From IMG/VR virus record IMGVR_UViG_3300031951_000213, positions 1 to 54,403 of that record: a DNA stretch of 54,403 nucleotides. One strand, given 5' to 3'. A program made the position numbers and the translations under genes. The stretch is from a virus. Below, in pieces: positions 1 to 54,403 of the stretch (positions are counted from its first letter, which is position 1; every line of letters starts with the position of its first letter). The notes beneath the pieces are model-generated. The model saw only the letters and a program-made list of their open reading frames with translations, was not told where the DNA came from and searched no databases.

Positions 1-441
1 CGTTGTAGCGTAGCCCATTTTATAGAGTTTTTGGGTTTCCGCCGAAATGTTTTTCTTCTCGTAGAATGAGTAGTTCGGAAGAAGCCTTTCCAAGCATTTT
101 GGGTCGTAAGTTTTGGCCATAAGGAATTTTGGGCGGGGGCAGTAAATGGCGGGTTGTTTTTCGCAATTTATAATTTCTAGAATGGTTTTGGGGTTATTTG
201 TTCCAAGCGTTTTGGCGACAAGATCATAGAGAGAAAACCCTTTATCTTCGGCGTAGTCTTTGCACCAGCCAGAATCTTTCCAGACTTTTAAGGTGTTTGG
301 GGCATCGCCGCCGCGATAAATTGCTCGCGTGCGAACATAAGAACCGAAGTCTTGAAGAGGGTAGTTGAGTGTTTGAAGAACTTCGCAGACTTTGCCTGCG
401 GGGTAGGTTTTGTATTCTTTTTTAGAAGCTGGTTGGCTCAT
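1..441 (-). CDS. DNA primase, N-terminal part (gene runs off the window)
   Basis: The 147 visible residues look like the N-terminal half of a phage DNA primase of the T4 gp61 / cyanophage type, which makes RNA primers at the fork. Seen: an early YVRTRAIYRGGD segment, GWCKDYAEDKGFSLYDLV near residue 60, and near the window edge a KNISAETQKLYKMGYATT segment, which resembles the linker before the Toprim core in these primases. The catalytic Toprim domain would lie beyond base 1. The ATG at 441 overlaps the helicase stop by 20 bases, so primase and helicase are probably co-translated as in other phage primosomes. The family assignment is by motif resemblance only. Confidence 0.75.
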   Translation of the reverse strand, partial: MSQPASKKEYKTYPAGKVCEVLQTLNYPLQDFGSYVRTRAIYRGGDAPNTLKVWKDSGWCKDYAEDKGFSLYDLVAKTLGTNNPKTILEIINCEKQPAIYCPRPKFLMAKTYDPKCLERLLPNYSFYEKKNISAETQKLYKMGYATT

Positions 442-1933
442 TGGAGTGAGAACGTTCTAGTGAACCAAGATTATTACGATACGGAGCAGACAAACGCAAG
501 TCTCCTTTTTCTGTAATCTTAAAGTTTTTGAATTCAAGGTGAATGAAATTCTTTTCCAACTTGTCTCCAATTTTTACTGGTTCTAGTTCACCAGAAACAT
601 CTTCTCCTAAATGTCGGGCCGCAAAACAGATCAACTTGTGAGTCCCAAATTGCTCGCCATCTTCCAAAATTTCGTCCATTGTTTTCTTTCGTAGGAGAAA
701 CATGTGAGAACAATACTGAATAATACGATCTGACAAGCTGACAACACTTTCGTCGTCTGTGATATGTTCTTTTTTCTTGTTGGTAACAATGCCAGAGCGA
801 TTGCTTTGAACACTGGTGAACATGCTTACCATTGGCTTGTTGTCGAAAATAATTTCTTTGGCGATGAGCTTTTTAAACTTATCAACAATTTCGCCCACAA
901 CTTGCCATTCTGTAAGATTGCCGTTTAATTGGCCAGTTGTTTTAAGGTAGTCGAATGAGATGATCATTCTCTTTCCGCGCCCGACTTTGTTGTAGTAAAA
1001 TCTTTTGGCAAAGGCCACCATTTCATCCGCTGGCATTCCGCCAACGCAATAGTAATAAAAACGCAATTTTTTAATACGCTTCCAGACGGCGCGAACCTTA
1101 TTAACGATTTCTTCGCCAGCTTGTCTCCATTTGCCCGTTTCCAAGAGATAAAGCGGAACGCCCGAAAGCGATGACGCTTGGCGGAAAATTAGCTCTTGTT
1201 CGCTCATTTCGCCGTTATCCAAGTGAAGAACATCTACGTCATATTTATCGGCAACATAGGTTGTATAATCCATTGCCAAAGTGCTTTTGCCACCTTTAGC
1301 GCGAGCGCAAATTACCGTCACGTTTCCTTCGCGAACAAGAGAGCCGTAGATTTTGTTGACTGTTGGAAACGGCCCAAGCATTCCAAAATCTGTGACTGGA
1401 TTATTGCCGCGTTCTTCAATGACGCTTTCCATTTTTTCGTAAATGTTAGACGGCGCATTTTCGCCGCTATCAAATACGTTCATTTGGCTGTTGATTTCTT
1501 TATCAACAATTTCTTCTAGTTCAACAAGAGAGGTCGAACGGTCAGCTTTTTTGAGCTTTTCTGACGCTTTTTCCATCGCGTCTAAAAGTTTTCGGCGCAG
1601 GCTTAGTTTTTTAAGCTCTACCGCCGCTTTATAAACGGAGCCTTCTGGGATGTTTCTAAGGGCCAAACTTTCAACAAATTGGCCGACTGGAATATCCTCA
1701 TCAAACTTGATTCCCAAGCCCTCTAATCGTTGGGCAATAATCATTGCATCAACAGAGTCGCCTTCGCCTTTTTCTACTGCTTGACGAATGAGAGAAAGAA
1801 TCGTTCGGCGCAACAACGAATCTTCGCTATAAATATCGCTCTCTGAAAAGAAGCTTTGAATGGCCAGATATTCATTTGGCTTACGGAGCAAGCCAGCGAG
1901 AAGGTGGGTTTCTAGTTTTTGGTCAAAAATCAT
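422..1933 (-). CDS. DnaB-type replicative DNA helicase
   Basis: 503-residue ring helicase expected to unwind DNA at the replication fork with the primase encoded just downstream. The first 110 residues are a helical DnaB N-terminal domain (start KLETHLLAGLLRKP). The RecA-like motor follows: Walker A ARAKGGKST at residues 210-218, matching the DnaB form in which alanine replaces the first glycine; HLDNGEMS after it; Walker B IISFDY near residue 330; and a FTSVQSNRSG motif near 380. Length is normal for DnaB-like helicases. The start lies 3 bases after the previous stop and has no Shine-Dalgarno sequence. It overlaps the primase start. Confidence 0.93.
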   Translation of the reverse strand: MIFDQKLETHLLAGLLRKPNEYLAIQSFFSESDIYSEDSLLRRTILSLIRQAVEKGEGDSVDAMIIAQRLEGLGIKFDEDIPVGQFVESLALRNIPEGSVYKAAVELKKLSLRRKLLDAMEKASEKLKKADRSTSLVELEEIVDKEINSQMNVFDSGENAPSNIYEKMESVIEERGNNPVTDFGMLGPFPTVNKIYGSLVREGNVTVICARAKGGKSTLAMDYTTYVADKYDVDVLHLDNGEMSEQELIFRQASSLSGVPLYLLETGKWRQAGEEIVNKVRAVWKRIKKLRFYYYCVGGMPADEMVAFAKRFYYNKVGRGKRMIISFDYLKTTGQLNGNLTEWQVVGEIVDKFKKLIAKEIIFDNKPMVSMFTSVQSNRSGIVTNKKKEHITDDESVVSLSDRIIQYCSHMFLLRKKTMDEILEDGEQFGTHKLICFAARHLGEDVSGELEPVKIGDKLEKNFIHLEFKNFKITEKGDLRLSAPYRNNLGSLERSHSNEPTSF

Positions 1934-1936
1934 GTT

Positions 1937-2176
1937 TTAATCTTCTTCTACGTCTCCACGTTTACCAACTACTGACTCTTGTTCGTCCATAGCAACAAGA
2001 TAGGTTTCGGCTTTTTTTCTCATTGCATCCAGCATTGCGGCGTTTTGGCATCTGATATATTGGCGCGTGCTTCCGTTCTCGTCAACATAAAAGACCATGC
2101 AGCCTTTGTAATTTTCGCCGTCTCCTGTTAAATCGTAAAGCTTTTCTAAGAAGCTAGGGGGAATTGTGAATGCCAT
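1937..2176 (-). CDS. Hypothetical protein, 79 aa
   Basis: Unrecognised small protein, with sequence such as FLEKLYDLTGDGENYKGCMVFYV and an acidic C-terminus ending GDVEED. I chose ATG 2176 over the in-frame TTG at 2200 because a GTTAGTAT box ends exactly five bases before this ATG, a spacing repeated at several other genes in the window. Its position suggests that this box also drives the helicase and primase genes behind it. Confidence 0.7.
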   Translation of the reverse strand: MAFTIPPSFLEKLYDLTGDGENYKGCMVFYVDENGSTRQYIRCQNAAMLDAMRKKAETYLVAMDEQESVVGKRGDVEED

Positions 2177-2181
2177 GTACG

Positions 2182-2189
2182 ATACTAAC
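2182..2189 (-). promoter_or_regulatory. GTTAGTAT box, predicted leaderless promoter
   Basis: Read on the minus strand, GTTAGTAT ends five bases before ATG 2176. The same box at the same distance precedes genes at 23711 and 28825, and the GTTAATAT variant precedes 33835, 38910 and 41098. No TTGACA-like element is visible 16-18 bases upstream. Confidence 0.6.
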
Positions 2190-2211
2190 GCTTTAGGCAA
2201 AGGGTTATTAC

Positions 2212-2400
2212 CTAGAAAGGTTCTGCAATAAGTTTTCGTTTTTTAGCTTCTCTTTTGGCAAATGGCTTGCAAGCGGCTTGATGGATTAATGCGTATCCAC
2301 AATACGGCTTATCATTTAAGACGAAAAGAATTTCCTCATCAGAGGCGGCCCTATAATAAAGGATTTTGTGTTTTTTTAATTTGTATCCGCCAATTTTCAT
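2212..2400 (-). CDS. Hypothetical basic protein, 62 aa
   Basis: Small lysine-rich protein of unknown function, starting MKIGGYKLKKHKILYYRAA and ending in a basic KREAKKRKL stretch. Its ATG overlaps the stop of the upstream endonuclease gene (ATGA), so it is part of the replication operon. The YRAASDEE segment resembles YRAAADEE in the protein at 4812-5012, which may mean a shared short motif. Confidence 0.65.
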   Translation of the reverse strand: MKIGGYKLKKHKILYYRAASDEEILFVLNDKPYCGYALIHQAACKPFAKREAKKRKLIAEPF

Positions 2401-2804
2401 AACTCTATTCCTCTCTCTAAAAAGAATTCGTAAGTGAAATCATCTTCTGAATAAGTTTCTACGAGAGTAAAACCGTTAAGTTCTGCCCATTCATGCTTCT
2501 TCATGTCTCTTTTAATTTGACCCAAAAACTTACCAACTCTTGATCCGTGAAAGTGTTTGACGAATTTTTGGTGTTGAACGCCTTGGTGTTCAATAATTAT
2601 CTTCTTTGAAAAATTGATCAAGTCAAACGTCATTTTTGACCCGACAACAGGAAATTCCTCGCATACAATATCTCCCGACCAATAGCGATACAAGAACCGC
2701 TTAAGGGCCGTTTGACCCTTAGAGCGTGTGCCGCCGTTCCAGTCCACTAGATATTTGGTTAGGCTTTTGGACTTTTTGCGGCCTTTTAGGTCAAGAAAGG
2801 TCAT
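2397..2804 (-). CDS. Putative PD-(D/E)XK / Vsr-like endonuclease
   Basis: 135 residues. The middle carries a PD-(D/E)XK-type core: MTFDLINFSKKIIIEHQGVQH, in which the Asp of FDL and the Glu-x-Gln of IEHQG are candidate metal ligands, followed by a conserved-looking KRDMKKHEWAELNGFTLVE segment as in Vsr and DUF559-like nucleases. It sits between the UvsX-like recombinase and the helicase with ATGA overlaps on both sides, so a role in recombination-dependent replication or repair, such as cutting branched DNA, is plausible but inferred. A homing-type endonuclease is the alternative. Confidence 0.65.
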   Translation of the reverse strand: MTFLDLKGRKKSKSLTKYLVDWNGGTRSKGQTALKRFLYRYWSGDIVCEEFPVVGSKMTFDLINFSKKIIIEHQGVQHQKFVKHFHGSRVGKFLGQIKRDMKKHEWAELNGFTLVETYSEDDFTYEFFLERGIEL

Positions 2805-3955
2805 GATACGTCGATCATTTTTTTGATCTTGGTGTAGAAGTGGTTTTTGATTGGTTCATTCTCCTCAATCAAGGCGTAGAGGTTGTTAATGCCTTGGATT
2901 TTTTCGGGCAATTCTAGGCCAGCGGCTTTGGCTTCTTCCAAGATTTCTGATTCAAAAGCGAGCCAACTGCTGCTTTTCACCAACATTTGATAGGAGAGCA
3001 TGAAGTCGGCAATTTCTTTGCTTTGCCAAACAGCGTTGCCGATAACGCCTTTTTTCACAGGGTATGAGATGATTGTTCCAGTAACATCATTAGCTGATTT
3101 GCGAATTGCTACATTTGCCCATACGCCTAGAATTTTGTTGGTTACAGGGTCGGGTTTTTCTTTTTCCTTTTCCAAGATAAGGTCTTTGCCATATCTTGGC
3201 TGATATTCAAGAACGTAATCCGCTTGGTGGCTGATAGATGATCCGCCCGAAGAACTAGCTTGGCGAGGGACATTCGGTGAGTATGGGTCTAGCTTAATTT
3301 CAGCGGCATATTGGCCCGTAACCATGAGCAATGCGTCGTAGTGGCTTACTGGCAGTGCCAAATGTCGGAAAAGAAGTTTTGTCAAAAGGGGAACGCCAGC
3401 AACTTTTGGAGAGCCGTCAAAACCCTTGTCAAGGTCTGCTTTCAAGATTAGGCCGTCCATTGAGTCAATGATTACGCAAATATGTTCGCCATTCTGATAG
3501 CCAGTTTTAATTGTTTCTAGAACAACCTTGGCAACAGTTTCAAACACATTGCATGAAAGAACAAAAACTGAACCATATTCCCATTCCTCGGCGGAATGAA
3601 CAAATTTCATGCCAGTTCTAGCCATCATTTCGGGCGAAAGTCGGCCTTCTGCTTTGACAAAGATTGTTTTAGCTTTGTCCATCGTCTTCATGTAATTGTC
3701 GGCAATAACAAAGGCGGAGCTTGTTTTGCCAAGTTCTTGACCCTTGCCAACAAGGCGAACAACCATTCCACTGCGAATTTTAACTGCCGAATCAAGAAGA
3801 AGCGAACCAGTTGAAATCACTTTACCATCAGCAATTACGTCGTTGTAAACGTCAACTTTAATATCTTTGTCTTTGAGTAGGCCAGCTAAAGCATCTGAGG
3901 CTGTTTTTGTTGGCTTGTCTTCGGCGGGTTTTAGGATTTTTTTGATTGTGGCCAT
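2801..3955 (-). CDS. UvsX/RecA-like recombinase
   Basis: 384-residue strand-exchange ATPase of the RecA/UvsX family. Seen: a P-loop at residues 70-78 (G-KGQEL-GKT), which has one residue more than the RecA GPESSGKT loop; Walker B CVIIDSMDGL near residue 165; and a RecA-like block of GQYAAEIKL, SSSGGSSISHQADYVLEY near 215-255, corresponding to the DNA-binding loops. The C-terminus is poorly conserved, as in phage homologues. It lies in the replication operon with an endonuclease, helicase and primase, as expected for recombination-dependent phage replication. The gene starts 5 bases after the previous stop. Confidence 0.88.
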   Translation of the reverse strand: MATIKKILKPAEDKPTKTASDALAGLLKDKDIKVDVYNDVIADGKVISTGSLLLDSAVKIRSGMVVRLVGKGQELGKTSSAFVIADNYMKTMDKAKTIFVKAEGRLSPEMMARTGMKFVHSAEEWEYGSVFVLSCNVFETVAKVVLETIKTGYQNGEHICVIIDSMDGLILKADLDKGFDGSPKVAGVPLLTKLLFRHLALPVSHYDALLMVTGQYAAEIKLDPYSPNVPRQASSSGGSSISHQADYVLEYQPRYGKDLILEKEKEKPDPVTNKILGVWANVAIRKSANDVTGTIISYPVKKGVIGNAVWQSKEIADFMLSYQMLVKSSSWLAFESEILEEAKAAGLELPEKIQGINNLYALIEENEPIKNHFYTKIKKMIDVS

Positions 3956-3960
3956 GTGTA

Positions 3961-4233
3961 TTAGTGGGGGATTTCTTTGCTGTTTGGGGTGTAGGTAGTT
4001 CTATCCCCGAATTTTGATTCGTTTCCTAGTATATTAACTAACTCGTCTTCTGTCAAGACTTTTGCGGCCAATTTTTTGATGAGTTCTAATAGTGTGGTGG
4101 TATTTTCCAGTTCATATCTAGGATTCTCTTCGTCCCAATCTGCTACGTTAATAAGCATTGGTTCGGGCAGCATTTCGTCCAAAAATGCTAGTTTGCTGAT
4201 AGTAATGGAGGATTTTCCTTGGGTTTTAATCAT
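3961..4233 (-). CDS. Hypothetical protein, 90 aa
   Basis: Unrecognised acidic protein. Seen: ISKLAFLDEMLPEPMLINVADWDEENP, then a leucine-rich helical stretch (TTLLELIKKLAAKVL). It could be a small regulator or an adaptor of the replication complex, but nothing in the sequence settles it. It is co-directional with the recombinase and overlaps the upstream gene by four bases. Confidence 0.6.
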   Translation of the reverse strand: MIKTQGKSSITISKLAFLDEMLPEPMLINVADWDEENPRYELENTTTLLELIKKLAAKVLTEDELVNILGNESKFGDRTTYTPNSKEIPH

Positions 4234-4436
4234 AGGAATTTGTATTCTTTAAGACCTTTGAAGACTGAGACTTCTTTTGCCTTCTTTTCTCCAGAAAGAA
4301 GGTCAGTGTATTCTACAAGATAATAGTTGAATACTTCGTGGCCATGTGGAATTTCAATCTCCTCCCGCCGAAGGAAGGTTCTTTTCGTCTCTTTCCAGAT
4401 TCTTCTTTTGAAGAGGTTTTTGAGCAGATTAATCAT
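4230..4436 (-). CDS. Hypothetical protein, 68 aa
   Basis: Small basic protein starting MINLLKNLFKRRIWKETKR, with a likely amphipathic N-terminal helix. No family recognised. ATGA overlaps on both sides place it in the replication operon. Confidence 0.6.
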   Translation of the reverse strand: MINLLKNLFKRRIWKETKRTFLRREEIEIPHGHEVFNYYLVEYTDLLSGEKKAKEVSVFKGLKEYKFL

Positions 4437-4810
4437 GATAGTATTTCTCTTAACGACTTTTTTTTCTCTATTTTCAAATCTTCGCCCGATTTTTCGCCCA
4501 AGGTTATCGTTTCGTGAGTTGGTGGGACATAAAGATACACCCGATAACGGCGTTCCAAATCAAGCATAAGATCATCGCAGAATAGAACGGCCAGCGATTG
4601 CCACTTCTTGCTGTATTTTAGTTGATTTAGGAAGGGGAGGGGGAATTTTTCTTCTAGCTTTTTGAGAATGCTGCATTCTTTGATGAGCCAAAGTTTAATG
4701 TTTTGAGACGGTTTCTCAACAAGGCGTTCGATTAGCTTGTGTTTGTTAATCGGCGGAAGTTTGGGGGGCTTCGGCGGTTTGGGAATTTTGGGCTTTTTAG
4801 GGCGCGGCAT
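4433..4810 (-). CDS. Hypothetical protein with Pro/Lys-rich N-terminus, 125 aa
   Basis: The first 22 residues are a PK-repeat (MPRPKKPKIPKPPKPPKLPP), probably disordered and possibly nucleic-acid binding. The rest is helical and charged (HKLIERLVEKP, then CSILKKLEEKFPLPFL) with a lysine-rich end. No family recognised. It lies one base downstream of the first gene of the replication operon. Confidence 0.65.
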   Translation of the reverse strand: MPRPKKPKIPKPPKPPKLPPINKHKLIERLVEKPSQNIKLWLIKECSILKKLEEKFPLPFLNQLKYSKKWQSLAVLFCDDLMLDLERRYRVYLYVPPTHETITLGEKSGEDLKIEKKKSLREILS

Positions 4811-4811
4811 G

Positions 4812-5012
4812 TTAATTTACGTCGCAAACCTCCAATGTTTTAAATTCTTCTTCATCTGCTGCGGCCCTATAAATTGCTCTAAAGGAGTTGCCATGAATGC
4901 CTCTCCAATGGGTTACTAATCCGCCCCCTTCTTTATTTAGAAGAACAAATTCCATATCCTCAATATGAGGATACTTAAACCTTGCGCCAAGTGGTAGAGA
5001 TGATAGTTTCAT
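4812..5012 (-). CDS. Hypothetical protein, 66 aa; first gene of the replication operon
   Basis: Unrecognised small protein (MKLSSLPLGARFKYPHIEDM). ATG 5012 is preferred to the in-frame TTG at 5030 because a complete TTGACA / TACAAT promoter ends six bases before it and would cover the upstream start. Genes 4812 down to 1 follow with overlaps or tiny gaps, so this is probably the leading gene of the replication transcript. Confidence 0.65.
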   Translation of the reverse strand: MKLSSLPLGARFKYPHIEDMEFVLLNKEGGGLVTHWRGIHGNSFRAIYRAAADEEEFKTLEVCDVN

Positions 5013-5018
5013 TGTGCT

Positions 5019-5046
5019 ATTGTAGCCCAAAGAAACAACTTGTCAA
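5019..5046 (-). promoter_or_regulatory. TTGACA-16-TACAAT promoter, 6 bases from the start codon
   Basis: On the minus strand TTGACA (5046-5041), a 16-base spacer and TACAAT (5024-5019) form a near-consensus sigma-70 promoter. The predicted transcription start coincides with ATG 5012, so the replication mRNA should be leaderless. The TGA stop of the upstream gene lies inside the TTGACA box. Confidence 0.75.
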
Positions 5047-6107
5047 GGATTATTTATATCCCAATCTACCATTTCCCAGATAATGTCTTCCAGTGTTTTT
5101 TCTGGTTTCCAACCCAACTCTTTTCTGATTTTGTTTGAATTGCCGAATAAAAAATCCACGTCACTTGGCCGAAAAAACTTTTGGTCGATAGAGACTAGAA
5201 CGATTTTTTTCTTTGTAGCCAAACCGTTCTCATCCGTGAGAATGTATTCCTCATCTAACGGTTCTCCTGTCAAGTTATGCCAGCAACCTTTGATTCCAGC
5301 GGCAAAAAACGCTTTTTCAACAAATTCTCGAATAGAGTGAGTGTCATTTTCAGAGATAACGTAGGGTTTCGGCGGCGATTCTTGATTCGCTACTAACCAA
5401 AGAGCCTTGGCAACATCTGCCGCGTGTTGCCAAGAGCGGTAGCTGTTCAAATTACCTAGCTTGATTGGCTCAAAATCCTTACTGTCTTTTAGGGAGTGGT
5501 AAATGCGGGCTACCCCCTTTGTGATTTTGCGAGTAACATACTTTTCTCCACGAAGTTTAGATTCAAAATTGAATGTCCAAGGTTGGACGGCATAAAGTCC
5601 GTAACTTTCCCTATAAATGTCAGTCATATAGCGAGCATAGCTTTTGCTGGCGGCATAAGGCGATTTGGGCGAAATAATTGTTGATTCGTCTTGGGATTTT
5701 TGGCCATCTTTTAGGGTGCAACCTAATTCTTCGCTAGTCCCAAGGTTTACAAAGCGACACTTCGGGCAGTATTTTCTAACTGCTTCAAGCAGTTTAGCAA
5801 CGCCAAGTCCGTTCGTAATCAAATGCGATTCAAAAACCGACCAACTTTCCCCAACGTAGGCGTTCGCTCCAGTGTTGAAAATATAGTCTGGCTTATGTTT
5901 TTCAATTACTGAATCAATAGATGCGCCATCTGTCAAGTCAAGAAGTTCCGTGATTACCTTGCTATCGTCAAAAATAAATTCCTGCTTGTCGTAACTTTTG
6001 TGACGAATGGTGGCCAAGATTTCAAAACTCGGATGCTCGTCTTGAAAGAACTTAATGAGATGTTGACCTAACTGCCCGTTTTTACCTGTAATTAAAACCT
6101 TAGTCAT
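5043..6107 (-). CDS. GDP-mannose 4,6-dehydratase-like NAD(P)-dependent epimerase/dehydratase
   Basis: 354-residue extended short-chain dehydrogenase. Seen: the Rossmann motif TGKNGQLG at the N-terminus, LGTSEELG with the catalytic Ser/Glu region, SPYAASKSYARY with the YxxxK pair, and a C-terminal FFRPSDVDFLFGNSNKIRKE plus LGW signature typical of GDP-mannose 4,6-dehydratases, which convert GDP-mannose to GDP-4-keto-6-deoxymannose. I chose ATG 6107 because the upstream FkbM gene ends at 6122. No following epimerase/reductase (GMER) gene is visible, so the sugar made may be different or finished by the host. A related sugar dehydratase is the alternative. Confidence 0.85.
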   Translation of the reverse strand: MTKVLITGKNGQLGQHLIKFFQDEHPSFEILATIRHKSYDKQEFIFDDSKVITELLDLTDGASIDSVIEKHKPDYIFNTGANAYVGESWSVFESHLITNGLGVAKLLEAVRKYCPKCRFVNLGTSEELGCTLKDGQKSQDESTIISPKSPYAASKSYARYMTDIYRESYGLYAVQPWTFNFESKLRGEKYVTRKITKGVARIYHSLKDSKDFEPIKLGNLNSYRSWQHAADVAKALWLVANQESPPKPYVISENDTHSIREFVEKAFFAAGIKGCWHNLTGEPLDEEYILTDENGLATKKKIVLVSIDQKFFRPSDVDFLFGNSNKIRKELGWKPEKTLEDIIWEMVDWDINNP

Positions 6108-6121
6108 AAAACATAATAACA

Positions 6122-6748
6122 TCAACTCCTGACATATAACGCATCTCCCCAAGGATGATTCTCCCAAAATACTGTTTCGGCCCGAATAAATCCTAGTGGC
6201 GCGAGATATTCATCAATTTGATCAACCAAAGCACAACCCTTGTAAACTTCGCGGCTATTGATTTCTGTGTAGATAAACTGAACACTGGCTAGTTCTTTAA
6301 ACCCTTTTAGGGCCAAAAGTTCGGCTCCTTGAATATCGAGATTGAGGAGGTCGATTTTCGGACTCTCAACTTCGGCCAAAATTGAGGAAATGGTTTTAGT
6401 TTGCCGCTTCTCCGCACTCGTGTAAACTACATCTGGAAACAGGGATGAATGTTCACCTAGCTCCAAAATAGACGATGACTGGTTATTATTGGAGGTGTGG
6501 AATGTAACGGTGTCTTCGTCACGTTCGCCAACAACTTCGCAGAAAACCTTGTTTGATGGATTTTTGCAAACATGTTCAGCCAATTTTAAATCGTAGGCAA
6601 GCGATTTATTAGCCTCGACCCAATAAATGGTATCCGCTCCAAGACTTTTGTATAAAGGATATTCTTCTGCCCTATGTGCCCCGACATGTAAAATTGCCTT
6701 GGGATAAATTCCGTATTTTTCGCGAAGTTGTAGTAAGTCAATTAACAT
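6122..6748 (-). CDS. FkbM-family methyltransferase
   Basis: 208-residue SAM-dependent methyltransferase of the FkbM family, members of which O-methylate sugars in polysaccharides. Seen: AILHVGAHRAEE (SAM-binding motif I region), WVEANKSL, LLNLDIQGAELLALKG, and IYTEINSREVYKG with a GFIRAE end, all typical of FkbM proteins. It overlaps the GT11-like transferase upstream by 11 bases and is followed by the sugar dehydratase, which suggests methylation of a phage-directed glycan. Confidence 0.88.
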   Translation of the reverse strand: MLIDLLQLREKYGIYPKAILHVGAHRAEEYPLYKSLGADTIYWVEANKSLAYDLKLAEHVCKNPSNKVFCEVVGERDEDTVTFHTSNNNQSSSILELGEHSSLFPDVVYTSAEKRQTKTISSILAEVESPKIDLLNLDIQGAELLALKGFKELASVQFIYTEINSREVYKGCALVDQIDEYLAPLGFIRAETVFWENHPWGDALYVRS

Positions 6749-7367
6749 GGTGCCAGTTTAAAAGTGAACAGGTTGGTGGGAAAATATCGCCATGCCATTT
6801 GGGAAAGTTTAAGGGATTGGGGCAAATTACCTCTTTCTGGTTGCCAAGAAATCCTATCCACCACGAAAACGTTCCTAGAGACAAGACCTTCTTTGAAAAC
6901 GCGGCCCCAAACTTGATTGTATTTTCGGGCGAATCTTGATAAGGTTCTAGGTTAAATTCGGCGCAAAGTTCTTTAATGATTGGATCGTCGGGCGAATCTG
7001 AGGAAACGTATCCTCCGTTTGATCCATCCAAGGCTTTTTTATAATAATCGGCGGAAGCGAATCGGTTTCCAGATTGAGAATGGCTCTCAAGAAGGTCGCC
7101 AAGTCTAACGTGAACGAAAGCTCCTTCTCTTTCTTGAATTGGCGAAAACTGCAACCTTTTGAATTCAAAAACCGCCGAAGATGTTTGAAAAAATCCGTTA
7201 ATAGAAACATCGTCTCCGCCGTTTTCTTCAAAAACGTTTTTATGAGGAAGGATAGACTGCTCCAAGGGATTCTCAATATTCAGCCCAAGTTTATCCGCAA
7301 CGACTTTGGCCGCTGCAAATTGAAACAAATTGTTGCCAAATCGGCCCTGATAGTTGATTCTAACCAC
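6738..7367 (-). CDS. GT11-like alpha-1,2-fucosyltransferase
   Basis: 209 residues. The start MVRINYQGRFGNNLFQFAAA and later FVHVRLGDL (HxRxGD nucleotide-sugar motif) and LSLGTFSWWIGFLG are hallmarks of family 11 fucosyltransferases, which use GDP-fucose. It is shorter than bacterial homologues of about 290 residues, mostly because the middle is reduced. Its neighbour at 5043 is a GDP-mannose dehydratase-like enzyme, the first step to GDP-fucose, so the two may act in one pathway. Use of a different GDP-sugar is possible. Confidence 0.8.
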   Translation of the reverse strand: MVRINYQGRFGNNLFQFAAAKVVADKLGLNIENPLEQSILPHKNVFEENGGDDVSINGFFQTSSAVFEFKRLQFSPIQEREGAFVHVRLGDLLESHSQSGNRFASADYYKKALDGSNGGYVSSDSPDDPIIKELCAEFNLEPYQDSPENTIKFGAAFSKKVLSLGTFSWWIGFLGNQKEVICPNPLNFPKWHGDIFPPTCSLLNWHHVN

Positions 7368-8118
7368 AAATCTTTTCCCTCCAATAGCTCATATAAAGAG
7401 CGTCGGTTGAACAGTTTTCTGGAATTTTTAGCTCTAAGTTATTCCAATCCGTTACTTGAATAACGGGAATGTTCCACTCGTCATACATAAAATGCTTGTC
7501 CACAATAGGGATTGACCCTACAAGCAAGGCTTCCCATGTTCTGTGACAGTCAATACCATTACCACGAGGAGAGGCGACGTATTTTCGGCGGGCCAAATCT
7601 TTAAAATATTCACTGTAAGGTTTTGGTCCAGAGAATTCGGCTTTAGGGTTTTCTCCTAGAATTTCTCTCTTAGTTTGACGGTCATGGTGAGTGTCAGCAA
7701 AGTTAATGTAAATTGCCCCGCTTTTCGTGTATTCTGCCAAGTCGTCCAACTCGTTTTCAATAAACGATTGGTCAATACATGTTCCTTTGCTTGGGCCGCA
7801 GTGATTTTCAATTCCAATAGGGATAGGAACTAAGTCTGGATGTTGGCAGTCGGCATTTTGGGCGAACCATTTTTTGATGCATTTTGGGCGGCTGTTGAAA
7901 AGTGTTTCTGTGATTGGGTAATCTGATAGGTGAGAGATTAGCGTTAGCGAACCATCGAAATCGGCCAATTCAGAAAACAAGACGTTCAAAAGGTCGGTTT
8001 TACAGAAGACGATTTTGGCCCTATCAAAGTTGCGAGCTTGACCAACTGTGTCAACGTCAATGATTAAATCAGCAAGGCTCTTAAAGTTTTCGCCGTTGAC
8101 AATTTCTGATACTTTCAT
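7360..8118 (-). CDS. Exostosin-like (GT47-type) glycosyltransferase
   Basis: 252 residues. The C-terminal half has RRKYVASPRGNGIDCHRTWE followed by ALLVGSIPIV, the signature of the exostosin-like nucleotide-sugar binding half. The N-terminal half contains VPIPIGIENH and a SHLSDYPITE segment. The donor and acceptor sugars cannot be read from the sequence. It overlaps the GT11-like gene downstream by eight bases and shares a base with the kinase gene upstream, so it is in one transcription unit. Confidence 0.72.
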   Translation of the reverse strand: MKVSEIVNGENFKSLADLIIDVDTVGQARNFDRAKIVFCKTDLLNVLFSELADFDGSLTLISHLSDYPITETLFNSRPKCIKKWFAQNADCQHPDLVPIPIGIENHCGPSKGTCIDQSFIENELDDLAEYTKSGAIYINFADTHHDRQTKREILGENPKAEFSGPKPYSEYFKDLARRKYVASPRGNGIDCHRTWEALLVGSIPIVDKHFMYDEWNIPVIQVTDWNNLELKIPENCSTDALYMSYWREKICG

Positions 8119-8846
8119 TAACTAACTCCACGATGTTTTACTGTTTCTGATGCTATTGAATTAGCAAAGTGGATTGCGTAATCAATATCTTGTTTCGCCG
8201 AAAAAGAAAGGATTAGTGCGGCAAAAAATGAATCCCCCGCGCCCGAAACATCTTTTACTTCGACTTTGTTGACAGGATATTGTTTTCCGCCGAAATGGCA
8301 GCCATTTTCGCCCGCTGTATGGATGATTTTTGACTGGAGTTCGGGCGTCAAGTAAGGCTTAGAGTTCTGATATTCAAAGTCGTTAATTTTGATGAATTTA
8401 GCGGATCGGGCGAAGTCTTTTACTGGTTTCTTTGTGTCAATAAAGACGTTTGGATGGTTTTTGCAGATTTTTTCAATCGTTTCCTCCGATAAGAAACCTT
8501 TGTTGTAATCGGAAATGGCGATGATTTCGTATTCGTTTAGCTCTTTTAGGTCGATTTCAACTGGCTCAAAAGAGTGCGGCGAATCTACGCGAAGGAAATG
8601 ATGGTTGCTTTTTTCGTCAACAAATCGTGTTTTTGTAACGTTTTGCCAGTTATCATTTGTCAGAAGAGCGGCGCAATCTGGTTCAAGTTTTTGAAGCAGT
8701 CGAAAAACATTTGCTGCCATTCCTGGGTTTTCTGTTTGTCGAACAACATTAAGAACTGGAACGGGAACGTCTGGTGCCAGACGTTTAGCGTCACAGTAAA
8801 CAAAAACGTCTTTACAAGATTCGCCGATAACTAAAATTTTACCCAT
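8118..8846 (-). CDS. PfkB-family sugar kinase, HldE/RfaE kinase-domain-like
   Basis: 242 residues. Seen: an N-terminal GESCKDVFVYCDAKRLAPDVPVP-type segment like HldE, NPGMAANV, KTRFVDEKSNHHFLRVD (the KTR...LRVD stretch of heptose-phosphate kinases), AISDYNKGFL, and the C-terminal DVSGAGDSFFAAL with the GAGD anion hole and catalytic Asp. HldE phosphorylates C1 of D-glycero-D-manno-heptose 7-phosphate. This one is about 70 residues shorter than the usual 310 and lacks the nucleotidyltransferase domain. It sits beside a thiamine-diphosphate enzyme, so the two may make a sugar precursor; the actual substrate is unknown. Confidence 0.85.
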   Translation of the reverse strand: MGKILVIGESCKDVFVYCDAKRLAPDVPVPVLNVVRQTENPGMAANVFRLLQKLEPDCAALLTNDNWQNVTKTRFVDEKSNHHFLRVDSPHSFEPVEIDLKELNEYEIIAISDYNKGFLSEETIEKICKNHPNVFIDTKKPVKDFARSAKFIKINDFEYQNSKPYLTPELQSKIIHTAGENGCHFGGKQYPVNKVEVKDVSGAGDSFFAALILSFSAKQDIDYAIHFANSIASETVKHRGVS

Positions 8847-8847
8847 A

Positions 8848-10035
8848 TTAAAAGAGAGATTTCTTTTCTACAATCATTGTTGGGCGAGAAGATTTTGCGG
8901 CCCATTGGTAAGCGTCGATTAGTTCTTTACCGTTTTCTGGAACTAGAACGGGGAAGCTTACAAGTTTCTCGAAAACTTCTGTAAAATCCTGCGAATGTGT
9001 CGGACCAGAATAGAACGGGCCGCTGTCTGCTACAACTGTTTTCAAAACAACGGGACATTGGTATTCGCCGTGGCTGGTTCGTTCAATGTGATTAAGGTGA
9101 TTACCAATAGCGTCTGCCGCAACAAGCATAAAGTCGTGCCGCTCAAAATACACGACTGGACGATACCCTTCAAACGACATTCCAATACCCAAGCCAACCA
9201 TGAGGTTTTCGGCTACTGGGGTTTCAATCTTCAACTCATCTGGGACGTTTTTGAGGGTGCCCATAGCATTACCGTTCTTAACGTTGTAGCCAATAAAGAC
9301 AGCGTTGTTTTCTACCATGTGCTCCATAGAAGCGTTAGCGGCGGCTTTATAAGATATTTCTCCCTCATCTGGCCAATCTAAAGAATCCAAAAGTTCTTCT
9401 TTTAATCTTGGAAAACACTCGTCATCTGTAAATTTCTTTTGGCGCGAAATGTCAATCATGTCCGTGGTTCGCGCATGTGGCCAAGTAATCCTATATTCAT
9501 ATCGGCGGACACAAGATGGAAATTGAGGTTTTGTGGCTTTGCCCCATCGTTCTTCTTTAGTTGTCTCCACGGAACGATTATTGTCTTCAATAATGAATGT
9601 GCATGGCAATTCGTGACCTTCAACATATCGGGCCGCTTCCCAAAGATGGCCAGTATCTTCAATTCCATCACCAACAAAACACCAGACTTTTTGCTTGGAA
9701 CCTTTACGTTTCAGCGCCAAAGCAATGCCCGCCGCAATAGCTGGAGTCCCTCCGATAATTGCAGAGGTAAAGAAATTGCGCTTACGGTCAAAAATAAACA
9801 TCGAGCGGCCATTCAGGATGCGCTCTTTTAGAGTTTCGGGCGGAATTCCGTGAAGAAGAGCGTGATAATGGTTGCGATGAGTAGAAAGAACGTAATCGCC
9901 TTCTTTGATTTCTTTGAAAATTTCAATCAACTGGTCCTCGTTTCCGCCCGAAAGGTGAAAAAGGAATGGAAGTTTACAATCGCGATACAAATCGGCGATT
10001 TCGTTTTCAAAGTTGATTAGTTCTTGTTTAGTCAT
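8848..10035 (-). CDS. Compact fused E1-alpha/E1-beta thiamine-diphosphate enzyme
   Basis: 395 residues combining both halves of a 2-oxoacid dehydrogenase E1-type enzyme. N-terminal half: STHRNHYHALLHGIPPE (E1-alpha His region) near residue 50, and the ThDP/Mg motif GDG-x27-NN starting VGDGIEDTGHLWEAA near residue 135. C-terminal half: E1-beta-like TPVAENLMVGLGIGMSFEGYRP with the cofactor-activating Glu, then FERHDFMLVAADAIGNHLNH. Normal E1-alpha plus E1-beta total about 650 residues; here the transketolase C-terminal domain appears to be missing. In a sugar operon next to a kinase and a dehydrogenase, transketolase-like chemistry on a sugar is more likely than pyruvate metabolism, but that is inference. 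Confidence 0.82.
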   Translation of the reverse strand: MTKQELINFENEIADLYRDCKLPFLFHLSGGNEDQLIEIFKEIKEGDYVLSTHRNHYHALLHGIPPETLKERILNGRSMFIFDRKRNFFTSAIIGGTPAIAAGIALALKRKGSKQKVWCFVGDGIEDTGHLWEAARYVEGHELPCTFIIEDNNRSVETTKEERWGKATKPQFPSCVRRYEYRITWPHARTTDMIDISRQKKFTDDECFPRLKEELLDSLDWPDEGEISYKAAANASMEHMVENNAVFIGYNVKNGNAMGTLKNVPDELKIETPVAENLMVGLGIGMSFEGYRPVVYFERHDFMLVAADAIGNHLNHIERTSHGEYQCPVVLKTVVADSGPFYSGPTHSQDFTEVFEKLVSFPVLVPENGKELIDAYQWAAKSSRPTMIVEKKSLF

Positions 10036-11026
10036 TGTGAAGGATGATTCGTCCGCAGTTTCCGTCTTTTAACATATTAACGGCAGAGTTAATTTCTCTC
10101 ATGGGAAAGACGTTTGTTACGATGTTTTTGAACTTTAGCTTACCACTAACAAACATAGAAGCGTAGCGGGGAATATCAACGGTTGGATTTGTTTTGCCTC
10201 CTTGAGTGGCAATGATGCGCTTGCCCTTGGCTCCAAAAAGGCTAGAATCTACTGCAAAAGGTGACTTTGGCTGTCCAACCATTACGAATCGGCCATTGTC
10301 GGCCAAAAGTTTTAGCGAGTCTTCAATAAGTTCTGCGTGGCCAGTTGTGTCGAAGATAACGTCAAACTTGTTTTCGAGCAGGAAATTCTTTTCTTTTAGA
10401 TTGATGAACCTTGTCGCGCCATTGAATATGGCCAGTTTTTCTTTATCTTTAATGTCTGCGACGACAATATCGTTCGCTCCCACAAGATTCAACCCTTGGA
10501 TTAGGTTGAGTCCCAATCCGCCGCAACCCAAGACTAGGGCATTTTCGCCGATTTTAACTTCCGCCTCATTGTTGATTGCGCCCAAAGCTGTTGTCATACC
10601 GCAGCCTAAAAGAGAGCACAGTTCATTTGGCACGGCGTAACCAACTGGCGTCAACCGATTTTCCGAACAAATAGAGTATTCGCCAATCGTTGTAACTTTG
10701 CCGCTAGAGATTTTCTTGCCGCGAAAAATGTATTCAGGAAACGCTGAATCTATGCCTGATCCAACCATCCAATGCATTACAACCTTTTGGCCAATTTGAA
10801 GAGAAACACCTTCTCCAATTCCCTCCACAATCCCGCATCCTTCGTGACCCATTAAATGAGGCAGGAATTTTGCATTACCCTTTAGCCCAGCAATTTCCAT
10901 TAGCTGAGCGCCGCAAAGTCCACTGGTTAAGATTTTTACCTTGACTTGGCCAGCTTTAAGAGGCGTTAGTTCTACGTCTTCCCAAGATAGAGGTTGATTG
11001 AGGCTTGTCAATACGGCGGATTTCAC
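10028..11026 (-). CDS. Zinc-type medium-chain alcohol/polyol dehydrogenase
   Basis: 332-residue MDR-family oxidoreductase. Seen: SGLCGAQLMEIAG with the first catalytic Zn ligand Cys near residue 38, LMGHEGCGIVEGIGEGV (the GHE motif), and the Rossmann loop LVLGCGGLGLNLIQG near residue 170 followed by VVADIKDKEK. The four-Cys structural zinc loop of classical alcohol dehydrogenases is absent. It overlaps the thiamine-diphosphate enzyme gene by eight bases. A step in making an unusual sugar or alcohol is inferred from the operon; the substrate is not readable. Confidence 0.87.
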   Translation of the reverse strand: MKSAVLTSLNQPLSWEDVELTPLKAGQVKVKILTSGLCGAQLMEIAGLKGNAKFLPHLMGHEGCGIVEGIGEGVSLQIGQKVVMHWMVGSGIDSAFPEYIFRGKKISSGKVTTIGEYSICSENRLTPVGYAVPNELCSLLGCGMTTALGAINNEAEVKIGENALVLGCGGLGLNLIQGLNLVGANDIVVADIKDKEKLAIFNGATRFINLKEKNFLLENKFDVIFDTTGHAELIEDSLKLLADNGRFVMVGQPKSPFAVDSSLFGAKGKRIIATQGGKTNPTVDIPRYASMFVSGKLKFKNIVTNVFPMREINSAVNMLKDGNCGRIILHND

Positions 11027-11739
11027 AGGATGATCCAGTTTTTCTTTAATGTTGGTAATTGCCAGTCGGGATTTTGGCGGGAATAGCGATGGATGTAAAG
11101 TGGAACGTTTGTCTCCACTGAATCTAGCAAAAACATGAACGACGAATCAATAACGTGAATTTCCTCGGCCAATTCAGCAACTCCAAGCCAGTCAATCATT
11201 GTGAATCCTTGAATCGGGCGGAGTTTTACTATTGGCAAATTGATTTTGTTACGGTCAATAACATACCCGCGAGACTCGTCTTCGTGTAAGAGGGCGAATT
11301 TTTCGGGAAGATTTAGGCCGTAGATTAGGCTGTTTTCTTTTTTCTTGTGGCGGTTAATTTTGAAAGAAGTCCAGCGTTTTTCAAAGGGAACTCCCGCGAG
11401 GCGATAAAATTGCTGATCGAAAGCATCGTGTTGATTTAAGTCATGAAAACCAATTTTAATACAATCAGATCGAATCATTTTATGAGATTGAAATCTTATT
11501 TTATTGTTTTTTATTTTAAAATTGTTAACCTCTTCATCGTCCTTCACTCCAATTAGTTGGAGATTTGTGTCTTCATACATTTGGGCTACGGTTTCAAGAT
11601 TATGATGCTTTACAAAAAGATGTGTAGCTCCATCATCTTTAATCCACTCTCTTACCAAGCCATTGCATATAATGTGGTCGCCCAACCCTAAGTGATGGTA
11701 GAGATAAAGGTCGTGAAGATATGGGCAAAGATCATTCAT
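11023..11739 (-). CDS. Putative GT9-like glycosyltransferase
   Basis: 238 residues. Starts MNDLCPYLHDLYLYHHLGLG followed by DHIICNGLVRE, resembling the N-terminal GxGD segment of heptosyltransferase-like (GT9/GT-B) enzymes. Later LPEKFALLHEDESRG and MIDWLGVAELAEEIHVIDSS fit the donor-binding half, where HVIDSS resembles the GT9 DSS/DTG motif. I chose ATG 11739 over the upstream in-frame start at 11787, which would overlap the previous gene by over 50 bases. It overlaps the next gene by four bases. Confidence 0.6.
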   Translation of the reverse strand: MNDLCPYLHDLYLYHHLGLGDHIICNGLVREWIKDDGATHLFVKHHNLETVAQMYEDTNLQLIGVKDDEEVNNFKIKNNKIRFQSHKMIRSDCIKIGFHDLNQHDAFDQQFYRLAGVPFEKRWTSFKINRHKKKENSLIYGLNLPEKFALLHEDESRGYVIDRNKINLPIVKLRPIQGFTMIDWLGVAELAEEIHVIDSSFMFLLDSVETNVPLYIHRYSRQNPDWQLPTLKKNWIIL

Positions 11740-12376
11740 ACGCCAAAAGTTCCAAATGATGAGGGTCAACGCGGTTAAACTCGTCAAACACTTGGCCCAC
11801 GAACCGATCTTTTTCTCGCGGGAGAGGGAAATTGTCCTTATGATGATAAGCTACTGAATGCTTATAAAAAGGCAAAATTACATCCCGCAAAAAGTCTTGA
11901 TCGTAGTGGTAGTATTCCTTGTTTTCGTAGTCTTTGACGAGGGACAGAAAATCAAACGGCGCGGGATTTCTAAATCCACTCATCCCAGCCAATAATGGAT
12001 AGCTAAAATGACAAGGATGATCTTTCATTGTATGACACAAGAGGCCACTATCCAACCACTGTTCCACGGCGGAAACTTCACGCATAGAAAAGCGAGAATC
12101 ACAATCGCGGGAAATAAAATACTCCACATTTTCGTCAGCAAACGGTAAAAAGCGCGTTAACGAAAACGTCCAATCGGCTGGTCCGTCAAGTATTTTTACT
12201 CTTGTTCCGCCGAAACCTCTCAATTTATTTGGAACGTCTTCTGGAACGTCTTTATGAACGTAAAAGATGCATTCCCAATCGGGGTAAAAGTCCGCCCTTT
12301 GCATGGCGTTTTCAAGAGCGCCGATTGTGTATTTGGGGTTGTCTCCCCAGAGGGAGAAAGAGATTAGTTTACTCAT
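11732..12376 (-). CDS. GT-A-fold glycosyltransferase-like protein
   Basis: 214 residues. MSKLISFSLWGDNPKYTIGA, followed by YPDWECIFYVHKDVPE and FISRDCDSRFSMREVSAVEQW. The DCD triad is a plausible metal-binding DxD of a GT-A glycosyltransferase. The C-terminal YYHYDQDFLRDVI also fits known phage and giant-virus proteins of this type. Donor and acceptor are unknown. It overlaps the upstream methyltransferase gene by eight bases. Confidence 0.68.
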   Translation of the reverse strand: MSKLISFSLWGDNPKYTIGALENAMQRADFYPDWECIFYVHKDVPEDVPNKLRGFGGTRVKILDGPADWTFSLTRFLPFADENVEYFISRDCDSRFSMREVSAVEQWLDSGLLCHTMKDHPCHFSYPLLAGMSGFRNPAPFDFLSLVKDYENKEYYHYDQDFLRDVILPFYKHSVAYHHKDNFPLPREKDRFVGQVFDEFNRVDPHHLELLAYE

Positions 12377-12947
12377 TGGTAATCAACTTTTCTTTTCGCA
12401 AAAATAAGCCTGTTCCGTCGCCAGTGTTGAATCCGAAGTAAGCGTATTCACTGCTTGTAACAAGGTTGTATCCGTAGTCATCAAATCCATTTGTGTCATG
12501 GACTAATACAAAGCGCGGCTTATATTGCAAGACAAAATTCACAATCTCGCCGCGAAGATAAACGCCCGCGTCAACAAAGAATCCGTCGTATTCATCGTAG
12601 CCAACGATGTTTTTTGATTTTTCTAGAATTTCTAGAAGTAGTTTGTCGGGTCGTTCAGCTTGAAAGTTGTTGCCGCGATGGTTTGGTTGGGCTGACTTGG
12701 TGAATTCGTCATGTGCGGCGAAAAGTTCTGGCGCGTCAATGTATTTTGCGCGGTAGTTTTTATAGTCCTTTAATTGGCTAACGGTTTTGTCGAACCACTC
12801 ACGGTCATTCAAGATTTCGAGTGAGAATACTTCTCCGAAGTTGTCAACCAGCGCTTTTGTGCCAGCGCCGATTCCAAATTCTAAAATACTTTTTTCTTTT
12901 TTGTCTTGAATAATTTCAAGAACGGGAATCCAATCTGTATAGGCCAT
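12369..12947 (-). CDS. Class I SAM-dependent methyltransferase-like protein
   Basis: 192 residues. Motif I is EKSILEFGIGAGTKALVDNF near residue 20, followed by FSLEILNDREW (post-I acidic) and YDGFFVDAGVYLRGEIVNF with VLVHDTNGFDDYGY, as in small methyltransferases of sugar clusters. The substrate is unknown; a sugar or sugar-linked acceptor is inferred from the operon. The start is one base downstream of the GT2 stop. Confidence 0.75.
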   Translation of the reverse strand: MAYTDWIPVLEIIQDKKEKSILEFGIGAGTKALVDNFGEVFSLEILNDREWFDKTVSQLKDYKNYRAKYIDAPELFAAHDEFTKSAQPNHRGNNFQAERPDKLLLEILEKSKNIVGYDEYDGFFVDAGVYLRGEIVNFVLQYKPRFVLVHDTNGFDDYGYNLVTSSEYAYFGFNTGDGTGLFLRKEKLITNE

Positions 12948-12948
12948 G

Positions 12949-13665
12949 TTATTTCAGTAGGTGTTTGTATTTTTCTTTGATTTTTGCGCCTTCGATCATG
13001 TTGGAGCTTTGGCTGTTGGTGGAGAGGCCGTTTGGGTTGTAATAGTAGAGGCCCACTGTTTCGTAGAGTTTTTGAAACTTTGCGCCGCCTTCTAAGCAGC
13101 GCATCCAAAAATCGAAATCGGCGGCTGTTGGATAAGTAATATCAAACAAGCCAAAACGCTGGTGCAAGGATTTTCGCCACATTGGCATACAGTGCGGAGA
13201 ATTGTTTTCCATCATACTTTCGGCGGAAACATCGTAACAGGGATAAAGGTCGTAAATGTTAGCCTCGTCAAACTTTTCGTTAGCCTTGTAGCTCCATGCA
13301 ACGTGTCCGTAGCAAACATCTGTTTCAGGGTTGTTTTCCATGAAACTGAGTTGTGTTTGTAGTGAATTGAATTTGCGCCGATCATCAGCATTCCAGTTTG
13401 TGATGATTGGAGCATCAGCCAAAGCAATGCCGCGATTCCATGTTTCGTAAATGCTTAGTTTGTCGCGGAGCATCACATAGTCAAGACTTGGGTGATTGTA
13501 AGAGTGGATAATGCTGGCGGTCTTATCTGTGCTCTGCGCATCCATTAGGAGGATTTGCATATGGTCTAGGCCGTCTTGCTCCATTACGTTGTCCATAAAA
13601 CCACGAATAAATTTCTCGGCGTTATAGAGGGAAACGATTACTGAGAGTCGGGGGTTGTCAATCAT
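12949..13665 (-). CDS. Family 2 glycosyltransferase
   Basis: 238-residue GT-A glycosyltransferase of family 2. Seen: LSVIVSLYNAEKFIRGFMDN at the start, LLMDAQSTDKTASII (nucleotide-sugar binding Asp), SIYETWNRGIALADAP, NWNADDRR (DxD-like motif) and a C-terminal AADFDFWMRCLEGGAKF with the ED/xFW-type acceptor region. It transfers a sugar from a nucleotide-sugar to a glycan; specificity is unknown. It overlaps the YopX-like gene by four bases. Confidence 0.92.
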   Translation of the reverse strand: MIDNPRLSVIVSLYNAEKFIRGFMDNVMEQDGLDHMQILLMDAQSTDKTASIIHSYNHPSLDYVMLRDKLSIYETWNRGIALADAPIITNWNADDRRKFNSLQTQLSFMENNPETDVCYGHVAWSYKANEKFDEANIYDLYPCYDVSAESMMENNSPHCMPMWRKSLHQRFGLFDITYPTAADFDFWMRCLEGGAKFQKLYETVGLYYYNPNGLSTNSQSSNMIEGAKIKEKYKHLLK

Positions 13666-14099
13666 GACAAAAGTTCAGGGTTTTTGTGGACGTTGCCAAG
13701 AACTTCATTAAAGATGGGAATTAGTTTTGCATTTTGCCCCTCCACCGTTCTCATTGTAATCATCGGCAATGCCACGTTTTTACTCAAAAGTCTAAATGAT
13801 GCGGAATGGGGGCAATAAAAGACTTTAGCTGCCTGATATTCTGGATAAATTACAGAAACAATGTCGCCCTCATAAATTTCCCTGCCTTCTGAATCAAGGA
13901 GGCCAGTAAATTGTTCGAGAACATATCTGTTCAACCCTCCGTCCTCTTGGACTGTCTGAGGAATTGGGTATGGTCCTTGTTTTGTCATAAAGCACAGGTC
14001 GGTAGATTCTGTGTTCAGAATCAAACACATTGCGTTCTTAATTGGGAACCATTCCTTTTTTTGTTTATCCCAAACTCGAAATTTAATGGGCCGACTCAC
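13662..14099 (-). CDS. YopX-family protein
   Basis: 145 residues matching the YopX family of phage and prophage proteins: RPIKFRVWDKQKKEWF at the start, LEQFTGLLDSEGREIYEGDIV in the middle and EVLGNVHKNPELL at the end. The biochemical function of YopX proteins is unknown. Its position between two glycosyltransferases with four-base overlaps on both sides is unusual, because YopX genes normally sit in early regions. Confidence 0.88.
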   Translation of the reverse strand: MSRPIKFRVWDKQKKEWFPIKNAMCLILNTESTDLCFMTKQGPYPIPQTVQEDGGLNRYVLEQFTGLLDSEGREIYEGDIVSVIYPEYQAAKVFYCPHSASFRLLSKNVALPMITMRTVEGQNAKLIPIFNEVLGNVHKNPELLS

Positions 14100-15019
14100 T
14101 TGTTCACCTCCGCATATTTGTTCAAAACCATCGCCAAAAACTTTGTTTGCGTATCCAAAGACGACACATATTCGGCGAACGCTTTCTGATCTCTTATTTT
14201 CTGTTGCCAGTAGTCGCTGGAAAAATCGTTTTCCATGAACTGCTCCAAACGATCATACTCTATCATTGGCACTACGCCAGTCATTTCTAGCAGGGGGTAA
14301 TACCAACTGCACATTGCCTCGCCGTCAAATGGTTTGACATACACGCAAAGAGAATTGCTGGCCATTGCCCATAGAAGGCGTTCCCAACTTGTGGAGTTGC
14401 CGTCTATGTTGAGAATGACTTGGAAATTAAGCTGGTGGCCAACGTCCATTGCTTGGCGGCAAATAGGGGCCAAGCTAATTCTTTCGTCGAATCTTTTGGC
14501 GGCATCATTGTCTAGAGATGACAGTTTGGAATAAATCTTTGAGGAATCTTTATATGCATGCGATACTAAGGAGCGCATTGTCCAACCGTTTAATCGGCGA
14601 GTTCCTGTATCAGAGCCAACAAAAACGGCCCGTTTCATTTTCGCGCAAAAGGGTCGGTCTGTATTTTTTACGGCCAATAGTTTGTTTCTCGTTTCTTGAG
14701 AATGAGCGTCTGGAATCAAGATTTGGCCGCTATTTGGCTTGGCGGTATAAGCAAAACGCTGGTTTTTATCTCTGTAAACGCCTTCATACATGTTGAGAAT
14801 AAATTCAACATTTGGCAATTTATAACTTTTGGCCGTGTCTTGGAGAAGGTTTACAAAAGTCAAAAACCGCCATTCATCTTGTGACCAATTGCGGTCTTTT
14901 ACTCGAATCATGCTATCTTCCAGAGAAACAACCATTTCCGAAAGCTCCAACTCGTCCTTCTTATAGGGGCGAATGGGTGGAATGCAAAGATGTAGGTTTT
15001 GTTCTAAAAGGCTAGTCAC
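14096..15019 (-). CDS. GT90 (CAP10/LpsA-like) glycosyltransferase; first gene of the glycan operon
   Basis: 307 residues. RAVFVGSDTGTRRLNG, AMDVGHQLNFQVILNIDGNS, TSWERLLWAMASNSLCVYVK, and WYYPLLEMTGVVPMI match the GT90 order seen in LpsA-type LPS transferases and fungal CAP10 (FxGs.TG.R, then DGN.xS.R, then the P.L.P region). The start is GTG 15019, placed six bases behind TAATAT of a GTTAATAT box. All genes down to 5043 follow with overlaps or gaps of 1-14 bases, so this GTG probably opens the whole glycan operon. Confidence 0.82.
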   Translation of the reverse strand: MTSLLEQNLHLCIPPIRPYKKDELELSEMVVSLEDSMIRVKDRNWSQDEWRFLTFVNLLQDTAKSYKLPNVEFILNMYEGVYRDKNQRFAYTAKPNSGQILIPDAHSQETRNKLLAVKNTDRPFCAKMKRAVFVGSDTGTRRLNGWTMRSLVSHAYKDSSKIYSKLSSLDNDAAKRFDERISLAPICRQAMDVGHQLNFQVILNIDGNSTSWERLLWAMASNSLCVYVKPFDGEAMCSWYYPLLEMTGVVPMIEYDRLEQFMENDFSSDYWQQKIRDQKAFAEYVSSLDTQTKFLAMVLNKYAEVNK

Positions 15020-15025
15020 TCGTTT

Positions 15026-15033
15026 ATATTAAC
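15026..15033 (-). promoter_or_regulatory. GTTAATAT box in front of the glycan operon
   Basis: Minus-strand GTTAATAT six bases before GTG 15019. Same box family as at 33822, 38897 and 41085. No clear -35 element. Confidence 0.55.
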
Positions 15034-15053
15034 GAGCTTGGGCCGCTGGTCTA

Positions 15054-15563
15054 TCACTTTTTCTTCTTGAGGCCGCATTTGGCGCAGACGGTTTTTCCGT
15101 CAACTTCCTTCATTTCGGAATCTTCGCATTCACATTCGTCCTCGTCTTCACTCTCATCTTCGGAGTCGTCGTCTTCGTCTTCCATTTCTTCTTCGGCGAG
15201 AGCTAGGAAATCGCTGGTTTTGAGCTTGTGTTGAGCAACGGTTACTTTAGCAAGAGCGTATTCAATGTCGGTCAAATCAACGTGATTGGCCGTAAGCATT
15301 TTTGAGTCGCCGTATTTGGCAAAACGAGAAATGCGAGCAACGGCCACTTCTAAGTCTGAAAATCCTACGCGGTGAAAATTTTTAGCCGCTTGGAGAGCAT
15401 TTTCGGCAACGGAAACGAGAATTTCTTTGTTTGTCTCGGAGGCAAGAGAGGTTAGGAACCTTTCGCCATTCTCCGACAGCTTAAAACCCTCAAATTTAGG
15501 GTTTTTGGGCGCAAAATTAAAATTTGCAGCTTTGATTTGGGCGGAAAAGTCGAGTTCTTGCAT
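15054..15563 (-). CDS. Hypothetical protein with DFSAQI N-terminal tag and acidic, Cys-containing tail
   Basis: 169 residues. The N-terminus MQELDFSAQIKAANFNF is nearly the same as that of the protein at 28388 (MELDFSAQIRAANEN) although the rest differs. The middle is helical. Residues from about 125 form a Glu/Asp run (EEEMEDEDDDSEDESEDEDE), then two Cys pairs (CECE, CAKCG) that could bind zinc. I chose ATG 15563 over TTG 15581 because the match to the second protein, including its upstream box, begins there. The shared peptide could be a targeting or packaging tag; function unknown. Confidence 0.72.
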   Translation of the reverse strand: MQELDFSAQIKAANFNFAPKNPKFEGFKLSENGERFLTSLASETNKEILVSVAENALQAAKNFHRVGFSDLEVAVARISRFAKYGDSKMLTANHVDLTDIEYALAKVTVAQHKLKTSDFLALAEEEMEDEDDDSEDESEDEDECECEDSEMKEVDGKTVCAKCGLKKKK

Positions 15564-15570
15564 GGTTGGA

Positions 15571-15577
15571 GTTACAC
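15571..15577 (-). promoter_or_regulatory. GTGTAAC box, 7 bases before the start codon
   Basis: Minus-strand GTGTAAC followed by TCCAACC and ATG 15563. The copy at 28374 reads GTGTAAT, TCCAAGA, ATG. The identical 7-base spacing also occurs at 25796 and 32388. Confidence 0.5.
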
Positions 15578-15585
15578 GCAAGCAA

Positions 15586-15837
15586 TCAACTTTCCTCCAT
15601 TGGAAGGAAAATTACCTGCGTTGTTCTTTGGACCAACTTTAACTCAGCCGTCAAAAGTTCTTTCGTGTATGGGCTTCCGTCATAAGTAACGTCTGTTGGT
15701 TTTTTGCAAAATTGTGGGTCGTGTATCTCGGCATCTTCAATATTTACCCACCCTTCGATAGAAGAGCGCCCATCGTTATAAATACTATTCCAGCCTTTGC
15801 CGTTTTTTACAACCATTAGTCCTGTTTCAGTTTTCAT
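15586..15837 (-). CDS. Hypothetical protein, 83 aa
   Basis: Unrecognised protein (MKTETGLMVVKNGKGWNSIY; later EGWVNIEDAEIHDPQFCKKP). Length and setting are typical of phage accessory genes. It overlaps the upstream gene by 11 bases and belongs to the transcript beginning at 17164. Confidence 0.65.
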   Translation of the reverse strand: MKTETGLMVVKNGKGWNSIYNDGRSSIEGWVNIEDAEIHDPQFCKKPTDVTYDGSPYTKELLTAELKLVQRTTQVIFLPMEES

Positions 15838-16345
15838 GTTTTAGAGCTTCTTTTATAGTGTTTACAATGCGGCAAAGGTATTGGTATTCAGGGTTCGGAA
15901 TTTGAGGGAGCATATTATACCATTCGGAACCAAGAATGGCTTCTAGATATTTTTCGTCTCCACTAAACCCGTCTCCCCAGATTTCGTCAACATAACCCCA
16001 TTGTTCCGCCGCTTCTTCTTTTGTTAGTTCTTTTTCTTTTCGGTTGTAAAGAATAGTTTTTCGACATTTTCTTTGCAATGCCCCTTGGGAGTCGTCGTCA
16101 ATGGTCGGTTTAATACCAATCTTTAGCTTCCCAACAAGATAGTCTGTGCCTGTTTTTAAGAAAAAGCTCTTGACGGTATAACCCTCGCCCATTGCGCCCC
16201 AAAAATAACTCCAAGAGTCGCCGCAAACTTCAATGGTAACTTTGCCTCGCTGCGGGCCGTAATCCTCAAAAAAGACGTTGATTGGGTCTAGATTGGGGAG
16301 GTCGGAGATGGTTAGTTTGGTAGTGGTGGATTCTTTTAAGACCAT
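15827..16345 (-). CDS. Hypothetical phage protein, 172 aa
   Basis: Contains VTIEVCGDSWSYFWGAMGEG and FFLKTGTDYLVGKL, a pattern I associate with a conserved phage family of unknown function that has a WxxxWGAMG core. The C-terminus has YQYLCRIVNTIKEAL. It overlaps the upstream gene by 10 bases. Confidence 0.65.
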   Translation of the reverse strand: MVLKESTTTKLTISDLPNLDPINVFFEDYGPQRGKVTIEVCGDSWSYFWGAMGEGYTVKSFFLKTGTDYLVGKLKIGIKPTIDDDSQGALQRKCRKTILYNRKEKELTKEEAAEQWGYVDEIWGDGFSGDEKYLEAILGSEWYNMLPQIPNPEYQYLCRIVNTIKEALKHEN

Positions 16346-16695
16346 AGGTTTAGAATTTTTCCAAGAGCTTCACATTTATCTTCGGCAGATGCGTGAATTG
16401 CCTGCTTATCCCTATCTTTGGCCGCTGGTTTGAAGGTGATATAGTAGAGGTTGTTTAGGTAGTCGGTCCACTGGTCATCTGTTAGTTTTTCTTCTAGTTT
16501 TCGGACGGCATTAAGGTCTTCAAAGTATTTTGGCAAAAAGAAAAGATTATCTTGCCAAGTTTTTAAAGTAGGCCTTTGAGAGCTACCATGACATTTCTTA
16601 CCATCTGGCCGTTCAAGCCAAAAGAAACCATCCTCTTTGAGAAATTTCCAGCCTTCAAATTCGGCCAATTTAATTGTTTTTTGTTGTTGGGTCAT
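16336..16695 (-). CDS. Phage ABA-sandwich-domain-like protein
   Basis: 119 residues. The C-terminal two-thirds has YFEDLNAVRKLEEKLTDDQW followed by DYLNNLYYITF and AIHASAEDKCEALGKILNLW, the layout of the small phage ABA sandwich domain with its closing HA-AE-RCEA-LK-LGLW motif. Function unknown. The upstream gene ends one base before it. Confidence 0.75.
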   Translation of the reverse strand: MTQQQKTIKLAEFEGWKFLKEDGFFWLERPDGKKCHGSSQRPTLKTWQDNLFFLPKYFEDLNAVRKLEEKLTDDQWTDYLNNLYYITFKPAAKDRDKQAIHASAEDKCEALGKILNLWS

Positions 16696-17016
16696 TTATT
16701 GGAGAAAGGGTTGGAGTTTGGCGAGTGCTGCTTTTGTTCTGGCGAGAACAGCATCATTGCTTGGGTCATTGGGATGCAAACGAAGCGCCAATCCAGCAAA
16801 CGATGCCTCGGCATAACGGATTTGAGTATGGGCCTCGCGAATTGCCTCGCGCATATTGTTATTTTCTTCTTCTAATTGTCGGGCGAAATCGGCGATAACA
16901 ATGTCTCCTTCTATATTTTTACCGTCTCGTTTAATGTAGATTTCGACACAGCTATCGTCACAATCAAGTGTGATTAGTCGTGCTTCGGCGTCTGTTTTTG
17001 GTGTTTTACTATTCAT
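16696..17016 (-). CDS. Hypothetical phage protein with TPKTDAE start, 106 aa
   Basis: MNSKTPKTDAEARLIT, then DFARQLEEENNNMREAIREA, a coiled-coil-like stretch, and a C-terminal ALAKLQPF. The TP-TDA start plus ARxLExE helix is a frequent theme in small phage proteins of unknown function. ATG 17016 was chosen because the preceding gene stops at 17021. Confidence 0.7.
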   Translation of the reverse strand: MNSKTPKTDAEARLITLDCDDSCVEIYIKRDGKNIEGDIVIADFARQLEEENNNMREAIREAHTQIRYAEASFAGLALRLHPNDPSNDAVLARTKAALAKLQPFLQ

Positions 17017-17020
17017 ATCG

Positions 17021-17164
17021 TTAGAACCACTTTTTGGTGAGAATTTTGCTGAAATCAATTGCTTCGTTGTATCCAGAAAGCATAATTATAATTTCTAAAA
17101 CAGAAATTGGAGCTACCAAAAGGACTTTAATTGGCACGGTTAGGAGATTGAGGATTAGTTTCAT
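17021..17164 (-). CDS. Small single-span membrane protein, 47 aa
   Basis: MKLILNLLTVPIKVLLVAPI continues into SVLEIIIML, a long hydrophobic stretch, then a charged tail (NEAIDFSKILTKKWF). A single membrane span is likely. Function unknown; a small inner-membrane effector is possible. Support for it being real comes from a complete TTGACA / TATCTT promoter six bases before the ATG, which also makes it the leader gene of the 17164-15586 transcript. Confidence 0.65.
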   Translation of the reverse strand: MKLILNLLTVPIKVLLVAPISVLEIIIMLSGYNEAIDFSKILTKKWF

Positions 17165-17170
17165 CTATCT

Positions 17171-17198
17171 AAGATAGACCAACATTGGGCCGTGTCAA
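17171..17198 (-). promoter_or_regulatory. TTGACA-16-TATCTT promoter, 6 bases from the start codon
   Basis: Minus-strand TTGACA at 17198-17193, a 16-base spacer, TATCTT at 17176-17171, then six bases to ATG 17164. It begins one base after the T-run of the terminator at 17200-17242. A leaderless transcript is predicted. Confidence 0.72.
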
Positions 17199-17199
17199 G

Positions 17200-17242
17200 A
17201 AAAAAATCGCCGCTCAACTAGCGATCAACCTAGCGAGCGGCG
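17200..17242 (-). terminator. Rho-independent terminator
   Basis: An 8-bp perfect stem (CGCCGCTC / GAGCGGCG) with a 19-base loop is followed on the minus strand by A and seven T. It ends the transcript coming from 17515 and directly abuts the next promoter. The pairing is symmetrical, but only the minus strand has the T-run. Confidence 0.8.
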
Positions 17243-17320
17243 GTTTGGTGGCATTTTGTGAATTTGTAGCCAGCCGAAAATCCCGAAAAATTGCGCATCA
17301 GAGAGGGGCGTTCCGAGAAG

Positions 17321-17515
17321 TTATTTGCGCCCAAAGATACTACCGAAAATGTCGCTGTCAAGCGGTTTTTGGCCGTTTTGGACACTTTCAACCGCCAATT
17401 CCCATGTTTGGTCGAAGAGTTTTTTCAAACCGTTAGGGGTTAGGGTGATGTTTTCGCGGCCCTCGAATGAGGGGTTGCGTTTGACGTAGAGGAGCCAGAG
17501 TTCGGATTTGGTCAT
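17321..17515 (-). CDS. Conserved small phage protein, 64 aa
   Basis: MTKSELWLLYVKRNPSFEG, then LTPNGLKKLFDQTWELA. This arrangement, a MTKxELW..YVxRNP start followed by LTPxGLKKLFDxTW, is common in small phage genes of unknown function. It is the last gene before the terminator at 17200. Confidence 0.78.
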   Translation of the reverse strand: MTKSELWLLYVKRNPSFEGRENITLTPNGLKKLFDQTWELAVESVQNGQKPLDSDIFGSIFGRK

Positions 17516-17524
17516 GTTAGTTTA

Positions 17525-18346
17525 TTAGAATAAGTCTTTTTGATCAAAAAATTTTTCGCTAGGCGGTTCGTAAGGCTCGTCATCTTTAACGAATCTTTCT
17601 TTCGGAAAGACTGTATTATGCCAATCATCCACCTCCCATTCTATTGTCTTCCTTTTGAATTTATCTTTATTCTTCAAGAAGATGGCTTTTGCTGCGTCAA
17701 AAAGGAATGACTCTGGCCAATCCATTTTTAAAATATTAATATTTTTATGTATCCATTGAATATTATCGCTTGTGTACCCCTTGCCTGAATCAATCCTATC
17801 TAGAGAAGCCGTTTGACCTTTCCCAAAACGAATATTCCATCCAGTTAGAGCGCACTTTCTTTTCTGTTTTAAAAACAAATCCCAAACTTCTTCAATTTTA
17901 ATTTCAAAAGCCATATTTCTAATCATGGCACCTTTTCTATAGCTTTCAAATTTAGAAATGGCTATTTCCTTGAAAAGCTTGGCTGACTTGAAATCGGGCT
18001 TTTCCAAACCAAGCTCTTTGGCTCTATTTAAAATAAATTTTTTACCGCGATGCATCTTGGAGCATAAATCGGTAATCTTTGTGTTTGGAAAATTTTTAAT
18101 TAGAAAATCATCCTCTTCTTTTTCCCACGGCTTTATTCCTTTTTCCTGATTAGCCTTGGCAGAACATCTTTTGCAACCCTGGCCTTCTAAATGTTTTCGA
18201 GGTAATTGTAGAAATTCTCCATGCTTTCTACATATGATTACAATTCTTTTCTCATTGTTTATGTAATCTGCCTTTGAGTAATCAAAGGTTTCTCCATGAA
18301 TGAGTTTTGCCCTATGAAAGAATATTTCTTTAGTAATTTTTTTCAA
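17525..18346 (-). CDS. HNH-type endonuclease with zinc-binding N-terminus
   Basis: 273 residues. The N-terminal 60 residues (HRAKLIHGETFDYSKADYIN, later VIICRKHGEF and GQGCKRCSAKA) match the Cys/His module seen in many phage homing-type endonucleases (DUF723-like). A C-terminal segment KCALTGWNIRFGKGQTASLD, RIDSGKGYTSDNIQWIHKNI, resembles HNH/EndoVII-type nuclease cores. It begins inside the end of nrdB (ATGA overlap). Free-standing homing endonucleases beside ribonucleotide reductase genes are well known in phages, so mobility of this locus is likely. Confidence 0.8.
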   Translation of the reverse strand: MKKITKEIFFHRAKLIHGETFDYSKADYINNEKRIVIICRKHGEFLQLPRKHLEGQGCKRCSAKANQEKGIKPWEKEEDDFLIKNFPNTKITDLCSKMHRGKKFILNRAKELGLEKPDFKSAKLFKEIAISKFESYRKGAMIRNMAFEIKIEEVWDLFLKQKRKCALTGWNIRFGKGQTASLDRIDSGKGYTSDNIQWIHKNINILKMDWPESFLFDAAKAIFLKNKDKFKRKTIEWEVDDWHNTVFPKERFVKDDEPYEPPSEKFFDQKDLF

Positions 18347-19401
18347 AGCGAAAAGCCCTCAAATTCTTTTGCGTTAATTTCCGTATTTCTAGCGCCAATT
18401 TTATAAGAGATAATTTCAGTTTCTTGTGGGGCCACTTGTGTTTTAGAGCTATCCATGAAACCATCAAGCCATCCAGAGATGGGGTTGTTTTTTGCGTCAA
18501 AGATTTTCTTATATCCAAGAGATTGAAGACGATTATTTGCGAGCCATTCAATATAACCCTTTAGAACTTCTGCGTTTAGCCCGAGCAGTGGTCCATGGGA
18601 AAACAAGTATTCCGCCCATTGTTTTTCGTGTTCAACCGCCAATCCGTAAGCGTCATATACTTTTTGTTCGTTGTTTTTGACGATTTCTTGAAATCCTTCT
18701 TCTTTATTTTCGCGCCAATATTTCAAAATGTTTTGAGTAATTGACTGATGAAGGTTTTCGTCGCGCTGGATTAGGGAGATAATGTCAGAATTGCCCTTCA
18801 TTTTCCCTTTGTAGCCAAAGAAAAGGGAGCACGCAAACGAGATATAAAAAGACAACCCTTCTGTGATTTGTGTGGAAAGAATGGCGTCAAAAATTGACTG
18901 CTTTAGGTTTTTGGGATTTCCCAAGAGGTTGTCGTAGCTTTCTTTAATTTTGTTGGCGCGATTAACGATTTCGGCGTCTTCTAGAATGGAATCGAAGAAT
19001 TTGGCTGGCTCTTTAGTAATATTTTGTAAAATCCATGTGTATGAGTAGCTGTGAACGTTTTCAAAACGCGCCCAAGTTCCCATGCAAATTTCTAATTCTG
19101 GGTTGGTCACATACTGAGAAACTTGATGAATAGACCTAGATAGCATGCTATCTGTCATTGTTTGCCAGCGCAAATTGCTGTTAAAAACAAACCTTTCCGT
19201 CTCGGAGAGAGATTCATAGTCACTTCTATCCTTGGTTAAGGATATTTCTTCTGGCATCCAATGGAACTCTTCCTGTTTGCGCCAAAGATCGAAAAGCTTT
19301 GGGTATTTGATTTTATCGTATCGTTGTAAAGCTAGTTCGTCTCCCAAAAATAGGAGGTTGTTTCCGCCGCTTTTATTTTTTGTATTTAAAACCGTATTCA
19401 T
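18343..19401 (-). CDS. nrdB: Ribonucleoside-diphosphate reductase beta subunit, class Ia
   Basis: 352-residue radical-generating subunit of class I ribonucleotide reductase. All metal ligands are visible: Asp in WQTMTDSML, Glu and His in RFENVHSYSYT, Glu in TEGLSFYI, Glu and His in RDENLHQS. The radical Tyr is the second Tyr of HSYSYT, aligned with E. coli Tyr122. The C-terminus ends EFEGFSL, the peptide that docks to NrdA. I chose ATG 19401, just after the nrdA stop; an in-frame TTG at 19425 lies inside nrdA. Nothing suggests an intron or frameshift. Confidence 0.95.
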   Translation of the reverse strand: MNTVLNTKNKSGGNNLLFLGDELALQRYDKIKYPKLFDLWRKQEEFHWMPEEISLTKDRSDYESLSETERFVFNSNLRWQTMTDSMLSRSIHQVSQYVTNPELEICMGTWARFENVHSYSYTWILQNITKEPAKFFDSILEDAEIVNRANKIKESYDNLLGNPKNLKQSIFDAILSTQITEGLSFYISFACSLFFGYKGKMKGNSDIISLIQRDENLHQSITQNILKYWRENKEEGFQEIVKNNEQKVYDAYGLAVEHEKQWAEYLFSHGPLLGLNAEVLKGYIEWLANNRLQSLGYKKIFDAKNNPISGWLDGFMDSSKTQVAPQETEIISYKIGARNTEINAKEFEGFSL

Positions 19402-19412
19402 TTTTTTTAAAA

Positions 19413-21662
19413 TTAAATGCTGCAAGCTCCGCTAGAGCAGGAATCTTCTGCCATGCTTTGTTTGTCTCCGTCATCTGTGTTTAGATAGTAGCCAGCTCTC
19501 CAGCCCATTTTATAGGCGTGAAGAAATTCCTTAATCACTTTTGAGTCTGGCAGCGCTCCGCCTTCGTAATGAGAGTAATTGTAATATCGGTTTGCCGAAA
19601 TGGCCATGTCTGTCCACTTTTGTAATGCAGCAACAATATTAATCATTCCAATGTTGTCTTTCATATCAAAAGCAAGGGTATATTTGTTTTTGAGATGGGT
19701 GACTTGTGGAGCTACAACTGGTAGCTGTCTTGATTTGGACTTCTTGTAGGTGATGAGAGAGCGAATCGGCTCAATACCGTTTGTGGAATTTTGAATCACA
19801 GAACTACTTTCGCATGGCATTAGAGCGGAAAGGGTGCAATGACGCAATCCATATTTTTTAATATCTTCGCGGAGTTCTTCCCATGGCATTTCTGGTTTCC
19901 GCGTAACGATGGCATCTACGTCTTTTTTGTATGTGTCGATTGGTAGTATTCCTTTAGAGTATTTACTTGTCTCAAATTTCTCGCATGGGCCTTTTTCCTT
20001 AGCAAGCTCATTTGAAGATTTAAGAAGAAAGAATTGTGTTTTCTCCATTAGTTCGTCGGCGATATTCGGGGCATTTGGATCGTCGTATTTTACTCCATGT
20101 TTCGCTAGATAAGCGGCAAAATTAGTAATACCAACCCCAAGAGAGCGCCTTTTCTTTGCAAAGTTTTCCGCCGCTGGAGCAAAGTAGTTTTGATAGTCAA
20201 TTTGCTCGTCTAGACCGCGAACAATAATGTCACAAGTTTTTTCGAGTTCTGTATCTGAATGAATCTCTAAAACATTAATCGCCGAAAGAACGCAAATGCC
20301 AATTTCGCCGTCTGGATCATTAATATTCTTCAATGGTTTAACTGGCTGACATACCTCCAGGCAAAGGTTGTTCATCCGAACAGTATCGGCCCATGCTCCA
20401 CGTTCATTGATATGATCAATATTTGAGAAGTAAATTCTTCCAGTTTCAACGCTTTCTTTCGTGAAGAGGCTCATTAATTGGGCCGCTGGGATTTTTTTCT
20501 TTTGCTTAATTTTGTTGGATTTTTCGTATTTCTCGTAAAGAGCGTCAAATTCTGTAGTTCCGAATGCTTCGGCCATGTCTTTTACTTCGTGAGGCGAAAA
20601 AAGCGTAATTTCTCCCCCTTTTAGGAATCTTTCATAGAAGATTTTTGAAAATTGAATAACGTAATCCAGCTTTCTTACTCGATTATCATCTGTTCCAGCA
20701 TTGTTCTTTAATTGAATAATATCTTCGATTTCATAATGCCAGAATGGGAAATTAACTGTTGCCCCTCCGCCACGAATTCCATTTTGATGACAGGATTTGA
20801 CTGTTGATTCAAAAACCTTTAGAAATGGAATAACGCCCGTATGAATAACGTCTCCGTTTCTAATTTCCGCGCCGATTGCTCGCAACGACGAGCCGTTCAA
20901 TCCAATACCGAACCTTTGTGAAGTTGCAAATCCAACCGCAGTATTTGCGGCGAAAATAGATTCAATGCTATCTCCAATATCAATCAAACAGCAAGAAGCG
21001 TATTGGCGCAACTTGGTTCTAATTCCAGCCATTTGCGGCGTAGGAAGATTGGATTTGTGTTTTGAATATGAATCGTATGCTCTTTTAACATATTGAAGAC
21101 GATTCTGGGGATTATATTTTGCAAAAAGCGTCATTGCCACAAGCATATAAGCGAATTGCGGCGTCTCAAAGATTTGACCCGTTTTCCTGTTTTGAACAAG
21201 ATATTTATCGCAAAGCTGTTGAATTCCAGCGTAGGTGAAAATATCGTCTCTAGAGTGGTCGAGATAGTCTCCTAGCTTATTGATTTCTGATTCAGAATAA
21301 ACTTTTAGCGTTTCATCTTCGTAAACGCCAAGATCAACATTTTTCTTGATAAAATCGAGAAGTTTTGGCGGATTTTTGCCGCCCCAGACTTCTTTTCTTA
21401 GTTGGTAGTTGAGAAGTCTTGCCGCTACATATTGGTAGTTGGGAGATTTTAGAGAAATCAAGCTTACTGCCGAATCAATAATTACCTGATGAATGTCTTT
21501 TGTAGTCATTCCATCATGATATTGGAGTTTGGCATTAATGCAAACCGCGTTCGAGTAAACCCCGCTCAAACCCTCTGTCGCCCAATTAACTACTTTTTCA
21601 ATTTTTTCAACCGAAAAGTCTTCCTTCTCGCCGTTCCTCTTTGTTACCTTGTATTTATCCAT
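19413..21662 (-). CDS. nrdA: Ribonucleoside-diphosphate reductase alpha subunit, class Ia
   Basis: 749-residue catalytic subunit reducing NDPs to dNDPs. Order: N-terminal ATP-cone (KYKVTKRNGEKEDFSVEKIE), ASCCLIDIGDS with the first redox Cys, GGATVNFPFWHYEIED, the thiyl-radical loop NNLCLEVCQP with Asn, Cys and Glu, GICVLSAIN with the second redox Cys, ALMPCESSSVIQNSTNGIEP, and a C-terminal swinging CSSGAC pair (C-x4-C). Length matches E. coli NrdA. The presence of an ATP cone suggests allosteric activity control. nrdB follows immediately. Paired dyad operators lie 120-170 bases upstream. Confidence 0.97.
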   Translation of the reverse strand: MDKYKVTKRNGEKEDFSVEKIEKVVNWATEGLSGVYSNAVCINAKLQYHDGMTTKDIHQVIIDSAVSLISLKSPNYQYVAARLLNYQLRKEVWGGKNPPKLLDFIKKNVDLGVYEDETLKVYSESEINKLGDYLDHSRDDIFTYAGIQQLCDKYLVQNRKTGQIFETPQFAYMLVAMTLFAKYNPQNRLQYVKRAYDSYSKHKSNLPTPQMAGIRTKLRQYASCCLIDIGDSIESIFAANTAVGFATSQRFGIGLNGSSLRAIGAEIRNGDVIHTGVIPFLKVFESTVKSCHQNGIRGGGATVNFPFWHYEIEDIIQLKNNAGTDDNRVRKLDYVIQFSKIFYERFLKGGEITLFSPHEVKDMAEAFGTTEFDALYEKYEKSNKIKQKKKIPAAQLMSLFTKESVETGRIYFSNIDHINERGAWADTVRMNNLCLEVCQPVKPLKNINDPDGEIGICVLSAINVLEIHSDTELEKTCDIIVRGLDEQIDYQNYFAPAAENFAKKRRSLGVGITNFAAYLAKHGVKYDDPNAPNIADELMEKTQFFLLKSSNELAKEKGPCEKFETSKYSKGILPIDTYKKDVDAIVTRKPEMPWEELREDIKKYGLRHCTLSALMPCESSSVIQNSTNGIEPIRSLITYKKSKSRQLPVVAPQVTHLKNKYTLAFDMKDNIGMINIVAALQKWTDMAISANRYYNYSHYEGGALPDSKVIKEFLHAYKMGWRAGYYLNTDDGDKQSMAEDSCSSGACSI

Positions 21663-21669
21663 AGATCAT

Positions 21670-21698
21670 ATATTACCACCGAATCTAGAGCTTGTCTA
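21670..21698 (-). promoter_or_regulatory. TAGACA-17-TAATAT promoter of nrdA
   Basis: Minus strand: TAGACA (21698-21693), a 17-base spacer, TAATAT (21675-21670), then seven bases to the nrdA ATG. The predicted start of transcription coincides with the start codon. Confidence 0.6.
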
Positions 21699-21783
21699 GT
21701 TCTTTTTGCATCTTTTTTCAAGCGGCCAAAGCTTCGGCCAAAAACTGTGAATCCTATCAAAAATGAGAACATTCTCAAAAAAG

Positions 21784-21833
21784 AATGGATAAAAAGTGTC
21801 CACGATTTGTTAAAAATGGACAAAAAGTGTCCA
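21784..21833. repeat. Two 19-bp dyad repeats spaced 31 bp, upstream of nrdA
   Basis: AATGGATAAAAAGTGTCCA (21784-21802) and AATGGACAAAAAGTGTCCA (21815-21833) differ at one base and have a period of 31 bp, about three helical turns. The second contains the perfect dyad TGGACA-N5-TGTCCA; the first has one mismatch in the left arm. This layout is like an operator for two dimers on one DNA face. Paired NrdR boxes before ribonucleotide reductase genes have the same spacing, though the sequence is not the usual NrdR consensus. Confidence 0.6.
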
Positions 21834-21891
21834 TACCCTAAGATTTTTGAAGATTTTTTCGGGAATTTTGGAAAGGTTTGGGCTGTTTTGC

Positions 21892-21899
21892 TGTAATAT
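21892..21899 (+). promoter_or_regulatory. Possible promoter of the structured RNA segment
   Basis: TGTAATAT on the plus strand, containing both TGTAAT and TAATAT as seen at other starts. TTGGAA lies 16 bases upstream of TGTAAT as a weak -35. The expected start is near 21903, where the hairpin-rich segment begins. Weak evidence. Confidence 0.35.
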
Positions 21900-21902
21900 G
21901 GG

Positions 21903-22345
21903 GAAACCATAAAAGGAAGGGGCGGTCGTTTTCAGCCGCTAGGCCATTATAAGTTGGGAGCTTGCGACCATAAGCGAAGCGCTAAAGCCTCTCGTAGATT
22001 CTACACACGCAAATAAAAAACCTCCCGTTGAGGCAGCGAGAAGCGTTTTCTTCCCACAACATATGAAAATGAGAGCCTTGAGAATCTTGGGGCGAATGAG
22101 AAACCTCTCGGCGAGAAGACGATACAAGATTATCAAGCACAGGGGAGTTTGAGGGGGATGTGAATCTCCCTCATTCAAAGGTTGGAGTGAGGAACGAACG
22201 GAAACCGATAACTGAGTGAACGAAGTGAACGTAATGTACTGGTGTAGAGTACACTTAGGTATATCGTACAGCGAGAAGTCTTTTCGCCGCAAACGCTCAC
22301 TGCCTGCTCCGCAGGCTTACTACAAAAAGGTAAGAGTCTTAGTTT
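21903..22345 (+). ncRNA. Candidate structured RNA in the divergent nrdA / MazG region
   Basis: This stretch has no convincing gene and is unusually rich in local hairpins when read on the plus strand. Examples: a 10-bp stem TGAGGGGGAT/ATCTCCCTCA closed by a GTGA (GNRA) tetraloop at about 22150-22173; GCCTGC-TCC-GCAGGC at about 22302-22316; GCGAGAA-GTC-TTTTCGC near 22271-22287; CTGAGTG pairing with CACTTAG around an inner GTACT/AGTAC stem (22212-22258); and AGCG-AAG-CGCT near 21973. The GNRA loop favours the plus strand. I cannot match it to a named family; large phage RNAs such as ROOL or GOLLD should be tested. Confidence 0.4.
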
Positions 22346-22381
22346 TTCCGCCGAAAAATGTTTTGCGCCGAAAGAAAAGAT

Positions 22382-22409
22382 TTGACAAGTTTCGCGAGTG
22401 TGCTACGTT
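22382..22409 (+). promoter_or_regulatory. TTGACA-16-TACGTT promoter of the MazG-like gene
   Basis: TTGACA at 22382-22387, a 16-base spacer, TACGTT at 22404-22409, then eight bases to ATG 22418. A GTTAGTAG box overlaps the -10 at 22407-22414, so two box types may coincide here. Confidence 0.65.
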
Positions 22410-22417
22410 AGTAGTGT

Positions 22418-22768
22418 ATGAACCTAAACGATTACCGCGATCAATGTCACGCCGCGAACCAAAAATGGTGGACGGACATTCACACTGGATTTCCCATCTC
22501 TAGAAACAAAGGAGAGCTTCTAATGCTCGTCGTTTCTGAAATTGCCGAAGCTATGGAGGGAGAGCGCAAAGATTTGATGGACGACAAGATTCCCTCCCGA
22601 AAAATGGCGGAAGTTGAAATTGTTGACGCGCTAATTCGTCTATTCGATTACGCAGGAGGATTTGGATACGACCTTCAAGGAGCGTTTGAAGATAAGATGA
22701 AGTTTAACGCCACTCGCAAAGACCATTCTCACGAAGCTAGAAAACAGGAGGGCGGCAAAAAGTTCTGA
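22418..22768 (+). CDS. MazG-like nucleotide pyrophosphohydrolase
   Basis: 116 residues of the all-alpha NTP pyrophosphatase type. Seen: NKGELLMLVVSEIAEAMEGE, the ExxE half of the metal site, then MAEVEIVDALIRLFDYAGGF, the ExxD half. These enzymes hydrolyse (d)NTPs to (d)NMPs and PPi, and in phages may adjust nucleotide pools or alarmone levels. It leads the plus-strand nucleotide operon, diverging from nrdA. Exact substrate unknown. Confidence 0.85.
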   Translation: MNLNDYRDQCHAANQKWWTDIHTGFPISRNKGELLMLVVSEIAEAMEGERKDLMDDKIPSRKMAEVEIVDALIRLFDYAGGFGYDLQGAFEDKMKFNATRKDHSHEARKQEGGKKF

Positions 22769-22769
22769 C

Positions 22770-22940
22770 ATGATGTATTTGCACGCCAGAACAAACCGCC
22801 AAGGTTCGGAAGTTAAAACCCCTCTTGGAGTTTCCGAGAAAGAGTGGGCCGAAATGTCCGCCGAAGACCAAGACTCTCTTGTTCAAGAAGCTCTTGGCGA
22901 CCTTGTAGAATCATGGGTTGAGGAGGGGGAAGATGAATAA
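22770..22940 (+). CDS. Small phage protein, 56 aa
   Basis: Begins MMYLHARTNRQGSEVKTPLG and continues SEKEWAEMSAEDQDSLVQEA with an acidic end (VEEGEDE). Layout (LHARTNRxGSEV, then a S-EEWAEM-EEDxDxLV helix) matches a family of short phage proteins of unknown function. Starts one base after the MazG stop. Confidence 0.72.
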   Translation: MMYLHARTNRQGSEVKTPLGVSEKEWAEMSAEDQDSLVQEALGDLVESWVEEGEDE

Positions 22941-23139
22941 CCCTTTGGATAATAGAATTCGGCCCATTTTAACTCACTCGTTTTCAGTCGAGATAGAAAC
23001 ACAGCTTTCTGAAAATGAGGCGAGAGATTTTCTTCATTATCAAATCAACGCTGGCCGTCTGAACACAAGATACTCCGAAATCCAAAAAATCTGGCCAAAC
23101 TTTGGCGGCGCAAAGATTACTATAAGGCGATGGACCTAG
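22933..23139 (+). CDS. Hypothetical protein, 68 aa
   Basis: Unrecognised protein (MNNPLDNRIRPILTHSFSVE, later ENEARDFLHYQINAG). ATG 22933 overlaps the previous stop and happens to follow a GAGGAGGGGGAAG tract, the only strong Shine-Dalgarno-like stretch I saw; because it lies in the coding sequence of the upstream gene it may be accidental. Confidence 0.65.
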   Translation: MNNPLDNRIRPILTHSFSVEIETQLSENEARDFLHYQINAGRLNTRYSEIQKIWPNFGGAKITIRRWT

Positions 23140-23336
23140 ACCCCTACCAACCCAACTTTGACGAATACCAGCGGCGAATCAAAAAATCCTACGAGGACTT
23201 TTGCCGCTACATGAAAGAATTCAAGCATTATTACCCTGCTGGCGAAGGATTCATTTGGGAGTTTGACGACGAAAAAATGACAATGCGTAAGTTAAAGCTT
23301 GAAAATCAAGAATGGGAACCCTATGAACGAATCTGA
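23130..23336 (+). CDS. Hypothetical protein, 68 aa
   Basis: Aromatic- and charge-rich small protein (MDLDPYQPNFDEYQRRIKKS, then YEDFCRYMKEFKHYY). No family recognised. Overlaps its neighbours by 10 and 14 bases within the plus-strand operon. Confidence 0.6.
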   Translation: MDLDPYQPNFDEYQRRIKKSYEDFCRYMKEFKHYYPAGEGFIWEFDDEKMTMRKLKLENQEWEPYERI

Positions 23337-23688
23337 ACTAATCGCGGCCCTTCTCAAAAATGAGAGTTTCGCCGATTTCTACAACCATTTGTCGCATTAC
23401 GACAAGCCAATGTTTGAGAACGACTTGAACAACGCCATCTATACAACATTTTTGGCCGCAAAAGACAAATACAAACAACGCTGGCCCACGAAAGGAGACA
23501 AACTCATTTGCAAGAAAAACGACCTTCAACACTGGTTCAAGAGCGTAAAAGAAAATTGCGCGAAATTAAAAATCGGCGAAACTTATACCGTGAAAGGTCG
23601 TAATGTCGCTAGTTCATGGTGCGAGATTTTGTTGGAGGAAATGGAAGGAAGTTTCTGTCTTTCGGCTTTTGATTGGAAAGTTTCTTAG
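23323..23688 (+). CDS. Hypothetical phage protein, 121 aa
   Basis: Starts MNESELIAALLKNESFADFY. The C-terminal half (KIGETYTVKGRNVASSWCEI then LLEEMEGSFCLSAFDW) resembles a small SH3-like phage module with a GxxYTVxxxxVxSSW pattern. Function unknown. ATG 23323 was preferred because it overlaps the upstream stop by 14 bases rather than 38. Confidence 0.62.
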   Translation: MNESELIAALLKNESFADFYNHLSHYDKPMFENDLNNAIYTTFLAAKDKYKQRWPTKGDKLICKKNDLQHWFKSVKENCAKLKIGETYTVKGRNVASSWCEILLEEMEGSFCLSAFDWKVS

Positions 23689-23697
23689 GGTTGCATC

Positions 23698-23705
23698 GTT
23701 AGTAT
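23698..23705 (+). promoter_or_regulatory. GTTAGTAT box, 5 bases before the dNMP kinase start
   Basis: GTTAGTAT, then AAACG, then ATG 23711. No -35 box visible. This promoter would also serve the sigma-like gene. Confidence 0.6.
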
Positions 23706-23710
23706 AAACG

Positions 23711-24310
23711 ATGGTTAATCATACAGTCCTCATTTCCTCTGTGGCAAGAGGGGGAAAAGACACTCTAACAAAGTCTTTCATCCAACTTTTCACCCAAAAC
23801 GGCATCAATGCCAAACGATTCGCTTTCGCTGACGCCTTAAAAAGAGAGGTGAATCCATTGACACTCTTGAATCTTGGAATCAACGCCTTTACAGAAGATT
23901 CATATGAAAAGCAGTTAATACGCCCACTACTTTTAGCTTGGGGTAAAATTGGCCGCAATCTAGACGAAAACTATTGGGTCAAAAAAGTTTCGGCGGAAAT
24001 AAAAAATTCCGAGCCGTGCTTGGCAATCGTTAGTGACTGCCGCTATCCAAACGAGGCAAATTACTTTGCTGATAAAACACTCATCCACCTAACCCGTTAC
24101 GATGATAACGGCGATGAATTTCCTCCCGTTGGCGAAGACGAAGCCCTCTGGATTCCCGAGTTAAAAGAAATGGCCGACTTTAAAATTTCTTGGAATAATT
24201 ATCACGATAACTTGGAATCTTGTTATTATAAGAGCGAGCAATTTTTCAACCAAATTTTCGCCGACAAAATTCCCCAATGGCAAAACGATTTTCCACTGCC
24301 CAAGATTTAG
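23711..24310 (+). CDS. Deoxynucleoside monophosphate kinase-like protein
   Basis: 199 residues. A P-loop-like SSVARGGKDTLTKSF near residue 10, FAFADALKREV, RPLLLAWGKIGRNLDENYWV and VSDCRYPNEANYF match the phage dNMP kinase fold (T4 gp1 / T5 type), which makes dNDPs from dNMPs. The P-loop lacks the usual first Gly (SSVARGGKDT). It fits the surrounding nucleotide-metabolism genes. The end overlaps the sigma-like gene by 34 bases. Confidence 0.78.
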   Translation: MVNHTVLISSVARGGKDTLTKSFIQLFTQNGINAKRFAFADALKREVNPLTLLNLGINAFTEDSYEKQLIRPLLLAWGKIGRNLDENYWVKKVSAEIKNSEPCLAIVSDCRYPNEANYFADKTLIHLTRYDDNGDEFPPVGEDEALWIPELKEMADFKISWNNYHDNLESCYYKSEQFFNQIFADKIPQWQNDFPLPKI

Positions 24311-24846
24311 AACTCATTAAGAAGGTCCAAGAGACTGGCGATAATGAGGCGATGAACCGCTTGATCCAAAATCATTCAGGCGTATATGAAAGCGTCTTAA
24401 AGGAAAGTTTGACTAGCGATTACGAGGTATTTAAAAATGAGCTACATGAGGACAAAAACTACCACCTCTATCGACTTGCTATGAATTACGACCCTAACCG
24501 CAACATGAAATACCCAACGTGGGTCGGCCAAAATGTCAAATGGATGTGCATGAACATTGTGAACCGCTCGCGTCCGTGGGAAAGTTTGGAAGAGGGTTCG
24601 TTCGACTGTTCATACGAACAAGAGGTGGAAAACATTGAACAACTTGCCTTGGATGAATTATCAAATCTAGCCAAAACCTACCCTGACGAGCGAGTTTTGG
24701 CTATTATTGAGGGCCGATACTTTCAAACCAAGCCTAAGCCGTGGAAAAAACTTTCCGCCGAATTAAAAACTTCACAATTGCTCTTGACAAACCTGCACGA
24801 CAAGTTTATACTTTGGGCGAAACCAAAGATGAAGAAATATGTCTGA
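24277..24846 (+). CDS. Sigma-70-like phage RNA polymerase sigma factor
   Basis: 189 residues. Residues 10-40 (DLELIKKVQETGDNEAMNRL then IQNHSGVYESVL) resemble sigma region 1.2/2.1; AMNYDPNRNMKYPTWVGQNV with KWMCMNIVNR resembles regions 2.2-2.4, the part that contacts core polymerase and the -10 element. A C-terminal helical segment (LSNLAKTYPDERVLAIIEGR, then WKKLSAELKTSQLLLTNLHDK) could be a region 4-like helix-turn-helix. In T4, a short sigma-like factor (gp55) directs late transcription. A candidate reader of the -35-less boxes in this window; DNA specificity is inference. Confidence 0.72.
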   Translation: MAKRFSTAQDLELIKKVQETGDNEAMNRLIQNHSGVYESVLKESLTSDYEVFKNELHEDKNYHLYRLAMNYDPNRNMKYPTWVGQNVKWMCMNIVNRSRPWESLEEGSFDCSYEQEVENIEQLALDELSNLAKTYPDERVLAIIEGRYFQTKPKPWKKLSAELKTSQLLLTNLHDKFILWAKPKMKKYV

Positions 24847-25060
24847 TAATTTTAAAGAATTCCTCAAATTTATAGCATTGTGGTATATTTTGCCAGCACT
24901 TCTACTTTGGGCCGAAGTATATTTCTTCTTTCATCCAGAGGCTACTAAAGATAAAATGTTTTCAACATTTTTGATTATGACGCCACTCGTAAATGTAGGC
25001 GTTTTAATCCTAATGTCTTTTGCGGTTCTTGCGAAATTTGTTTCTGGTTTTATTTTCTAA
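24839..25060 (+). CDS. Small membrane protein with two predicted spans, 73 aa
   Basis: Two hydrophobic segments: residues about 9-31 (LKFIALWYILPALLLWAEVY) and about 43-70 (TFLIMTPLVNVGVLILMSFA). Topology resembles a short holin or other inner-membrane effector, but no lysis gene is next to it. Overlaps the sigma-like gene end by eight bases. Confidence 0.62.
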   Translation: MSDNFKEFLKFIALWYILPALLLWAEVYFFFHPEATKDKMFSTFLIMTPLVNVGVLILMSFAVLAKFVSGFIF

Positions 25061-25062
25061 TT

Positions 25063-25269
25063 ATGTCTGAACCCGCATTCCAGCTAGAAGATTTCTTTAC
25101 ATTCAAACAGAATTTTGTTTCGCAATTTCTAGCTTCTTATGCCGTTAAAGAAACGTCTAACTTTAAATCACCAACAGCAGAAATAGTCGCAGATTTTCCA
25201 ATCAAATTGGCCGAAAGAATGGCAAACAAAGCGTGGCAGCAATACTGCGAAACACACAAGTTAATTTAA
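25063..25269 (+). CDS. Hypothetical protein, 68 aa
   Basis: Unrecognised protein (MSEPAFQLEDFFTFKQNFVS, then IKLAERMANKAWQQYCETH). Helical and soluble. Sits two bases after the membrane protein and 28 bases before ssb. Confidence 0.62.
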   Translation: MSEPAFQLEDFFTFKQNFVSQFLASYAVKETSNFKSPTAEIVADFPIKLAERMANKAWQQYCETHKLI

Positions 25270-25297
25270 CCCAAACCCCAAATAGAAAAACAAACAC

Positions 25298-25681
25298 ATG
25301 CCAACAAGCATCTCAGTAATCGGAAACGCGGGCGCTGACCCCGAAATTCGTAAGACAAACAACGGTCTTGAAATCGTTGAACTCCGCGTTGCCTCTCAAG
25401 ACGGCAAAGACAAGACAAGTTGGTGGACTTGTAAGTTCCTTGGAAACAAGGCTGGCGAAACAGTTGCCAAACATGTCAAAAAAGGTTCTAGCGTAATGGT
25501 CGTTGGCCGAACCGAAACAGAAGAGTGGGAAAAGGATGGCAAAAAGAACAGCAAAGTGGTGGTCCTTGCCTCTGATTTTTCTTTCATCGGCGGAACTAAG
25601 TCTGGCGGCGAAAAGTCGGCGGATAAGCCAAAATCTGCTCCTAAGCAGGAAGACAATGAGAGTTCGGATATTCCGTTCTAG
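25298..25681 (+). CDS. ssb: Single-stranded DNA-binding protein
   Basis: 127-residue bacterial-type SSB. OB fold: MPTSISVIGNAGADPEIRKT, DGKDKTSWWTCKFLGNKAGE, VKKGSSVMVVGRTETEEW, and LASDFSFIGG; then a disordered linker rich in Lys/Ser/Pro/Gly and the acidic tip DNESSDIPF, which recruits replication partners. Shorter than E. coli SSB (178) through a reduced linker. Start context AAACACATG has no Shine-Dalgarno sequence. A terminator follows. Confidence 0.95.
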   Translation: MPTSISVIGNAGADPEIRKTNNGLEIVELRVASQDGKDKTSWWTCKFLGNKAGETVAKHVKKGSSVMVVGRTETEEWEKDGKKNSKVVVLASDFSFIGGTKSGGEKSADKPKSAPKQEDNESSDIPF

Positions 25682-25748
25682 TACAATCTCCTAAACAGAG
25701 TGGTTGTAAGAGTTCAAGTAGCTGTTAACTATTTGGATGGACCGCCAA

Positions 25749-25778
25749 ACCCGTTAGCTTGCATAAGCGGGTCTTTTT
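25749..25778 (+). terminator. Rho-independent terminator after ssb
   Basis: ACCC/GGGT and GCTT/AAGC stems around a GCAT loop, with a 4-base bulge (GTTA) on the left side, followed by CTTTTTC. Ends the transcript of the MazG-to-ssb operon. Confidence 0.72.
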
Positions 25779-25781
25779 CTC

Positions 25782-25788
25782 ATGTAAC
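25782..25788 (+). promoter_or_regulatory. ATGTAAC box, 7 bases before the start codon
   Basis: TGTAAC (25783-25788) then TTAAACC and ATG 25796: the same 7-base spacing as at 15563, 28388 and 32388. It lies directly behind the terminator T-run. Confidence 0.5.
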
Positions 25789-25795
25789 TTAAACC

Positions 25796-26077
25796 ATGAA
25801 AACCCTCCTATTCCTTCTTCTCTTTTCGGCCCAACTTTTTGCGGCGGATAAAATCACCGTAACGCCAACGCCGCAATATCTTGGCGGCGGATCAAAAATC
25901 ATCGTGAAAGATTCGGCGGGAAAAACTACGGCAACAGGAAAGACCGTTCAGCGTCCAAGCTATCTCGGCGGCGGGTCGGTTACAACAATCACGCCAACCA
26001 GCGGCCCAAAACAGGTTCTCGTGGAGAACAAAAAGCCTCAATATCTTGGCAGAGGAACAGAAATTAAAAAGAAGTAA
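25796..26077 (+). CDS. Secreted protein with three P-x-YLGGGS repeats, 93 aa
   Basis: Clear signal peptide MKTLLFLLLFSAQLFA followed by ADKIT (cleavage likely after AQLFA). The mature part has three copies of a short unit: PQYLGGGSKI, PSYLGGGSVT and PQYLGRGTEI, spaced about 25 residues, joined by Thr/Lys-rich linkers. Exported to the periplasm or cell surface. Function unknown; the regular repeats suggest binding of a repeating ligand or self-assembly. No lipobox Cys. Confidence 0.78.
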   Translation: MKTLLFLLLFSAQLFAADKITVTPTPQYLGGGSKIIVKDSAGKTTATGKTVQRPSYLGGGSVTTITPTSGPKQVLVENKKPQYLGRGTEIKKK

Positions 26078-26078
26078 T

Positions 26079-26267
26079 ATGATTTTAACTTGCAAAACTT
26101 GTGAAGAAAAAATGGTAGGTCACATTGGAGACGAAATCTGTTCAGATTGTGCGTTTCCAGCGTTGAAACAGGCTAGAATTTCAGCCTCTCGCGCTGTCGA
26201 AGAGTTTTATAAAGAAAGAACAGGTAAGCAAAAAACATGCGGAGAAATTCTTAGGAGAGAAGAATAA
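26079..26267 (+). CDS. Small zinc-ribbon-like protein, 62 aa
   Basis: MILTCKTCEEKMVGHIGDEI followed by CSDCAF: two Cys-x2-Cys pairs 15 residues apart form a likely zinc ribbon. The rest is a charged helix. Function unknown. I chose ATG 26079, two bases after the previous stop. Confidence 0.68.
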   Translation: MILTCKTCEEKMVGHIGDEICSDCAFPALKQARISASRAVEEFYKERTGKQKTCGEILRREE

Positions 26268-26279
26268 TTTTCGGCCCAA

Positions 26280-26291
26280 AACTCTAGAGTT
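26280..26291. other. 12-bp perfect palindrome in a 193-base gene-free stretch
   Basis: AACTCTAGAGTT is a perfect palindrome. The stretch 26268-26460 otherwise holds no supported gene; its 3' part carries a GTTAGTAT box. A protein-binding site is possible. Confidence 0.35.
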
Positions 26292-26410
26292 GACTTGATC
26301 CCCAACAACGGAGCGGCGGAAAGAAGAAATCAAACATTGGCTAATAAAATGAAAGCAAATAGTTTTACTTGGCGACACGGGGAATGGGCCTCCTGTTGTT
26401 TGATTTTGTT

Positions 26411-26418
26411 GTTAGTAT
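26411..26418 (+). promoter_or_regulatory. GTTAGTAT box upstream of the glycosyltransferase at 26461
   Basis: GTTAGTAT preceded by TT, as at 28812. Unlike the others it is followed three bases later by a mini reading frame ATG CTT GCG TAG; the real gene starts at 26461, so a 35-40-base leader is expected. Confidence 0.5.
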
Positions 26419-26460
26419 AAGATGCTTGCGTAGCTAACAGCTTGGCCCTACAATTTTGAT

Positions 26461-27528
26461 ATGAAACTAATCTTTGAAGCACCAATCAATTCTTTGAGTC
26501 TAGGCGTTGTTAGTCTAAACCTTCTCCGAGAATTCTACCGTAGAAAATTTGATATTGGATTATTTCCAATCGGCAAAACAGACTTGTCGGCCTTTAAACT
26601 TGAAAAAGAATTCGTTGATTGGCTTCAAAAATCCATTAACCAAAGGTGGAGCCTTCTTGATAAAGACGCTATTTGCATCAAAAACTGGCACTTGAATGAC
26701 TCAGACAGGGTTCGGACGAATAATCAATTTTTGTTGACCTACCATGAAACCTCAGCCGCAACTTTGGTAGAAGCTAGGATTGCTAAACTACAAAAGAAAA
26801 CCTTATTCTGCGGCCCATATTCAGAAGGCGTTTTTCGTGCGGCTGGTTGCAACAACGTTGGATCATTTAATCTTGGATTTTCGCCCGAATATTATGTTAC
26901 TGGTAAAAAGTATCTAGATTGCGTTCATTGGGGGCTTTGTCAGAAATTCGAGCATCGAAAATTGACGGCCAAAATTATCTCTTTATGGGTTAAGAAGTAT
27001 GGTAACAACAGAAATCATTCTTTAACTCTACTTGTAAACAACCCGTTCTTTTCGGCAGAAGATAACCAGCGATTAATTCATCAAGCATTGGGCGGAAGAT
27101 TTTTTAACGTGAACGTCCTGCCAAGACTTTCCACTCAAGCTGAGTTAAATGATTACCATAACTCGATTGACGTAGATTTGGGCGGAATCTCGCCGAGTGA
27201 GAGTTGGAATATTCCTCCATTTTTATCAACAGCTTTGGGTAAGTGGGCCGTTACAACAGAATCCGCTGGAAATCTTGGGTGGGCAAATGAGGATAATGCT
27301 ATTATGATTAAGCCGTCTGGAATGCGCCCATCACACGATGGAGTCTTTTTCCAAAACGGCGGCGAATTTAACCAAGGAGATTTTTTTGACGTTAGCGATG
27401 AAGAAATTCTAAAAGGTTTTGAACTCGCTGAAAAGAAAGCCAAAACCCCCAATCCCAACGGCCAAAACTTGCAAAAAACTCACTCATGGGGCCGAGCCGT
27501 GGATGAGATTTTGGCACAAATTTCTTGA
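26461..27528 (+). CDS. GT-B-type glycosyltransferase
   Basis: 355 residues. MKLIFEAPINSLSLGVVSLN, CGPYSEGVFRAAGCNNVGSF, NLGFSPEYYV, WGLCQKFEHRKLTAKIISLW and SLTLLVNNPF match a GT-B glycosyltransferase family found in marine and freshwater phages and some large viruses. ISPSESWNIPPFLSTALGKW is the donor-binding region. The substrate is unknown. It is outside the main glycan operon, next to an Hsp20-like gene. Confidence 0.78.
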   Translation: MKLIFEAPINSLSLGVVSLNLLREFYRRKFDIGLFPIGKTDLSAFKLEKEFVDWLQKSINQRWSLLDKDAICIKNWHLNDSDRVRTNNQFLLTYHETSAATLVEARIAKLQKKTLFCGPYSEGVFRAAGCNNVGSFNLGFSPEYYVTGKKYLDCVHWGLCQKFEHRKLTAKIISLWVKKYGNNRNHSLTLLVNNPFFSAEDNQRLIHQALGGRFFNVNVLPRLSTQAELNDYHNSIDVDLGGISPSESWNIPPFLSTALGKWAVTTESAGNLGWANEDNAIMIKPSGMRPSHDGVFFQNGGEFNQGDFFDVSDEEILKGFELAEKKAKTPNPNGQNLQKTHSWGRAVDEILAQIS

Positions 27529-27552
27529 CAAGTTTTAATCTTAGCTTAAATT
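27525..27552 (+). promoter_or_regulatory. TTGACA-16-TAAATT promoter, 5 bases from the start codon
   Basis: TTGACA at 27525-27530, a 16-base spacer, TAAATT at 27547-27552, then AACAC and ATG 27558. Overlaps the end of the upstream gene. Predicts a leaderless hsp20-like mRNA. Confidence 0.72.
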
Positions 27553-27557
27553 AACAC

Positions 27558-28043
27558 ATGATCACAAACGACCTACTTTTCCGAGAACAGCCTCAGTGTT
27601 GCTATATTGAATTCCCAACTTGGCCACCAGAAACATCACCGTATTATTCTCCGCGAAAACCTAAAACGTGGGGAAAAGATGAATTTTACATTCCAGCCGT
27701 TCCGCCGTATCGCCCATACGAAAACGACAAGCCCCTGAATAGAACAATCGCCGATTGGCTTAAGCCCCCCACCAAGGAATACTTCTCCGAAACCAAAGAC
27801 GGCCTAAAGTTCCGCCTTGAATTGGCTGGCTTTGGCAAGGAGCATGTTTCTGTCTCTATTGAAGATGGAAAGAGTCTTAAAGTTTCCGCCAAAAACAATA
27901 TGCTGTCCTACAACAATAGTTTCTCTATTCCCAATGCCGAAAATTACAACCTTTCAAACCCAACGGCCCAAATGAATAACGGCCTATTGGAAATCTTTTT
28001 TGCGGCGAAAAAAGAAGAAGTTCGGGCGATTAAAATCTTGTAA
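27558..28043 (+). CDS. Hsp20/alpha-crystallin-like small chaperone
   Basis: 161 residues. The N-terminal 70 residues are Pro/Tyr-rich and probably disordered. From about residue 78 an alpha-crystallin core is visible: GLKFRLELAGFGKEHVSVSI, EDGKSLKVSAKN, FSIPNAENYNLSNPTAQMNN and GLLEIFF (the NGxLxxxxP-like strand, without the Pro). Hsp20-like genes occur in many T4-like cyanophages and may act as scaffold chaperones for virion assembly; here that is inference. Confidence 0.78.
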   Translation: MITNDLLFREQPQCCYIEFPTWPPETSPYYSPRKPKTWGKDEFYIPAVPPYRPYENDKPLNRTIADWLKPPTKEYFSETKDGLKFRLELAGFGKEHVSVSIEDGKSLKVSAKNNMLSYNNSFSIPNAENYNLSNPTAQMNNGLLEIFFAAKKEEVRAIKIL

Positions 28044-28044
28044 C

Positions 28045-28272
28045 ATGTCCCTAGCAACTCTAACATTTGACCTACCCGAAGAAGATAGAGAATTTTCTGA
28101 TGCCTCCAACGGCTGGAAATGGCGCATGATTGTCGGCGAAATCCTAGACAACATTCGCCAAGATGTTAAATACTCTCAAGAAACAACAGAAGAGCAGAAA
28201 AGAGTGCTCGAAAACATGAGAACCTATATTTTCGGGCGAATGAGTGAAGAAGGGTTGTTACTAGATGAGTAA
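28045..28272 (+). CDS. Small phage protein, 75 aa
   Basis: MSLATLTFDLPEEDREFSDA, then WKWRMIVGEILDNIRQDVKY. Matches a type of short phage protein with a TFxLPEE start and a D-x-LR-x-KY helix; function unknown. Start ATG 28045 is one base after the Hsp20 stop. Confidence 0.7.
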   Translation: MSLATLTFDLPEEDREFSDASNGWKWRMIVGEILDNIRQDVKYSQETTEEQKRVLENMRTYIFGRMSEEGLLLDE

Positions 28273-28372
28273 GAAAAAACCAAAACCTGTCCCAAAACCA
28301 ACAACCGCCCGAAAACCTTGGGAGTTGATTGATTGGCTAAAAGAAAAAGGCTGGAAACATCCAGAGGACTAA
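28265..28372 (+). CDS. Very small basic protein, 35 aa
   Basis: MSKKKPKPVPKPTTARKPWE followed by LIDWLKEKGWKHPED. Overlaps the previous gene by eight bases and ends just before the GTGTAAT box. Codon use is normal for the window. Function unknown. Confidence 0.5.
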   Translation: MSKKKPKPVPKPTTARKPWELIDWLKEKGWKHPED

Positions 28373-28373
28373 A

Positions 28374-28380
28374 GTGTAAT
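28374..28380 (+). promoter_or_regulatory. GTGTAAT box, 7 bases before the start codon
   Basis: GTGTAAT, TCCAAGA, ATG 28388. Closely matches the box before 15563 on the other strand, and the similarity continues into the coding sequence. Confidence 0.55.
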
Positions 28381-28387
28381 TCCAAGA

Positions 28388-28816
28388 ATGGAACTAGACT
28401 TTTCCGCCCAAATCCGCGCCGCAAACGAAAACAAAACGTTAAACAAGCCTTTTCGCACGCCAAATGGGCCGAAAAAGTTTTCTGTTTACGTTAAGAATGA
28501 TAAAGGTAATGTGGTGAAGGTTAATTTCGGTGATAAAAACCTTAGCATTAAAAGCGACGACCCAGAAAGGCTAAAATCATTTCGCGCCCGATTTAAATGC
28601 GACACAAATCCTGGCCCAAAATGGAAGAGTCGCTGGTGGTCGTGCTTCATGTGGCGCAAGAATAAAACGGTTACTCAAACGCTTAAAGCCTCTGTTGAGG
28701 ACATTGTTGAAGAATGGGACGGCGAAACCTTTTGGGAAGAAGCTGACCTTCTAAAAGCTAACCCGCTTCTCGCTGGCGTTGAGGAAATAACAGAAGAAGG
28801 CGAAGAGAGTTGTTAG
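28388..28816 (+). CDS. DFSAQI-tagged protein with conserved basic/Trp domain (DUF5872-like)
   Basis: 142 residues. The N-terminal peptide MELDFSAQIRAAN is shared with the otherwise unrelated protein at 15054. From residue 30: KKFSVYVKNDKGNVVKVNFG, SDDPERLKSFRARFKCDTNP and WKSRWWSCFMWRK, a conserved phage domain with Cys and Trp that I recall as DUF5872-like. The C-terminus is acidic. In some phages this domain is fused to prohead or capsid-processing proteins, so a virion or head-maturation role is possible but unproven. Confidence 0.75.
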   Translation: MELDFSAQIRAANENKTLNKPFRTPNGPKKFSVYVKNDKGNVVKVNFGDKNLSIKSDDPERLKSFRARFKCDTNPGPKWKSRWWSCFMWRKNKTVTQTLKASVEDIVEEWDGETFWEEADLLKANPLLAGVEEITEEGEESC

Positions 28817-28819
28817 TAT
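28812..28819 (+). promoter_or_regulatory. GTTAGTAT box, 5 bases before GTG 28825
   Basis: GTTAGTAT, AATTC, GTG. It overlaps the stop codon of the previous gene. No -35 box. Confidence 0.58.
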
Positions 28820-28824
28820 AATTC

Positions 28825-29217
28825 GTGCCACTTTACGAATTTTTTAACGAAACTACAGGAGAATCAGTTGATGTGTTTTTTCACATGACTGACGAGAAGG
28901 TTTACAATGGCGAAGACGGAACAGAAATCGGCCAATGGCGGCGCGTTTATCATGCTCCTCTCGCAGCTATAGATACAAAACTAGACCCCCGAGACAAAAA
29001 CGCCTTCGTCCGCCGAACAGAAAAATACACTAAATTAGGAGAAATGCAGGACATTTCCCGCGAAATGTCTGAAAAGCGTGCCGCTAAAGATGGGAAAGAC
29101 CCTGTTCGTGAAAAATGGCTGGACAATTATGAAAAATCTCGCAACGGCAAAAAACACTTCGAGCGAATTCCCAAAGTTGTCGAAACGCCGCACATTAAAA
29201 TTGACATGAGCAACTAA
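28825..29217 (+). CDS. FmdB-like phage protein without the zinc cysteines
   Basis: 130 residues. MPLYEFFNETTGESVDVFFH resembles the first strands of FmdB-type zinc ribbons (PxYEFxCxxCG) but the Cys pairs are gone. The rest is highly charged and helical (DISREMSEKRAAKDGKDPVR). Such degenerate FmdB-like proteins are frequent in phages; function unknown. The start is GTG 28825 behind a GTTAGTAT box. The end overlaps the tail-to-tail esterase gene by four bases. Confidence 0.7.
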   Translation: MPLYEFFNETTGESVDVFFHMTDEKVYNGEDGTEIGQWRRVYHAPLAAIDTKLDPRDKNAFVRRTEKYTKLGEMQDISREMSEKRAAKDGKDPVREKWLDNYEKSRNGKKHFERIPKVVETPHIKIDMSN

Positions 29218-29870
29218 GCTGTCAACTGAGAAATGAGGTTTTCTTGAACGGTCAAATATTCTGACGCCGCGATAGAATGACCAAGAGAGGTTGGGTGAAT
29301 GCCGTCTGAAAAATAAGTTAAATTATCGTGAGCGCTTGTTCCATACAGAAGTGGACTTGTAGCTGGAACAACAGCAGCCACGCCATCGCTTTCTCCCCAC
29401 GTTGCGAAAATGGCATTTTGGGGTTGAACGTAAATTAGGTCATATGACCCACCAATTTTTAAGCTCCAAATAGGACAAATAATAACTTTCCATCCAGCGG
29501 CCTGCCTTGCAAGGCAGTAGCTTCTAACTCTTGCGGCAGCAACAGCAGGATCACCGCTTGTTAAATTTGTGCCAATTCTAACCGCTAGAATATTATGCCT
29601 CTTGGGTCTTCCTCTTTTCGTGGAGTAATCTCGATTAATAAAAGCGTCTAATTCGGCGGCTTGAGATTCTAGATTAGAAATCCTCCATCCACTAAATGCC
29701 ATATTCATTAATATTCTATTTTGAGAAGGGAAATATCTTAAATTTTTTCTTGGGCCAGATGAGCCTCCAGTAATAGAAGATATTGGAACCCCATTAGCCT
29801 GATAAAACCAGCTTATTGCGGCATAGGTCGTAGAATCTCCAACGGAGCAAATAAATACGGTGTCGCTCAT
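29214..29870 (-). CDS. SGNH/GDSL-type hydrolase, probable tail-spike esterase
   Basis: 218 residues. Block I with the nucleophile Ser is FICSVGDSTTYAA; block V with Asp and His is FSDGIHPTSLGHSIAA. GDSL-type hydrolases on phage tails deacetylate surface polysaccharides. Two tail-fibre-like genes lie directly upstream, so it is probably a modular part of the receptor-binding apparatus. ATG 29870 overlaps the previous stop; an in-frame start at 29912 would reach further into that gene. Confidence 0.8.
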   Translation of the reverse strand: MSDTVFICSVGDSTTYAAISWFYQANGVPISSITGGSSGPRKNLRYFPSQNRILMNMAFSGWRISNLESQAAELDAFINRDYSTKRGRPKRHNILAVRIGTNLTSGDPAVAAARVRSYCLARQAAGWKVIICPIWSLKIGGSYDLIYVQPQNAIFATWGESDGVAAVVPATSPLLYGTSAHDNLTYFSDGIHPTSLGHSIAASEYLTVQENLISQLTA

Positions 29871-30679
29871 TATGGGATTCCTCCTGTTATTGAGGTGATT
29901 AAGTTTTCGCAAAGGGTTTGAAAAGAAGCTCTTTGAGATGAGTTCATGCTTTTACCTATAAACATAATTCTTGTTGGGTGAGCACATCTAAATCGAATTT
30001 CACCGTTTGGAACAGATGAGGATGATTGAGACGAGGATAATATTAGCGAATTATTCCTATACAGGGCACAAGCATTAGAGGCGGTTCTTTGAGCAATAAA
30101 CAATCCGTCAGAGTTAAAAGGAGACGCCGTGGACAAATCAGATGCTCCATTAATACAAAATGAGGCATTGCCATTACTCCACTTTGGATAAAGTGAAAGT
30201 TGAGCCAAAGGGGTTTGAGGGTTTGCTATTGTTGCGGCGAAAATTTGAATAGCCGCTATTGTTGTGGGACTAGAACACCAAAATCCAGCCATAGCATCAT
30301 TCAATGTGTATTTTGGTGAAATTGCGATAGCGGGATTAAACTGCGTCGAAATATGATGTCCAGAAACGCCTCCACTCCAGCCACTATTAGCACTAAAGGT
30401 TAGTCCAGAAGTTAATTCTATCTCAATAGCAGTGTATTGAGTTCCCCAAACATTAGTTAATGAAGTTCCACCATTTACAGCGCAATTAATTGATAAAAAA
30501 TCAAAATGATCCCCTAATCCAGCGTTAACCAAACCGTCAATAAAGTCGCAGTAAGCTTTTTCTCTAGCAGAGGTGGGGTATGGAACAAGTCTGCTTAAAT
30601 ATTGAAGGGACTGAGCCGAAATGTTTCTTAGCGAAGCGCCCCCAAACCCTTTAGAAATGCCTGTTTTCAAACCCAACAT
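29870..30679 (-). CDS. Tail fibre / receptor-binding protein
   Basis: 269 residues. The N-terminus MLGLKTGISKGFGG resembles MLGLGLKLG of the neighbour at 30681, perhaps a common virion-attachment peptide. The body is Ser/Thr/Asn-rich and beta-structured with LamG-like patterns (LYRNNSLILSSSQSSSSVPN) and ends MNSSQRASFQTLCENLI, similar to the NxxQRxxL-type end of many phage adhesins. Function as a receptor-binding or depolymerising unit is inferred. Confidence 0.65.
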   Translation of the reverse strand: MLGLKTGISKGFGGASLRNISAQSLQYLSRLVPYPTSAREKAYCDFIDGLVNAGLGDHFDFLSINCAVNGGTSLTNVWGTQYTAIEIELTSGLTFSANSGWSGGVSGHHISTQFNPAIAISPKYTLNDAMAGFWCSSPTTIAAIQIFAATIANPQTPLAQLSLYPKWSNGNASFCINGASDLSTASPFNSDGLFIAQRTASNACALYRNNSLILSSSQSSSSVPNGEIRFRCAHPTRIMFIGKSMNSSQRASFQTLCENLITSITGGIP

Positions 30680-30680
30680 T

Positions 30681-31550
30681 TTAAGACACTGGTATGTTAT
30701 ATATTGTTGAAAAGTGGGTTTTTAGAGCGTCTCTTTCAGAAGAAGTTAAAGAACCTCTAATTATAATAAAATCAGACATATCGCCAGCAAATTGCTCTCC
30801 ACCAGTTTCTCCCCAAGAGTAATTAGCCGCTTTGACCAAGTTATCAGTCGAGGCGAAGTTGGACGGCATGGTTGCTCCGTCAACGTCGCAATATAATCTG
30901 CCAGACACTCTGTAAAAACGAAGAATATGTTTGGCATTCGCCGAAACATTGCCTCCAAAATGATTATACCCACTAGCATTATAAAAACCAGGTTTTCCAG
31001 CACCACCCGAAGCCACCCCTGTTGATGAATAAAAGTAAATTGCTCCAGCCAAAAAGCCCACGCATCTGGTTCCTGTCGAGCTTGTTGGATAGCAGACAAC
31101 CCACAATTCAAAATCTCCAGTTCCGATAGCTGTTGGAGTCGCAGTAACAAGTGAAGTTGCAAACCTTGTATTTGAGAAACGGAGTGCGGGTTTTGAATCT
31201 ATATTGCTCGTTAAAATTACCTGTGGCTGAGAGGTTGTTGTGGATTGGGGAAGATCGGAATTTACATTTGATGCTTTTTGATCGTAAACCCTGGAACAAA
31301 ACCCACTATTGGAACCGACAAAAGAAGAAAACGATACGCTGTCAAAATATCCATTGCTTAAAGTTCCAATATTAGTTTCTACTGACCCAGCAGACTCACG
31401 CACTCTTAAACTCTCTGAAACCGCCTCAAAATGTCGTGTTAATCCATAAGATGTCCAAACCTTACTCATAATAGCGTCCAAAGGCGAGACGTATGGTTGA
31501 GTGGAAGGTTTTTCTATATTTTTACCCAACTTTAGTCCAAGCCCAAGCAT
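30681..31550 (-). CDS. Tail protein with arabinofuranosidase-B-like / LamG-type lectin domain
   Basis: 289 residues. After MLGLGLKLGKN comes SYGLTRHFEAVSESLRVRES, then FVGSNSGFCSRVYDQKAS, SQPQVI and KPALRFSNTRF, the order found in the N-terminal part of alpha-L-arabinofuranosidase B-type domains (Y-G-R-L, RVR.S, F.G..G...vYDQSG, QP.I, KPAL.F) that recur in phage tail adhesins. The C-terminal half is a concanavalin-like fold. It likely binds or cleaves host glycan. Confidence 0.75.
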   Translation of the reverse strand: MLGLGLKLGKNIEKPSTQPYVSPLDAIMSKVWTSYGLTRHFEAVSESLRVRESAGSVETNIGTLSNGYFDSVSFSSFVGSNSGFCSRVYDQKASNVNSDLPQSTTTSQPQVILTSNIDSKPALRFSNTRFATSLVTATPTAIGTGDFELWVVCYPTSSTGTRCVGFLAGAIYFYSSTGVASGGAGKPGFYNASGYNHFGGNVSANAKHILRFYRVSGRLYCDVDGATMPSNFASTDNLVKAANYSWGETGGEQFAGDMSDFIIIRGSLTSSERDALKTHFSTIYNIPVS

Positions 31551-31813
31551 TATTTAAAAGCCTGCAAAGCTCCCGTGGTTAAGCGAATGGTTGTGAATTG
31601 GCCGAGAAATTCGTAATTCGTTAGTGTTTTACCAACGAGATAGGAAATCCCACTAATAGAAGAGTGCCCCGTAATGCCAGCAATAACAGCATCAGCATCA
31701 ACTGTTCGGAAGGCTACCCATCCATTAGGGTTAGAAAATACGCCCGTGCCAGTTATAAAGTCACTGCCGACCCCCAAAGATGAGGCTGTTGCTGATTGGA
31801 TGGAATATCTCAT
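31550..31813 (-). CDS. Small probable virion protein, 87 aa
   Basis: MRYSIQSATASSLGVGSDFI, then GYxSISGISYLVGKTLTNYE-type strands; Gly/Ser/Thr-rich like a structural beta protein. Located at the head of the tail-fibre genes, with its stop touching the next start. Role unknown. Confidence 0.6.
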   Translation of the reverse strand: MRYSIQSATASSLGVGSDFITGTGVFSNPNGWVAFRTVDADAVIAGITGHSSISGISYLVGKTLTNYEFLGQFTTIRLTTGALQAFK

Positions 31814-31827
31814 GTTTTTGTTAGGAG

Positions 31828-31834
31828 ATTACAC
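31828..31834 (-). promoter_or_regulatory. GTGTAAT box upstream of the tail-fibre genes
   Basis: Minus-strand GTGTAAT, with TGTAAT ending 14 bases before ATG 31813. Its GTG TAA are also the last codons of the lipoprotein gene. Confidence 0.45.
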
Positions 31835-31948
31835 AAAAACGGCCCATTTAGCGGCCAAAACATACTCAACTTCTGGAATTTCGGCCTTTTGTGCGCAAGA
31901 AGAAAGAAAAAGCAAAGCGGCGAAAAGTAGGGAACGCAGGAAAATCAT
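31829..31948 (-). CDS. Small predicted lipoprotein, 39 aa
   Basis: MIFLRSLLFAALLFLSSCAQ is a lipoprotein signal peptide with lipobox LSSC, followed by a 20-residue mature part (KAEIPEVEYVLAAKW...). It resembles Rz1-type outer-membrane lipoproteins in size, although no paired inner-membrane spanin is obvious. TATTAT lies six bases before the ATG. A superinfection-exclusion lipoprotein is the alternative. Confidence 0.65.
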   Translation of the reverse strand: MIFLRSLLFAALLFLSSCAQKAEIPEVEYVLAAKWAVFV

Positions 31949-31954
31949 ACGGTT

Positions 31955-31960
31955 ATAATA
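31955..31960 (-). promoter_or_regulatory. TATTAT -10-like box, 6 bases before the lipoprotein start
   Basis: Minus-strand TATTAT, AACCGT, ATG 31948. It lies just after the upstream gene's stop at 31963. Confidence 0.4.
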
Positions 31961-31962
31961 GG

Positions 31963-32388
31963 TTAAATTTTAAAAAAGTAGATAGAATTCATTTCCGCCG
32001 CTGACAATTTTACAGGCAAACCCTGCTGCGGTTCAAAAAAGATTGGGCCGTTTTCTAGGAATATTACGTTTATGGCGTGATTACCCGCATTATCACCATC
32101 TTGGCGATAATAGATTTCGCCGATTGCAATACCTTCCGCCGAACCTTTCGACTTGCGGTGGCAAATTTGCGCTAAATTGCGGAAAAAACTCGAAAAATCT
32201 TCGCAGTCCCATTTCTCATCCCAAACAGATACGCCCAATTCATCTAGTTTCTTGACGAAAAAGGGATAGAATTTTTCCATCACCCATTTGAGGCTTGGCG
32301 CGTTGTAACCACTATCGCTAATCTGACTCTTGCGAGCTTTAGCCACGAAAGGATGTTTTTGAAGGTCTTCGGGCGAAAGAGTTTTCAT
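31963..32388 (-). CDS. Transglutaminase-like / papain-fold protein
   Basis: 141 residues. WDCEDFSSFFRNLAQICHRK supplies a candidate catalytic Cys, GNHAINVIFLENGPIFFEPQ a His and an Asn/Glu-Pro-Gln segment; this Cys-His-Asp/Glu pattern matches small phage transglutaminase-like proteins. It could be a peptidoglycan-acting or virion protein. I chose ATG 32388 because a GTGTAAT box lies seven bases upstream and because the longer in-frame version would overlap the divergent promoter and gene. Confidence 0.68.
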   Translation of the reverse strand: MKTLSPEDLQKHPFVAKARKSQISDSGYNAPSLKWVMEKFYPFFVKKLDELGVSVWDEKWDCEDFSSFFRNLAQICHRKSKGSAEGIAIGEIYYRQDGDNAGNHAINVIFLENGPIFFEPQQGLPVKLSAAEMNSIYFFKI

Positions 32389-32395
32389 GTTATTT

Positions 32396-32402
32396 ATTAC
32401 AC
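32396..32402 (-). promoter_or_regulatory. GTGTAAT box, 7 bases before ATG 32388
   Basis: Minus-strand GTGTAAT, AAATAAC, ATG. It is back-to-back with the plus-strand GTTAGTAT box at 32410, eight bases away, so the two promoters may compete. Confidence 0.5.
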
Positions 32403-32409
32403 TTTGTTT

Positions 32410-32417
32410 GTTAGTAT
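32410..32417 (+). promoter_or_regulatory. GTTAGTAT box upstream of 32437
   Basis: TTGTTAGTATAT on the plus strand, 19 bases before ATG 32437, so a short leader is expected here rather than a leaderless start. Confidence 0.5.
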
Positions 32418-32436
32418 ATTTCGACCCCCAAATATT

Positions 32437-32955
32437 ATGTATCAACTTCAAATCTTCAAGCCACAAAGTTTTGCCAAGGACGGCCAATTTCAAGGAGCCG
32501 CAATGAGTCTTCAACTAGGTAACGCTCCGAAAGGGAAAGCTGTTTATCTTAGCTTAGTCCGCCAAAAAAGCTGGGATACCGCCAAGCGACTAGGCTCCTT
32601 TTATAACAATAAGGACGAAGGACAATCCGCCCGAATCAAATTCAACGAAATCGAAGTCGGCGGCTTGATTTCTGCCATTCGTCTCTACGAGAACTGGAGC
32701 GGCTTTCACTCTTTTGACGATAATAAGACTCAAATCACCTTCTCCACCTACCAAAAAAAGGCCAAAGAGGGAGAAAAAGAGGGCGCAAAAGCGTTTTCTC
32801 TCACGGTTTCTCGCAATGGGCTAAAAATTGGCTTGGGAATTGAGAGGTCTGAGGCGGAAGCAATTCGTGTGTTTTTGGAGCAAAGTTTGGTAGAAATGAT
32901 GCGTGCGTCCTATGAGCAAAGTAATTCGGCGGAATTTCGGGAGGCAAATAAGTGA
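32437..32955 (+). CDS. Phage protein with Whirly/PC4-like single-strand-binding pattern
   Basis: 172 residues. QFQGAAMSLQLGNAPKGKAV, SLVRQKSWDTAKRLGSFYNN, FNEIEVGGLISAIRLYENWS and GFHSFDDNKTQITFS form a conserved phage type that resembles PC4/Whirly-like nucleic-acid-binding folds, with a C-terminal helix. Function is inferred only from that resemblance. It opens the plus-strand block next to two paralogous small proteins. Confidence 0.55.
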   Translation: MYQLQIFKPQSFAKDGQFQGAAMSLQLGNAPKGKAVYLSLVRQKSWDTAKRLGSFYNNKDEGQSARIKFNEIEVGGLISAIRLYENWSGFHSFDDNKTQITFSTYQKKAKEGEKEGAKAFSLTVSRNGLKIGLGIERSEAEAIRVFLEQSLVEMMRASYEQSNSAEFREANK

Positions 32956-33626
32956 TTAACGATCCAAAATCATTTTGCTGCTGGCTTCAAGGCTATTTTG
33001 AACTAGGCGGTGAAAATTTGTCGCCCCAACAGGTTCAAATTATCAAAGACCATTTGGCGCTGGTTTTTAACAAAGTAACGCCAAATTACAACTTTGTATC
33101 AGGACTCGTCTTTAAAGATAAAGACCCAATCAATGGCATCCCGTTTGATACTGGAGTTTCAATAACCCCAAACACTAAACTATCAGAAGCTCTTTTTAAT
33201 CAATCACTAGGAGGATGCGGAATCAAAGGAGATGACGTTTATATTCCGCCAGAATTAAACAACCTTAGACCAACAGGAGAGATAAACAATCTTTTCACCT
33301 ACTCTGTGTGGAGTAACGATAAATGGGAAGCTTGTAACCAGATGCCTCTCATGACGGGAATGCCTGTTGATTTTTCAACAGCCCTCGAAGATTATAAAAA
33401 CGGCAACCTATCAAAACACGGAACAGTCGGATACGTTTCTGGACCAAACGGCGGAATGATTTCTACCAGCGAATTTAAAAACTTCGTGGAGAATACAAAT
33501 AGCGGCCAAAGTGTTCCTGAAACATATCCGTTTGTAGCGTTTAATAAACCAGTAGATTTTCCAATTTTTAAAAGCAATTGGACACCATCATTTGACCCCA
33601 ATGGGCCAAAATTTCTATCCTGCTAA
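32952..33626 (+). CDS. Hypothetical protein with WLQGYFEL-type N-terminal module, 224 aa
   Basis: Starts at GTG 32952. The first 50 residues (FCCWLQGYFELGGENLSPQQ then VQIIKDHLALVFNKVTP) are a common phage module of unknown function, related to the whole of the next protein. The remaining 170 residues are Asn/Gly/Pro-rich and unlike anything I recognise. A tail or packaging accessory is possible. Confidence 0.65.
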   Translation: MINDPKSFCCWLQGYFELGGENLSPQQVQIIKDHLALVFNKVTPNYNFVSGLVFKDKDPINGIPFDTGVSITPNTKLSEALFNQSLGGCGIKGDDVYIPPELNNLRPTGEINNLFTYSVWSNDKWEACNQMPLMTGMPVDFSTALEDYKNGNLSKHGTVGYVSGPNGGMISTSEFKNFVENTNSGQSVPETYPFVAFNKPVDFPIFKSNWTPSFDPNGPKFLSC

Positions 33627-33628
33627 CA

Positions 33629-33826
33629 ATGGAATACAAACTTTTCACCTTTTGGCTAGATGGATTCTTAAAAGGCGTTGGCAGTCGAGCTTTGGCCGAA
33701 AATGAAGTTAAACTCATTCGCGGCGAGTTGGAGAAGGCGATAAAGCCAGTGATTTTCTCTATTAATCAGTATGGCGAAAATGGCCAAATCTCAAAACCAC
33801 AAAAGATAAGACCAGCGTATTGTTAA
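33629..33826 (+). CDS. Small paralogue of the WLQGYFEL module, 65 aa
   Basis: MEYKLFTFWLDGFLKGVGSR followed by ALAENEVKLIRGELEKAIKP parallels the N-terminus of 32952 (W-L-G-F, L-E-V-I-L). The two adjacent genes probably arose by duplication. Function unknown. Confidence 0.68.
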   Translation: MEYKLFTFWLDGFLKGVGSRALAENEVKLIRGELEKAIKPVIFSINQYGENGQISKPQKIRPAYC

Positions 33827-33829
33827 TAT
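33822..33829 (+). promoter_or_regulatory. GTTAATAT box, 5 bases before the start codon
   Basis: GTTAATAT, AGTGG, ATG 33835. The TAA in the box is close to the stop of the previous gene. No -35 box. Confidence 0.6.
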
Positions 33830-33834
33830 AGTGG

Positions 33835-35760
33835 ATGCGTAAAAAAACAATCGCTTTCCACTCCAACAGTAGCAAACTTTTTACGGGATTTGGCCGCGTA
33901 ACAAGAACCCTTCTTCGTTATCTTTTTAAAACGGGCAAATACGAGTTAATCGAGTGCGCAAACGGGCTTCCTTTTGAAGACGCCAATACAAAAAGAATGC
34001 CGTGGATTTGTCATGGCACTTTGCCATCTCTAGAAGAACAGGCGAAAATCTCATCTATTCCAGACCACGGCCAAAGAGAACACCAATCTAGAGCGGCTAG
34101 TTATGGCTATCATGGAATTGACGCAATTATAAATAAGTATAAACCTGATATTTGGGTCGGAGCAGAGGACGTATGGGCCTTTCCAGAGTTTGAAAAGAAG
34201 GATTGGTTCAACAAATTAAACCCTATTCTTTGGACAACACTTGATAGCCTCCCCACAATTCAAAGCGCAATTGATTTAGCGCCCGTTTTCAAGAACTATT
34301 ACGTTTGGGCTTCGTTTGCAGAAGAAGACTTTAAACGCATAGGGTATAATCATGTAAAAACTCTTCATGGATGCATTGATCCAGAACCATTCTTTAACAT
34401 TGGGGCGGAAAAGAAAAAAGAATTGCGAAATAAATTTGGAATTAGCAACGAATCTGTTATTATCGGCCTTACAAGTAGAAATCAGTTGCGCAAGGGATTC
34501 CCGCATCTTATTTTCGCGCTAAAAGAGCTTCGAGAAAAGAATCCAAATACTGACTATAGGCTCCTCCTCCATACATCATTTAAAGAAGGTTTCGATATTC
34601 CAAAACTAGCGGCGGAATCTGGTATTCCCCTAGATTGCATCTATACAACGTATTTTTGTCGCCAATGCAAAGAATTTGAGGTTAAACCTTTTAGTGGACA
34701 CGATTTGGATTGCAAATTTTGCGGCGCAAAAAACACGGTTAATACCGTTGACATTCAACATGCCGTTTCAGATGAGCAATTGAATCTTGTTTATAATCTA
34801 ATGGATATTGCATGTCTGCCCCTAACATCGGGCGGACTGGAATTCTTTTGCCTTGAGAGTAAACTATGTGAGATTCCTCTTTTGGTAACAAATTATAGTT
34901 GTGCTACCGACGCTGTAAAAGAAAATAGCGGTGGATTTCCCCTAGATTGGGTTCCAGACGTTGAGATGGGAAGTAATTTTACGAAAGCCCGAACAAAGAT
35001 TTCATCCATTGTTGAAAAGGTGGAATGGCTATCTTCCCTATCGAAAGAGGAGAGAGAAAACATTGGCAAACAGGGCCGTCAATACGTTCTAGACAATTAT
35101 TCCATTGATGTAATCGGCAAAAAGTGGGAAGAAATTTTCGACTCTTTGCCAGAAAAAGATTGGGACGCTCCAGAGAATCAACAAAAACCTAAAAACCCCT
35201 CTCACATTCCGCCCAACAACCTTTCTCCCGAAGATTTCGCAATAAATCTTTTGACCGAAATGATGCATGAGCGCGTTGACCAAAACACTAGCCATGTCAA
35301 AAATTGGGCGGCCCATTTAAAGAAATCGAACGACTATCAAGGCGTTTACAAACACTTCGTAAATCTTGCTCACCAATTTAACGCTAACTTGAACAACAAG
35401 CCAGTAGATTTGGCCGAATTGTTGAATAAAGACGATGAGGGGCGCAGGGCAGCAATCGTGATTCCTGAGTCGGCAGGAGACATTGTGATAATCAACAGTT
35501 TGCTCGGCCAATTTAAAGCGCTCTATCCAGAATACAACATCTATTTTGTGACAAAACCAGAATTCTTTGAGTTGGTAGAGTCAAACCCAGCCGTTCATAA
35601 GGTCTTAGCTTGGGCACCAGTTTTTGAAAACATGTTTTTTATGATTGGCAACGGGACGCACATTGGCTATTTTGATATTGTTAAATATCCACATTGTCAA
35701 ACTCAGCGCATGTTGGCATATCAATCGACAGAACCTTACAAAACAGAATGGCTTCCCTAA
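33835..35760 (+). CDS. GT4-type glycosyltransferase fused to a GT9-like N-terminal domain
   Basis: 641 residues. First part: TIAFHSNSSKLFTGFGRVTR, LTSRNQLRKGFPHLIFAL and GGLEFFCLESKLCEIPLLVT, the GT4 core with its nucleotide-sugar Glu region. An unusual insert around residues 280-300 has two Cys pairs (CRQC, CKFCGA), a possible zinc ribbon. After a Pro-rich linker (residues 435-460), a second domain contains RRAAIVIPESAGDIVIINSL followed by LGQFKALYPEYNIYFVT, like the N-terminal half of GT9 heptosyltransferases. The matching GT9 C-terminal half appears at the start of the gene at 36113. Confidence 0.78.
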   Translation: MRKKTIAFHSNSSKLFTGFGRVTRTLLRYLFKTGKYELIECANGLPFEDANTKRMPWICHGTLPSLEEQAKISSIPDHGQREHQSRAASYGYHGIDAIINKYKPDIWVGAEDVWAFPEFEKKDWFNKLNPILWTTLDSLPTIQSAIDLAPVFKNYYVWASFAEEDFKRIGYNHVKTLHGCIDPEPFFNIGAEKKKELRNKFGISNESVIIGLTSRNQLRKGFPHLIFALKELREKNPNTDYRLLLHTSFKEGFDIPKLAAESGIPLDCIYTTYFCRQCKEFEVKPFSGHDLDCKFCGAKNTVNTVDIQHAVSDEQLNLVYNLMDIACLPLTSGGLEFFCLESKLCEIPLLVTNYSCATDAVKENSGGFPLDWVPDVEMGSNFTKARTKISSIVEKVEWLSSLSKEERENIGKQGRQYVLDNYSIDVIGKKWEEIFDSLPEKDWDAPENQQKPKNPSHIPPNNLSPEDFAINLLTEMMHERVDQNTSHVKNWAAHLKKSNDYQGVYKHFVNLAHQFNANLNNKPVDLAELLNKDDEGRRAAIVIPESAGDIVIINSLLGQFKALYPEYNIYFVTKPEFFELVESNPAVHKVLAWAPVFENMFFMIGNGTHIGYFDIVKYPHCQTQRMLAYQSTEPYKTEWLP

Positions 35761-35808
35761 AAACGGCCAATTTCCCACTCAGGAAAACACCGCAAAACAA
35801 AAAAAAAC

Positions 35809-35837
35809 TTGACAATCTAGCTCAAATCTGTCATAGT
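35809..35837 (+). promoter_or_regulatory. TTGACA-17-CATAGT promoter, 5 bases from the start codon
   Basis: TTGACA at 35809-35814, a 17-base spacer, CATAGT at 35832-35837, then TAGAC and ATG 35843. The -10 is a weak match but the -35 is perfect. Confidence 0.6.
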
Positions 35838-35842
35838 TAGAC

Positions 35843-36097
35843 ATGAAAAAGCTAACGAAAAAAGAACAAATCTGGGTTGATAGAGTGGAGAAGCTATTAA
35901 TGAATCCGCCCTCAAAAAGAATTGGATTGTTTACGATAGGAGATTCCGATCTTCGTGTTTACGACAGAAGCCTTGAAGAAGATATTGATAACCTCATGGA
36001 CAAAAGAGGTATAGATTTTTGCAGCGCAGTTGACGAACTTGATGCTGGATTTGGATTTATTAATGCTGATATGAGCATTCATTCTACATCAGGCTAA
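35843..36097 (+). CDS. Conserved small phage protein, 84 aa
   Basis: MKKLTKKEQIWVDRVEKLLM, then SKRIGLFTIGDSDLRVYDRS and a C-terminal INADMSIHSTSG. This KKExxWVxxVxKLL, KRIGFxTIGDxDLxVYD, HSTxG layout is a recurrent small phage protein of unknown function. It has its own promoter and lies between the two halves of what looks like a split GT9 enzyme. Confidence 0.78.
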   Translation: MKKLTKKEQIWVDRVEKLLMNPPSKRIGLFTIGDSDLRVYDRSLEEDIDNLMDKRGIDFCSAVDELDAGFGFINADMSIHSTSG

Positions 36098-36100
36098 AGT

Positions 36101-36106
36101 TATTAT
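36101..36106 (+). promoter_or_regulatory. TATTAT -10-like box, 6 bases before ATG 36113
   Basis: TATTAT, AGAGGA, ATG. The AGAGGA is too close to the ATG to act as a Shine-Dalgarno sequence. Confidence 0.4.
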
Positions 36107-36112
36107 AGAGGA

Positions 36113-37267
36113 ATGAACCTTCAATCCGTGTACGCAACCGCTCTTGGCGTTATCCCTAAAGAAAAACCAATCCTAAACGAAAAATTCTTCCCCCTCACGG
36201 CGGAAAAGTTCATTCTCATTCACAACGATAACAAGCTGCCCTCGAAATATTACGAGCTTTTCCCCGAAGTTATCTCTCTCCTAAAACCCGTCCTTCACAA
36301 ACTAGGCTATCGAATCTATCAAATTGGCGGCAAAAACGATCCAATCATTGACGGAACAGACGGCCAATTTTTAGGGTTATCATGGGGCCAGACATTTTAT
36401 TTAATGAAGCGAGCGAGTTTGTTCATGGGGATTGATTCCGTGTGCTCCCACATTGCAGCGGCCTATGAAATTCCATCGGTTGTTTTGTTTAGTCACACAT
36501 ATTCTTCTCAGGTGACAACAAACTGGTTGCCCGCCGATAAAAAAATCATTCTAGAGCCTGAATGGGGCAACCGCAAACCCTCCTATCAACCCAACGAGTC
36601 GCCCAAAATGATTCGCACAATTAAGGTTGAGAGGGTTTGTCAAGCAGTTTTCGACCTTCTCTGTAAAGGTGTTCAACTGAACATGAAAACAATTCGTGTC
36701 GGCGAAGATTATTACAATCCCGTAATGGAAATTGTTCCAGACCATTTCCAAGAAAACACCGCTTTAAAAAACGGTTACTTGCATTTCCGAATGGATTTGC
36801 AGCATAACGAACAGTGTTTGTTTCACTGGCTGGCGAACGGCTACAAGGCTCACATTATCGCCAAACAACCCGTAACCCTAGACGGCTTAAAACAGTTTCG
36901 CCCGAACATTGGGCGACTGATTCTAATGGCCAATTCTCTAGAAAGTTTTTCGGCAGAATATCTCAAAGTGGCCAAAAACCTCGGCCTAGACGTATTAATC
37001 TTCTGCGAAAAGAAAGAAATTCTGCCCCAGATGAGAGAAAAGTTCTTCGACTACGTTGTAGAAGAACTAGACTACCCCGAAGAAAAAGAGCTTGACAAAA
37101 TCCCCAAAGACGCTAAATTCTTCACGAAAAAACAAATCATCAGCAACGGCCAAATCTACCCATCAGTGGCTCACTACAAAAGAAACATCCCATTCTCTCG
37201 GGCGAATCAAATTTTAGACAGTCAGGATTTTTGGCTTGACTTTGAGTACTTTTACTTTTACATTTAA
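36113..37267 (+). CDS. GT9-like C-terminal domain with additional C-terminal region
   Basis: 384 residues. FILIHNDNKLPSKYY, IYQIGGKNDPIIDGTDGQFL and LGLSWGQTFYLMKRASLFMG followed by IDSVCSHIAAAYEIPSVVLF match the donor-binding half of GT9 heptosyltransferase-like enzymes (D-S-x-x-x-H-x-A-A-A). The last 170 residues (HFRMDLQHNEQCLFHWLANG and beyond) are another, unrecognised domain, with basic and Tyr-rich ends. It may pair with the GT9-like N-half at the end of the gene at 33835. Confidence 0.65.
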   Translation: MNLQSVYATALGVIPKEKPILNEKFFPLTAEKFILIHNDNKLPSKYYELFPEVISLLKPVLHKLGYRIYQIGGKNDPIIDGTDGQFLGLSWGQTFYLMKRASLFMGIDSVCSHIAAAYEIPSVVLFSHTYSSQVTTNWLPADKKIILEPEWGNRKPSYQPNESPKMIRTIKVERVCQAVFDLLCKGVQLNMKTIRVGEDYYNPVMEIVPDHFQENTALKNGYLHFRMDLQHNEQCLFHWLANGYKAHIIAKQPVTLDGLKQFRPNIGRLILMANSLESFSAEYLKVAKNLGLDVLIFCEKKEILPQMREKFFDYVVEELDYPEEKELDKIPKDAKFFTKKQIISNGQIYPSVAHYKRNIPFSRANQILDSQDFWLDFEYFYFYI

Positions 37268-37269
37268 AC

Positions 37270-38058
37270 ATGACAACTGACACAACATCTGCCGCCGAAC
37301 AGCCTGAAACAATCGTTCTTCCTCGAACCTATCCAGAAAATTACCAGAACGGCCCATTCAAACTGAAACGCAACCAGTTTGGGTTGCTTGATAATGTGGA
37401 TTACAAGTTCACGCCAGATGCTTTCGTTGATTGGCGGGCCATGATTAATCCAAAATTCCTCTACCCAAATAAGGGCTGGTTTGAGCGAGCGGGTAAAGAA
37501 GTTCCAACCTCCATCGAAGGATTGGAAGATCATCAACTTCTCTGTAAATTGGGCGGATATAAGGAATTGGCGCGTTTACGCGGGTATTCCAATGTAAATT
37601 ACAAACTAGAATATCTCCCAAATGGAGTTTCGGCTATTTGTTCGATTCATTGGTTGCCTAATTTTGAAACAGATGGCGGTTATGTAAATTTCCAATCAAT
37701 TGCCAATTCCACAAGCGAAAACTGCGGCCCAATGTGTGACCTGTTTAAAGAAACTCAAGCCGAAAATCGGGCGTTTGTTCGCTGCGTTCGCAATTTCTTA
37801 AACATCAACATTGTTGGTGACGATGAAATTTTCAAGGGCAAAAACGCTGTTCACGAAGAACAGGACAACGCCCCAAATGCCTACGATCCGAACTACACTC
37901 TTGAGCAACATGCCAAGAAAAAGTTCAAATCCTTTGACGAATTCAAAAAACATTTCGCGGAACAAAAGTATAAAAAAGTTACTAACGTAACATGGACTAG
38001 CTATAAGGACATTCCCGTAGCTGATTGTCGCAAGTTGATTGAAATTCTCACTGCCTAA
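37270..38058 (+). CDS. Hypothetical phage protein, possible ssDNA-annealing factor, 262 aa
   Basis: Starts ATG 37270 after TTTAAAC. LEDHQLLCKLGGYKELARLR, LEYLPNGVSAICSIHWLPNF, TQAENRAFVRCVRNFLNINI and VGDDEIF. The ETxAENRAFxRxVRNFLxI pattern recalls the helical signature in ERF/Rad52-type phage annealing proteins, but the resemblance is weak. The C-terminus (FDEFKKHFAEQKYKKV) is a charged helical unit. Otherwise unknown. Confidence 0.5.
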   Translation: MTTDTTSAAEQPETIVLPRTYPENYQNGPFKLKRNQFGLLDNVDYKFTPDAFVDWRAMINPKFLYPNKGWFERAGKEVPTSIEGLEDHQLLCKLGGYKELARLRGYSNVNYKLEYLPNGVSAICSIHWLPNFETDGGYVNFQSIANSTSENCGPMCDLFKETQAENRAFVRCVRNFLNINIVGDDEIFKGKNAVHEEQDNAPNAYDPNYTLEQHAKKKFKSFDEFKKHFAEQKYKKVTNVTWTSYKDIPVADCRKLIEILTA

Positions 38059-38061
38059 AAC

Positions 38062-38325
38062 ATGAAACACTGGAACTTTTTTCCTTGTCTATTGGCACTT
38101 TTGGCCGTTTTTTGGTGGAGATTTGTTGATCTTCGGTTAGAAGAAATAAAAATTGAAGGCACTCGCCCAAAAATCGAAATCCGCTCAATTCAAGACGCGC
38201 CATTTAATTTTGGAGTTCCGCCAATTCCTCAATTAGGTTTGCCGCCCGAAAACACGCCATTTTTTGATCCTCATGCCCCAAACAGTGCGGAAAATGTTAT
38301 CCCTGAAAATAAAACCAAAATTTAA
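38062..38325 (+). CDS. Small membrane-anchored protein with Pro-rich tail, 87 aa
   Basis: One N-terminal hydrophobic segment (FFPCLLALLAVFWWRFV), then a charged stretch (EEIKIEGTRPKIEIRS) and a Pro-rich tail (FGVPPIPQLGLPPENTPFF). Probably anchored in the inner membrane with the tail outside. Function unknown. Confidence 0.62.
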   Translation: MKHWNFFPCLLALLAVFWWRFVDLRLEEIKIEGTRPKIEIRSIQDAPFNFGVPPIPQLGLPPENTPFFDPHAPNSAENVIPENKTKI

Positions 38326-38327
38326 AA

Positions 38328-38672
38328 ATGCCCACCGACCCAGCTCACCGACAGCCGCCTATCGCCGCTGAAACCACAACCGCCGAACAAACGCCCGCAC
38401 AGCCCGACGCTTGCGGCTGTTCGGTGCAGCGAAATTGTTCTGCCTTGAATTCCACGGACAGCGTTGATGAGGAGGGTTTGAGGCATCTAGCTCCTAAAGG
38501 CGTGAAAAGAATTGCTAATGCTCTGAAAGTGCTATTCGGAAGAAGTATGGCGGTAAGTCTAGTCCCACTGTCACGGGATCAGCTCGAACGACGACTCGTA
38601 AATCTTCATTATGCCCATCGAGAGCGACGAGATACGGTTTTTGAGCGTCTAAAACGATATATTGGTTGGTGA
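38328..38672 (+). CDS. Questionable protein with Ala/Pro/Thr-rich start, 114 aa
   Basis: Begins two bases after the previous gene, as expected for an operon (MPTDPAHRQPPIAAETTTAE, with CGCS and C residues). The N-terminal third is GC-rich and contains a 13-base inverted repeat. The C-terminal half (RRLVNLHYAHRERRDTVFER) uses CGA, CTG and CGG codons that are rare nearby, and is opposed by a better-looking reading frame on the other strand (38515-38760). Only one of the two is likely to be fully real. Confidence 0.4.
   Translation: MPTDPAHRQPPIAAETTTAEQTPAQPDACGCSVQRNCSALNSTDSVDEEGLRHLAPKGVKRIANALKVLFGRSMAVSLVPLSRDQLERRLVNLHYAHRERRDTVFERLKRYIGW
38346..38426. repeat. 13-base inverted repeat with one-base bulge
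   Basis: CACCGACAGCCGC (38346-38358) pairs with GCGGCTGTTCGGTG (38413-38426), leaving one bulged base and a 54-base loop that is rich in GCC/CCG words. It could fold in RNA or extrude as a cruciform, or could simply reflect coding bias. Confidence 0.4.
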
Positions 38673-38760
38673 CGACGATGTTAGAATCGTCCAGAAGAAC
38701 GACAGAACCAATTCTTTTAGTTTCCTCGTTTTCTCTGTAGTAAAGTGGTAGGCGAGTCAT
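38515..38760 (-). CDS. Hypothetical protein on the opposite strand, 81 aa
   Basis: MTRLPLYYRENEETKRIGSV, VLLDDSNIVVTNQYIVLDAQ, KPYLVALDGHNEDLRVVVRA. Composition and hydrophobic periodicity are those of a small beta-rich globular protein, with codon use like the rest of the window. It lies convergent to and overlaps the reading frame at 38328. TATCTT directly abuts its ATG. No family recognised. Confidence 0.45.
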   Translation of the reverse strand: MTRLPLYYRENEETKRIGSVVLLDDSNIVVTNQYIVLDAQKPYLVALDGHNEDLRVVVRADPVTVGLDLPPYFFRIALSEH

Positions 38761-38817
38761 AAGATAGGCTAACTTTCTCTTCTATTTCCCCCGCCGAAAA
38801 AATACTGGCGGAGTTGT

Positions 38818-38827
38818 GGGGGGGGGG
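38818..38827. repeat. Ten-G homopolymer
   Basis: An uninterrupted run of ten G in the non-coding stretch 38761-38909, unusual for this AT-rich sequence. Either a slippage-prone site or a sequencing/assembly weak spot. Confidence 0.7.
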
Positions 38828-38843
38828 TTGGCAGAACTCCAGC

Positions 38844-38893
38844 CCTCCCACCGAGCCTTTGGCGAGGTTGGGTGCGGCAAGTTTCGTGGGAGG
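38844..38893. repeat. 8-bp inverted repeat just before a GTTAATAT box
   Basis: CCTCCCAC (38844-38851) and GTGGGAGG (38886-38893) form a perfect 8-bp stem around a 34-base loop that contains a smaller GCC-TTT-GGC hairpin. It ends three bases before the promoter box at 38897. No T-run on either strand, so probably not a terminator. Confidence 0.5.
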
Positions 38894-38896
38894 CGA

Positions 38897-38904
38897 GTTA
38901 ATAT
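38897..38904 (+). promoter_or_regulatory. GTTAATAT box, 5 bases before the start codon
   Basis: GTTAATAT, AATGC, ATG 38910. Same arrangement as 33822 and 41085. Confidence 0.6.
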
Positions 38905-38909
38905 AATGC

Positions 38910-39353
38910 ATGGTTAGAAAAATCACTAATCCCGCCGAATACCTAACGCTCCTAGACAATCTTGAAAAGCAGTGGTTTTTTGACAACCAAAATGCGGGGC
39001 ATGTTTTGCCGATTAGCAAAGAAGGTTTAGCAACCCTCGCCAACTCTCAATTACTAACTTGGAATTATCACTGTTGGTCGAATGAAGCATTGGATAGCAT
39101 ATTTTTGGGACAGTCAGGGTTCAATCCGCTGTTCAACCGAACAGCCTTCCAAGAAATGCTTTGGCTATCAAAAACAGGTTACGGCGTGAAATTGTTGAAA
39201 GCGGCGCTTGACTTTGCCAAGTCATATGATACACTAATCATGGGTTCAGTATCGGCCCGAAACAATGACAAACTAAAAAAATTATACCAAAAACTCGGCC
39301 TAAAACAGGACGGCGTTTGTTGGTTAAAACTCCAAAACCCCAAAACACTATGA
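38910..39353 (+). CDS. GNAT-family acetyltransferase-like protein
   Basis: 147 residues. Phage-type GNAT fold: WFFDNQNAGHVLPISKEGLA, GKTGYGVKLLKAALDFAK-type helix, then TLIMGSVSARNNDKLKKLYQ followed by KLGLKQDGVCWLKL, the Asn-x-x-(L)-Y region and final strand of GNAT proteins. Substrate unknown. The tiny gene that follows starts in an ATGA overlap. Confidence 0.72.
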   Translation: MVRKITNPAEYLTLLDNLEKQWFFDNQNAGHVLPISKEGLATLANSQLLTWNYHCWSNEALDSIFLGQSGFNPLFNRTAFQEMLWLSKTGYGVKLLKAALDFAKSYDTLIMGSVSARNNDKLKKLYQKLGLKQDGVCWLKLQNPKTL

Positions 39354-39541
39354 CAGAACAACGAAAAAACCAAATCCTCAAATTGGAAGAAGAAAACGGC
39401 GTTTATGGCGTAACTTGCGAATGCTTTGCCTCGATTCTAAAAGAAGATGGCTTTTCCCGCGCCGAAGTTGAGGAATATTATGCCGACGATCCTGAATTTA
39501 TCGAAATGGCAAAACTTGATAGGGTTTTTGACAGAGAATAA
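39350..39541 (+). CDS. Hypothetical acidic protein, 63 aa
   Basis: MTEQRKNQILKLEEENGVYG, then a C-terminal half DGFSRAEVEEYYADDPEFIE. Acidic, helical, no family recognised. ATG overlaps the previous TGA. A frequent kind of phage accessory protein. Confidence 0.65.
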   Translation: MTEQRKNQILKLEEENGVYGVTCECFASILKEDGFSRAEVEEYYADDPEFIEMAKLDRVFDRE

Positions 39542-39542
39542 A

Positions 39543-39737
39543 ATGTGGCCCTTCTCTAAGAAACAGCCAATCTTCCGCGAAATTTCCCGCGAATACCTTG
39601 GATATAAAATGGAGCCATGTATGGGTCGCGGCGGAATGGGAACAGATGTTGACACATTTTCAATTTGGGCCGTTACTCTTGAAGACGTAGAAACGGGCAA
39701 AAGAAAAGTAGAAAAACAATTAAAACTGGAATTCTAA
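39543..39737 (+). CDS. Hypothetical protein, 64 aa
   Basis: MWPFSKKQPIFREISREYLG then MGTDVDTFSIWAVTLEDVET. Starts one base after the previous stop. A MWPF-K start followed by a short beta-rich domain; function unknown. Confidence 0.65.
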   Translation: MWPFSKKQPIFREISREYLGYKMEPCMGRGGMGTDVDTFSIWAVTLEDVETGKRKVEKQLKLEF

Positions 39738-39738
39738 T

Positions 39739-39903
39739 ATGAACCTAGACTACGAAAAAGTCCTAACCCGCGCCAATCAGTTATACAAAGAAGCAAAGTG
39801 GGAAAAATATCCCCTTTACTATAACGAAGATGATGACTTTGAAATCGAAAGCGATCAGGTCAAGTGTATGCTGAAAGCCTTAATCGAAGAACTAAACAAG
39901 TGA
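39739..39903 (+). CDS. Hypothetical protein, 54 aa
   Basis: MNLDYEKVLTRANQLYKEAK, then an acidic turn (YYNEDDDFEIESDQ) and a final helix (KCMLKALIEELNK). Starts one base after the previous stop and ends in a GTGA overlap with the next gene, which supports it as real. Confidence 0.6.
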   Translation: MNLDYEKVLTRANQLYKEAKWEKYPLYYNEDDDFEIESDQVKCMLKALIEELNK

Positions 39904-40235
39904 AAACCCTAGACGAACTCCCAACCCTTCTCGATTCCATGATTTCCTCTCAAAAGGAGAAGAAATTAAAAACCTACGTTGCTAAGTATAAAGGCAAAAA
40001 CCTAGTTATGACAAGTGGCAAAAGCTCGTGGAAAGCAATGAATCATGCGAAAGCGGCTGTTTTGAATCATTTTTCATATGAAGAACAAAGATACAAATAT
40101 CCTCCAACAGAAAAATATATTGGAGCAGATGGACGAGAACGCCAAAACTATGACTACTCACAGGCAGAAAAAAGAGAAAAAGAGTTTCGCGCTAAGTTGT
40201 GGGAGCTAGTTGAAATTGTGGAGTTGAAAGACTAA
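39900..40235 (+). CDS. Hypothetical protein, 111 aa
   Basis: Starts at GTG 39900 (VKTLDELPTLLDSMISSQKE) rather than at an upstream in-frame ATG inside the previous gene. LKTYVAKYKGKNLVMTSGKS and SWKAMNHAKAAVLNHFSYEE, a basic unit with an aromatic-rich middle; possibly nucleic-acid binding. No family recognised. Confidence 0.6.
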   Translation: MKTLDELPTLLDSMISSQKEKKLKTYVAKYKGKNLVMTSGKSSWKAMNHAKAAVLNHFSYEEQRYKYPPTEKYIGADGRERQNYDYSQAEKREKEFRAKLWELVEIVELKD

Positions 40236-40324
40236 ATAATAAAAACCACACAAACCATCCCCAAAATAACAACTTTCCGCCGAAAATAACGAAAACCCCA
40301 AGAAACGGGCCGAAAATAATAAAA

Positions 40325-41089
40325 ATGCAAGTCCGCCTACTAACAAAAACCATCGGCCTTCACGAATACGAAGGAAAGTCAATCGACGAAATCATCACGG
40401 GCATTGCCCGAATCAGCTCTTCTAGGGAAACGAATGAGCTATTTAATGAACCACACAAACTTCTTAGACATTGCATTAGTAATGGCCATTGGAGCGTTTT
40501 TGGAACATGTAATCTTGGGTTTGAAATCGTGACCAGCAGAGCGATTGGCCGCGAACTTCTCCGACATTGGAGCCTCTCTCCACAGGAATTCTCCCAAAGA
40601 TACAAGGCCGTTTCAGAATTTGAACCTATTGAGATTAGAAAACAGTGCGCGAATAATCGTCAAAGCTCTACGGAAGTTTTTGATCCAAGAGACAATAATA
40701 GGCCGCTTTTAGCGTCAGAAGCTATTGCCTTTAGCTTGAAAATGACAAAAGACCTATATCAAGACTTGCTTCATCAAGGAGTAGCTAAAGAATGCGCCCG
40801 AATGATTCTCCCTGAAACGACTCAAACAACTCTTTATTTTAACGGCAAAATTCGAGATTGGATTACGACGCTTAATCAGCGTCTCCACAAGACGGCCCAA
40901 AAAGAGTGCCGATTGGTAGCAGAAGCGATTCGAGATATTTTTATTCAAGAGTGTCCGATTATCAGTAAAATGCTTTTCAATTTTGAGGATGCATATGATT
41001 GTCACGTTTTGGACAGGGTTCTTCTCGAAAAATACGGCGTTTATCAAATGGTAAAAACAAATGGTTACAAAAAGCTCGCCGCGAGTTAA
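40325..41089 (+). CDS. thyX: FAD-dependent thymidylate synthase
   Basis: 254 residues. The ThyX signature RHRx(5-6)SxRY appears as RHWSLSPQEFSQRY near residue 80 (third Arg replaced by Trp), with ISNGHWSVFGTCNLGFEI before it and ARMILPETTQTTLYFNGKIR followed by DWITTLNQRL, the substrate and FAD-binding half, after it. ThyX makes dTMP from dUMP with NADPH and folate. It complements NrdAB, the dNMP kinase and MazG. An 89-base A-rich gap precedes it. Confidence 0.93.
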   Translation: MQVRLLTKTIGLHEYEGKSIDEIITGIARISSSRETNELFNEPHKLLRHCISNGHWSVFGTCNLGFEIVTSRAIGRELLRHWSLSPQEFSQRYKAVSEFEPIEIRKQCANNRQSSTEVFDPRDNNRPLLASEAIAFSLKMTKDLYQDLLHQGVAKECARMILPETTQTTLYFNGKIRDWITTLNQRLHKTAQKECRLVAEAIRDIFIQECPIISKMLFNFEDAYDCHVLDRVLLEKYGVYQMVKTNGYKKLAAS

Positions 41090-41092
41090 TAT
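41085..41092 (+). promoter_or_regulatory. GTTAATAT box, 5 bases before ATG 41098
   Basis: GTTAATAT, AAACC, ATG. The TAA in the box is the thyX stop codon. Confidence 0.6.
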
Positions 41093-41097
41093 AAACC

Positions 41098-41268
41098 ATG
41101 AGAAAAACCGTCGCCAAACAAATCCGCAAACTCGTCAATCCAGAAAACCCCGCTAGTCGCCGCGTTTACCGCCGATTGAAGAAAGCCTATAACACCCTTC
41201 CCCACAACAAGAAGGGTCAATTTTTGAAGATTTTGGGTTTGAGTTTTACGCCGACTAATACTCAGTAA
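41098..41268 (+). CDS. Small basic protein, 56 aa
   Basis: MRKTVAKQIRKLVNPENPAS, RRVYRRLKKAYNTLPHNKKG, QFLKILGLSF. Strongly basic, likely nucleic-acid binding; layout resembles short phage proteins that start MRKTxAKxLRK and carry an RRxYRxLKKxY segment. Its own box at the fixed 5-base distance supports it. Its end overlaps the converging tail gene by 14 bases. Confidence 0.7.
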   Translation: MRKTVAKQIRKLVNPENPASRRVYRRLKKAYNTLPHNKKGQFLKILGLSFTPTNTQ

Positions 41269-41737
41269 CAGTAACCCAACTTCCCGCTGTAATTGAAACA
41301 GTGTTAGGCCCGCTAGTTTCTTTTGCCGCGAGCAAGTGAAGGGTTGACGCATTATCCCCGTTAACCACAAAAGCGTTAAACAAAATATTTGACACGGAGG
41401 TATCCCCATGATCACTTGTGTTCATCTGGTTGTAACCAGTAACAGCGTAGGTTTTGGGCGATTTTGAGTAATCATTGATTAGCAAATTTCCCCGCGCATA
41501 AACAGCCTGATTCGTGCCGCTAAACCCTATCGAAACCCCTTCCGTGGTAGAAGAGCCAGAATAGTGAAGGTTGTAGTCTATTTGGTATTTTTTACCATTA
41601 TTTAACCCCATAGATAATCCAGAAACAATCGAAGGCGTATTTGTTAATGGAAAGTCGCCAGTCAAATATTGGCTTAAAAATCGACTAGAGTTCGAGAAAT
41701 AAAAGTTATTTTGAGCGATCAAAGAATAGTCCTCCAA
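41255..41737 (-). CDS. Probable tail protein, 160 aa
   Basis: Ser/Thr/Asn/Gly-rich (IQYxLHYSGSSTTEGVSIGF-type strands), lacking a recognised enzyme motif; beta-structured, as expected for a distal tail or fibre component. It ends the tail transcript. Overlaps its upstream neighbour by 19 bases. Confidence 0.6.
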   Translation of the reverse strand: MEDYSLIAQNNFYFSNSSRFLSQYLTGDFPLTNTPSIVSGLSMGLNNGKKYQIDYNLHYSGSSTTEGVSIGFSGTNQAVYARGNLLINDYSKSPKTYAVTGYNQMNTSDHGDTSVSNILFNAFVVNGDNASTLHLLAAKETSGPNTVSITAGSWVTVTEY

Positions 41738-42951
41738 AGTTTGTATTGACCGTTAGGGTTTTGTAGTTGAGCCATTAAATAAATATATCCCGTGCCGCGA
41801 GTGTAATCAGAAATTCCAGTTCCTTCGCCCGAAACAAGAATCCTTGTAAAGTTTCCAGTGTCGGAAACGGCGTATTCAGAAACGCTTAATCCAGAATGGC
41901 CCGAAATCCTTGACAAAGTATTGTCTGTAATCAGAATCTCCCTAGATGAGCAGAAACCACTCGCGTCTGTTAATTGGGCCGTGTATTTGATTGTGCGGAA
42001 GGGATAAGTCTCACTTTGAGAAATTGAAGAGCTTAAATTAGGATTATAATACTCACCAGTTCTCATGTTGCCAGAAATGTTAGCCACAACATCCAAGATT
42101 TGATAATCCGATCCAACAATTGTGCCAGTATGAAGAGTATGAATACAATACGCTCCATCCTGTAAAATTACAACAGAACGGCCCGTCAAGTTATTAATCG
42201 GCGGAGACGCTATTTCTCCATTATACATTAATCCGCTTGCATAGCCAGTAAATAAAACGCCCGATCCAAAGTTGTCATACGGCAAAATCTTATAATGGTA
42301 ATAATTACCATCAACTGGTTGCTCGCCCTCATTAATTGTCAAGGTGTAGGCGGTTTTTTGTTCAAAAATGCTAATGCTTTTTAGCAAGTTTGCGCCAGCG
42401 CCAGTTCCCGTTACTACTGAGAAACTAGGAGACGCCCCCGAATAAATTTCAAATTTAGAAACATCATAATAATCTGCGCCGCTCATATACAAGCTAATAT
42501 CAATCTTGCCAGTTTGTCTGTTTGGGCCGCTTGTTCCATCCAAAACGCCTGAAAATCCGCTGACAACGGCAGCGTTGTGATAAATTGTGTATCTCCCGCT
42601 AGACATTGAAGTGGGCGATTGCTCTCTCAATTTAAACGTTAAACGATAAGCTCTTTGAGGATCACCGCTGAATGCTTGAATGTTTTTCTCTTTTGAGAAA
42701 ACATAAGTTGGACCGATTAATCCCGTTTCAAAATTCGCCCCGCTTGGAGCAAAAGAGCCGTTAGTGTATCGAACGTCAACATCAAACGTAAGATTATTCT
42801 GTCCACCATATTGAGAACGAGTGTTAACGGTTTGATTATACTTGTCAAGGGCTGAAATTGTTAGTGTAGCGTCTTCTGGAATACAAATGCCGCTTCCTTC
42901 GCCAACTGCTGGTGGAGTTGCCTTGTTATAAATTTGTTGGAAAGTGTACAT
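41719..42951 (-). CDS. Probable distal tail protein, 410 aa
   Basis: Follows gpJ-like gene directly (shares one base). Many Gly/Ser/Thr/Tyr strands with FN3-like phrases such as YYHYKILPYDNFGSGVLFTG and SGMxxGRYTIYHNAAVVSGF-type repeats. Likely a tail-tip accessory or fibre attached to the J-like protein, a position typical for receptor-contact proteins. No enzymatic motif seen. Confidence 0.65.
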   Translation of the reverse strand: MYTFQQIYNKATPPAVGEGSGICIPEDATLTISALDKYNQTVNTRSQYGGQNNLTFDVDVRYTNGSFAPSGANFETGLIGPTYVFSKEKNIQAFSGDPQRAYRLTFKLREQSPTSMSSGRYTIYHNAAVVSGFSGVLDGTSGPNRQTGKIDISLYMSGADYYDVSKFEIYSGASPSFSVVTGTGAGANLLKSISIFEQKTAYTLTINEGEQPVDGNYYHYKILPYDNFGSGVLFTGYASGLMYNGEIASPPINNLTGRSVVILQDGAYCIHTLHTGTIVGSDYQILDVVANISGNMRTGEYYNPNLSSSISQSETYPFRTIKYTAQLTDASGFCSSREILITDNTLSRISGHSGLSVSEYAVSDTGNFTRILVSGEGTGISDYTRGTGYIYLMAQLQNPNGQYKLWRTIL

Positions 42952-45900
42952 TAGGCGATTGAAATGTTGGTAATGTGGGGCGTAATTAAGCTGGCGCTAG
43001 GCAAAATCGTTACTCCAGTTGATGAAGTTCTTGAGGTGTATCCCAAGCTTTGGTTTTTAGCACTCACGGACAGCCTGTAAAAGCCAACTTGCTCTTGGTC
43101 TAGCAGGACATAGTTATTTGTTTCTGTTGAGGATGTCACTCTTGAACCATTTGGTTTCGACAGCGTAACATAATAACTACTTGCTCCAACAACAGGATTC
43201 CATGATCCAGACAGGTCAACGACACTTGTTCCGCCGAAATTTCCGCTGGAAAATGCGGTTATAACAACATCGTTTAACTGATAATTTTCAACGATTGATG
43301 ATGAAGTGTTGAGTTTTGGCCGCTGAATGAACGAGAATGTATCGTAAAAGTCGTTCAAGTTTTGCGCTGCCTCAATTTCTGCAAACTTGCCAGAGTTAAA
43401 TTTGATAGCGGCCATTTCAAACTCATTCGGCGCGATTTCTCGAATGCTGGCAATTTTATAAACTTCTTTAGGCACGCCAGAAACAGAAACGGAATATGGT
43501 GTTCCAACTTGAACATTATGCAAGAAATCCAAGTTTGGATTGTCAACTGAGGTGTAATCAACAACTCCGCCAGTTGCCCAAACTCCTGTCGGGAAAGACG
43601 TGTTTGGTGATCCACTTGTAATAACGATGCCAGACTTGACTGCCCGCAAATACCAGTACGTTCCGCTTCTCGATATGCTGTAACCAGTTGTGGCATTAAT
43701 CCCAGAAAACAAAGTGTATCCGCCGCTTGTTCCAATTCCAGAATACAATCCAGTTCTCGGGCCAGCAACTCCAGACTGTTGAATTCCAGTTACTAAAATT
43801 TGCTGATATTCTTGGCGCGGAGACAAATAAACATTGCAACCATATTCGGGCGAATTATCATATCCAGTAATTTTGTAGCTTTGGATGCTAGGTACATCGT
43901 TAGTGTATATGTCTTCAAAAGACAATCCACCGCTGTAACGAGCTTTGCCATACATTTCGTCCCAACTTTTGCCGCCGCTTGGCGAAACAAGGGTTAATTC
44001 GCCCAAAAATACCCCACTTTGGAATTTTTCATTTAATCTGACCGTTCTAGAGTCTGGGTCGATTGACAAAACGCGGCCAAAGTTTTTTTGTTGGGTTTTG
44101 AGTTCGTCGTTTACATTAATCAAATCTCCAGGTTTGACAATCAAAGCGTCCATTCCAGCCGTAAAGCTGACACTTTCATTTTCGTCGGTTGTCCCGTAAA
44201 GAATATGTTGGCCGATTCTATTCGCCAGCGTTTTAGACGTTACTCCAAAAGAATCGTAGGTTGTTTTGAGAACGCCTCTTTTACGAATACTTTCCACGTT
44301 TTCAACGTATTCAACCTTACTTTTAAAGTCGTCGTTTTCGTCCAAGTAGGCCACTTCAACCACGTTAAACTCTTGATCGCGGCGAGACGAAGAATAAGAG
44401 AAAATCCCTTCTTTGACGTTTGAGTTTGAAAACTCAAAAGCTGGAACTTTTAGCCTGTCGTCGGCGAAGTTAACCTCTCCATTGTGATAAAAAATACTGC
44501 CCCTGAAAGACGCGGCAATTGAATTAATTGTTTGAAAAACATCAGTTCTGTCGCCCAAAATAATGTTAATTGAATATCTTGGCTCTTTGCCGCCAAAAGC
44601 GTTTGGAACACCAACAAACACACCGTTTTTATCCACGGCATCACAGAATTGGCCGATTTTATAAAGCTCCCAAACGTTGATTTGTCTTGGGTCAAGAAAG
44701 TTTCCAAGGCCATACTCTTGATTAATCAACAGGTCAAACAACACCCAAGCTGGATTATCAGTCCATAGCTCTTTGAATGTGCCGTCCCAATTTCCCCTGT
44801 AAATTTGCAAATCGCTGGCAGTTGCAGCGCTAAAATCCTCTTGAGTTCTATACCTTCGCTTGTCTTCGCCGTTTGGTTTGAGGGGGAAATAGTTACTTGG
44901 AACAAAAACCCTTTTCAGTCTTGCGTCGTAGGAACGCGGCGGAATTTGTGAAATGTTTCGGCTGTCAATTTTCGTGCCGATAATCGCCGAATTTGGGTAA
45001 GAGAATGATGTACTGATTATTTCAGTCACTTTTTCTAGTGAAATTTCACGGCGAACCAAGACGGAGCTAGATTCATGGGTTGTTCTTGTGACGCGAACGA
45101 ATCGTTTTTTACCAGATTCAACACTTGGCAGAACAATTCCAGAAGATGCGTTTAGCGCTCCGCCCGAATTTGACGCGGCCACAAATGAATATTTAGATAA
45201 AATAGACGAATTTTCTTCGCGGCCAATGTCAACAAGCACAGCATTATCAGCAATACCGCTAATCTGGTAAACTCTTTTTTGGACGGTTGACTCAACCTCT
45301 CGACCAAAAGAGTCTTGAAGACCCCATTCAACAGTAAATCTTACTGCTGTTGGTAGTTTTGCGCCAGCTTGAACGCTTCCGATTCCATTTAAACTTTGGT
45401 CTATTTGGTTTGTATCGGAAAGGGCGCGAACACCAATTGTTAAATACACCCTGTCAACATTGCTGTTTTCAATGACGTGAACAATGGGAATTGCGCTCTC
45501 AACGTAAGTTGATTTATTGTTTCCAGCATAGCTCGAAAAGCTTTTGCCGCTACGATTGTCTGTTGAACCTTCTCCAGAAGCATTTTCGGCCAAAGGTATC
45601 TCAGAGTATCCGAGAGTCGAAAAACCATTTGCATCACCAAAGTTTGAAACGCGGAAAATTGATCCGCCGACATTGAACGGGCCAGCTAATTTTACGCCAT
45701 ATTCTTTTGAAATATAAACTTTTCTGAAATAAGAGAGCGGCGTCTGAAATTCATCGCCCATTCTTGCCTCCGCCAGAACATTGTTATAGTTGTATTTTTC
45801 ATTTGCATAGTTCAATACAACAAGCTTGGACACGAAATCTTTAATTGCTTGAACGCTTTCTTGAGTTGGGCCGTCGCCATTTTTGGCCCCAAACAAAATT

Positions 45901-47015
45901 ATTGATCCGCCGATTTCAACAACAGTTGATGACGTTTTTCTAACATAGGTTAAATCAATATAATTCATCGCGCCAAACTTCTTGGCCGAAGTCAAATCGT
46001 CAATTTCCAACCTTTGGAACGCTTGATTCCGAACATCCTCAAGCAATACACAATTTGTATATTCGTCAACGACAAAATCAGAAGACACAGTTTGCGTCTT
46101 TTCTGGTGTTTGAAAAATTGCAACCGTGTTTGAGCAGTCGTTTTGAACCGTCTCATCGAAAGGTTCTCCAAAATTGATTTTTACGGCGAAAAACGGATAC
46201 TCAGAATCGTCTTTTGTCTCGTCAAAAGAGAGAACGTTATTCTTTACATCGACCCAACTGTTATAATTGAATCTCAGCTTTTTCGCCGAAGCGTTTTGAG
46301 AAGCGTCAACGCCGAATCCAGCAGGCGATTCTGCAACCGTGGCAATAAGGTCTATGGACTTGTAAATGCTTTTGGCAATGTCGTCTCTCTCCCATGTGAT
46401 TTCAAAAGAGTTGTCCCGAACAACAGAAGTTGGACACTCGAAAATATTTCCAATATCGCCGCTCGAAGAGACTGGAGAATATGTTAAACATGTGTATGGA
46501 TCGTTAACGGACGCATGATTTGCAAAATAAGAGCGTGTTTTTAAAACACTTGGCCCGTATCTGCCTGTTAAAAATTCTGTTCCGCCAGTTGCGTTGACAC
46601 TGGCTGCTCCAGTGAAATTTTTTTCATTAAAACTTCCCGATCTAAACCATAAACTGTAAAGATTATTCGCTAATCCAGTCAGGGAAAATTCCGCACTTGC
46701 CACGGCGCTTGTGCCAGTATAGCTTGCATCAATGCTTTTCTTAACAGGAACATCGTCAAAGTAAATGCCCTCAAAAATGCGATGGCCTTGAACATATTGG
46801 CCGTTTTGATTAACGAGTCCGTCAATAGGCCCGTCTGAAATCAGGTCAATGTTTTCGGCGTAAGAATAACTTGCCAAACTTTGAAGAGCGCCTAGTTTTG
46901 GTGGCTGCAATTCTGCTGGCGGCGGCGGCGCTGGCGGAGGAATGCTTATGCTGACATCTCCGCCCCTTCTTCCAGCACCCTCGATAATTGATTTTTTGTT
47001 TAAAAAGTGCTGCAT
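42951..47015 (-). CDS. Tail tip / host-specificity protein, lambda gpJ-like
   Basis: 1354 residues, the largest gene. An N-terminal Pro run (IPPPAPPPPAELQPP) precedes LASYSYAENIDLISDGPIDG, the gpJ-type start. The middle contains PAWVLFDLLINQEYGLGNFL and NIILGDRTDVFQTINSIAAS and YHNGEVNFADDR, the phage tail-tip domain that forms the central hub. Near the end FN3-like repeats appear (WNPVVGASSYYVTLSKPNGS). The C-terminal end of such proteins contacts the receptor. It is preceded by gpI-like, JAB and gpL-like genes, the lambda order. Confidence 0.88.
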   Translation of the reverse strand: MQHFLNKKSIIEGAGRRGGDVSISIPPPAPPPPAELQPPKLGALQSLASYSYAENIDLISDGPIDGLVNQNGQYVQGHRIFEGIYFDDVPVKKSIDASYTGTSAVASAEFSLTGLANNLYSLWFRSGSFNEKNFTGAASVNATGGTEFLTGRYGPSVLKTRSYFANHASVNDPYTCLTYSPVSSSGDIGNIFECPTSVVRDNSFEITWERDDIAKSIYKSIDLIATVAESPAGFGVDASQNASAKKLRFNYNSWVDVKNNVLSFDETKDDSEYPFFAVKINFGEPFDETVQNDCSNTVAIFQTPEKTQTVSSDFVVDEYTNCVLLEDVRNQAFQRLEIDDLTSAKKFGAMNYIDLTYVRKTSSTVVEIGGSIILFGAKNGDGPTQESVQAIKDFVSKLVVLNYANEKYNYNNVLAEARMGDEFQTPLSYFRKVYISKEYGVKLAGPFNVGGSIFRVSNFGDANGFSTLGYSEIPLAENASGEGSTDNRSGKSFSSYAGNNKSTYVESAIPIVHVIENSNVDRVYLTIGVRALSDTNQIDQSLNGIGSVQAGAKLPTAVRFTVEWGLQDSFGREVESTVQKRVYQISGIADNAVLVDIGREENSSILSKYSFVAASNSGGALNASSGIVLPSVESGKKRFVRVTRTTHESSSVLVRREISLEKVTEIISTSFSYPNSAIIGTKIDSRNISQIPPRSYDARLKRVFVPSNYFPLKPNGEDKRRYRTQEDFSAATASDLQIYRGNWDGTFKELWTDNPAWVLFDLLINQEYGLGNFLDPRQINVWELYKIGQFCDAVDKNGVFVGVPNAFGGKEPRYSINIILGDRTDVFQTINSIAASFRGSIFYHNGEVNFADDRLKVPAFEFSNSNVKEGIFSYSSSRRDQEFNVVEVAYLDENDDFKSKVEYVENVESIRKRGVLKTTYDSFGVTSKTLANRIGQHILYGTTDENESVSFTAGMDALIVKPGDLINVNDELKTQQKNFGRVLSIDPDSRTVRLNEKFQSGVFLGELTLVSPSGGKSWDEMYGKARYSGGLSFEDIYTNDVPSIQSYKITGYDNSPEYGCNVYLSPRQEYQQILVTGIQQSGVAGPRTGLYSGIGTSGGYTLFSGINATTGYSISRSGTYWYLRAVKSGIVITSGSPNTSFPTGVWATGGVVDYTSVDNPNLDFLHNVQVGTPYSVSVSGVPKEVYKIASIREIAPNEFEMAAIKFNSGKFAEIEAAQNLNDFYDTFSFIQRPKLNTSSSIVENYQLNDVVITAFSSGNFGGTSVVDLSGSWNPVVGASSYYVTLSKPNGSRVTSSTETNNYVLLDQEQVGFYRLSVSAKNQSLGYTSRTSSTGVTILPSASLITPHITNISIA

Positions 47016-47692
47016 TAAATTTGCTGGTTGTGGACAATGCTCATGTAACTTTGACCCTCTTCAAGGCTTTGGGAGGCAAATTCATCAAAAGTGCTTACGC
47101 TGTTTGGGTAACTTTTGATGTTTTCTTGGATAATAGCGCTTCCTACGCGGAGTCTTCCATAGGCGAGAGGAATAGGATTCCCTTGAGATGCAACGTTTTC
47201 TCTGTTTGAGAAAAGGAACGACTTGCTTGTTGCACTGGTTGCGGCAGTTGATTGGTTGGGGTTGCTTTGAGAAATGGCATTTGCTTGTGGCGGTTTTGTT
47301 AGGAGGCTTTGCAAACCAAAAGAAATGGCCGAAAATGCCACAGCCAAAAGCATTGACCCGATTAGTGTTGCTGTTCCGCCGAGCGCAACGCCGCCAATTG
47401 CTGCAAGAGCGCCCACAACCAACGCTGCTACGCCAGCGCCAAAAATCGTGGGAACAATGTGAATTGTTTTCATTTTTGAAACAACGGACAAGTCATTTTC
47501 GTTGGAAAGCTCCCTGTCATCAACAACAAGAGTGTATTGGCAACCATTTTTGCCCAATTCAATAATTTCTTTGTTGAACCCCTCGAAAGAACACTCTAAA
47601 GCCCTAAACACATCTCTTGGTTTGGAAAGCGAAAAGCAGTGTTTTTTGCCATATTTTTGGCCCAAATAACCATGAATGAAAACGGTGGTCAT
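47015..47692 (-). CDS. Tail assembly protein, lambda gpI-like
   Basis: 225 residues. An N-terminal ubiquitin-like half (VFIHGYLGQKYGKKHCFSLS, then VFRALECSFEGFNKEI and VVDDREL) is followed by a Gly/Ala-rich hydrophobic segment (GAGVAALVVGALAAIGGVAL) and a C-terminal NPIPLAYGRLRVGSAIIQEN, all typical of the lambda tail assembly protein I family. It acts in tail-tip assembly with K and J homologues. Confidence 0.88.
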   Translation of the reverse strand: MTTVFIHGYLGQKYGKKHCFSLSKPRDVFRALECSFEGFNKEIIELGKNGCQYTLVVDDRELSNENDLSVVSKMKTIHIVPTIFGAGVAALVVGALAAIGGVALGGTATLIGSMLLAVAFSAISFGLQSLLTKPPQANAISQSNPNQSTAATSATSKSFLFSNRENVASQGNPIPLAYGRLRVGSAIIQENIKSYPNSVSTFDEFASQSLEEGQSYMSIVHNQQI

Positions 47693-48054
47693 AACAGCTT
47701 TCCAAACTCCTCTAAAAGGTTTTCGTTCACTTCGCTGTTTTCAGGAACATGCAAGTGAAACTTGTTTTCTGGAATAGAGTAAACTAAAAAAGGCAACGCG
47801 CAATTCTTAGAGTTTGCCAAGTCAAATTCGCTAGGCTCACAACCACTGTTTATATGAGAATGAAACACGGCCACGAAAATATACTCGTTTTTAAACTTTA
47901 AATAATCCAGTGGCGAAATAGAAAAATACTTGTTTGGCTCTGGATTGTGGTTGTGCATTTGCTTAAACAAAAACTCTTTGCCGTCAAAGCCAATAAACCC
48001 GCAGATTTCGGCCATTGGGCTAGTTTTTGAAGCTGTTATCAATTGTTTAATCAT
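47689..48054 (-). CDS. JAB/MPN metalloprotease-like tail assembly protein (gpK-like, no NlpC/P60 domain)
   Basis: 121 residues. The JAMM metal site is visible: Glu in SPMAEICGFIGF, HSH in VAVFHSHINSG and Ser/Asp in CEPSEFDLANS. In lambda, gpK combines this domain with a NlpC/P60 peptidoglycan hydrolase; only the JAB half is here. I chose ATG 48054, overlapping the gpL-like stop; the longer in-frame start would lie deep inside that gene. It may process tail proteins or chain-link assembly. Confidence 0.8.
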   Translation of the reverse strand: MIKQLITASKTSPMAEICGFIGFDGKEFLFKQMHNHNPEPNKYFSISPLDYLKFKNEYIFVAVFHSHINSGCEPSEFDLANSKNCALPFLVYSIPENKFHLHVPENSEVNENLLEEFGKLL

Positions 48055-48983
48055 TAAAACCGATATTTGTTGGTTGCAGGATACCCGCCGAAAGGAAGAT
48101 AACCCTTGTAGCAAAGGTTTGTTGGATCGTCCATGAAGCGCTTTTTGCAGCCAGTGATTGTTTTTGAGCACTCGTCTTTCTCCCAATAGAGAGAGCCGTT
48201 TGGCTGGTTTGGATGATTTGTTGGGCTGGAAACGTGGCTGGCAATGCAAACGAAAAATGTTTTTGGCGGATTTTTGTAGTTTTCAACGTAAACGCAAGCA
48301 CCTCGCTGGTATGTTTCACCGTTTACCCAAAGGTTTCGCGCCGATTTTAGCTCAAAATCACCCGTGAATGGCGAGGAGAAATCAGAATCGTCGGATTTGC
48401 AAATTGGAGGACCACAATAATTGCATCCTTTGCCACGATACTGGAAGGGACAATAGTTTGCAATAATGGTTTTCCCCGCAATGTTAAAGCTCTCAAGGTC
48501 AAATGGATAAGTTAGCTCAAGCTCCACAAGTTCCTTGTTTTCGCCAGTCTTTTGAGAAACAACATATTCCTCACGAGAAAGAATGCCGTTTGGGTCTGGA
48601 ATTCCGTATGGGTTTGTGCCAGCGTCAAAGTTTTCAGCATCCAAACACCGAACCATTGTTTTGATTATCACAATTTTAGCGTTACGAAATTCATTTTTTC
48701 GGCGCAAAAGTTGAGAAATTTGTCCTCCAACGTTGGAAATTCGGATTTTTGGGCGAGAAATTCGTTGCTGGATGTTGGTTTCCGTGGAGTCAATTTCGGC
48801 GGCAATAGGAGAATATCTGATTCCCCCGAAAACGATTGACCCATTAAAACCATTCGTGCCATTTACAAAGGGAAAGTAATTTTCGGGTTCTTGCAACGTA
48901 TCATAGTAAAGCCTATAGAGATTCACCACCGCGCTTGGGGCGATTTGCAGCAAGTTTCTTTTGCTTTTTTCTGATAGAGCCAT
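48054..48983 (-). CDS. Minor tail protein, lambda gpL-like
   Basis: 309 residues. VNLYRLYYDTLQEPENYFPF, FGGIRYSPIAAEI, PKIRISNVGGQISQLLRRKN with VELELTYPFDLE follow the gpL order. Five or more Cys occur in the C-terminal half (ANYCPFQYRGKGCNYCG, CSKTITGCKKRF), as in lambda gpL, whose conserved Cys bind an iron-sulfur cluster. The YPFGGYP-type end is also characteristic. First gene of the visible tail-tip operon. Confidence 0.86.
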   Translation of the reverse strand: MALSEKSKRNLLQIAPSAVVNLYRLYYDTLQEPENYFPFVNGTNGFNGSIVFGGIRYSPIAAEIDSTETNIQQRISRPKIRISNVGGQISQLLRRKNEFRNAKIVIIKTMVRCLDAENFDAGTNPYGIPDPNGILSREEYVVSQKTGENKELVELELTYPFDLESFNIAGKTIIANYCPFQYRGKGCNYCGPPICKSDDSDFSSPFTGDFELKSARNLWVNGETYQRGACVYVENYKNPPKTFFVCIASHVSSPTNHPNQPNGSLYWEKDECSKTITGCKKRFMDDPTNLCYKGYLPFGGYPATNKYRF

Positions 48984-49011
48984 GAGTTTAAACCGTTATC
49001 CTTGATAGTGA

Positions 49012-49018
49012 GTTACAC
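49012..49018 (-). promoter_or_regulatory. GTGTAAC box upstream of the tail-tip operon
   Basis: Minus-strand GTGTAAC, with TGTAAC ending 28 bases before ATG 48983. It is part of a TTACA-C-TGTAA near-palindrome. A class-like late promoter, with a short untranslated leader. Confidence 0.4.
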
Positions 49019-49112
49019 TGTAAAGGCACACTAACCACGCTTTGGAATAGTAAAAATAAGATATTTAAAAAGTTCTATGTTATTTTTTAACAATTAGTGT
49101 AATATATTTAGA

Positions 49113-50312
49113 GTGAATCATCGCGGTTATAAATTTCGTATCTATCCAGCGCCAGAACAAGAGGCTGTTCTACGCAAAACAATTGGATCGTGCAGATTTG
49201 TCTATAATTGGGCGCTAGCACAGAGAAGAGAGGCGTGGGTTAAAGAGAAGAAATCCATAAACTACGCCAAATCGTGCAAGGCGTTGACGGAGTTAAAAGG
49301 CTCTCCCGAAAAGGCTTGGCTTAATGAAGTGTCGAGCGTTTGCTTGCAGCAAAGTTTGAATAATTTAGATGTTGCGTTCGGCAATTTCTTCAAGAAACGC
49401 GCCGCGTATCCCTCGTTTAAAGCTCGCAAAAATGGCGGTTCTGCGCGGTTCACAGATAACGCTTTCCGCCTAAAAGGCGACTATCTTTTTCTCGCGAAGA
49501 TTAAAACACCCTTTAAAGTCGTTTGGTCGCGCCCGCTTTCCAATATCCCAAATTCAGTAACCGTTTCTCAAAATGCTAGCGGTCAATGGTTTGCCTCATT
49601 CCTATGCGAGGAGGAAATTGCCAAACTTCCGCCTTCCGACAAACGAATCGGTATCGACGCTGGTATTGAAAACTTCGCAACTCTCTCAGACGGGCGAAAA
49701 TTTCAATCTCCGAAAGCGATTCGTAAATTGCGCAAGAAACTAGCACGCCTGCAAAGGCGTCACTCTCGCAAAAAGAAAGGTTCTAAAAACCGTGAACGCG
49801 CCCGCAAAAAAGTTGCCCGTGTTCACCAGCGCATCGCAGATGTGCGCAAAGATTTCCTCCACAAATTGTCAACTCAACTCGTTCGCGAAAACCAAGCGAT
49901 TGCTTTGGAAGACTTGTCTGTGTCAAGTATGGTCAAGAACCGCAAACTTTCTCGCGTAATTAGCGAGCAAGGCTGGCGCGAATTCAGAACTATACTTGAA
50001 TACAAGTGCGAGTGGTATGGGCGAGAACTACTAATCGTAGATCGTTGGTTCCCAAGTAGCAAAACCTGCTCATGTTGTGGAGCGAAGGCTAGCTTTGGCC
50101 TAGAAATAAGGCAATGGACGTGTGGCGCTTGCGGCGCAAGCCACGACAGAGACGTGAACGCCGCGAAAAACATTTTGGCCGCTGGACAAGCGGTGTCAGA
50201 CTGTGGAGTGGACGGAAGACCAACGAAGAACTACGTTCTTCGGGGCAGGACACAACGAAGCAGTAAAACGAAAGCGCGAGCATCGAAAACAACATCTCTT
50301 AAAGATGAATAA
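49113..50312 (+). CDS. tnpB: TnpB, IS200/IS605-type RNA-guided nuclease
   Basis: 399 residues. An OrfB N-terminus (YKFRIYPAPEQEAVLRKTIG, SCRFVYNWAL) is followed by an RuvC nuclease with catalytic Asp182 (RIGIDAGIENF), Glu266 (IALEDLSV) and Asp347 (HDRDVNAAKN), and a Zn finger with Cys at 319, 322, 337 and 340. All catalytic residues are intact. No tnpA is beside it, and the stop overlaps the ATG of the next gene (50305), leaving no non-coding right end. Starts at GTG 49113. It looks captured or domesticated. Confidence 0.92.
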   Translation: MNHRGYKFRIYPAPEQEAVLRKTIGSCRFVYNWALAQRREAWVKEKKSINYAKSCKALTELKGSPEKAWLNEVSSVCLQQSLNNLDVAFGNFFKKRAAYPSFKARKNGGSARFTDNAFRLKGDYLFLAKIKTPFKVVWSRPLSNIPNSVTVSQNASGQWFASFLCEEEIAKLPPSDKRIGIDAGIENFATLSDGRKFQSPKAIRKLRKKLARLQRRHSRKKKGSKNRERARKKVARVHQRIADVRKDFLHKLSTQLVRENQAIALEDLSVSSMVKNRKLSRVISEQGWREFRTILEYKCEWYGRELLIVDRWFPSSKTCSCCGAKASFGLEIRQWTCGACGASHDRDVNAAKNILAAGQAVSDCGVDGRPTKNYVLRGRTQRSSKTKARASKTTSLKDE

Positions 50313-50802
50313 ATGTCAAACTATCGAAGAGTTTTATATTAACGGCAGCTTTTTCGCGAAAGAAAAGAAGGTTCTAGAAATTTGGAAAACCTTTTGCCTG
50401 AAAAGTCCGCCGTTGCCCGAATTGGGAAAAGGCTCGTTGTCGGGCCGACACGACAAGATTTTTGACTATTTTCGGCGGAATTTTGAGAATAACCTGTGTT
50501 TTCTAGAGAAAAATGGCCGATTTGTGATTTTTGGAGATGGGAAAAGCTGGCTGGACGACCCAACCGCAACCTTACCCGCTGGTAAATTGGCGACAATGAT
50601 TATGGGCGCATCAGAAAAAACCCTAGACCCATACGATTCTATAAAAATGCTGCAAGAGTTTTTCCGCCGATTGAAGGAAAAATACAGTTATGACGTTGTA
50701 GCTTGGAACCAAAACAGGGAATTCCGCCGAAAACCATTTGAGCGGCTAATGAAGAGACTCGGGGCGAAACAAACGGGAGATTGCTTTTACTTGAAACTAT
50801 GA
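50305..50802 (+). CDS. GNAT-like hypothetical protein, 165 aa
   Basis: MNKCQTIEEFYINGSFFAKE. The C-terminal DSIKMLQEFFRRLKEKYSYD, VVAWNQNREFRRKPFERLMK and RLGAKQTGDCFYLKL parallels the end of the GNAT-like protein at 38910 (KKLYQKLGLKQDGVCWLKL). The N-terminal half is different. ATG 50305 overlaps the TnpB stop by eight bases. Acetyl-transfer is inferred from that C-terminal pattern only. Confidence 0.6.
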   Translation: MNKCQTIEEFYINGSFFAKEKKVLEIWKTFCLKSPPLPELGKGSLSGRHDKIFDYFRRNFENNLCFLEKNGRFVIFGDGKSWLDDPTATLPAGKLATMIMGASEKTLDPYDSIKMLQEFFRRLKEKYSYDVVAWNQNREFRRKPFERLMKRLGAKQTGDCFYLKL

Positions 50803-51329
50803 TTGAACACAAAAAATTCAAACACGCACTAGACAAACACGGCTGCGGGGAGATGGGATTTTCCGCCGAGGTAGTTTTTAAGAAATTGGCCGAAGAAAAA
50901 GGCTATTCCGTAAGGGTGGCCCGTCGTGAAGAACAGTTTTCTCATGTAGATTTCATTCTTTCAAAGGGGAAAGAAGAGTGGAGAATCGACGTAAAAGGAG
51001 CCAAACGCAAGAAAAGAACGGACGAAAATGTAGATTACACCATTTTGTGGCTGGAATTTCGTAATGGCAACGGCGGAGAGGGCTGGCTTACAAAGGAAGA
51101 AAAGGGCGCAACAACAATTGCTTTTGAATTAGAGAACGAATTTGTTATTGTTTCGAGGAAAGAATTGCTGGAATTGGCAAAAAAACTGTGCAATCTCGAA
51201 AATCGTGTTGACTCGGCCAAAAAGGCGTTGTATAATGGTTACAAGAGATTCGGGCGGCGCGATTTGCTGTCCATTATCAAAACAGAAGACTTATACAAAA
51301 TCAAACACAGCATATGGCCGAAAAACTAA
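50799..51329 (+). CDS. PD-(D/E)XK-type nuclease-like protein
   Basis: 176 residues. EMGFSAEVVFKKLAEEKGYS, then FSHVDFILSKGKEEWRIDVK and GAKRKKR: Asp of HVDF and the Asp-x-Lys of RIDVKG are candidate catalytic residues of a PD-(D/E)XK fold. DNA or RNA cleavage, or a degenerate version, is plausible. ATGA overlap with the upstream gene. Confidence 0.65.
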   Translation: MIEHKKFKHALDKHGCGEMGFSAEVVFKKLAEEKGYSVRVARREEQFSHVDFILSKGKEEWRIDVKGAKRKKRTDENVDYTILWLEFRNGNGGEGWLTKEEKGATTIAFELENEFVIVSRKELLELAKKLCNLENRVDSAKKALYNGYKRFGRRDLLSIIKTEDLYKIKHSIWPKN

Positions 51330-51631
51330 TCAAAGACGGAAAAGTGGCAGTTCTATATTCACCAAGATATGGGGCGGGATGGTATAGCTGGAATACGGAA
51401 CATAAAGACTTGCTTTTTCATCCAAAAATCGTTCAAAAAGTTCTCGACGGAAAGAGAGAAGAGATAACCGACGAATTCATCCAAGACCTTCTTGGAATTA
51501 ACATTTACACGGGGGGGGCAGAAGACCTTGAGGTGGAATGGATTGCAGAAGGGACAGCGTTTGAAATTACAGAACATGATGGTTACGAACGAATTGAAAC
51601 TATATCTAACCACGAATGGCTTGTCTCTTAA
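51314..51631 (+). CDS. Conserved small phage protein, 105 aa
   Basis: LIKDGKVAVLYSPRYGAGWY, EEITDEFIQDLLG, TGGAEDLEVEWIAEGTAFEI, TEHDGYERIE. This KDGKVAVLxSPxxGAGW start and GAxDLEVxWIxEG core are a common phage protein of unknown function. The region contains a run of eight G at 51511-51518, in which a single slip would disrupt the frame. Confidence 0.8.
   Translation: MAEKLIKDGKVAVLYSPRYGAGWYSWNTEHKDLLFHPKIVQKVLDGKREEITDEFIQDLLGINIYTGGAEDLEVEWIAEGTAFEITEHDGYERIETISNHEWLVS
51511..51518 (+). repeat. Eight-G homopolymer inside a gene
   Basis: ACGGGGGGGGCA encodes Thr-Gly-Gly-Ala. The in-frame protein is conserved-looking on both sides, so the written length is probably right. Confidence 0.75.
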
Positions 51632-51637
51632 CAAAAC

Positions 51638-51874
51638 ATGAATAACCCACCCCAAATCCCTCCCGCTTACTACTGCGGAGGCTATACGAGTCTAGCAGAA
51701 TGCGCTGAATGCAAAGCAATTGGCCAATATTGGGACTTCCATCCAGCTAACCCTTGTCGTTTTTGCGGCGGAAAAGTAAAAGAAATCGACGCTGGAATTT
51801 GGCGGCAGAAAGTTGTTGGGAAGAAGTTTTTCGGCCTATTTAACAAATACGAAGGATATTGGGAGAAAAAATGA
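51638..51874 (+). CDS. Small zinc-ribbon protein, 78 aa
   Basis: YYCGGYTSLAECAECKAIGQ, then NPCRFCGGKVKEID: Cys pairs CAEC and CRFC form a zinc ribbon. Function unknown. Starts after AAAACATG with no Shine-Dalgarno sequence. Confidence 0.72.
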   Translation: MNNPPQIPPAYYCGGYTSLAECAECKAIGQYWDFHPANPCRFCGGKVKEIDAGIWRQKVVGKKFFGLFNKYEGYWEKK

Positions 51875-52152
51875 TTAAAATCAAAACAATCCTTAACCAC
51901 GGCGGCTCCTATCCCTTCCAAATCGACGCATTAACAATTGATGATAGGATGATTTATGGTCGCTATAGAAATGGCCGAGTTCGCGTTTACGTTGGCGAAT
52001 TTGGAGATTTCTCAGAATATGCTGCTGTAGATGGTGACATGATATTCTCTAATTTGATTGGAGACGCATTTGACGGAACTATGACCCTCGAAGAATTTAA
52101 AGAAGCGACCAAAACAACGCTTGACTTTTCTGAGGCAGTAGATGATAGTTAA
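51871..52152 (+). CDS. Hypothetical protein, 93 aa
   Basis: MIKIKTILNHGGSYPFQIDA, then LTIDDRMIYGRYRNGRVRVY and VGEFGDFSEYAAV. Beta-rich; no family recognised. ATGA overlap with the previous gene supports the start. Confidence 0.65.
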   Translation: MIKIKTILNHGGSYPFQIDALTIDDRMIYGRYRNGRVRVYVGEFGDFSEYAAVDGDMIFSNLIGDAFDGTMTLEEFKEATKTTLDFSEAVDDS

Positions 52153-52154
52153 AC

Positions 52155-52373
52155 ATGCTAACCTTTAAATACAAATTCTACGAACGCAGTCCTGATGGGC
52201 TTCTCAAACAACCTCCAGTTTTAGGAGCGTATTACGATGAAGACTACTCATTGAGGGGCTACTTTGACACAGAGCAAGACGCTAAAAATGTTATCCTAAA
52301 TTTACAAGGACAAGACCAACATTACGCGGCGGAATTAGTTCTTGTTCAGGAGGTTGTTCATACTTACGAATAA
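52155..52373 (+). CDS. Hypothetical protein, 72 aa
   Basis: MLTFKYKFYERSPDGLLKQP, then YFDTEQDAKNVILNLQGQD. Possibly a small adaptor; no family recognised. Starts two bases after the previous stop. Confidence 0.62.
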   Translation: MLTFKYKFYERSPDGLLKQPPVLGAYYDEDYSLRGYFDTEQDAKNVILNLQGQDQHYAAELVLVQEVVHTYE

Positions 52374-52374
52374 T

Positions 52375-52719
52375 ATGGCCCATTCATACTTTCACGCAAA
52401 AAGCTCCGCAAAGAAATTTGGCGGTAAGCTGGAAGACTACCTTCCACTACATTGCTGGTTTGACGAAAGCAAATCTTATATTGCGGAGGCACAACACCGC
52501 GCTCTGAGGCATCACTCGGAGGGAATCTTTATGGCGGAAAAGATTTTCGGCCAAATCATTAAAAACTCCGTTGGGAAAGAAATTCCAGTGAGAATAGTCG
52601 GAGAACAACACATGTTGGAGGATTTTGGCTTTATTCCAACCGTAGCCGATTGGTTATTGAAAATTCCACTAGAGCCTTGGATGTATAAAAAAGCGAAAAA
52701 ACTCTCAAAAACTCTATGA
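52375..52719 (+). CDS. Conserved phage protein (DUF6915-like), 114 aa
   Basis: AHSYFHAKSSAKKFGGKLED, YLPLHCWFDESKSYIAEAQH, RALRHHSEGIFMAEKIFG and GEQHMLEDFGFIPTVADWL. The HAKSSxxxFGGxxEDYLxLHxWFDESK core and GEQHxxEDxGxIPT are the hallmarks of a widespread phage family (recalled as DUF6915) of unknown function. Starts one base after the previous stop. Confidence 0.82.
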   Translation: MAHSYFHAKSSAKKFGGKLEDYLPLHCWFDESKSYIAEAQHRALRHHSEGIFMAEKIFGQIIKNSVGKEIPVRIVGEQHMLEDFGFIPTVADWLLKIPLEPWMYKKAKKLSKTL

Positions 52720-53108
52720 ACCACCCGCTTAAAACCCTAAACCAAACCTATCAAATGAGCATCAAACCTCTAACAGAGGCTTACGAAAAAAGCCTAGAAC
52801 AAGAGCAACAAAAATTTCTAAAAGGAGTGGTTGAATTCTTTGAGGCGAAATCTATTTCTTTTGAAGGTGGCGAAAACTACAACGACGAGGAATATTACGA
52901 CGACCTGATGGATTTTTATGTTGATGGAGAATCCGTTCAGTCTAATTTTAAACTCGGTTCTCAAGTTTACGAAAAACTTTTCGGCGAAAAGTCTCCCTAT
53001 ACAGACGAAGAAGACCCGTGGGATCAATGGCGCGAAATTAAAGAAGAACTAATGAACCAAATGCCAGAATTCATCAAAACCAAAACCTGCTCATATGAAA
53101 CTAACTGA
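52716..53108 (+). CDS. Acidic hypothetical protein, paralogue of the next gene, 130 aa
   Basis: A helical N-terminus with YEKSLEQEQQKFLKGVVEFF followed by FEGGENYNDEEYYDDLMDFY and DPWDQWREIKEELMNQ. The next protein has FEGHSEYNDEGGCDMWFSSL and DPEEIWDMVKDKL in the same order, so the two are tandem duplicates. Very acidic (DNA-mimic-like composition), role unknown. ATGA overlap with 52719. Confidence 0.65.
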   Translation: MNHPLKTLNQTYQMSIKPLTEAYEKSLEQEQQKFLKGVVEFFEAKSISFEGGENYNDEEYYDDLMDFYVDGESVQSNFKLGSQVYEKLFGEKSPYTDEEDPWDQWREIKEELMNQMPEFIKTKTCSYETN

Positions 53109-53469
53109 AATCAACGAAGCCCTCAAAGCCAAACAATCCGCCGCCGAAGAAGAATACCTAGATTCTATCGGCCAATGGATTTGTCTTTTCAAACCAGACG
53201 CCAAAACCTTTGAATTTGAGGGTCATAGCGAATATAATGACGAAGGAGGATGCGATATGTGGTTCTCCAGCCTTTATATTGACGACAAATCTTTGGAAGA
53301 AATCATTGGCGAAATGAGCAAAGACGACATTCTCAAGTATTTTGAGGTTTCAAAGTATTACGCAGACGATTTTAAAGAAAGCAGCGATCCAGAAGAAATT
53401 TGGGACATGGTTAAAGACAAATTGGATTTCGATGAGTGCGTTTACGAATATGGAAAACAAGAGATTTAA
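53095..53469 (+). CDS. Acidic hypothetical protein, paralogue of the previous gene, 124 aa
   Basis: MKLTEINEALKAKQSAAEEE, YLDSIGQWICLFKPDAKTFE, FEGHSEYNDEGGCDMWFSSL and SKYYADDFKESSDPEEIWDM. Similar in layout to 52716. Net charge is strongly negative. Overlaps the previous gene by 14 bases and the next by 20. Confidence 0.65.
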   Translation: MKLTEINEALKAKQSAAEEEYLDSIGQWICLFKPDAKTFEFEGHSEYNDEGGCDMWFSSLYIDDKSLEEIIGEMSKDDILKYFEVSKYYADDFKESSDPEEIWDMVKDKLDFDECVYEYGKQEI

Positions 53470-53659
53470 ATTCACAACCGATGATGACGGCCATAACTAC
53501 CTAATTCCCGCCGATAAGAAATACGAGTGGTTCTCCTATCCGCAAGAATTCTATCGAGCCAACGAGGCTTGCGAACCTTTGCCCAAACAACCAGATTGGG
53601 TTGTTGAGATTGATTCGCACGAACTTTGGAGCTTTGAAAATCCGAAATTAGAAAAATGA
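53450..53659 (+). CDS. Hypothetical protein, 69 aa
   Basis: MENKRFKFTTDDDGHNYLIP, then KKYEWFSYPQEFYRANEACE. The D-GHxYLIPxxKKxEFxxW style matches a small phage protein seen near similar genes; function unknown. I chose ATG 53450 because an earlier in-frame ATG would lie 108 bases deeper in the previous gene. Confidence 0.65.
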   Translation: MENKRFKFTTDDDGHNYLIPADKKYEWFSYPQEFYRANEACEPLPKQPDWVVEIDSHELWSFENPKLEK

Positions 53660-54117
53660 TTAAACACAAAAAACAAAAACGCGGCTACTCCTGCATTGCT
53701 CTTGACCGCCCAAAATCTGCCAGCAATGTTGGCGGCGTTCTTCGTGCGGCGGGTTGTTATGGCGCTGATTTGATTGTTGTTTCGGGCCAAAGATACAATA
53801 AATCCAAGCTCGACACCCAAAAAGCTCACAAACACATTCCTCTTCTAGAAGTCCAAGATATTGAAGCGTCTGTTCCAAAGGATTGCGAAGTTGTAGCGGT
53901 TGATTTAGTGGACGGAGCGACTAATCTTTGTAATTTTGTTCATCCAGAACGAGCCATGTATGTATTCGGCAGTGAGGATTCAACCCTTGATGACCGCGTT
54001 CTCAAGTTTGCGAAATATAAGGTTTATGTTCCAACGAACCACTGCATGAATTTAGCCGCAACAGCTAATGTCATTTTGTATGACCGAATGACGAAGAGAA
54101 AGGAATTCGATGTATAA
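53656..54117 (+). CDS. SpoU/TrmH-type RNA ribose methyltransferase
   Basis: 153 residues of the SPOUT knot family. Motif 1: PKSASNVGGVLRAAGCYGAD with the conserved Asn and Arg. Motif 2: MYVFGSEDSTLDDRVL. Motif 3: VYVPTNHCMNLAATANVILY, here with Asn in the usual Ser/Asn knot position. Likely 2'-O-methylates a tRNA or rRNA; the target base is unknown. The small size matches the catalytic core only, without an RNA-binding extension. ATGA overlap with the previous gene. Confidence 0.86.
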   Translation: MIKHKKQKRGYSCIALDRPKSASNVGGVLRAAGCYGADLIVVSGQRYNKSKLDTQKAHKHIPLLEVQDIEASVPKDCEVVAVDLVDGATNLCNFVHPERAMYVFGSEDSTLDDRVLKFAKYKVYVPTNHCMNLAATANVILYDRMTKRKEFDV

Positions 54118-54403
54118 AACTTTTTATAAGGCCCAATCTCACACCTTCTCAATCCATGAAGTTTTGGTTCAAAAAGCCAATGAAAAAAGTGTTTGGCTGG
54201 TTCAACGTGCTCTTTTCGAGGGCGAAAATGACATTTTTAAAGCCGTGGCCCGAAAAACAAACCACGAACAATACTTTGAAACCCTTGAACAGGCCAAGTC
54301 TTTCCTCCAACCTCTTCTCGAAAAGGAAATAGAAAGAACAGAAGAAAAACTAAAAGACCTAAACGAAGGAATCACCCTTTTCAAACTCCGCGAAAACAAA
54401 AAA
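54110..54403 (+). CDS. Hypothetical protein, 5' part (gene runs off the window)
   Basis: 98 residues visible: MYKTFYKAQSHTFSIHEVLV, VWLVQRALFEGENDIFKAVA, FETLEQAKSFLQPLLEKEIE, then a Glu/Lys-rich helix. The layout (short beta N-terminus, FFETLEEAKxFLxxxxExEIxxxxxxL helix) is seen in phage small proteins of unknown function. The ATG at 54110 overlaps the end of the methyltransferase gene by eight bases. Confidence 0.62.
   Translation, partial: MYKTFYKAQSHTFSIHEVLVQKANEKSVWLVQRALFEGENDIFKAVARKTNHEQYFETLEQAKSFLQPLLEKEIERTEEKLKDLNEGITLFKLRENKK

Follow-up and report, generated by a model that had tools for sequence, protein, structure and literature searches.

ROOL and GOLLD, large structured RNAs of phages and, for GOLLD, of prophages too, are among the least understood RNAs, and assembly into an RNA-only multimeric cage is a feature of both families. 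For ROOL, a structured RNA of phages that stands alone, neither a function nor a protein partner is known, and GOLLD combines a conserved 3' part with a less conserved 5' part (PMC12286853). The window, the whole 54,403-nt stretch of viral DNA analysed here (IMG/VR record IMGVR_UViG_3300031951_000213), holds a candidate of the same broad sort at positions 21903-22345. Like GOLLD, it would be a phage-encoded structured RNA, the function being known for neither. The likeness is partial, as the core is 81-93% identical among copies and the 5' part ~60%, but the terminal 3' ~140 nt of this RNA are also variable (~60%). At ~350-445 nt it has at most about half the length of GOLLD, which is often >800 nt, and whereas GOLLD often lies near tRNA genes, nucleotide-metabolism genes adjoin here and ARAGORN found no tRNA or tmRNA in the 54-kb window. 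With ROOL (rumen-originating ornate large RNA) it would share the stand-alone state, predicted in our case; it differs in lacking any sequence or covariance match to ROOL, in being smaller (ROOL env-120 is 659 nt) and in not lying near a tRNA island. Leaders and riboswitches of nucleotide metabolism resemble it in their position upstream of such an operon, but here there was no Rfam riboswitch match, and the gene that follows, which varies between copies, is preceded by a candidate promoter of its own.

Rfam 15 was searched at gathering and permissive thresholds with the window and two homologous copies, and no credible family match was obtained. The ROOL and GOLLD covariance models matched none of the three copies, GOLLD being absent even among the weak matches. 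Identity with GOLLD or ROOL was rejected on covariance model, size and tRNA neighbourhood, and identity as tmRNA or tRNA for want of an ARAGORN-recognisable structure. An earlier reading of the window from its letters (the sequence-only reading) had proposed an unexplained structured RNA distinct from ROOL and GOLLD, with an Rfam covariance search as one check; the proposal is supported by covariation and by the lack of an Rfam match in three copies. If true, such an RNA, smaller, with a compact core of 131 nt and linked with nucleotide metabolism in place of tRNA islands, would be an independent case.

The gap between nrdA and the MazG-like gene

The divergent nrdA (start at 21662, - strand) and MazG-like pyrophosphatase genes (start at 22418, + strand) are separated by 755 bp (21663-22417) without a credible ORF. 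Scored with a hexamer model for which the large genes of this phage were the training set, the ORFs of the gap came out as non-coding (-0.12 to -0.39, versus +0.20 for MazG), and no frame was conserved among the three homologous copies; a protein-coding reading of 21903-22345 was ruled out on these two results. The stretch had been singled out as gene-free and as unusual for the window, and both observations stood; such other apparent long gaps as were checked proved to be occupied by overlapping small ORFs. Its first base coincides almost exactly with the start expected from the upstream sequence TTGGAA-18-TGTAAT. When the 443 nt were folded alone, the energy gave z -1.29 against dinucleotide shuffles (10/100 as good; other strand z -0.97), so that by the energy criterion of the sequence-only reading itself the window sequence would have made a weak case.

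Homologous copies and the covarying core

With the MazG protein of the window as query, 67 viral loci were found, among which only L001, on the 165-kb contig IMGVR_UViG_3300037541_000804, carried a non-coding stretch related to that of the window (70% identity over 415 aligned positions). A pattern scan located a second copy on this contig (L070). The two, designated copies A and B, lie at opposite ends of the contig, and each is followed by a paralogous or allelic set of small genes (for a 68-aa protein, a HAD-like protein and a dNMP kinase-like protein), the sets being 84-90% identical in DNA. Two diverged copies of one module, made up of the RNA and the genes for the 68-aa, HAD-like and kinase-like proteins, were thus observed at the ends of this relative (L089, 1-2260; L079, 1-3072). 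Copies A and B may represent a tandem duplication broken by assembly, or strain variants in a contig slightly longer than one genome round.

The covariance model matched only these three RNA copies among 79 sources, and the RNA was absent by covariance search from the 66 other viral loci with MazG homologues. BLASTN against 50,697 phages and 72,556 plasmids returned nothing beyond chance matches of 20-33 nt, two exact-pattern scans of 84,980 bacterial and archaeal genomes (GTDB) were empty, and exact-pattern scans of IMG/VR gave credible matches only on the one related contig. Nine further contigs from a 16-mer scan were dropped (0/9 matched the covariance model). As judged from these searches, the distribution is narrow, at two phages so far, and this limits the reach of the finding; narrow lineage-specific RNA families escape present libraries, as this RNA shows.

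RNAalifold assigned 34 pairs to a 131-nt core (22077-22207), none of which was broken in the three sequences wherever letters were present. Five of the 34 pairs had changed on both sides and one further pair had changed via G-U. With shuffled partners the mean number of both-side changes was 1.6 and 0/500 shuffles reached 5; sliding the 3' partners by 1-3 columns left 0. Just three sequences were compared, and a single contig supplied two of these; the independent events are hence few. Against column shuffles, which kept the conservation pattern and not the dinucleotides, the consensus fold of the core had z -5.8 on the + strand (0/1000) and -4.8 on the - strand, with consensus energies of -39.8 versus -32.0 kcal/mol. 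The minimum-energy structure of the window sequence folded alone agreed with this consensus. The sequence-only reading had named homologue collection and covariation as tests, and they yielded two copies on one related IMG/VR contig and covarying pairs in the core.

Compared across the three copies, the core is made up of a long helix with interruptions, followed by two hairpins, all on the + strand. In helix 1 (22077-22137), CTTGAGAATCTTG (22077-22089) pairs with CAAGATTATCAAG (22125-22137) and encloses the hairpin GAGA-AACC-TCTC (22098-22109); the two paired segments are invariant, and helix 1 therefore contributes no covariation. All five double changes are located in the two hairpins, 22150-22173 and 22180-22206. 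The first of these is helix 4, the GTGA-capped stem of 10 bp already recognised in the sequence-only reading, and the comparison bore it out: at two pairs both sides had changed in compensation, and one other pair showed a G-C/G-U change. The second consists of helices 5 and 6, GGTT/AACC (GTCT/AGAC and GGCT/AGCC in the relatives) and GT/AC (GC/GC), which surround a purine-rich 3x3 internal loop and have three pairs compensated on both sides. In identity the core (81-85%) is roughly on a par with the coding sequences around it (MazG 85%, next conserved gene 77%), and it is therefore under selection.

In the 5' part, the hairpin CGTT-GAGGC-AGCG (22026-22038, + strand) recurs in copy A, where the loop is the same and a single pair differs (G-U/A-U; z -2.9 in the pairwise alignment of window and copy A, 3/200 shuffles). 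Copy B has a large deletion by which much of the 5' part is lost, this part being otherwise 60% identical. For the terminal ~140 nt (22208-22350), a common fold of the three copies was unsupported (z -0.6) despite conserved sequence blocks, and a full 3' domain fold from RNAalifold is not claimed, as it was no better than shuffled columns. The hairpin CTTAC/GTAAG followed by a T-rich tract (22316-22347, + strand) is a weak candidate terminator whose structure was not significant and which a terminator scan did not pick up. The dense structure first described for the whole stretch was thus strongly upheld by comparison in the core (22077-22207) and weak by energy over the full 443 nt (z -1.29); of the at least ten local hairpins then counted, those of the core and one in the 5' part are conserved and the remainder are not.

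The stretch very probably makes a folded RNA with an evolutionarily preserved shape. As far as comparison of the copies can tell, it is a selected, structured element of the + strand preceded by conserved promoter-like sequence. With covarying pairs and no conserved ORF, it falls within the general kind of phage-encoded structured non-coding RNA, and we conclude that it is a putative new member, narrowly distributed, in which the core is conserved and the 5' part variable. The predicted RNA spans 21903-22350 (+ strand, ~445 nt), its ends being taken from the promoter and the T-tract and the 3' end being uncertain; the predicted length in the relatives is ~350-395 nt.

Promoter-like, operator-like and downstream sequences

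A sigma70-like promoter is found upstream in 3/3 copies (TTGGAA-18-TGTAAT in the window, TTGCAA-18-TGTAAT in copy A and TTGAAA-17-TGTAAC in copy B). In the window the -35 element occupies 21868-21873 and the -10 element 21892-21897, both on the + strand, and transcription would start near 21903-21905. The -10-like box noticed at first reading just before the stretch is thus kept, together with a -35 element, in all three copies.

Between the divergent RNR and RNA promoters (21765-21833, unstranded) lie three operator-like palindromes. These are GAGAACATTCTC (21765-21776) and, 31 bp apart, palindrome 1, TGGATAAAAAGTGTCCA (21786-21802), and palindrome 2, TGGACAAAAAGTGTCCA (21817-21833). The twin palindromes, TGGA[C/T]AAAAAGTGTCCA, and GAGAACATTCTC are common to the window and copy B, where this stretch is 88% identical over 106 bp; palindrome 2 is absent upstream of copy A, which has other palindromes in place of the twin pair. 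The twin palindromes look like operator DNA for a regulator, common to the RNA and the divergent RNR gene. Two sites so spaced ahead of nrd genes are reminiscent of NrdR boxes. The position of the RNA beside nucleotide-metabolism genes is kept in both phages and the adjacent RNRs are just 24-27% identical, a comparison which indicates that the neighbouring RNR was replaced while the RNA kept its place; it did so too in copy B, behind which another gene follows.

A conserved tail element, TTTTCCGCCGAAAAATGTTTTGCGCCGAAAGAAAA (22344-22378, + strand), lies between the RNA and the next gene. Elements resembling TTTTNCGCCGAAAGAAAA occur at 11 sites at ≤3 mismatches versus 1.3 expected (22344-22378 and ten weaker), and perfect copies were also seen behind copies A and B; several of the weak sites are inside genes, and codon usage may account for part of the excess.

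MazG is preceded by a candidate separate promoter, TTGACA-16-TACGTT (22382-22409, + strand), 8 nt before the ATG; in copy B TACGTT is kept and the -35 is not well kept. Only 7/33 phage genes had even a weak Shine-Dalgarno site. Five genes have the box TTANTATA at a distance of 12 or 13 nt from the start codon, on its upstream side (23699, 33823, 36100 and 38898 on the + strand, 15025 on the - strand); these boxes are candidate promoters, from which the mRNAs would be leaderless or almost so. The sequence before MazG fits the short-leader promoter type suggested for this phage and argues, short of proof, for the RNA and MazG being two transcription units.

Stand-alone RNA, operon leader or DNA element

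The reading ranked most likely is a stand-alone RNA, namely a phage structured non-coding RNA of the + strand with its own sigma70-like promoter at ~21903 and an end at ~22350, separate from the MazG gene; this reading we consider probable. The main rival is that the operon for nucleotide metabolism (MazG, small proteins, dNMP kinase) has here a long, structured 5' leader, which would act in cis by attenuation or ligand binding. In 3/3 copies the RNA lies directly upstream of the nucleotide-metabolism set on the same strand and at a similar distance from core to start codon (~175-211 nt), the conserved tail element spans the junction of RNA and gene, and the candidate 3' terminator is weak, all of which a leader would account for. 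We nevertheless regard a leader as unlikely, given the promoter-like TTGACA-16-TACGTT that lies 8 nt ahead of the MazG start codon, the phage genes mostly without Shine-Dalgarno sites and often with promoter-like boxes at -12/-13, the lack of a known riboswitch match and a first downstream gene in copy B that differs from those of the other copies.

It is improbable that the element acts at the DNA level, its inverted repeats working as DNA in a regulatory region or a replication origin, whether or not a primer transcript is made. The stretch does lie at a switch of transcription direction with operator-like palindromes nearby, and the hairpins pair on the - strand too, but the consensus fold is better on the + strand (-39.8 versus -32.0 kcal/mol), one core pair is kept only via G-U on that strand, the core has no iterons and the GC skew does not turn at this site. 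Hairpins that arose by chance in the ordinary intergenic DNA of a pair of related phages would suit the full-length z of just -1.3 and the two carriers, but are very improbable in view of compensatory changes with 0 broken pairs, a core consensus z of -5.8 and a core (81-85% identical) as conserved as coding sequence (77-85%).

A stand-alone RNA would be transcribed from the + strand, from the promoter near 21903 to an end near 22350 and apart from MazG, possibly early in infection together with the nucleotide-metabolism genes, and a repressor acting on the twin palindromes could control its transcription. In the core the purine-rich segments left unpaired hardly vary, whereas the 5' domain changes fast, and because of this the segments are guessed to be where a protein or ribonucleoprotein binds. 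The RNA would then act in trans, as scaffold or decoy, and the 5' part would be dispensable architecture; the whole of this proposal is a guess, and a doubtful one. An antisense role found no backing, as exact complementarity to the phage start-codon regions was no better than shuffled. More broadly, and tentatively, the RNA could represent an undescribed family of stand-alone phage RNAs that act in trans when the phage takes over the nucleotide metabolism of its host; the core would be fixed and bind an RNP, the 5' domain would be free to evolve, and the RNA would have held its place through the RNR swap.

Elsewhere in the phage genome, a full-length TnpB is encoded at 49113-50312 (+ strand; OrfB_IS605 with a Cas12f1-like TNB domain), 52% identical to relatives carried on plasmids. 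On the idea of an omega-type guide RNA, the window was searched with the RNA as query, and no second copy was found near TnpB. About ten genes annotated by eye as glycosyltransferase-, NAD-sugar- and transketolase-like follow one another in series at 5043-14099, and the phage with this run also has lambda-like tail genes.
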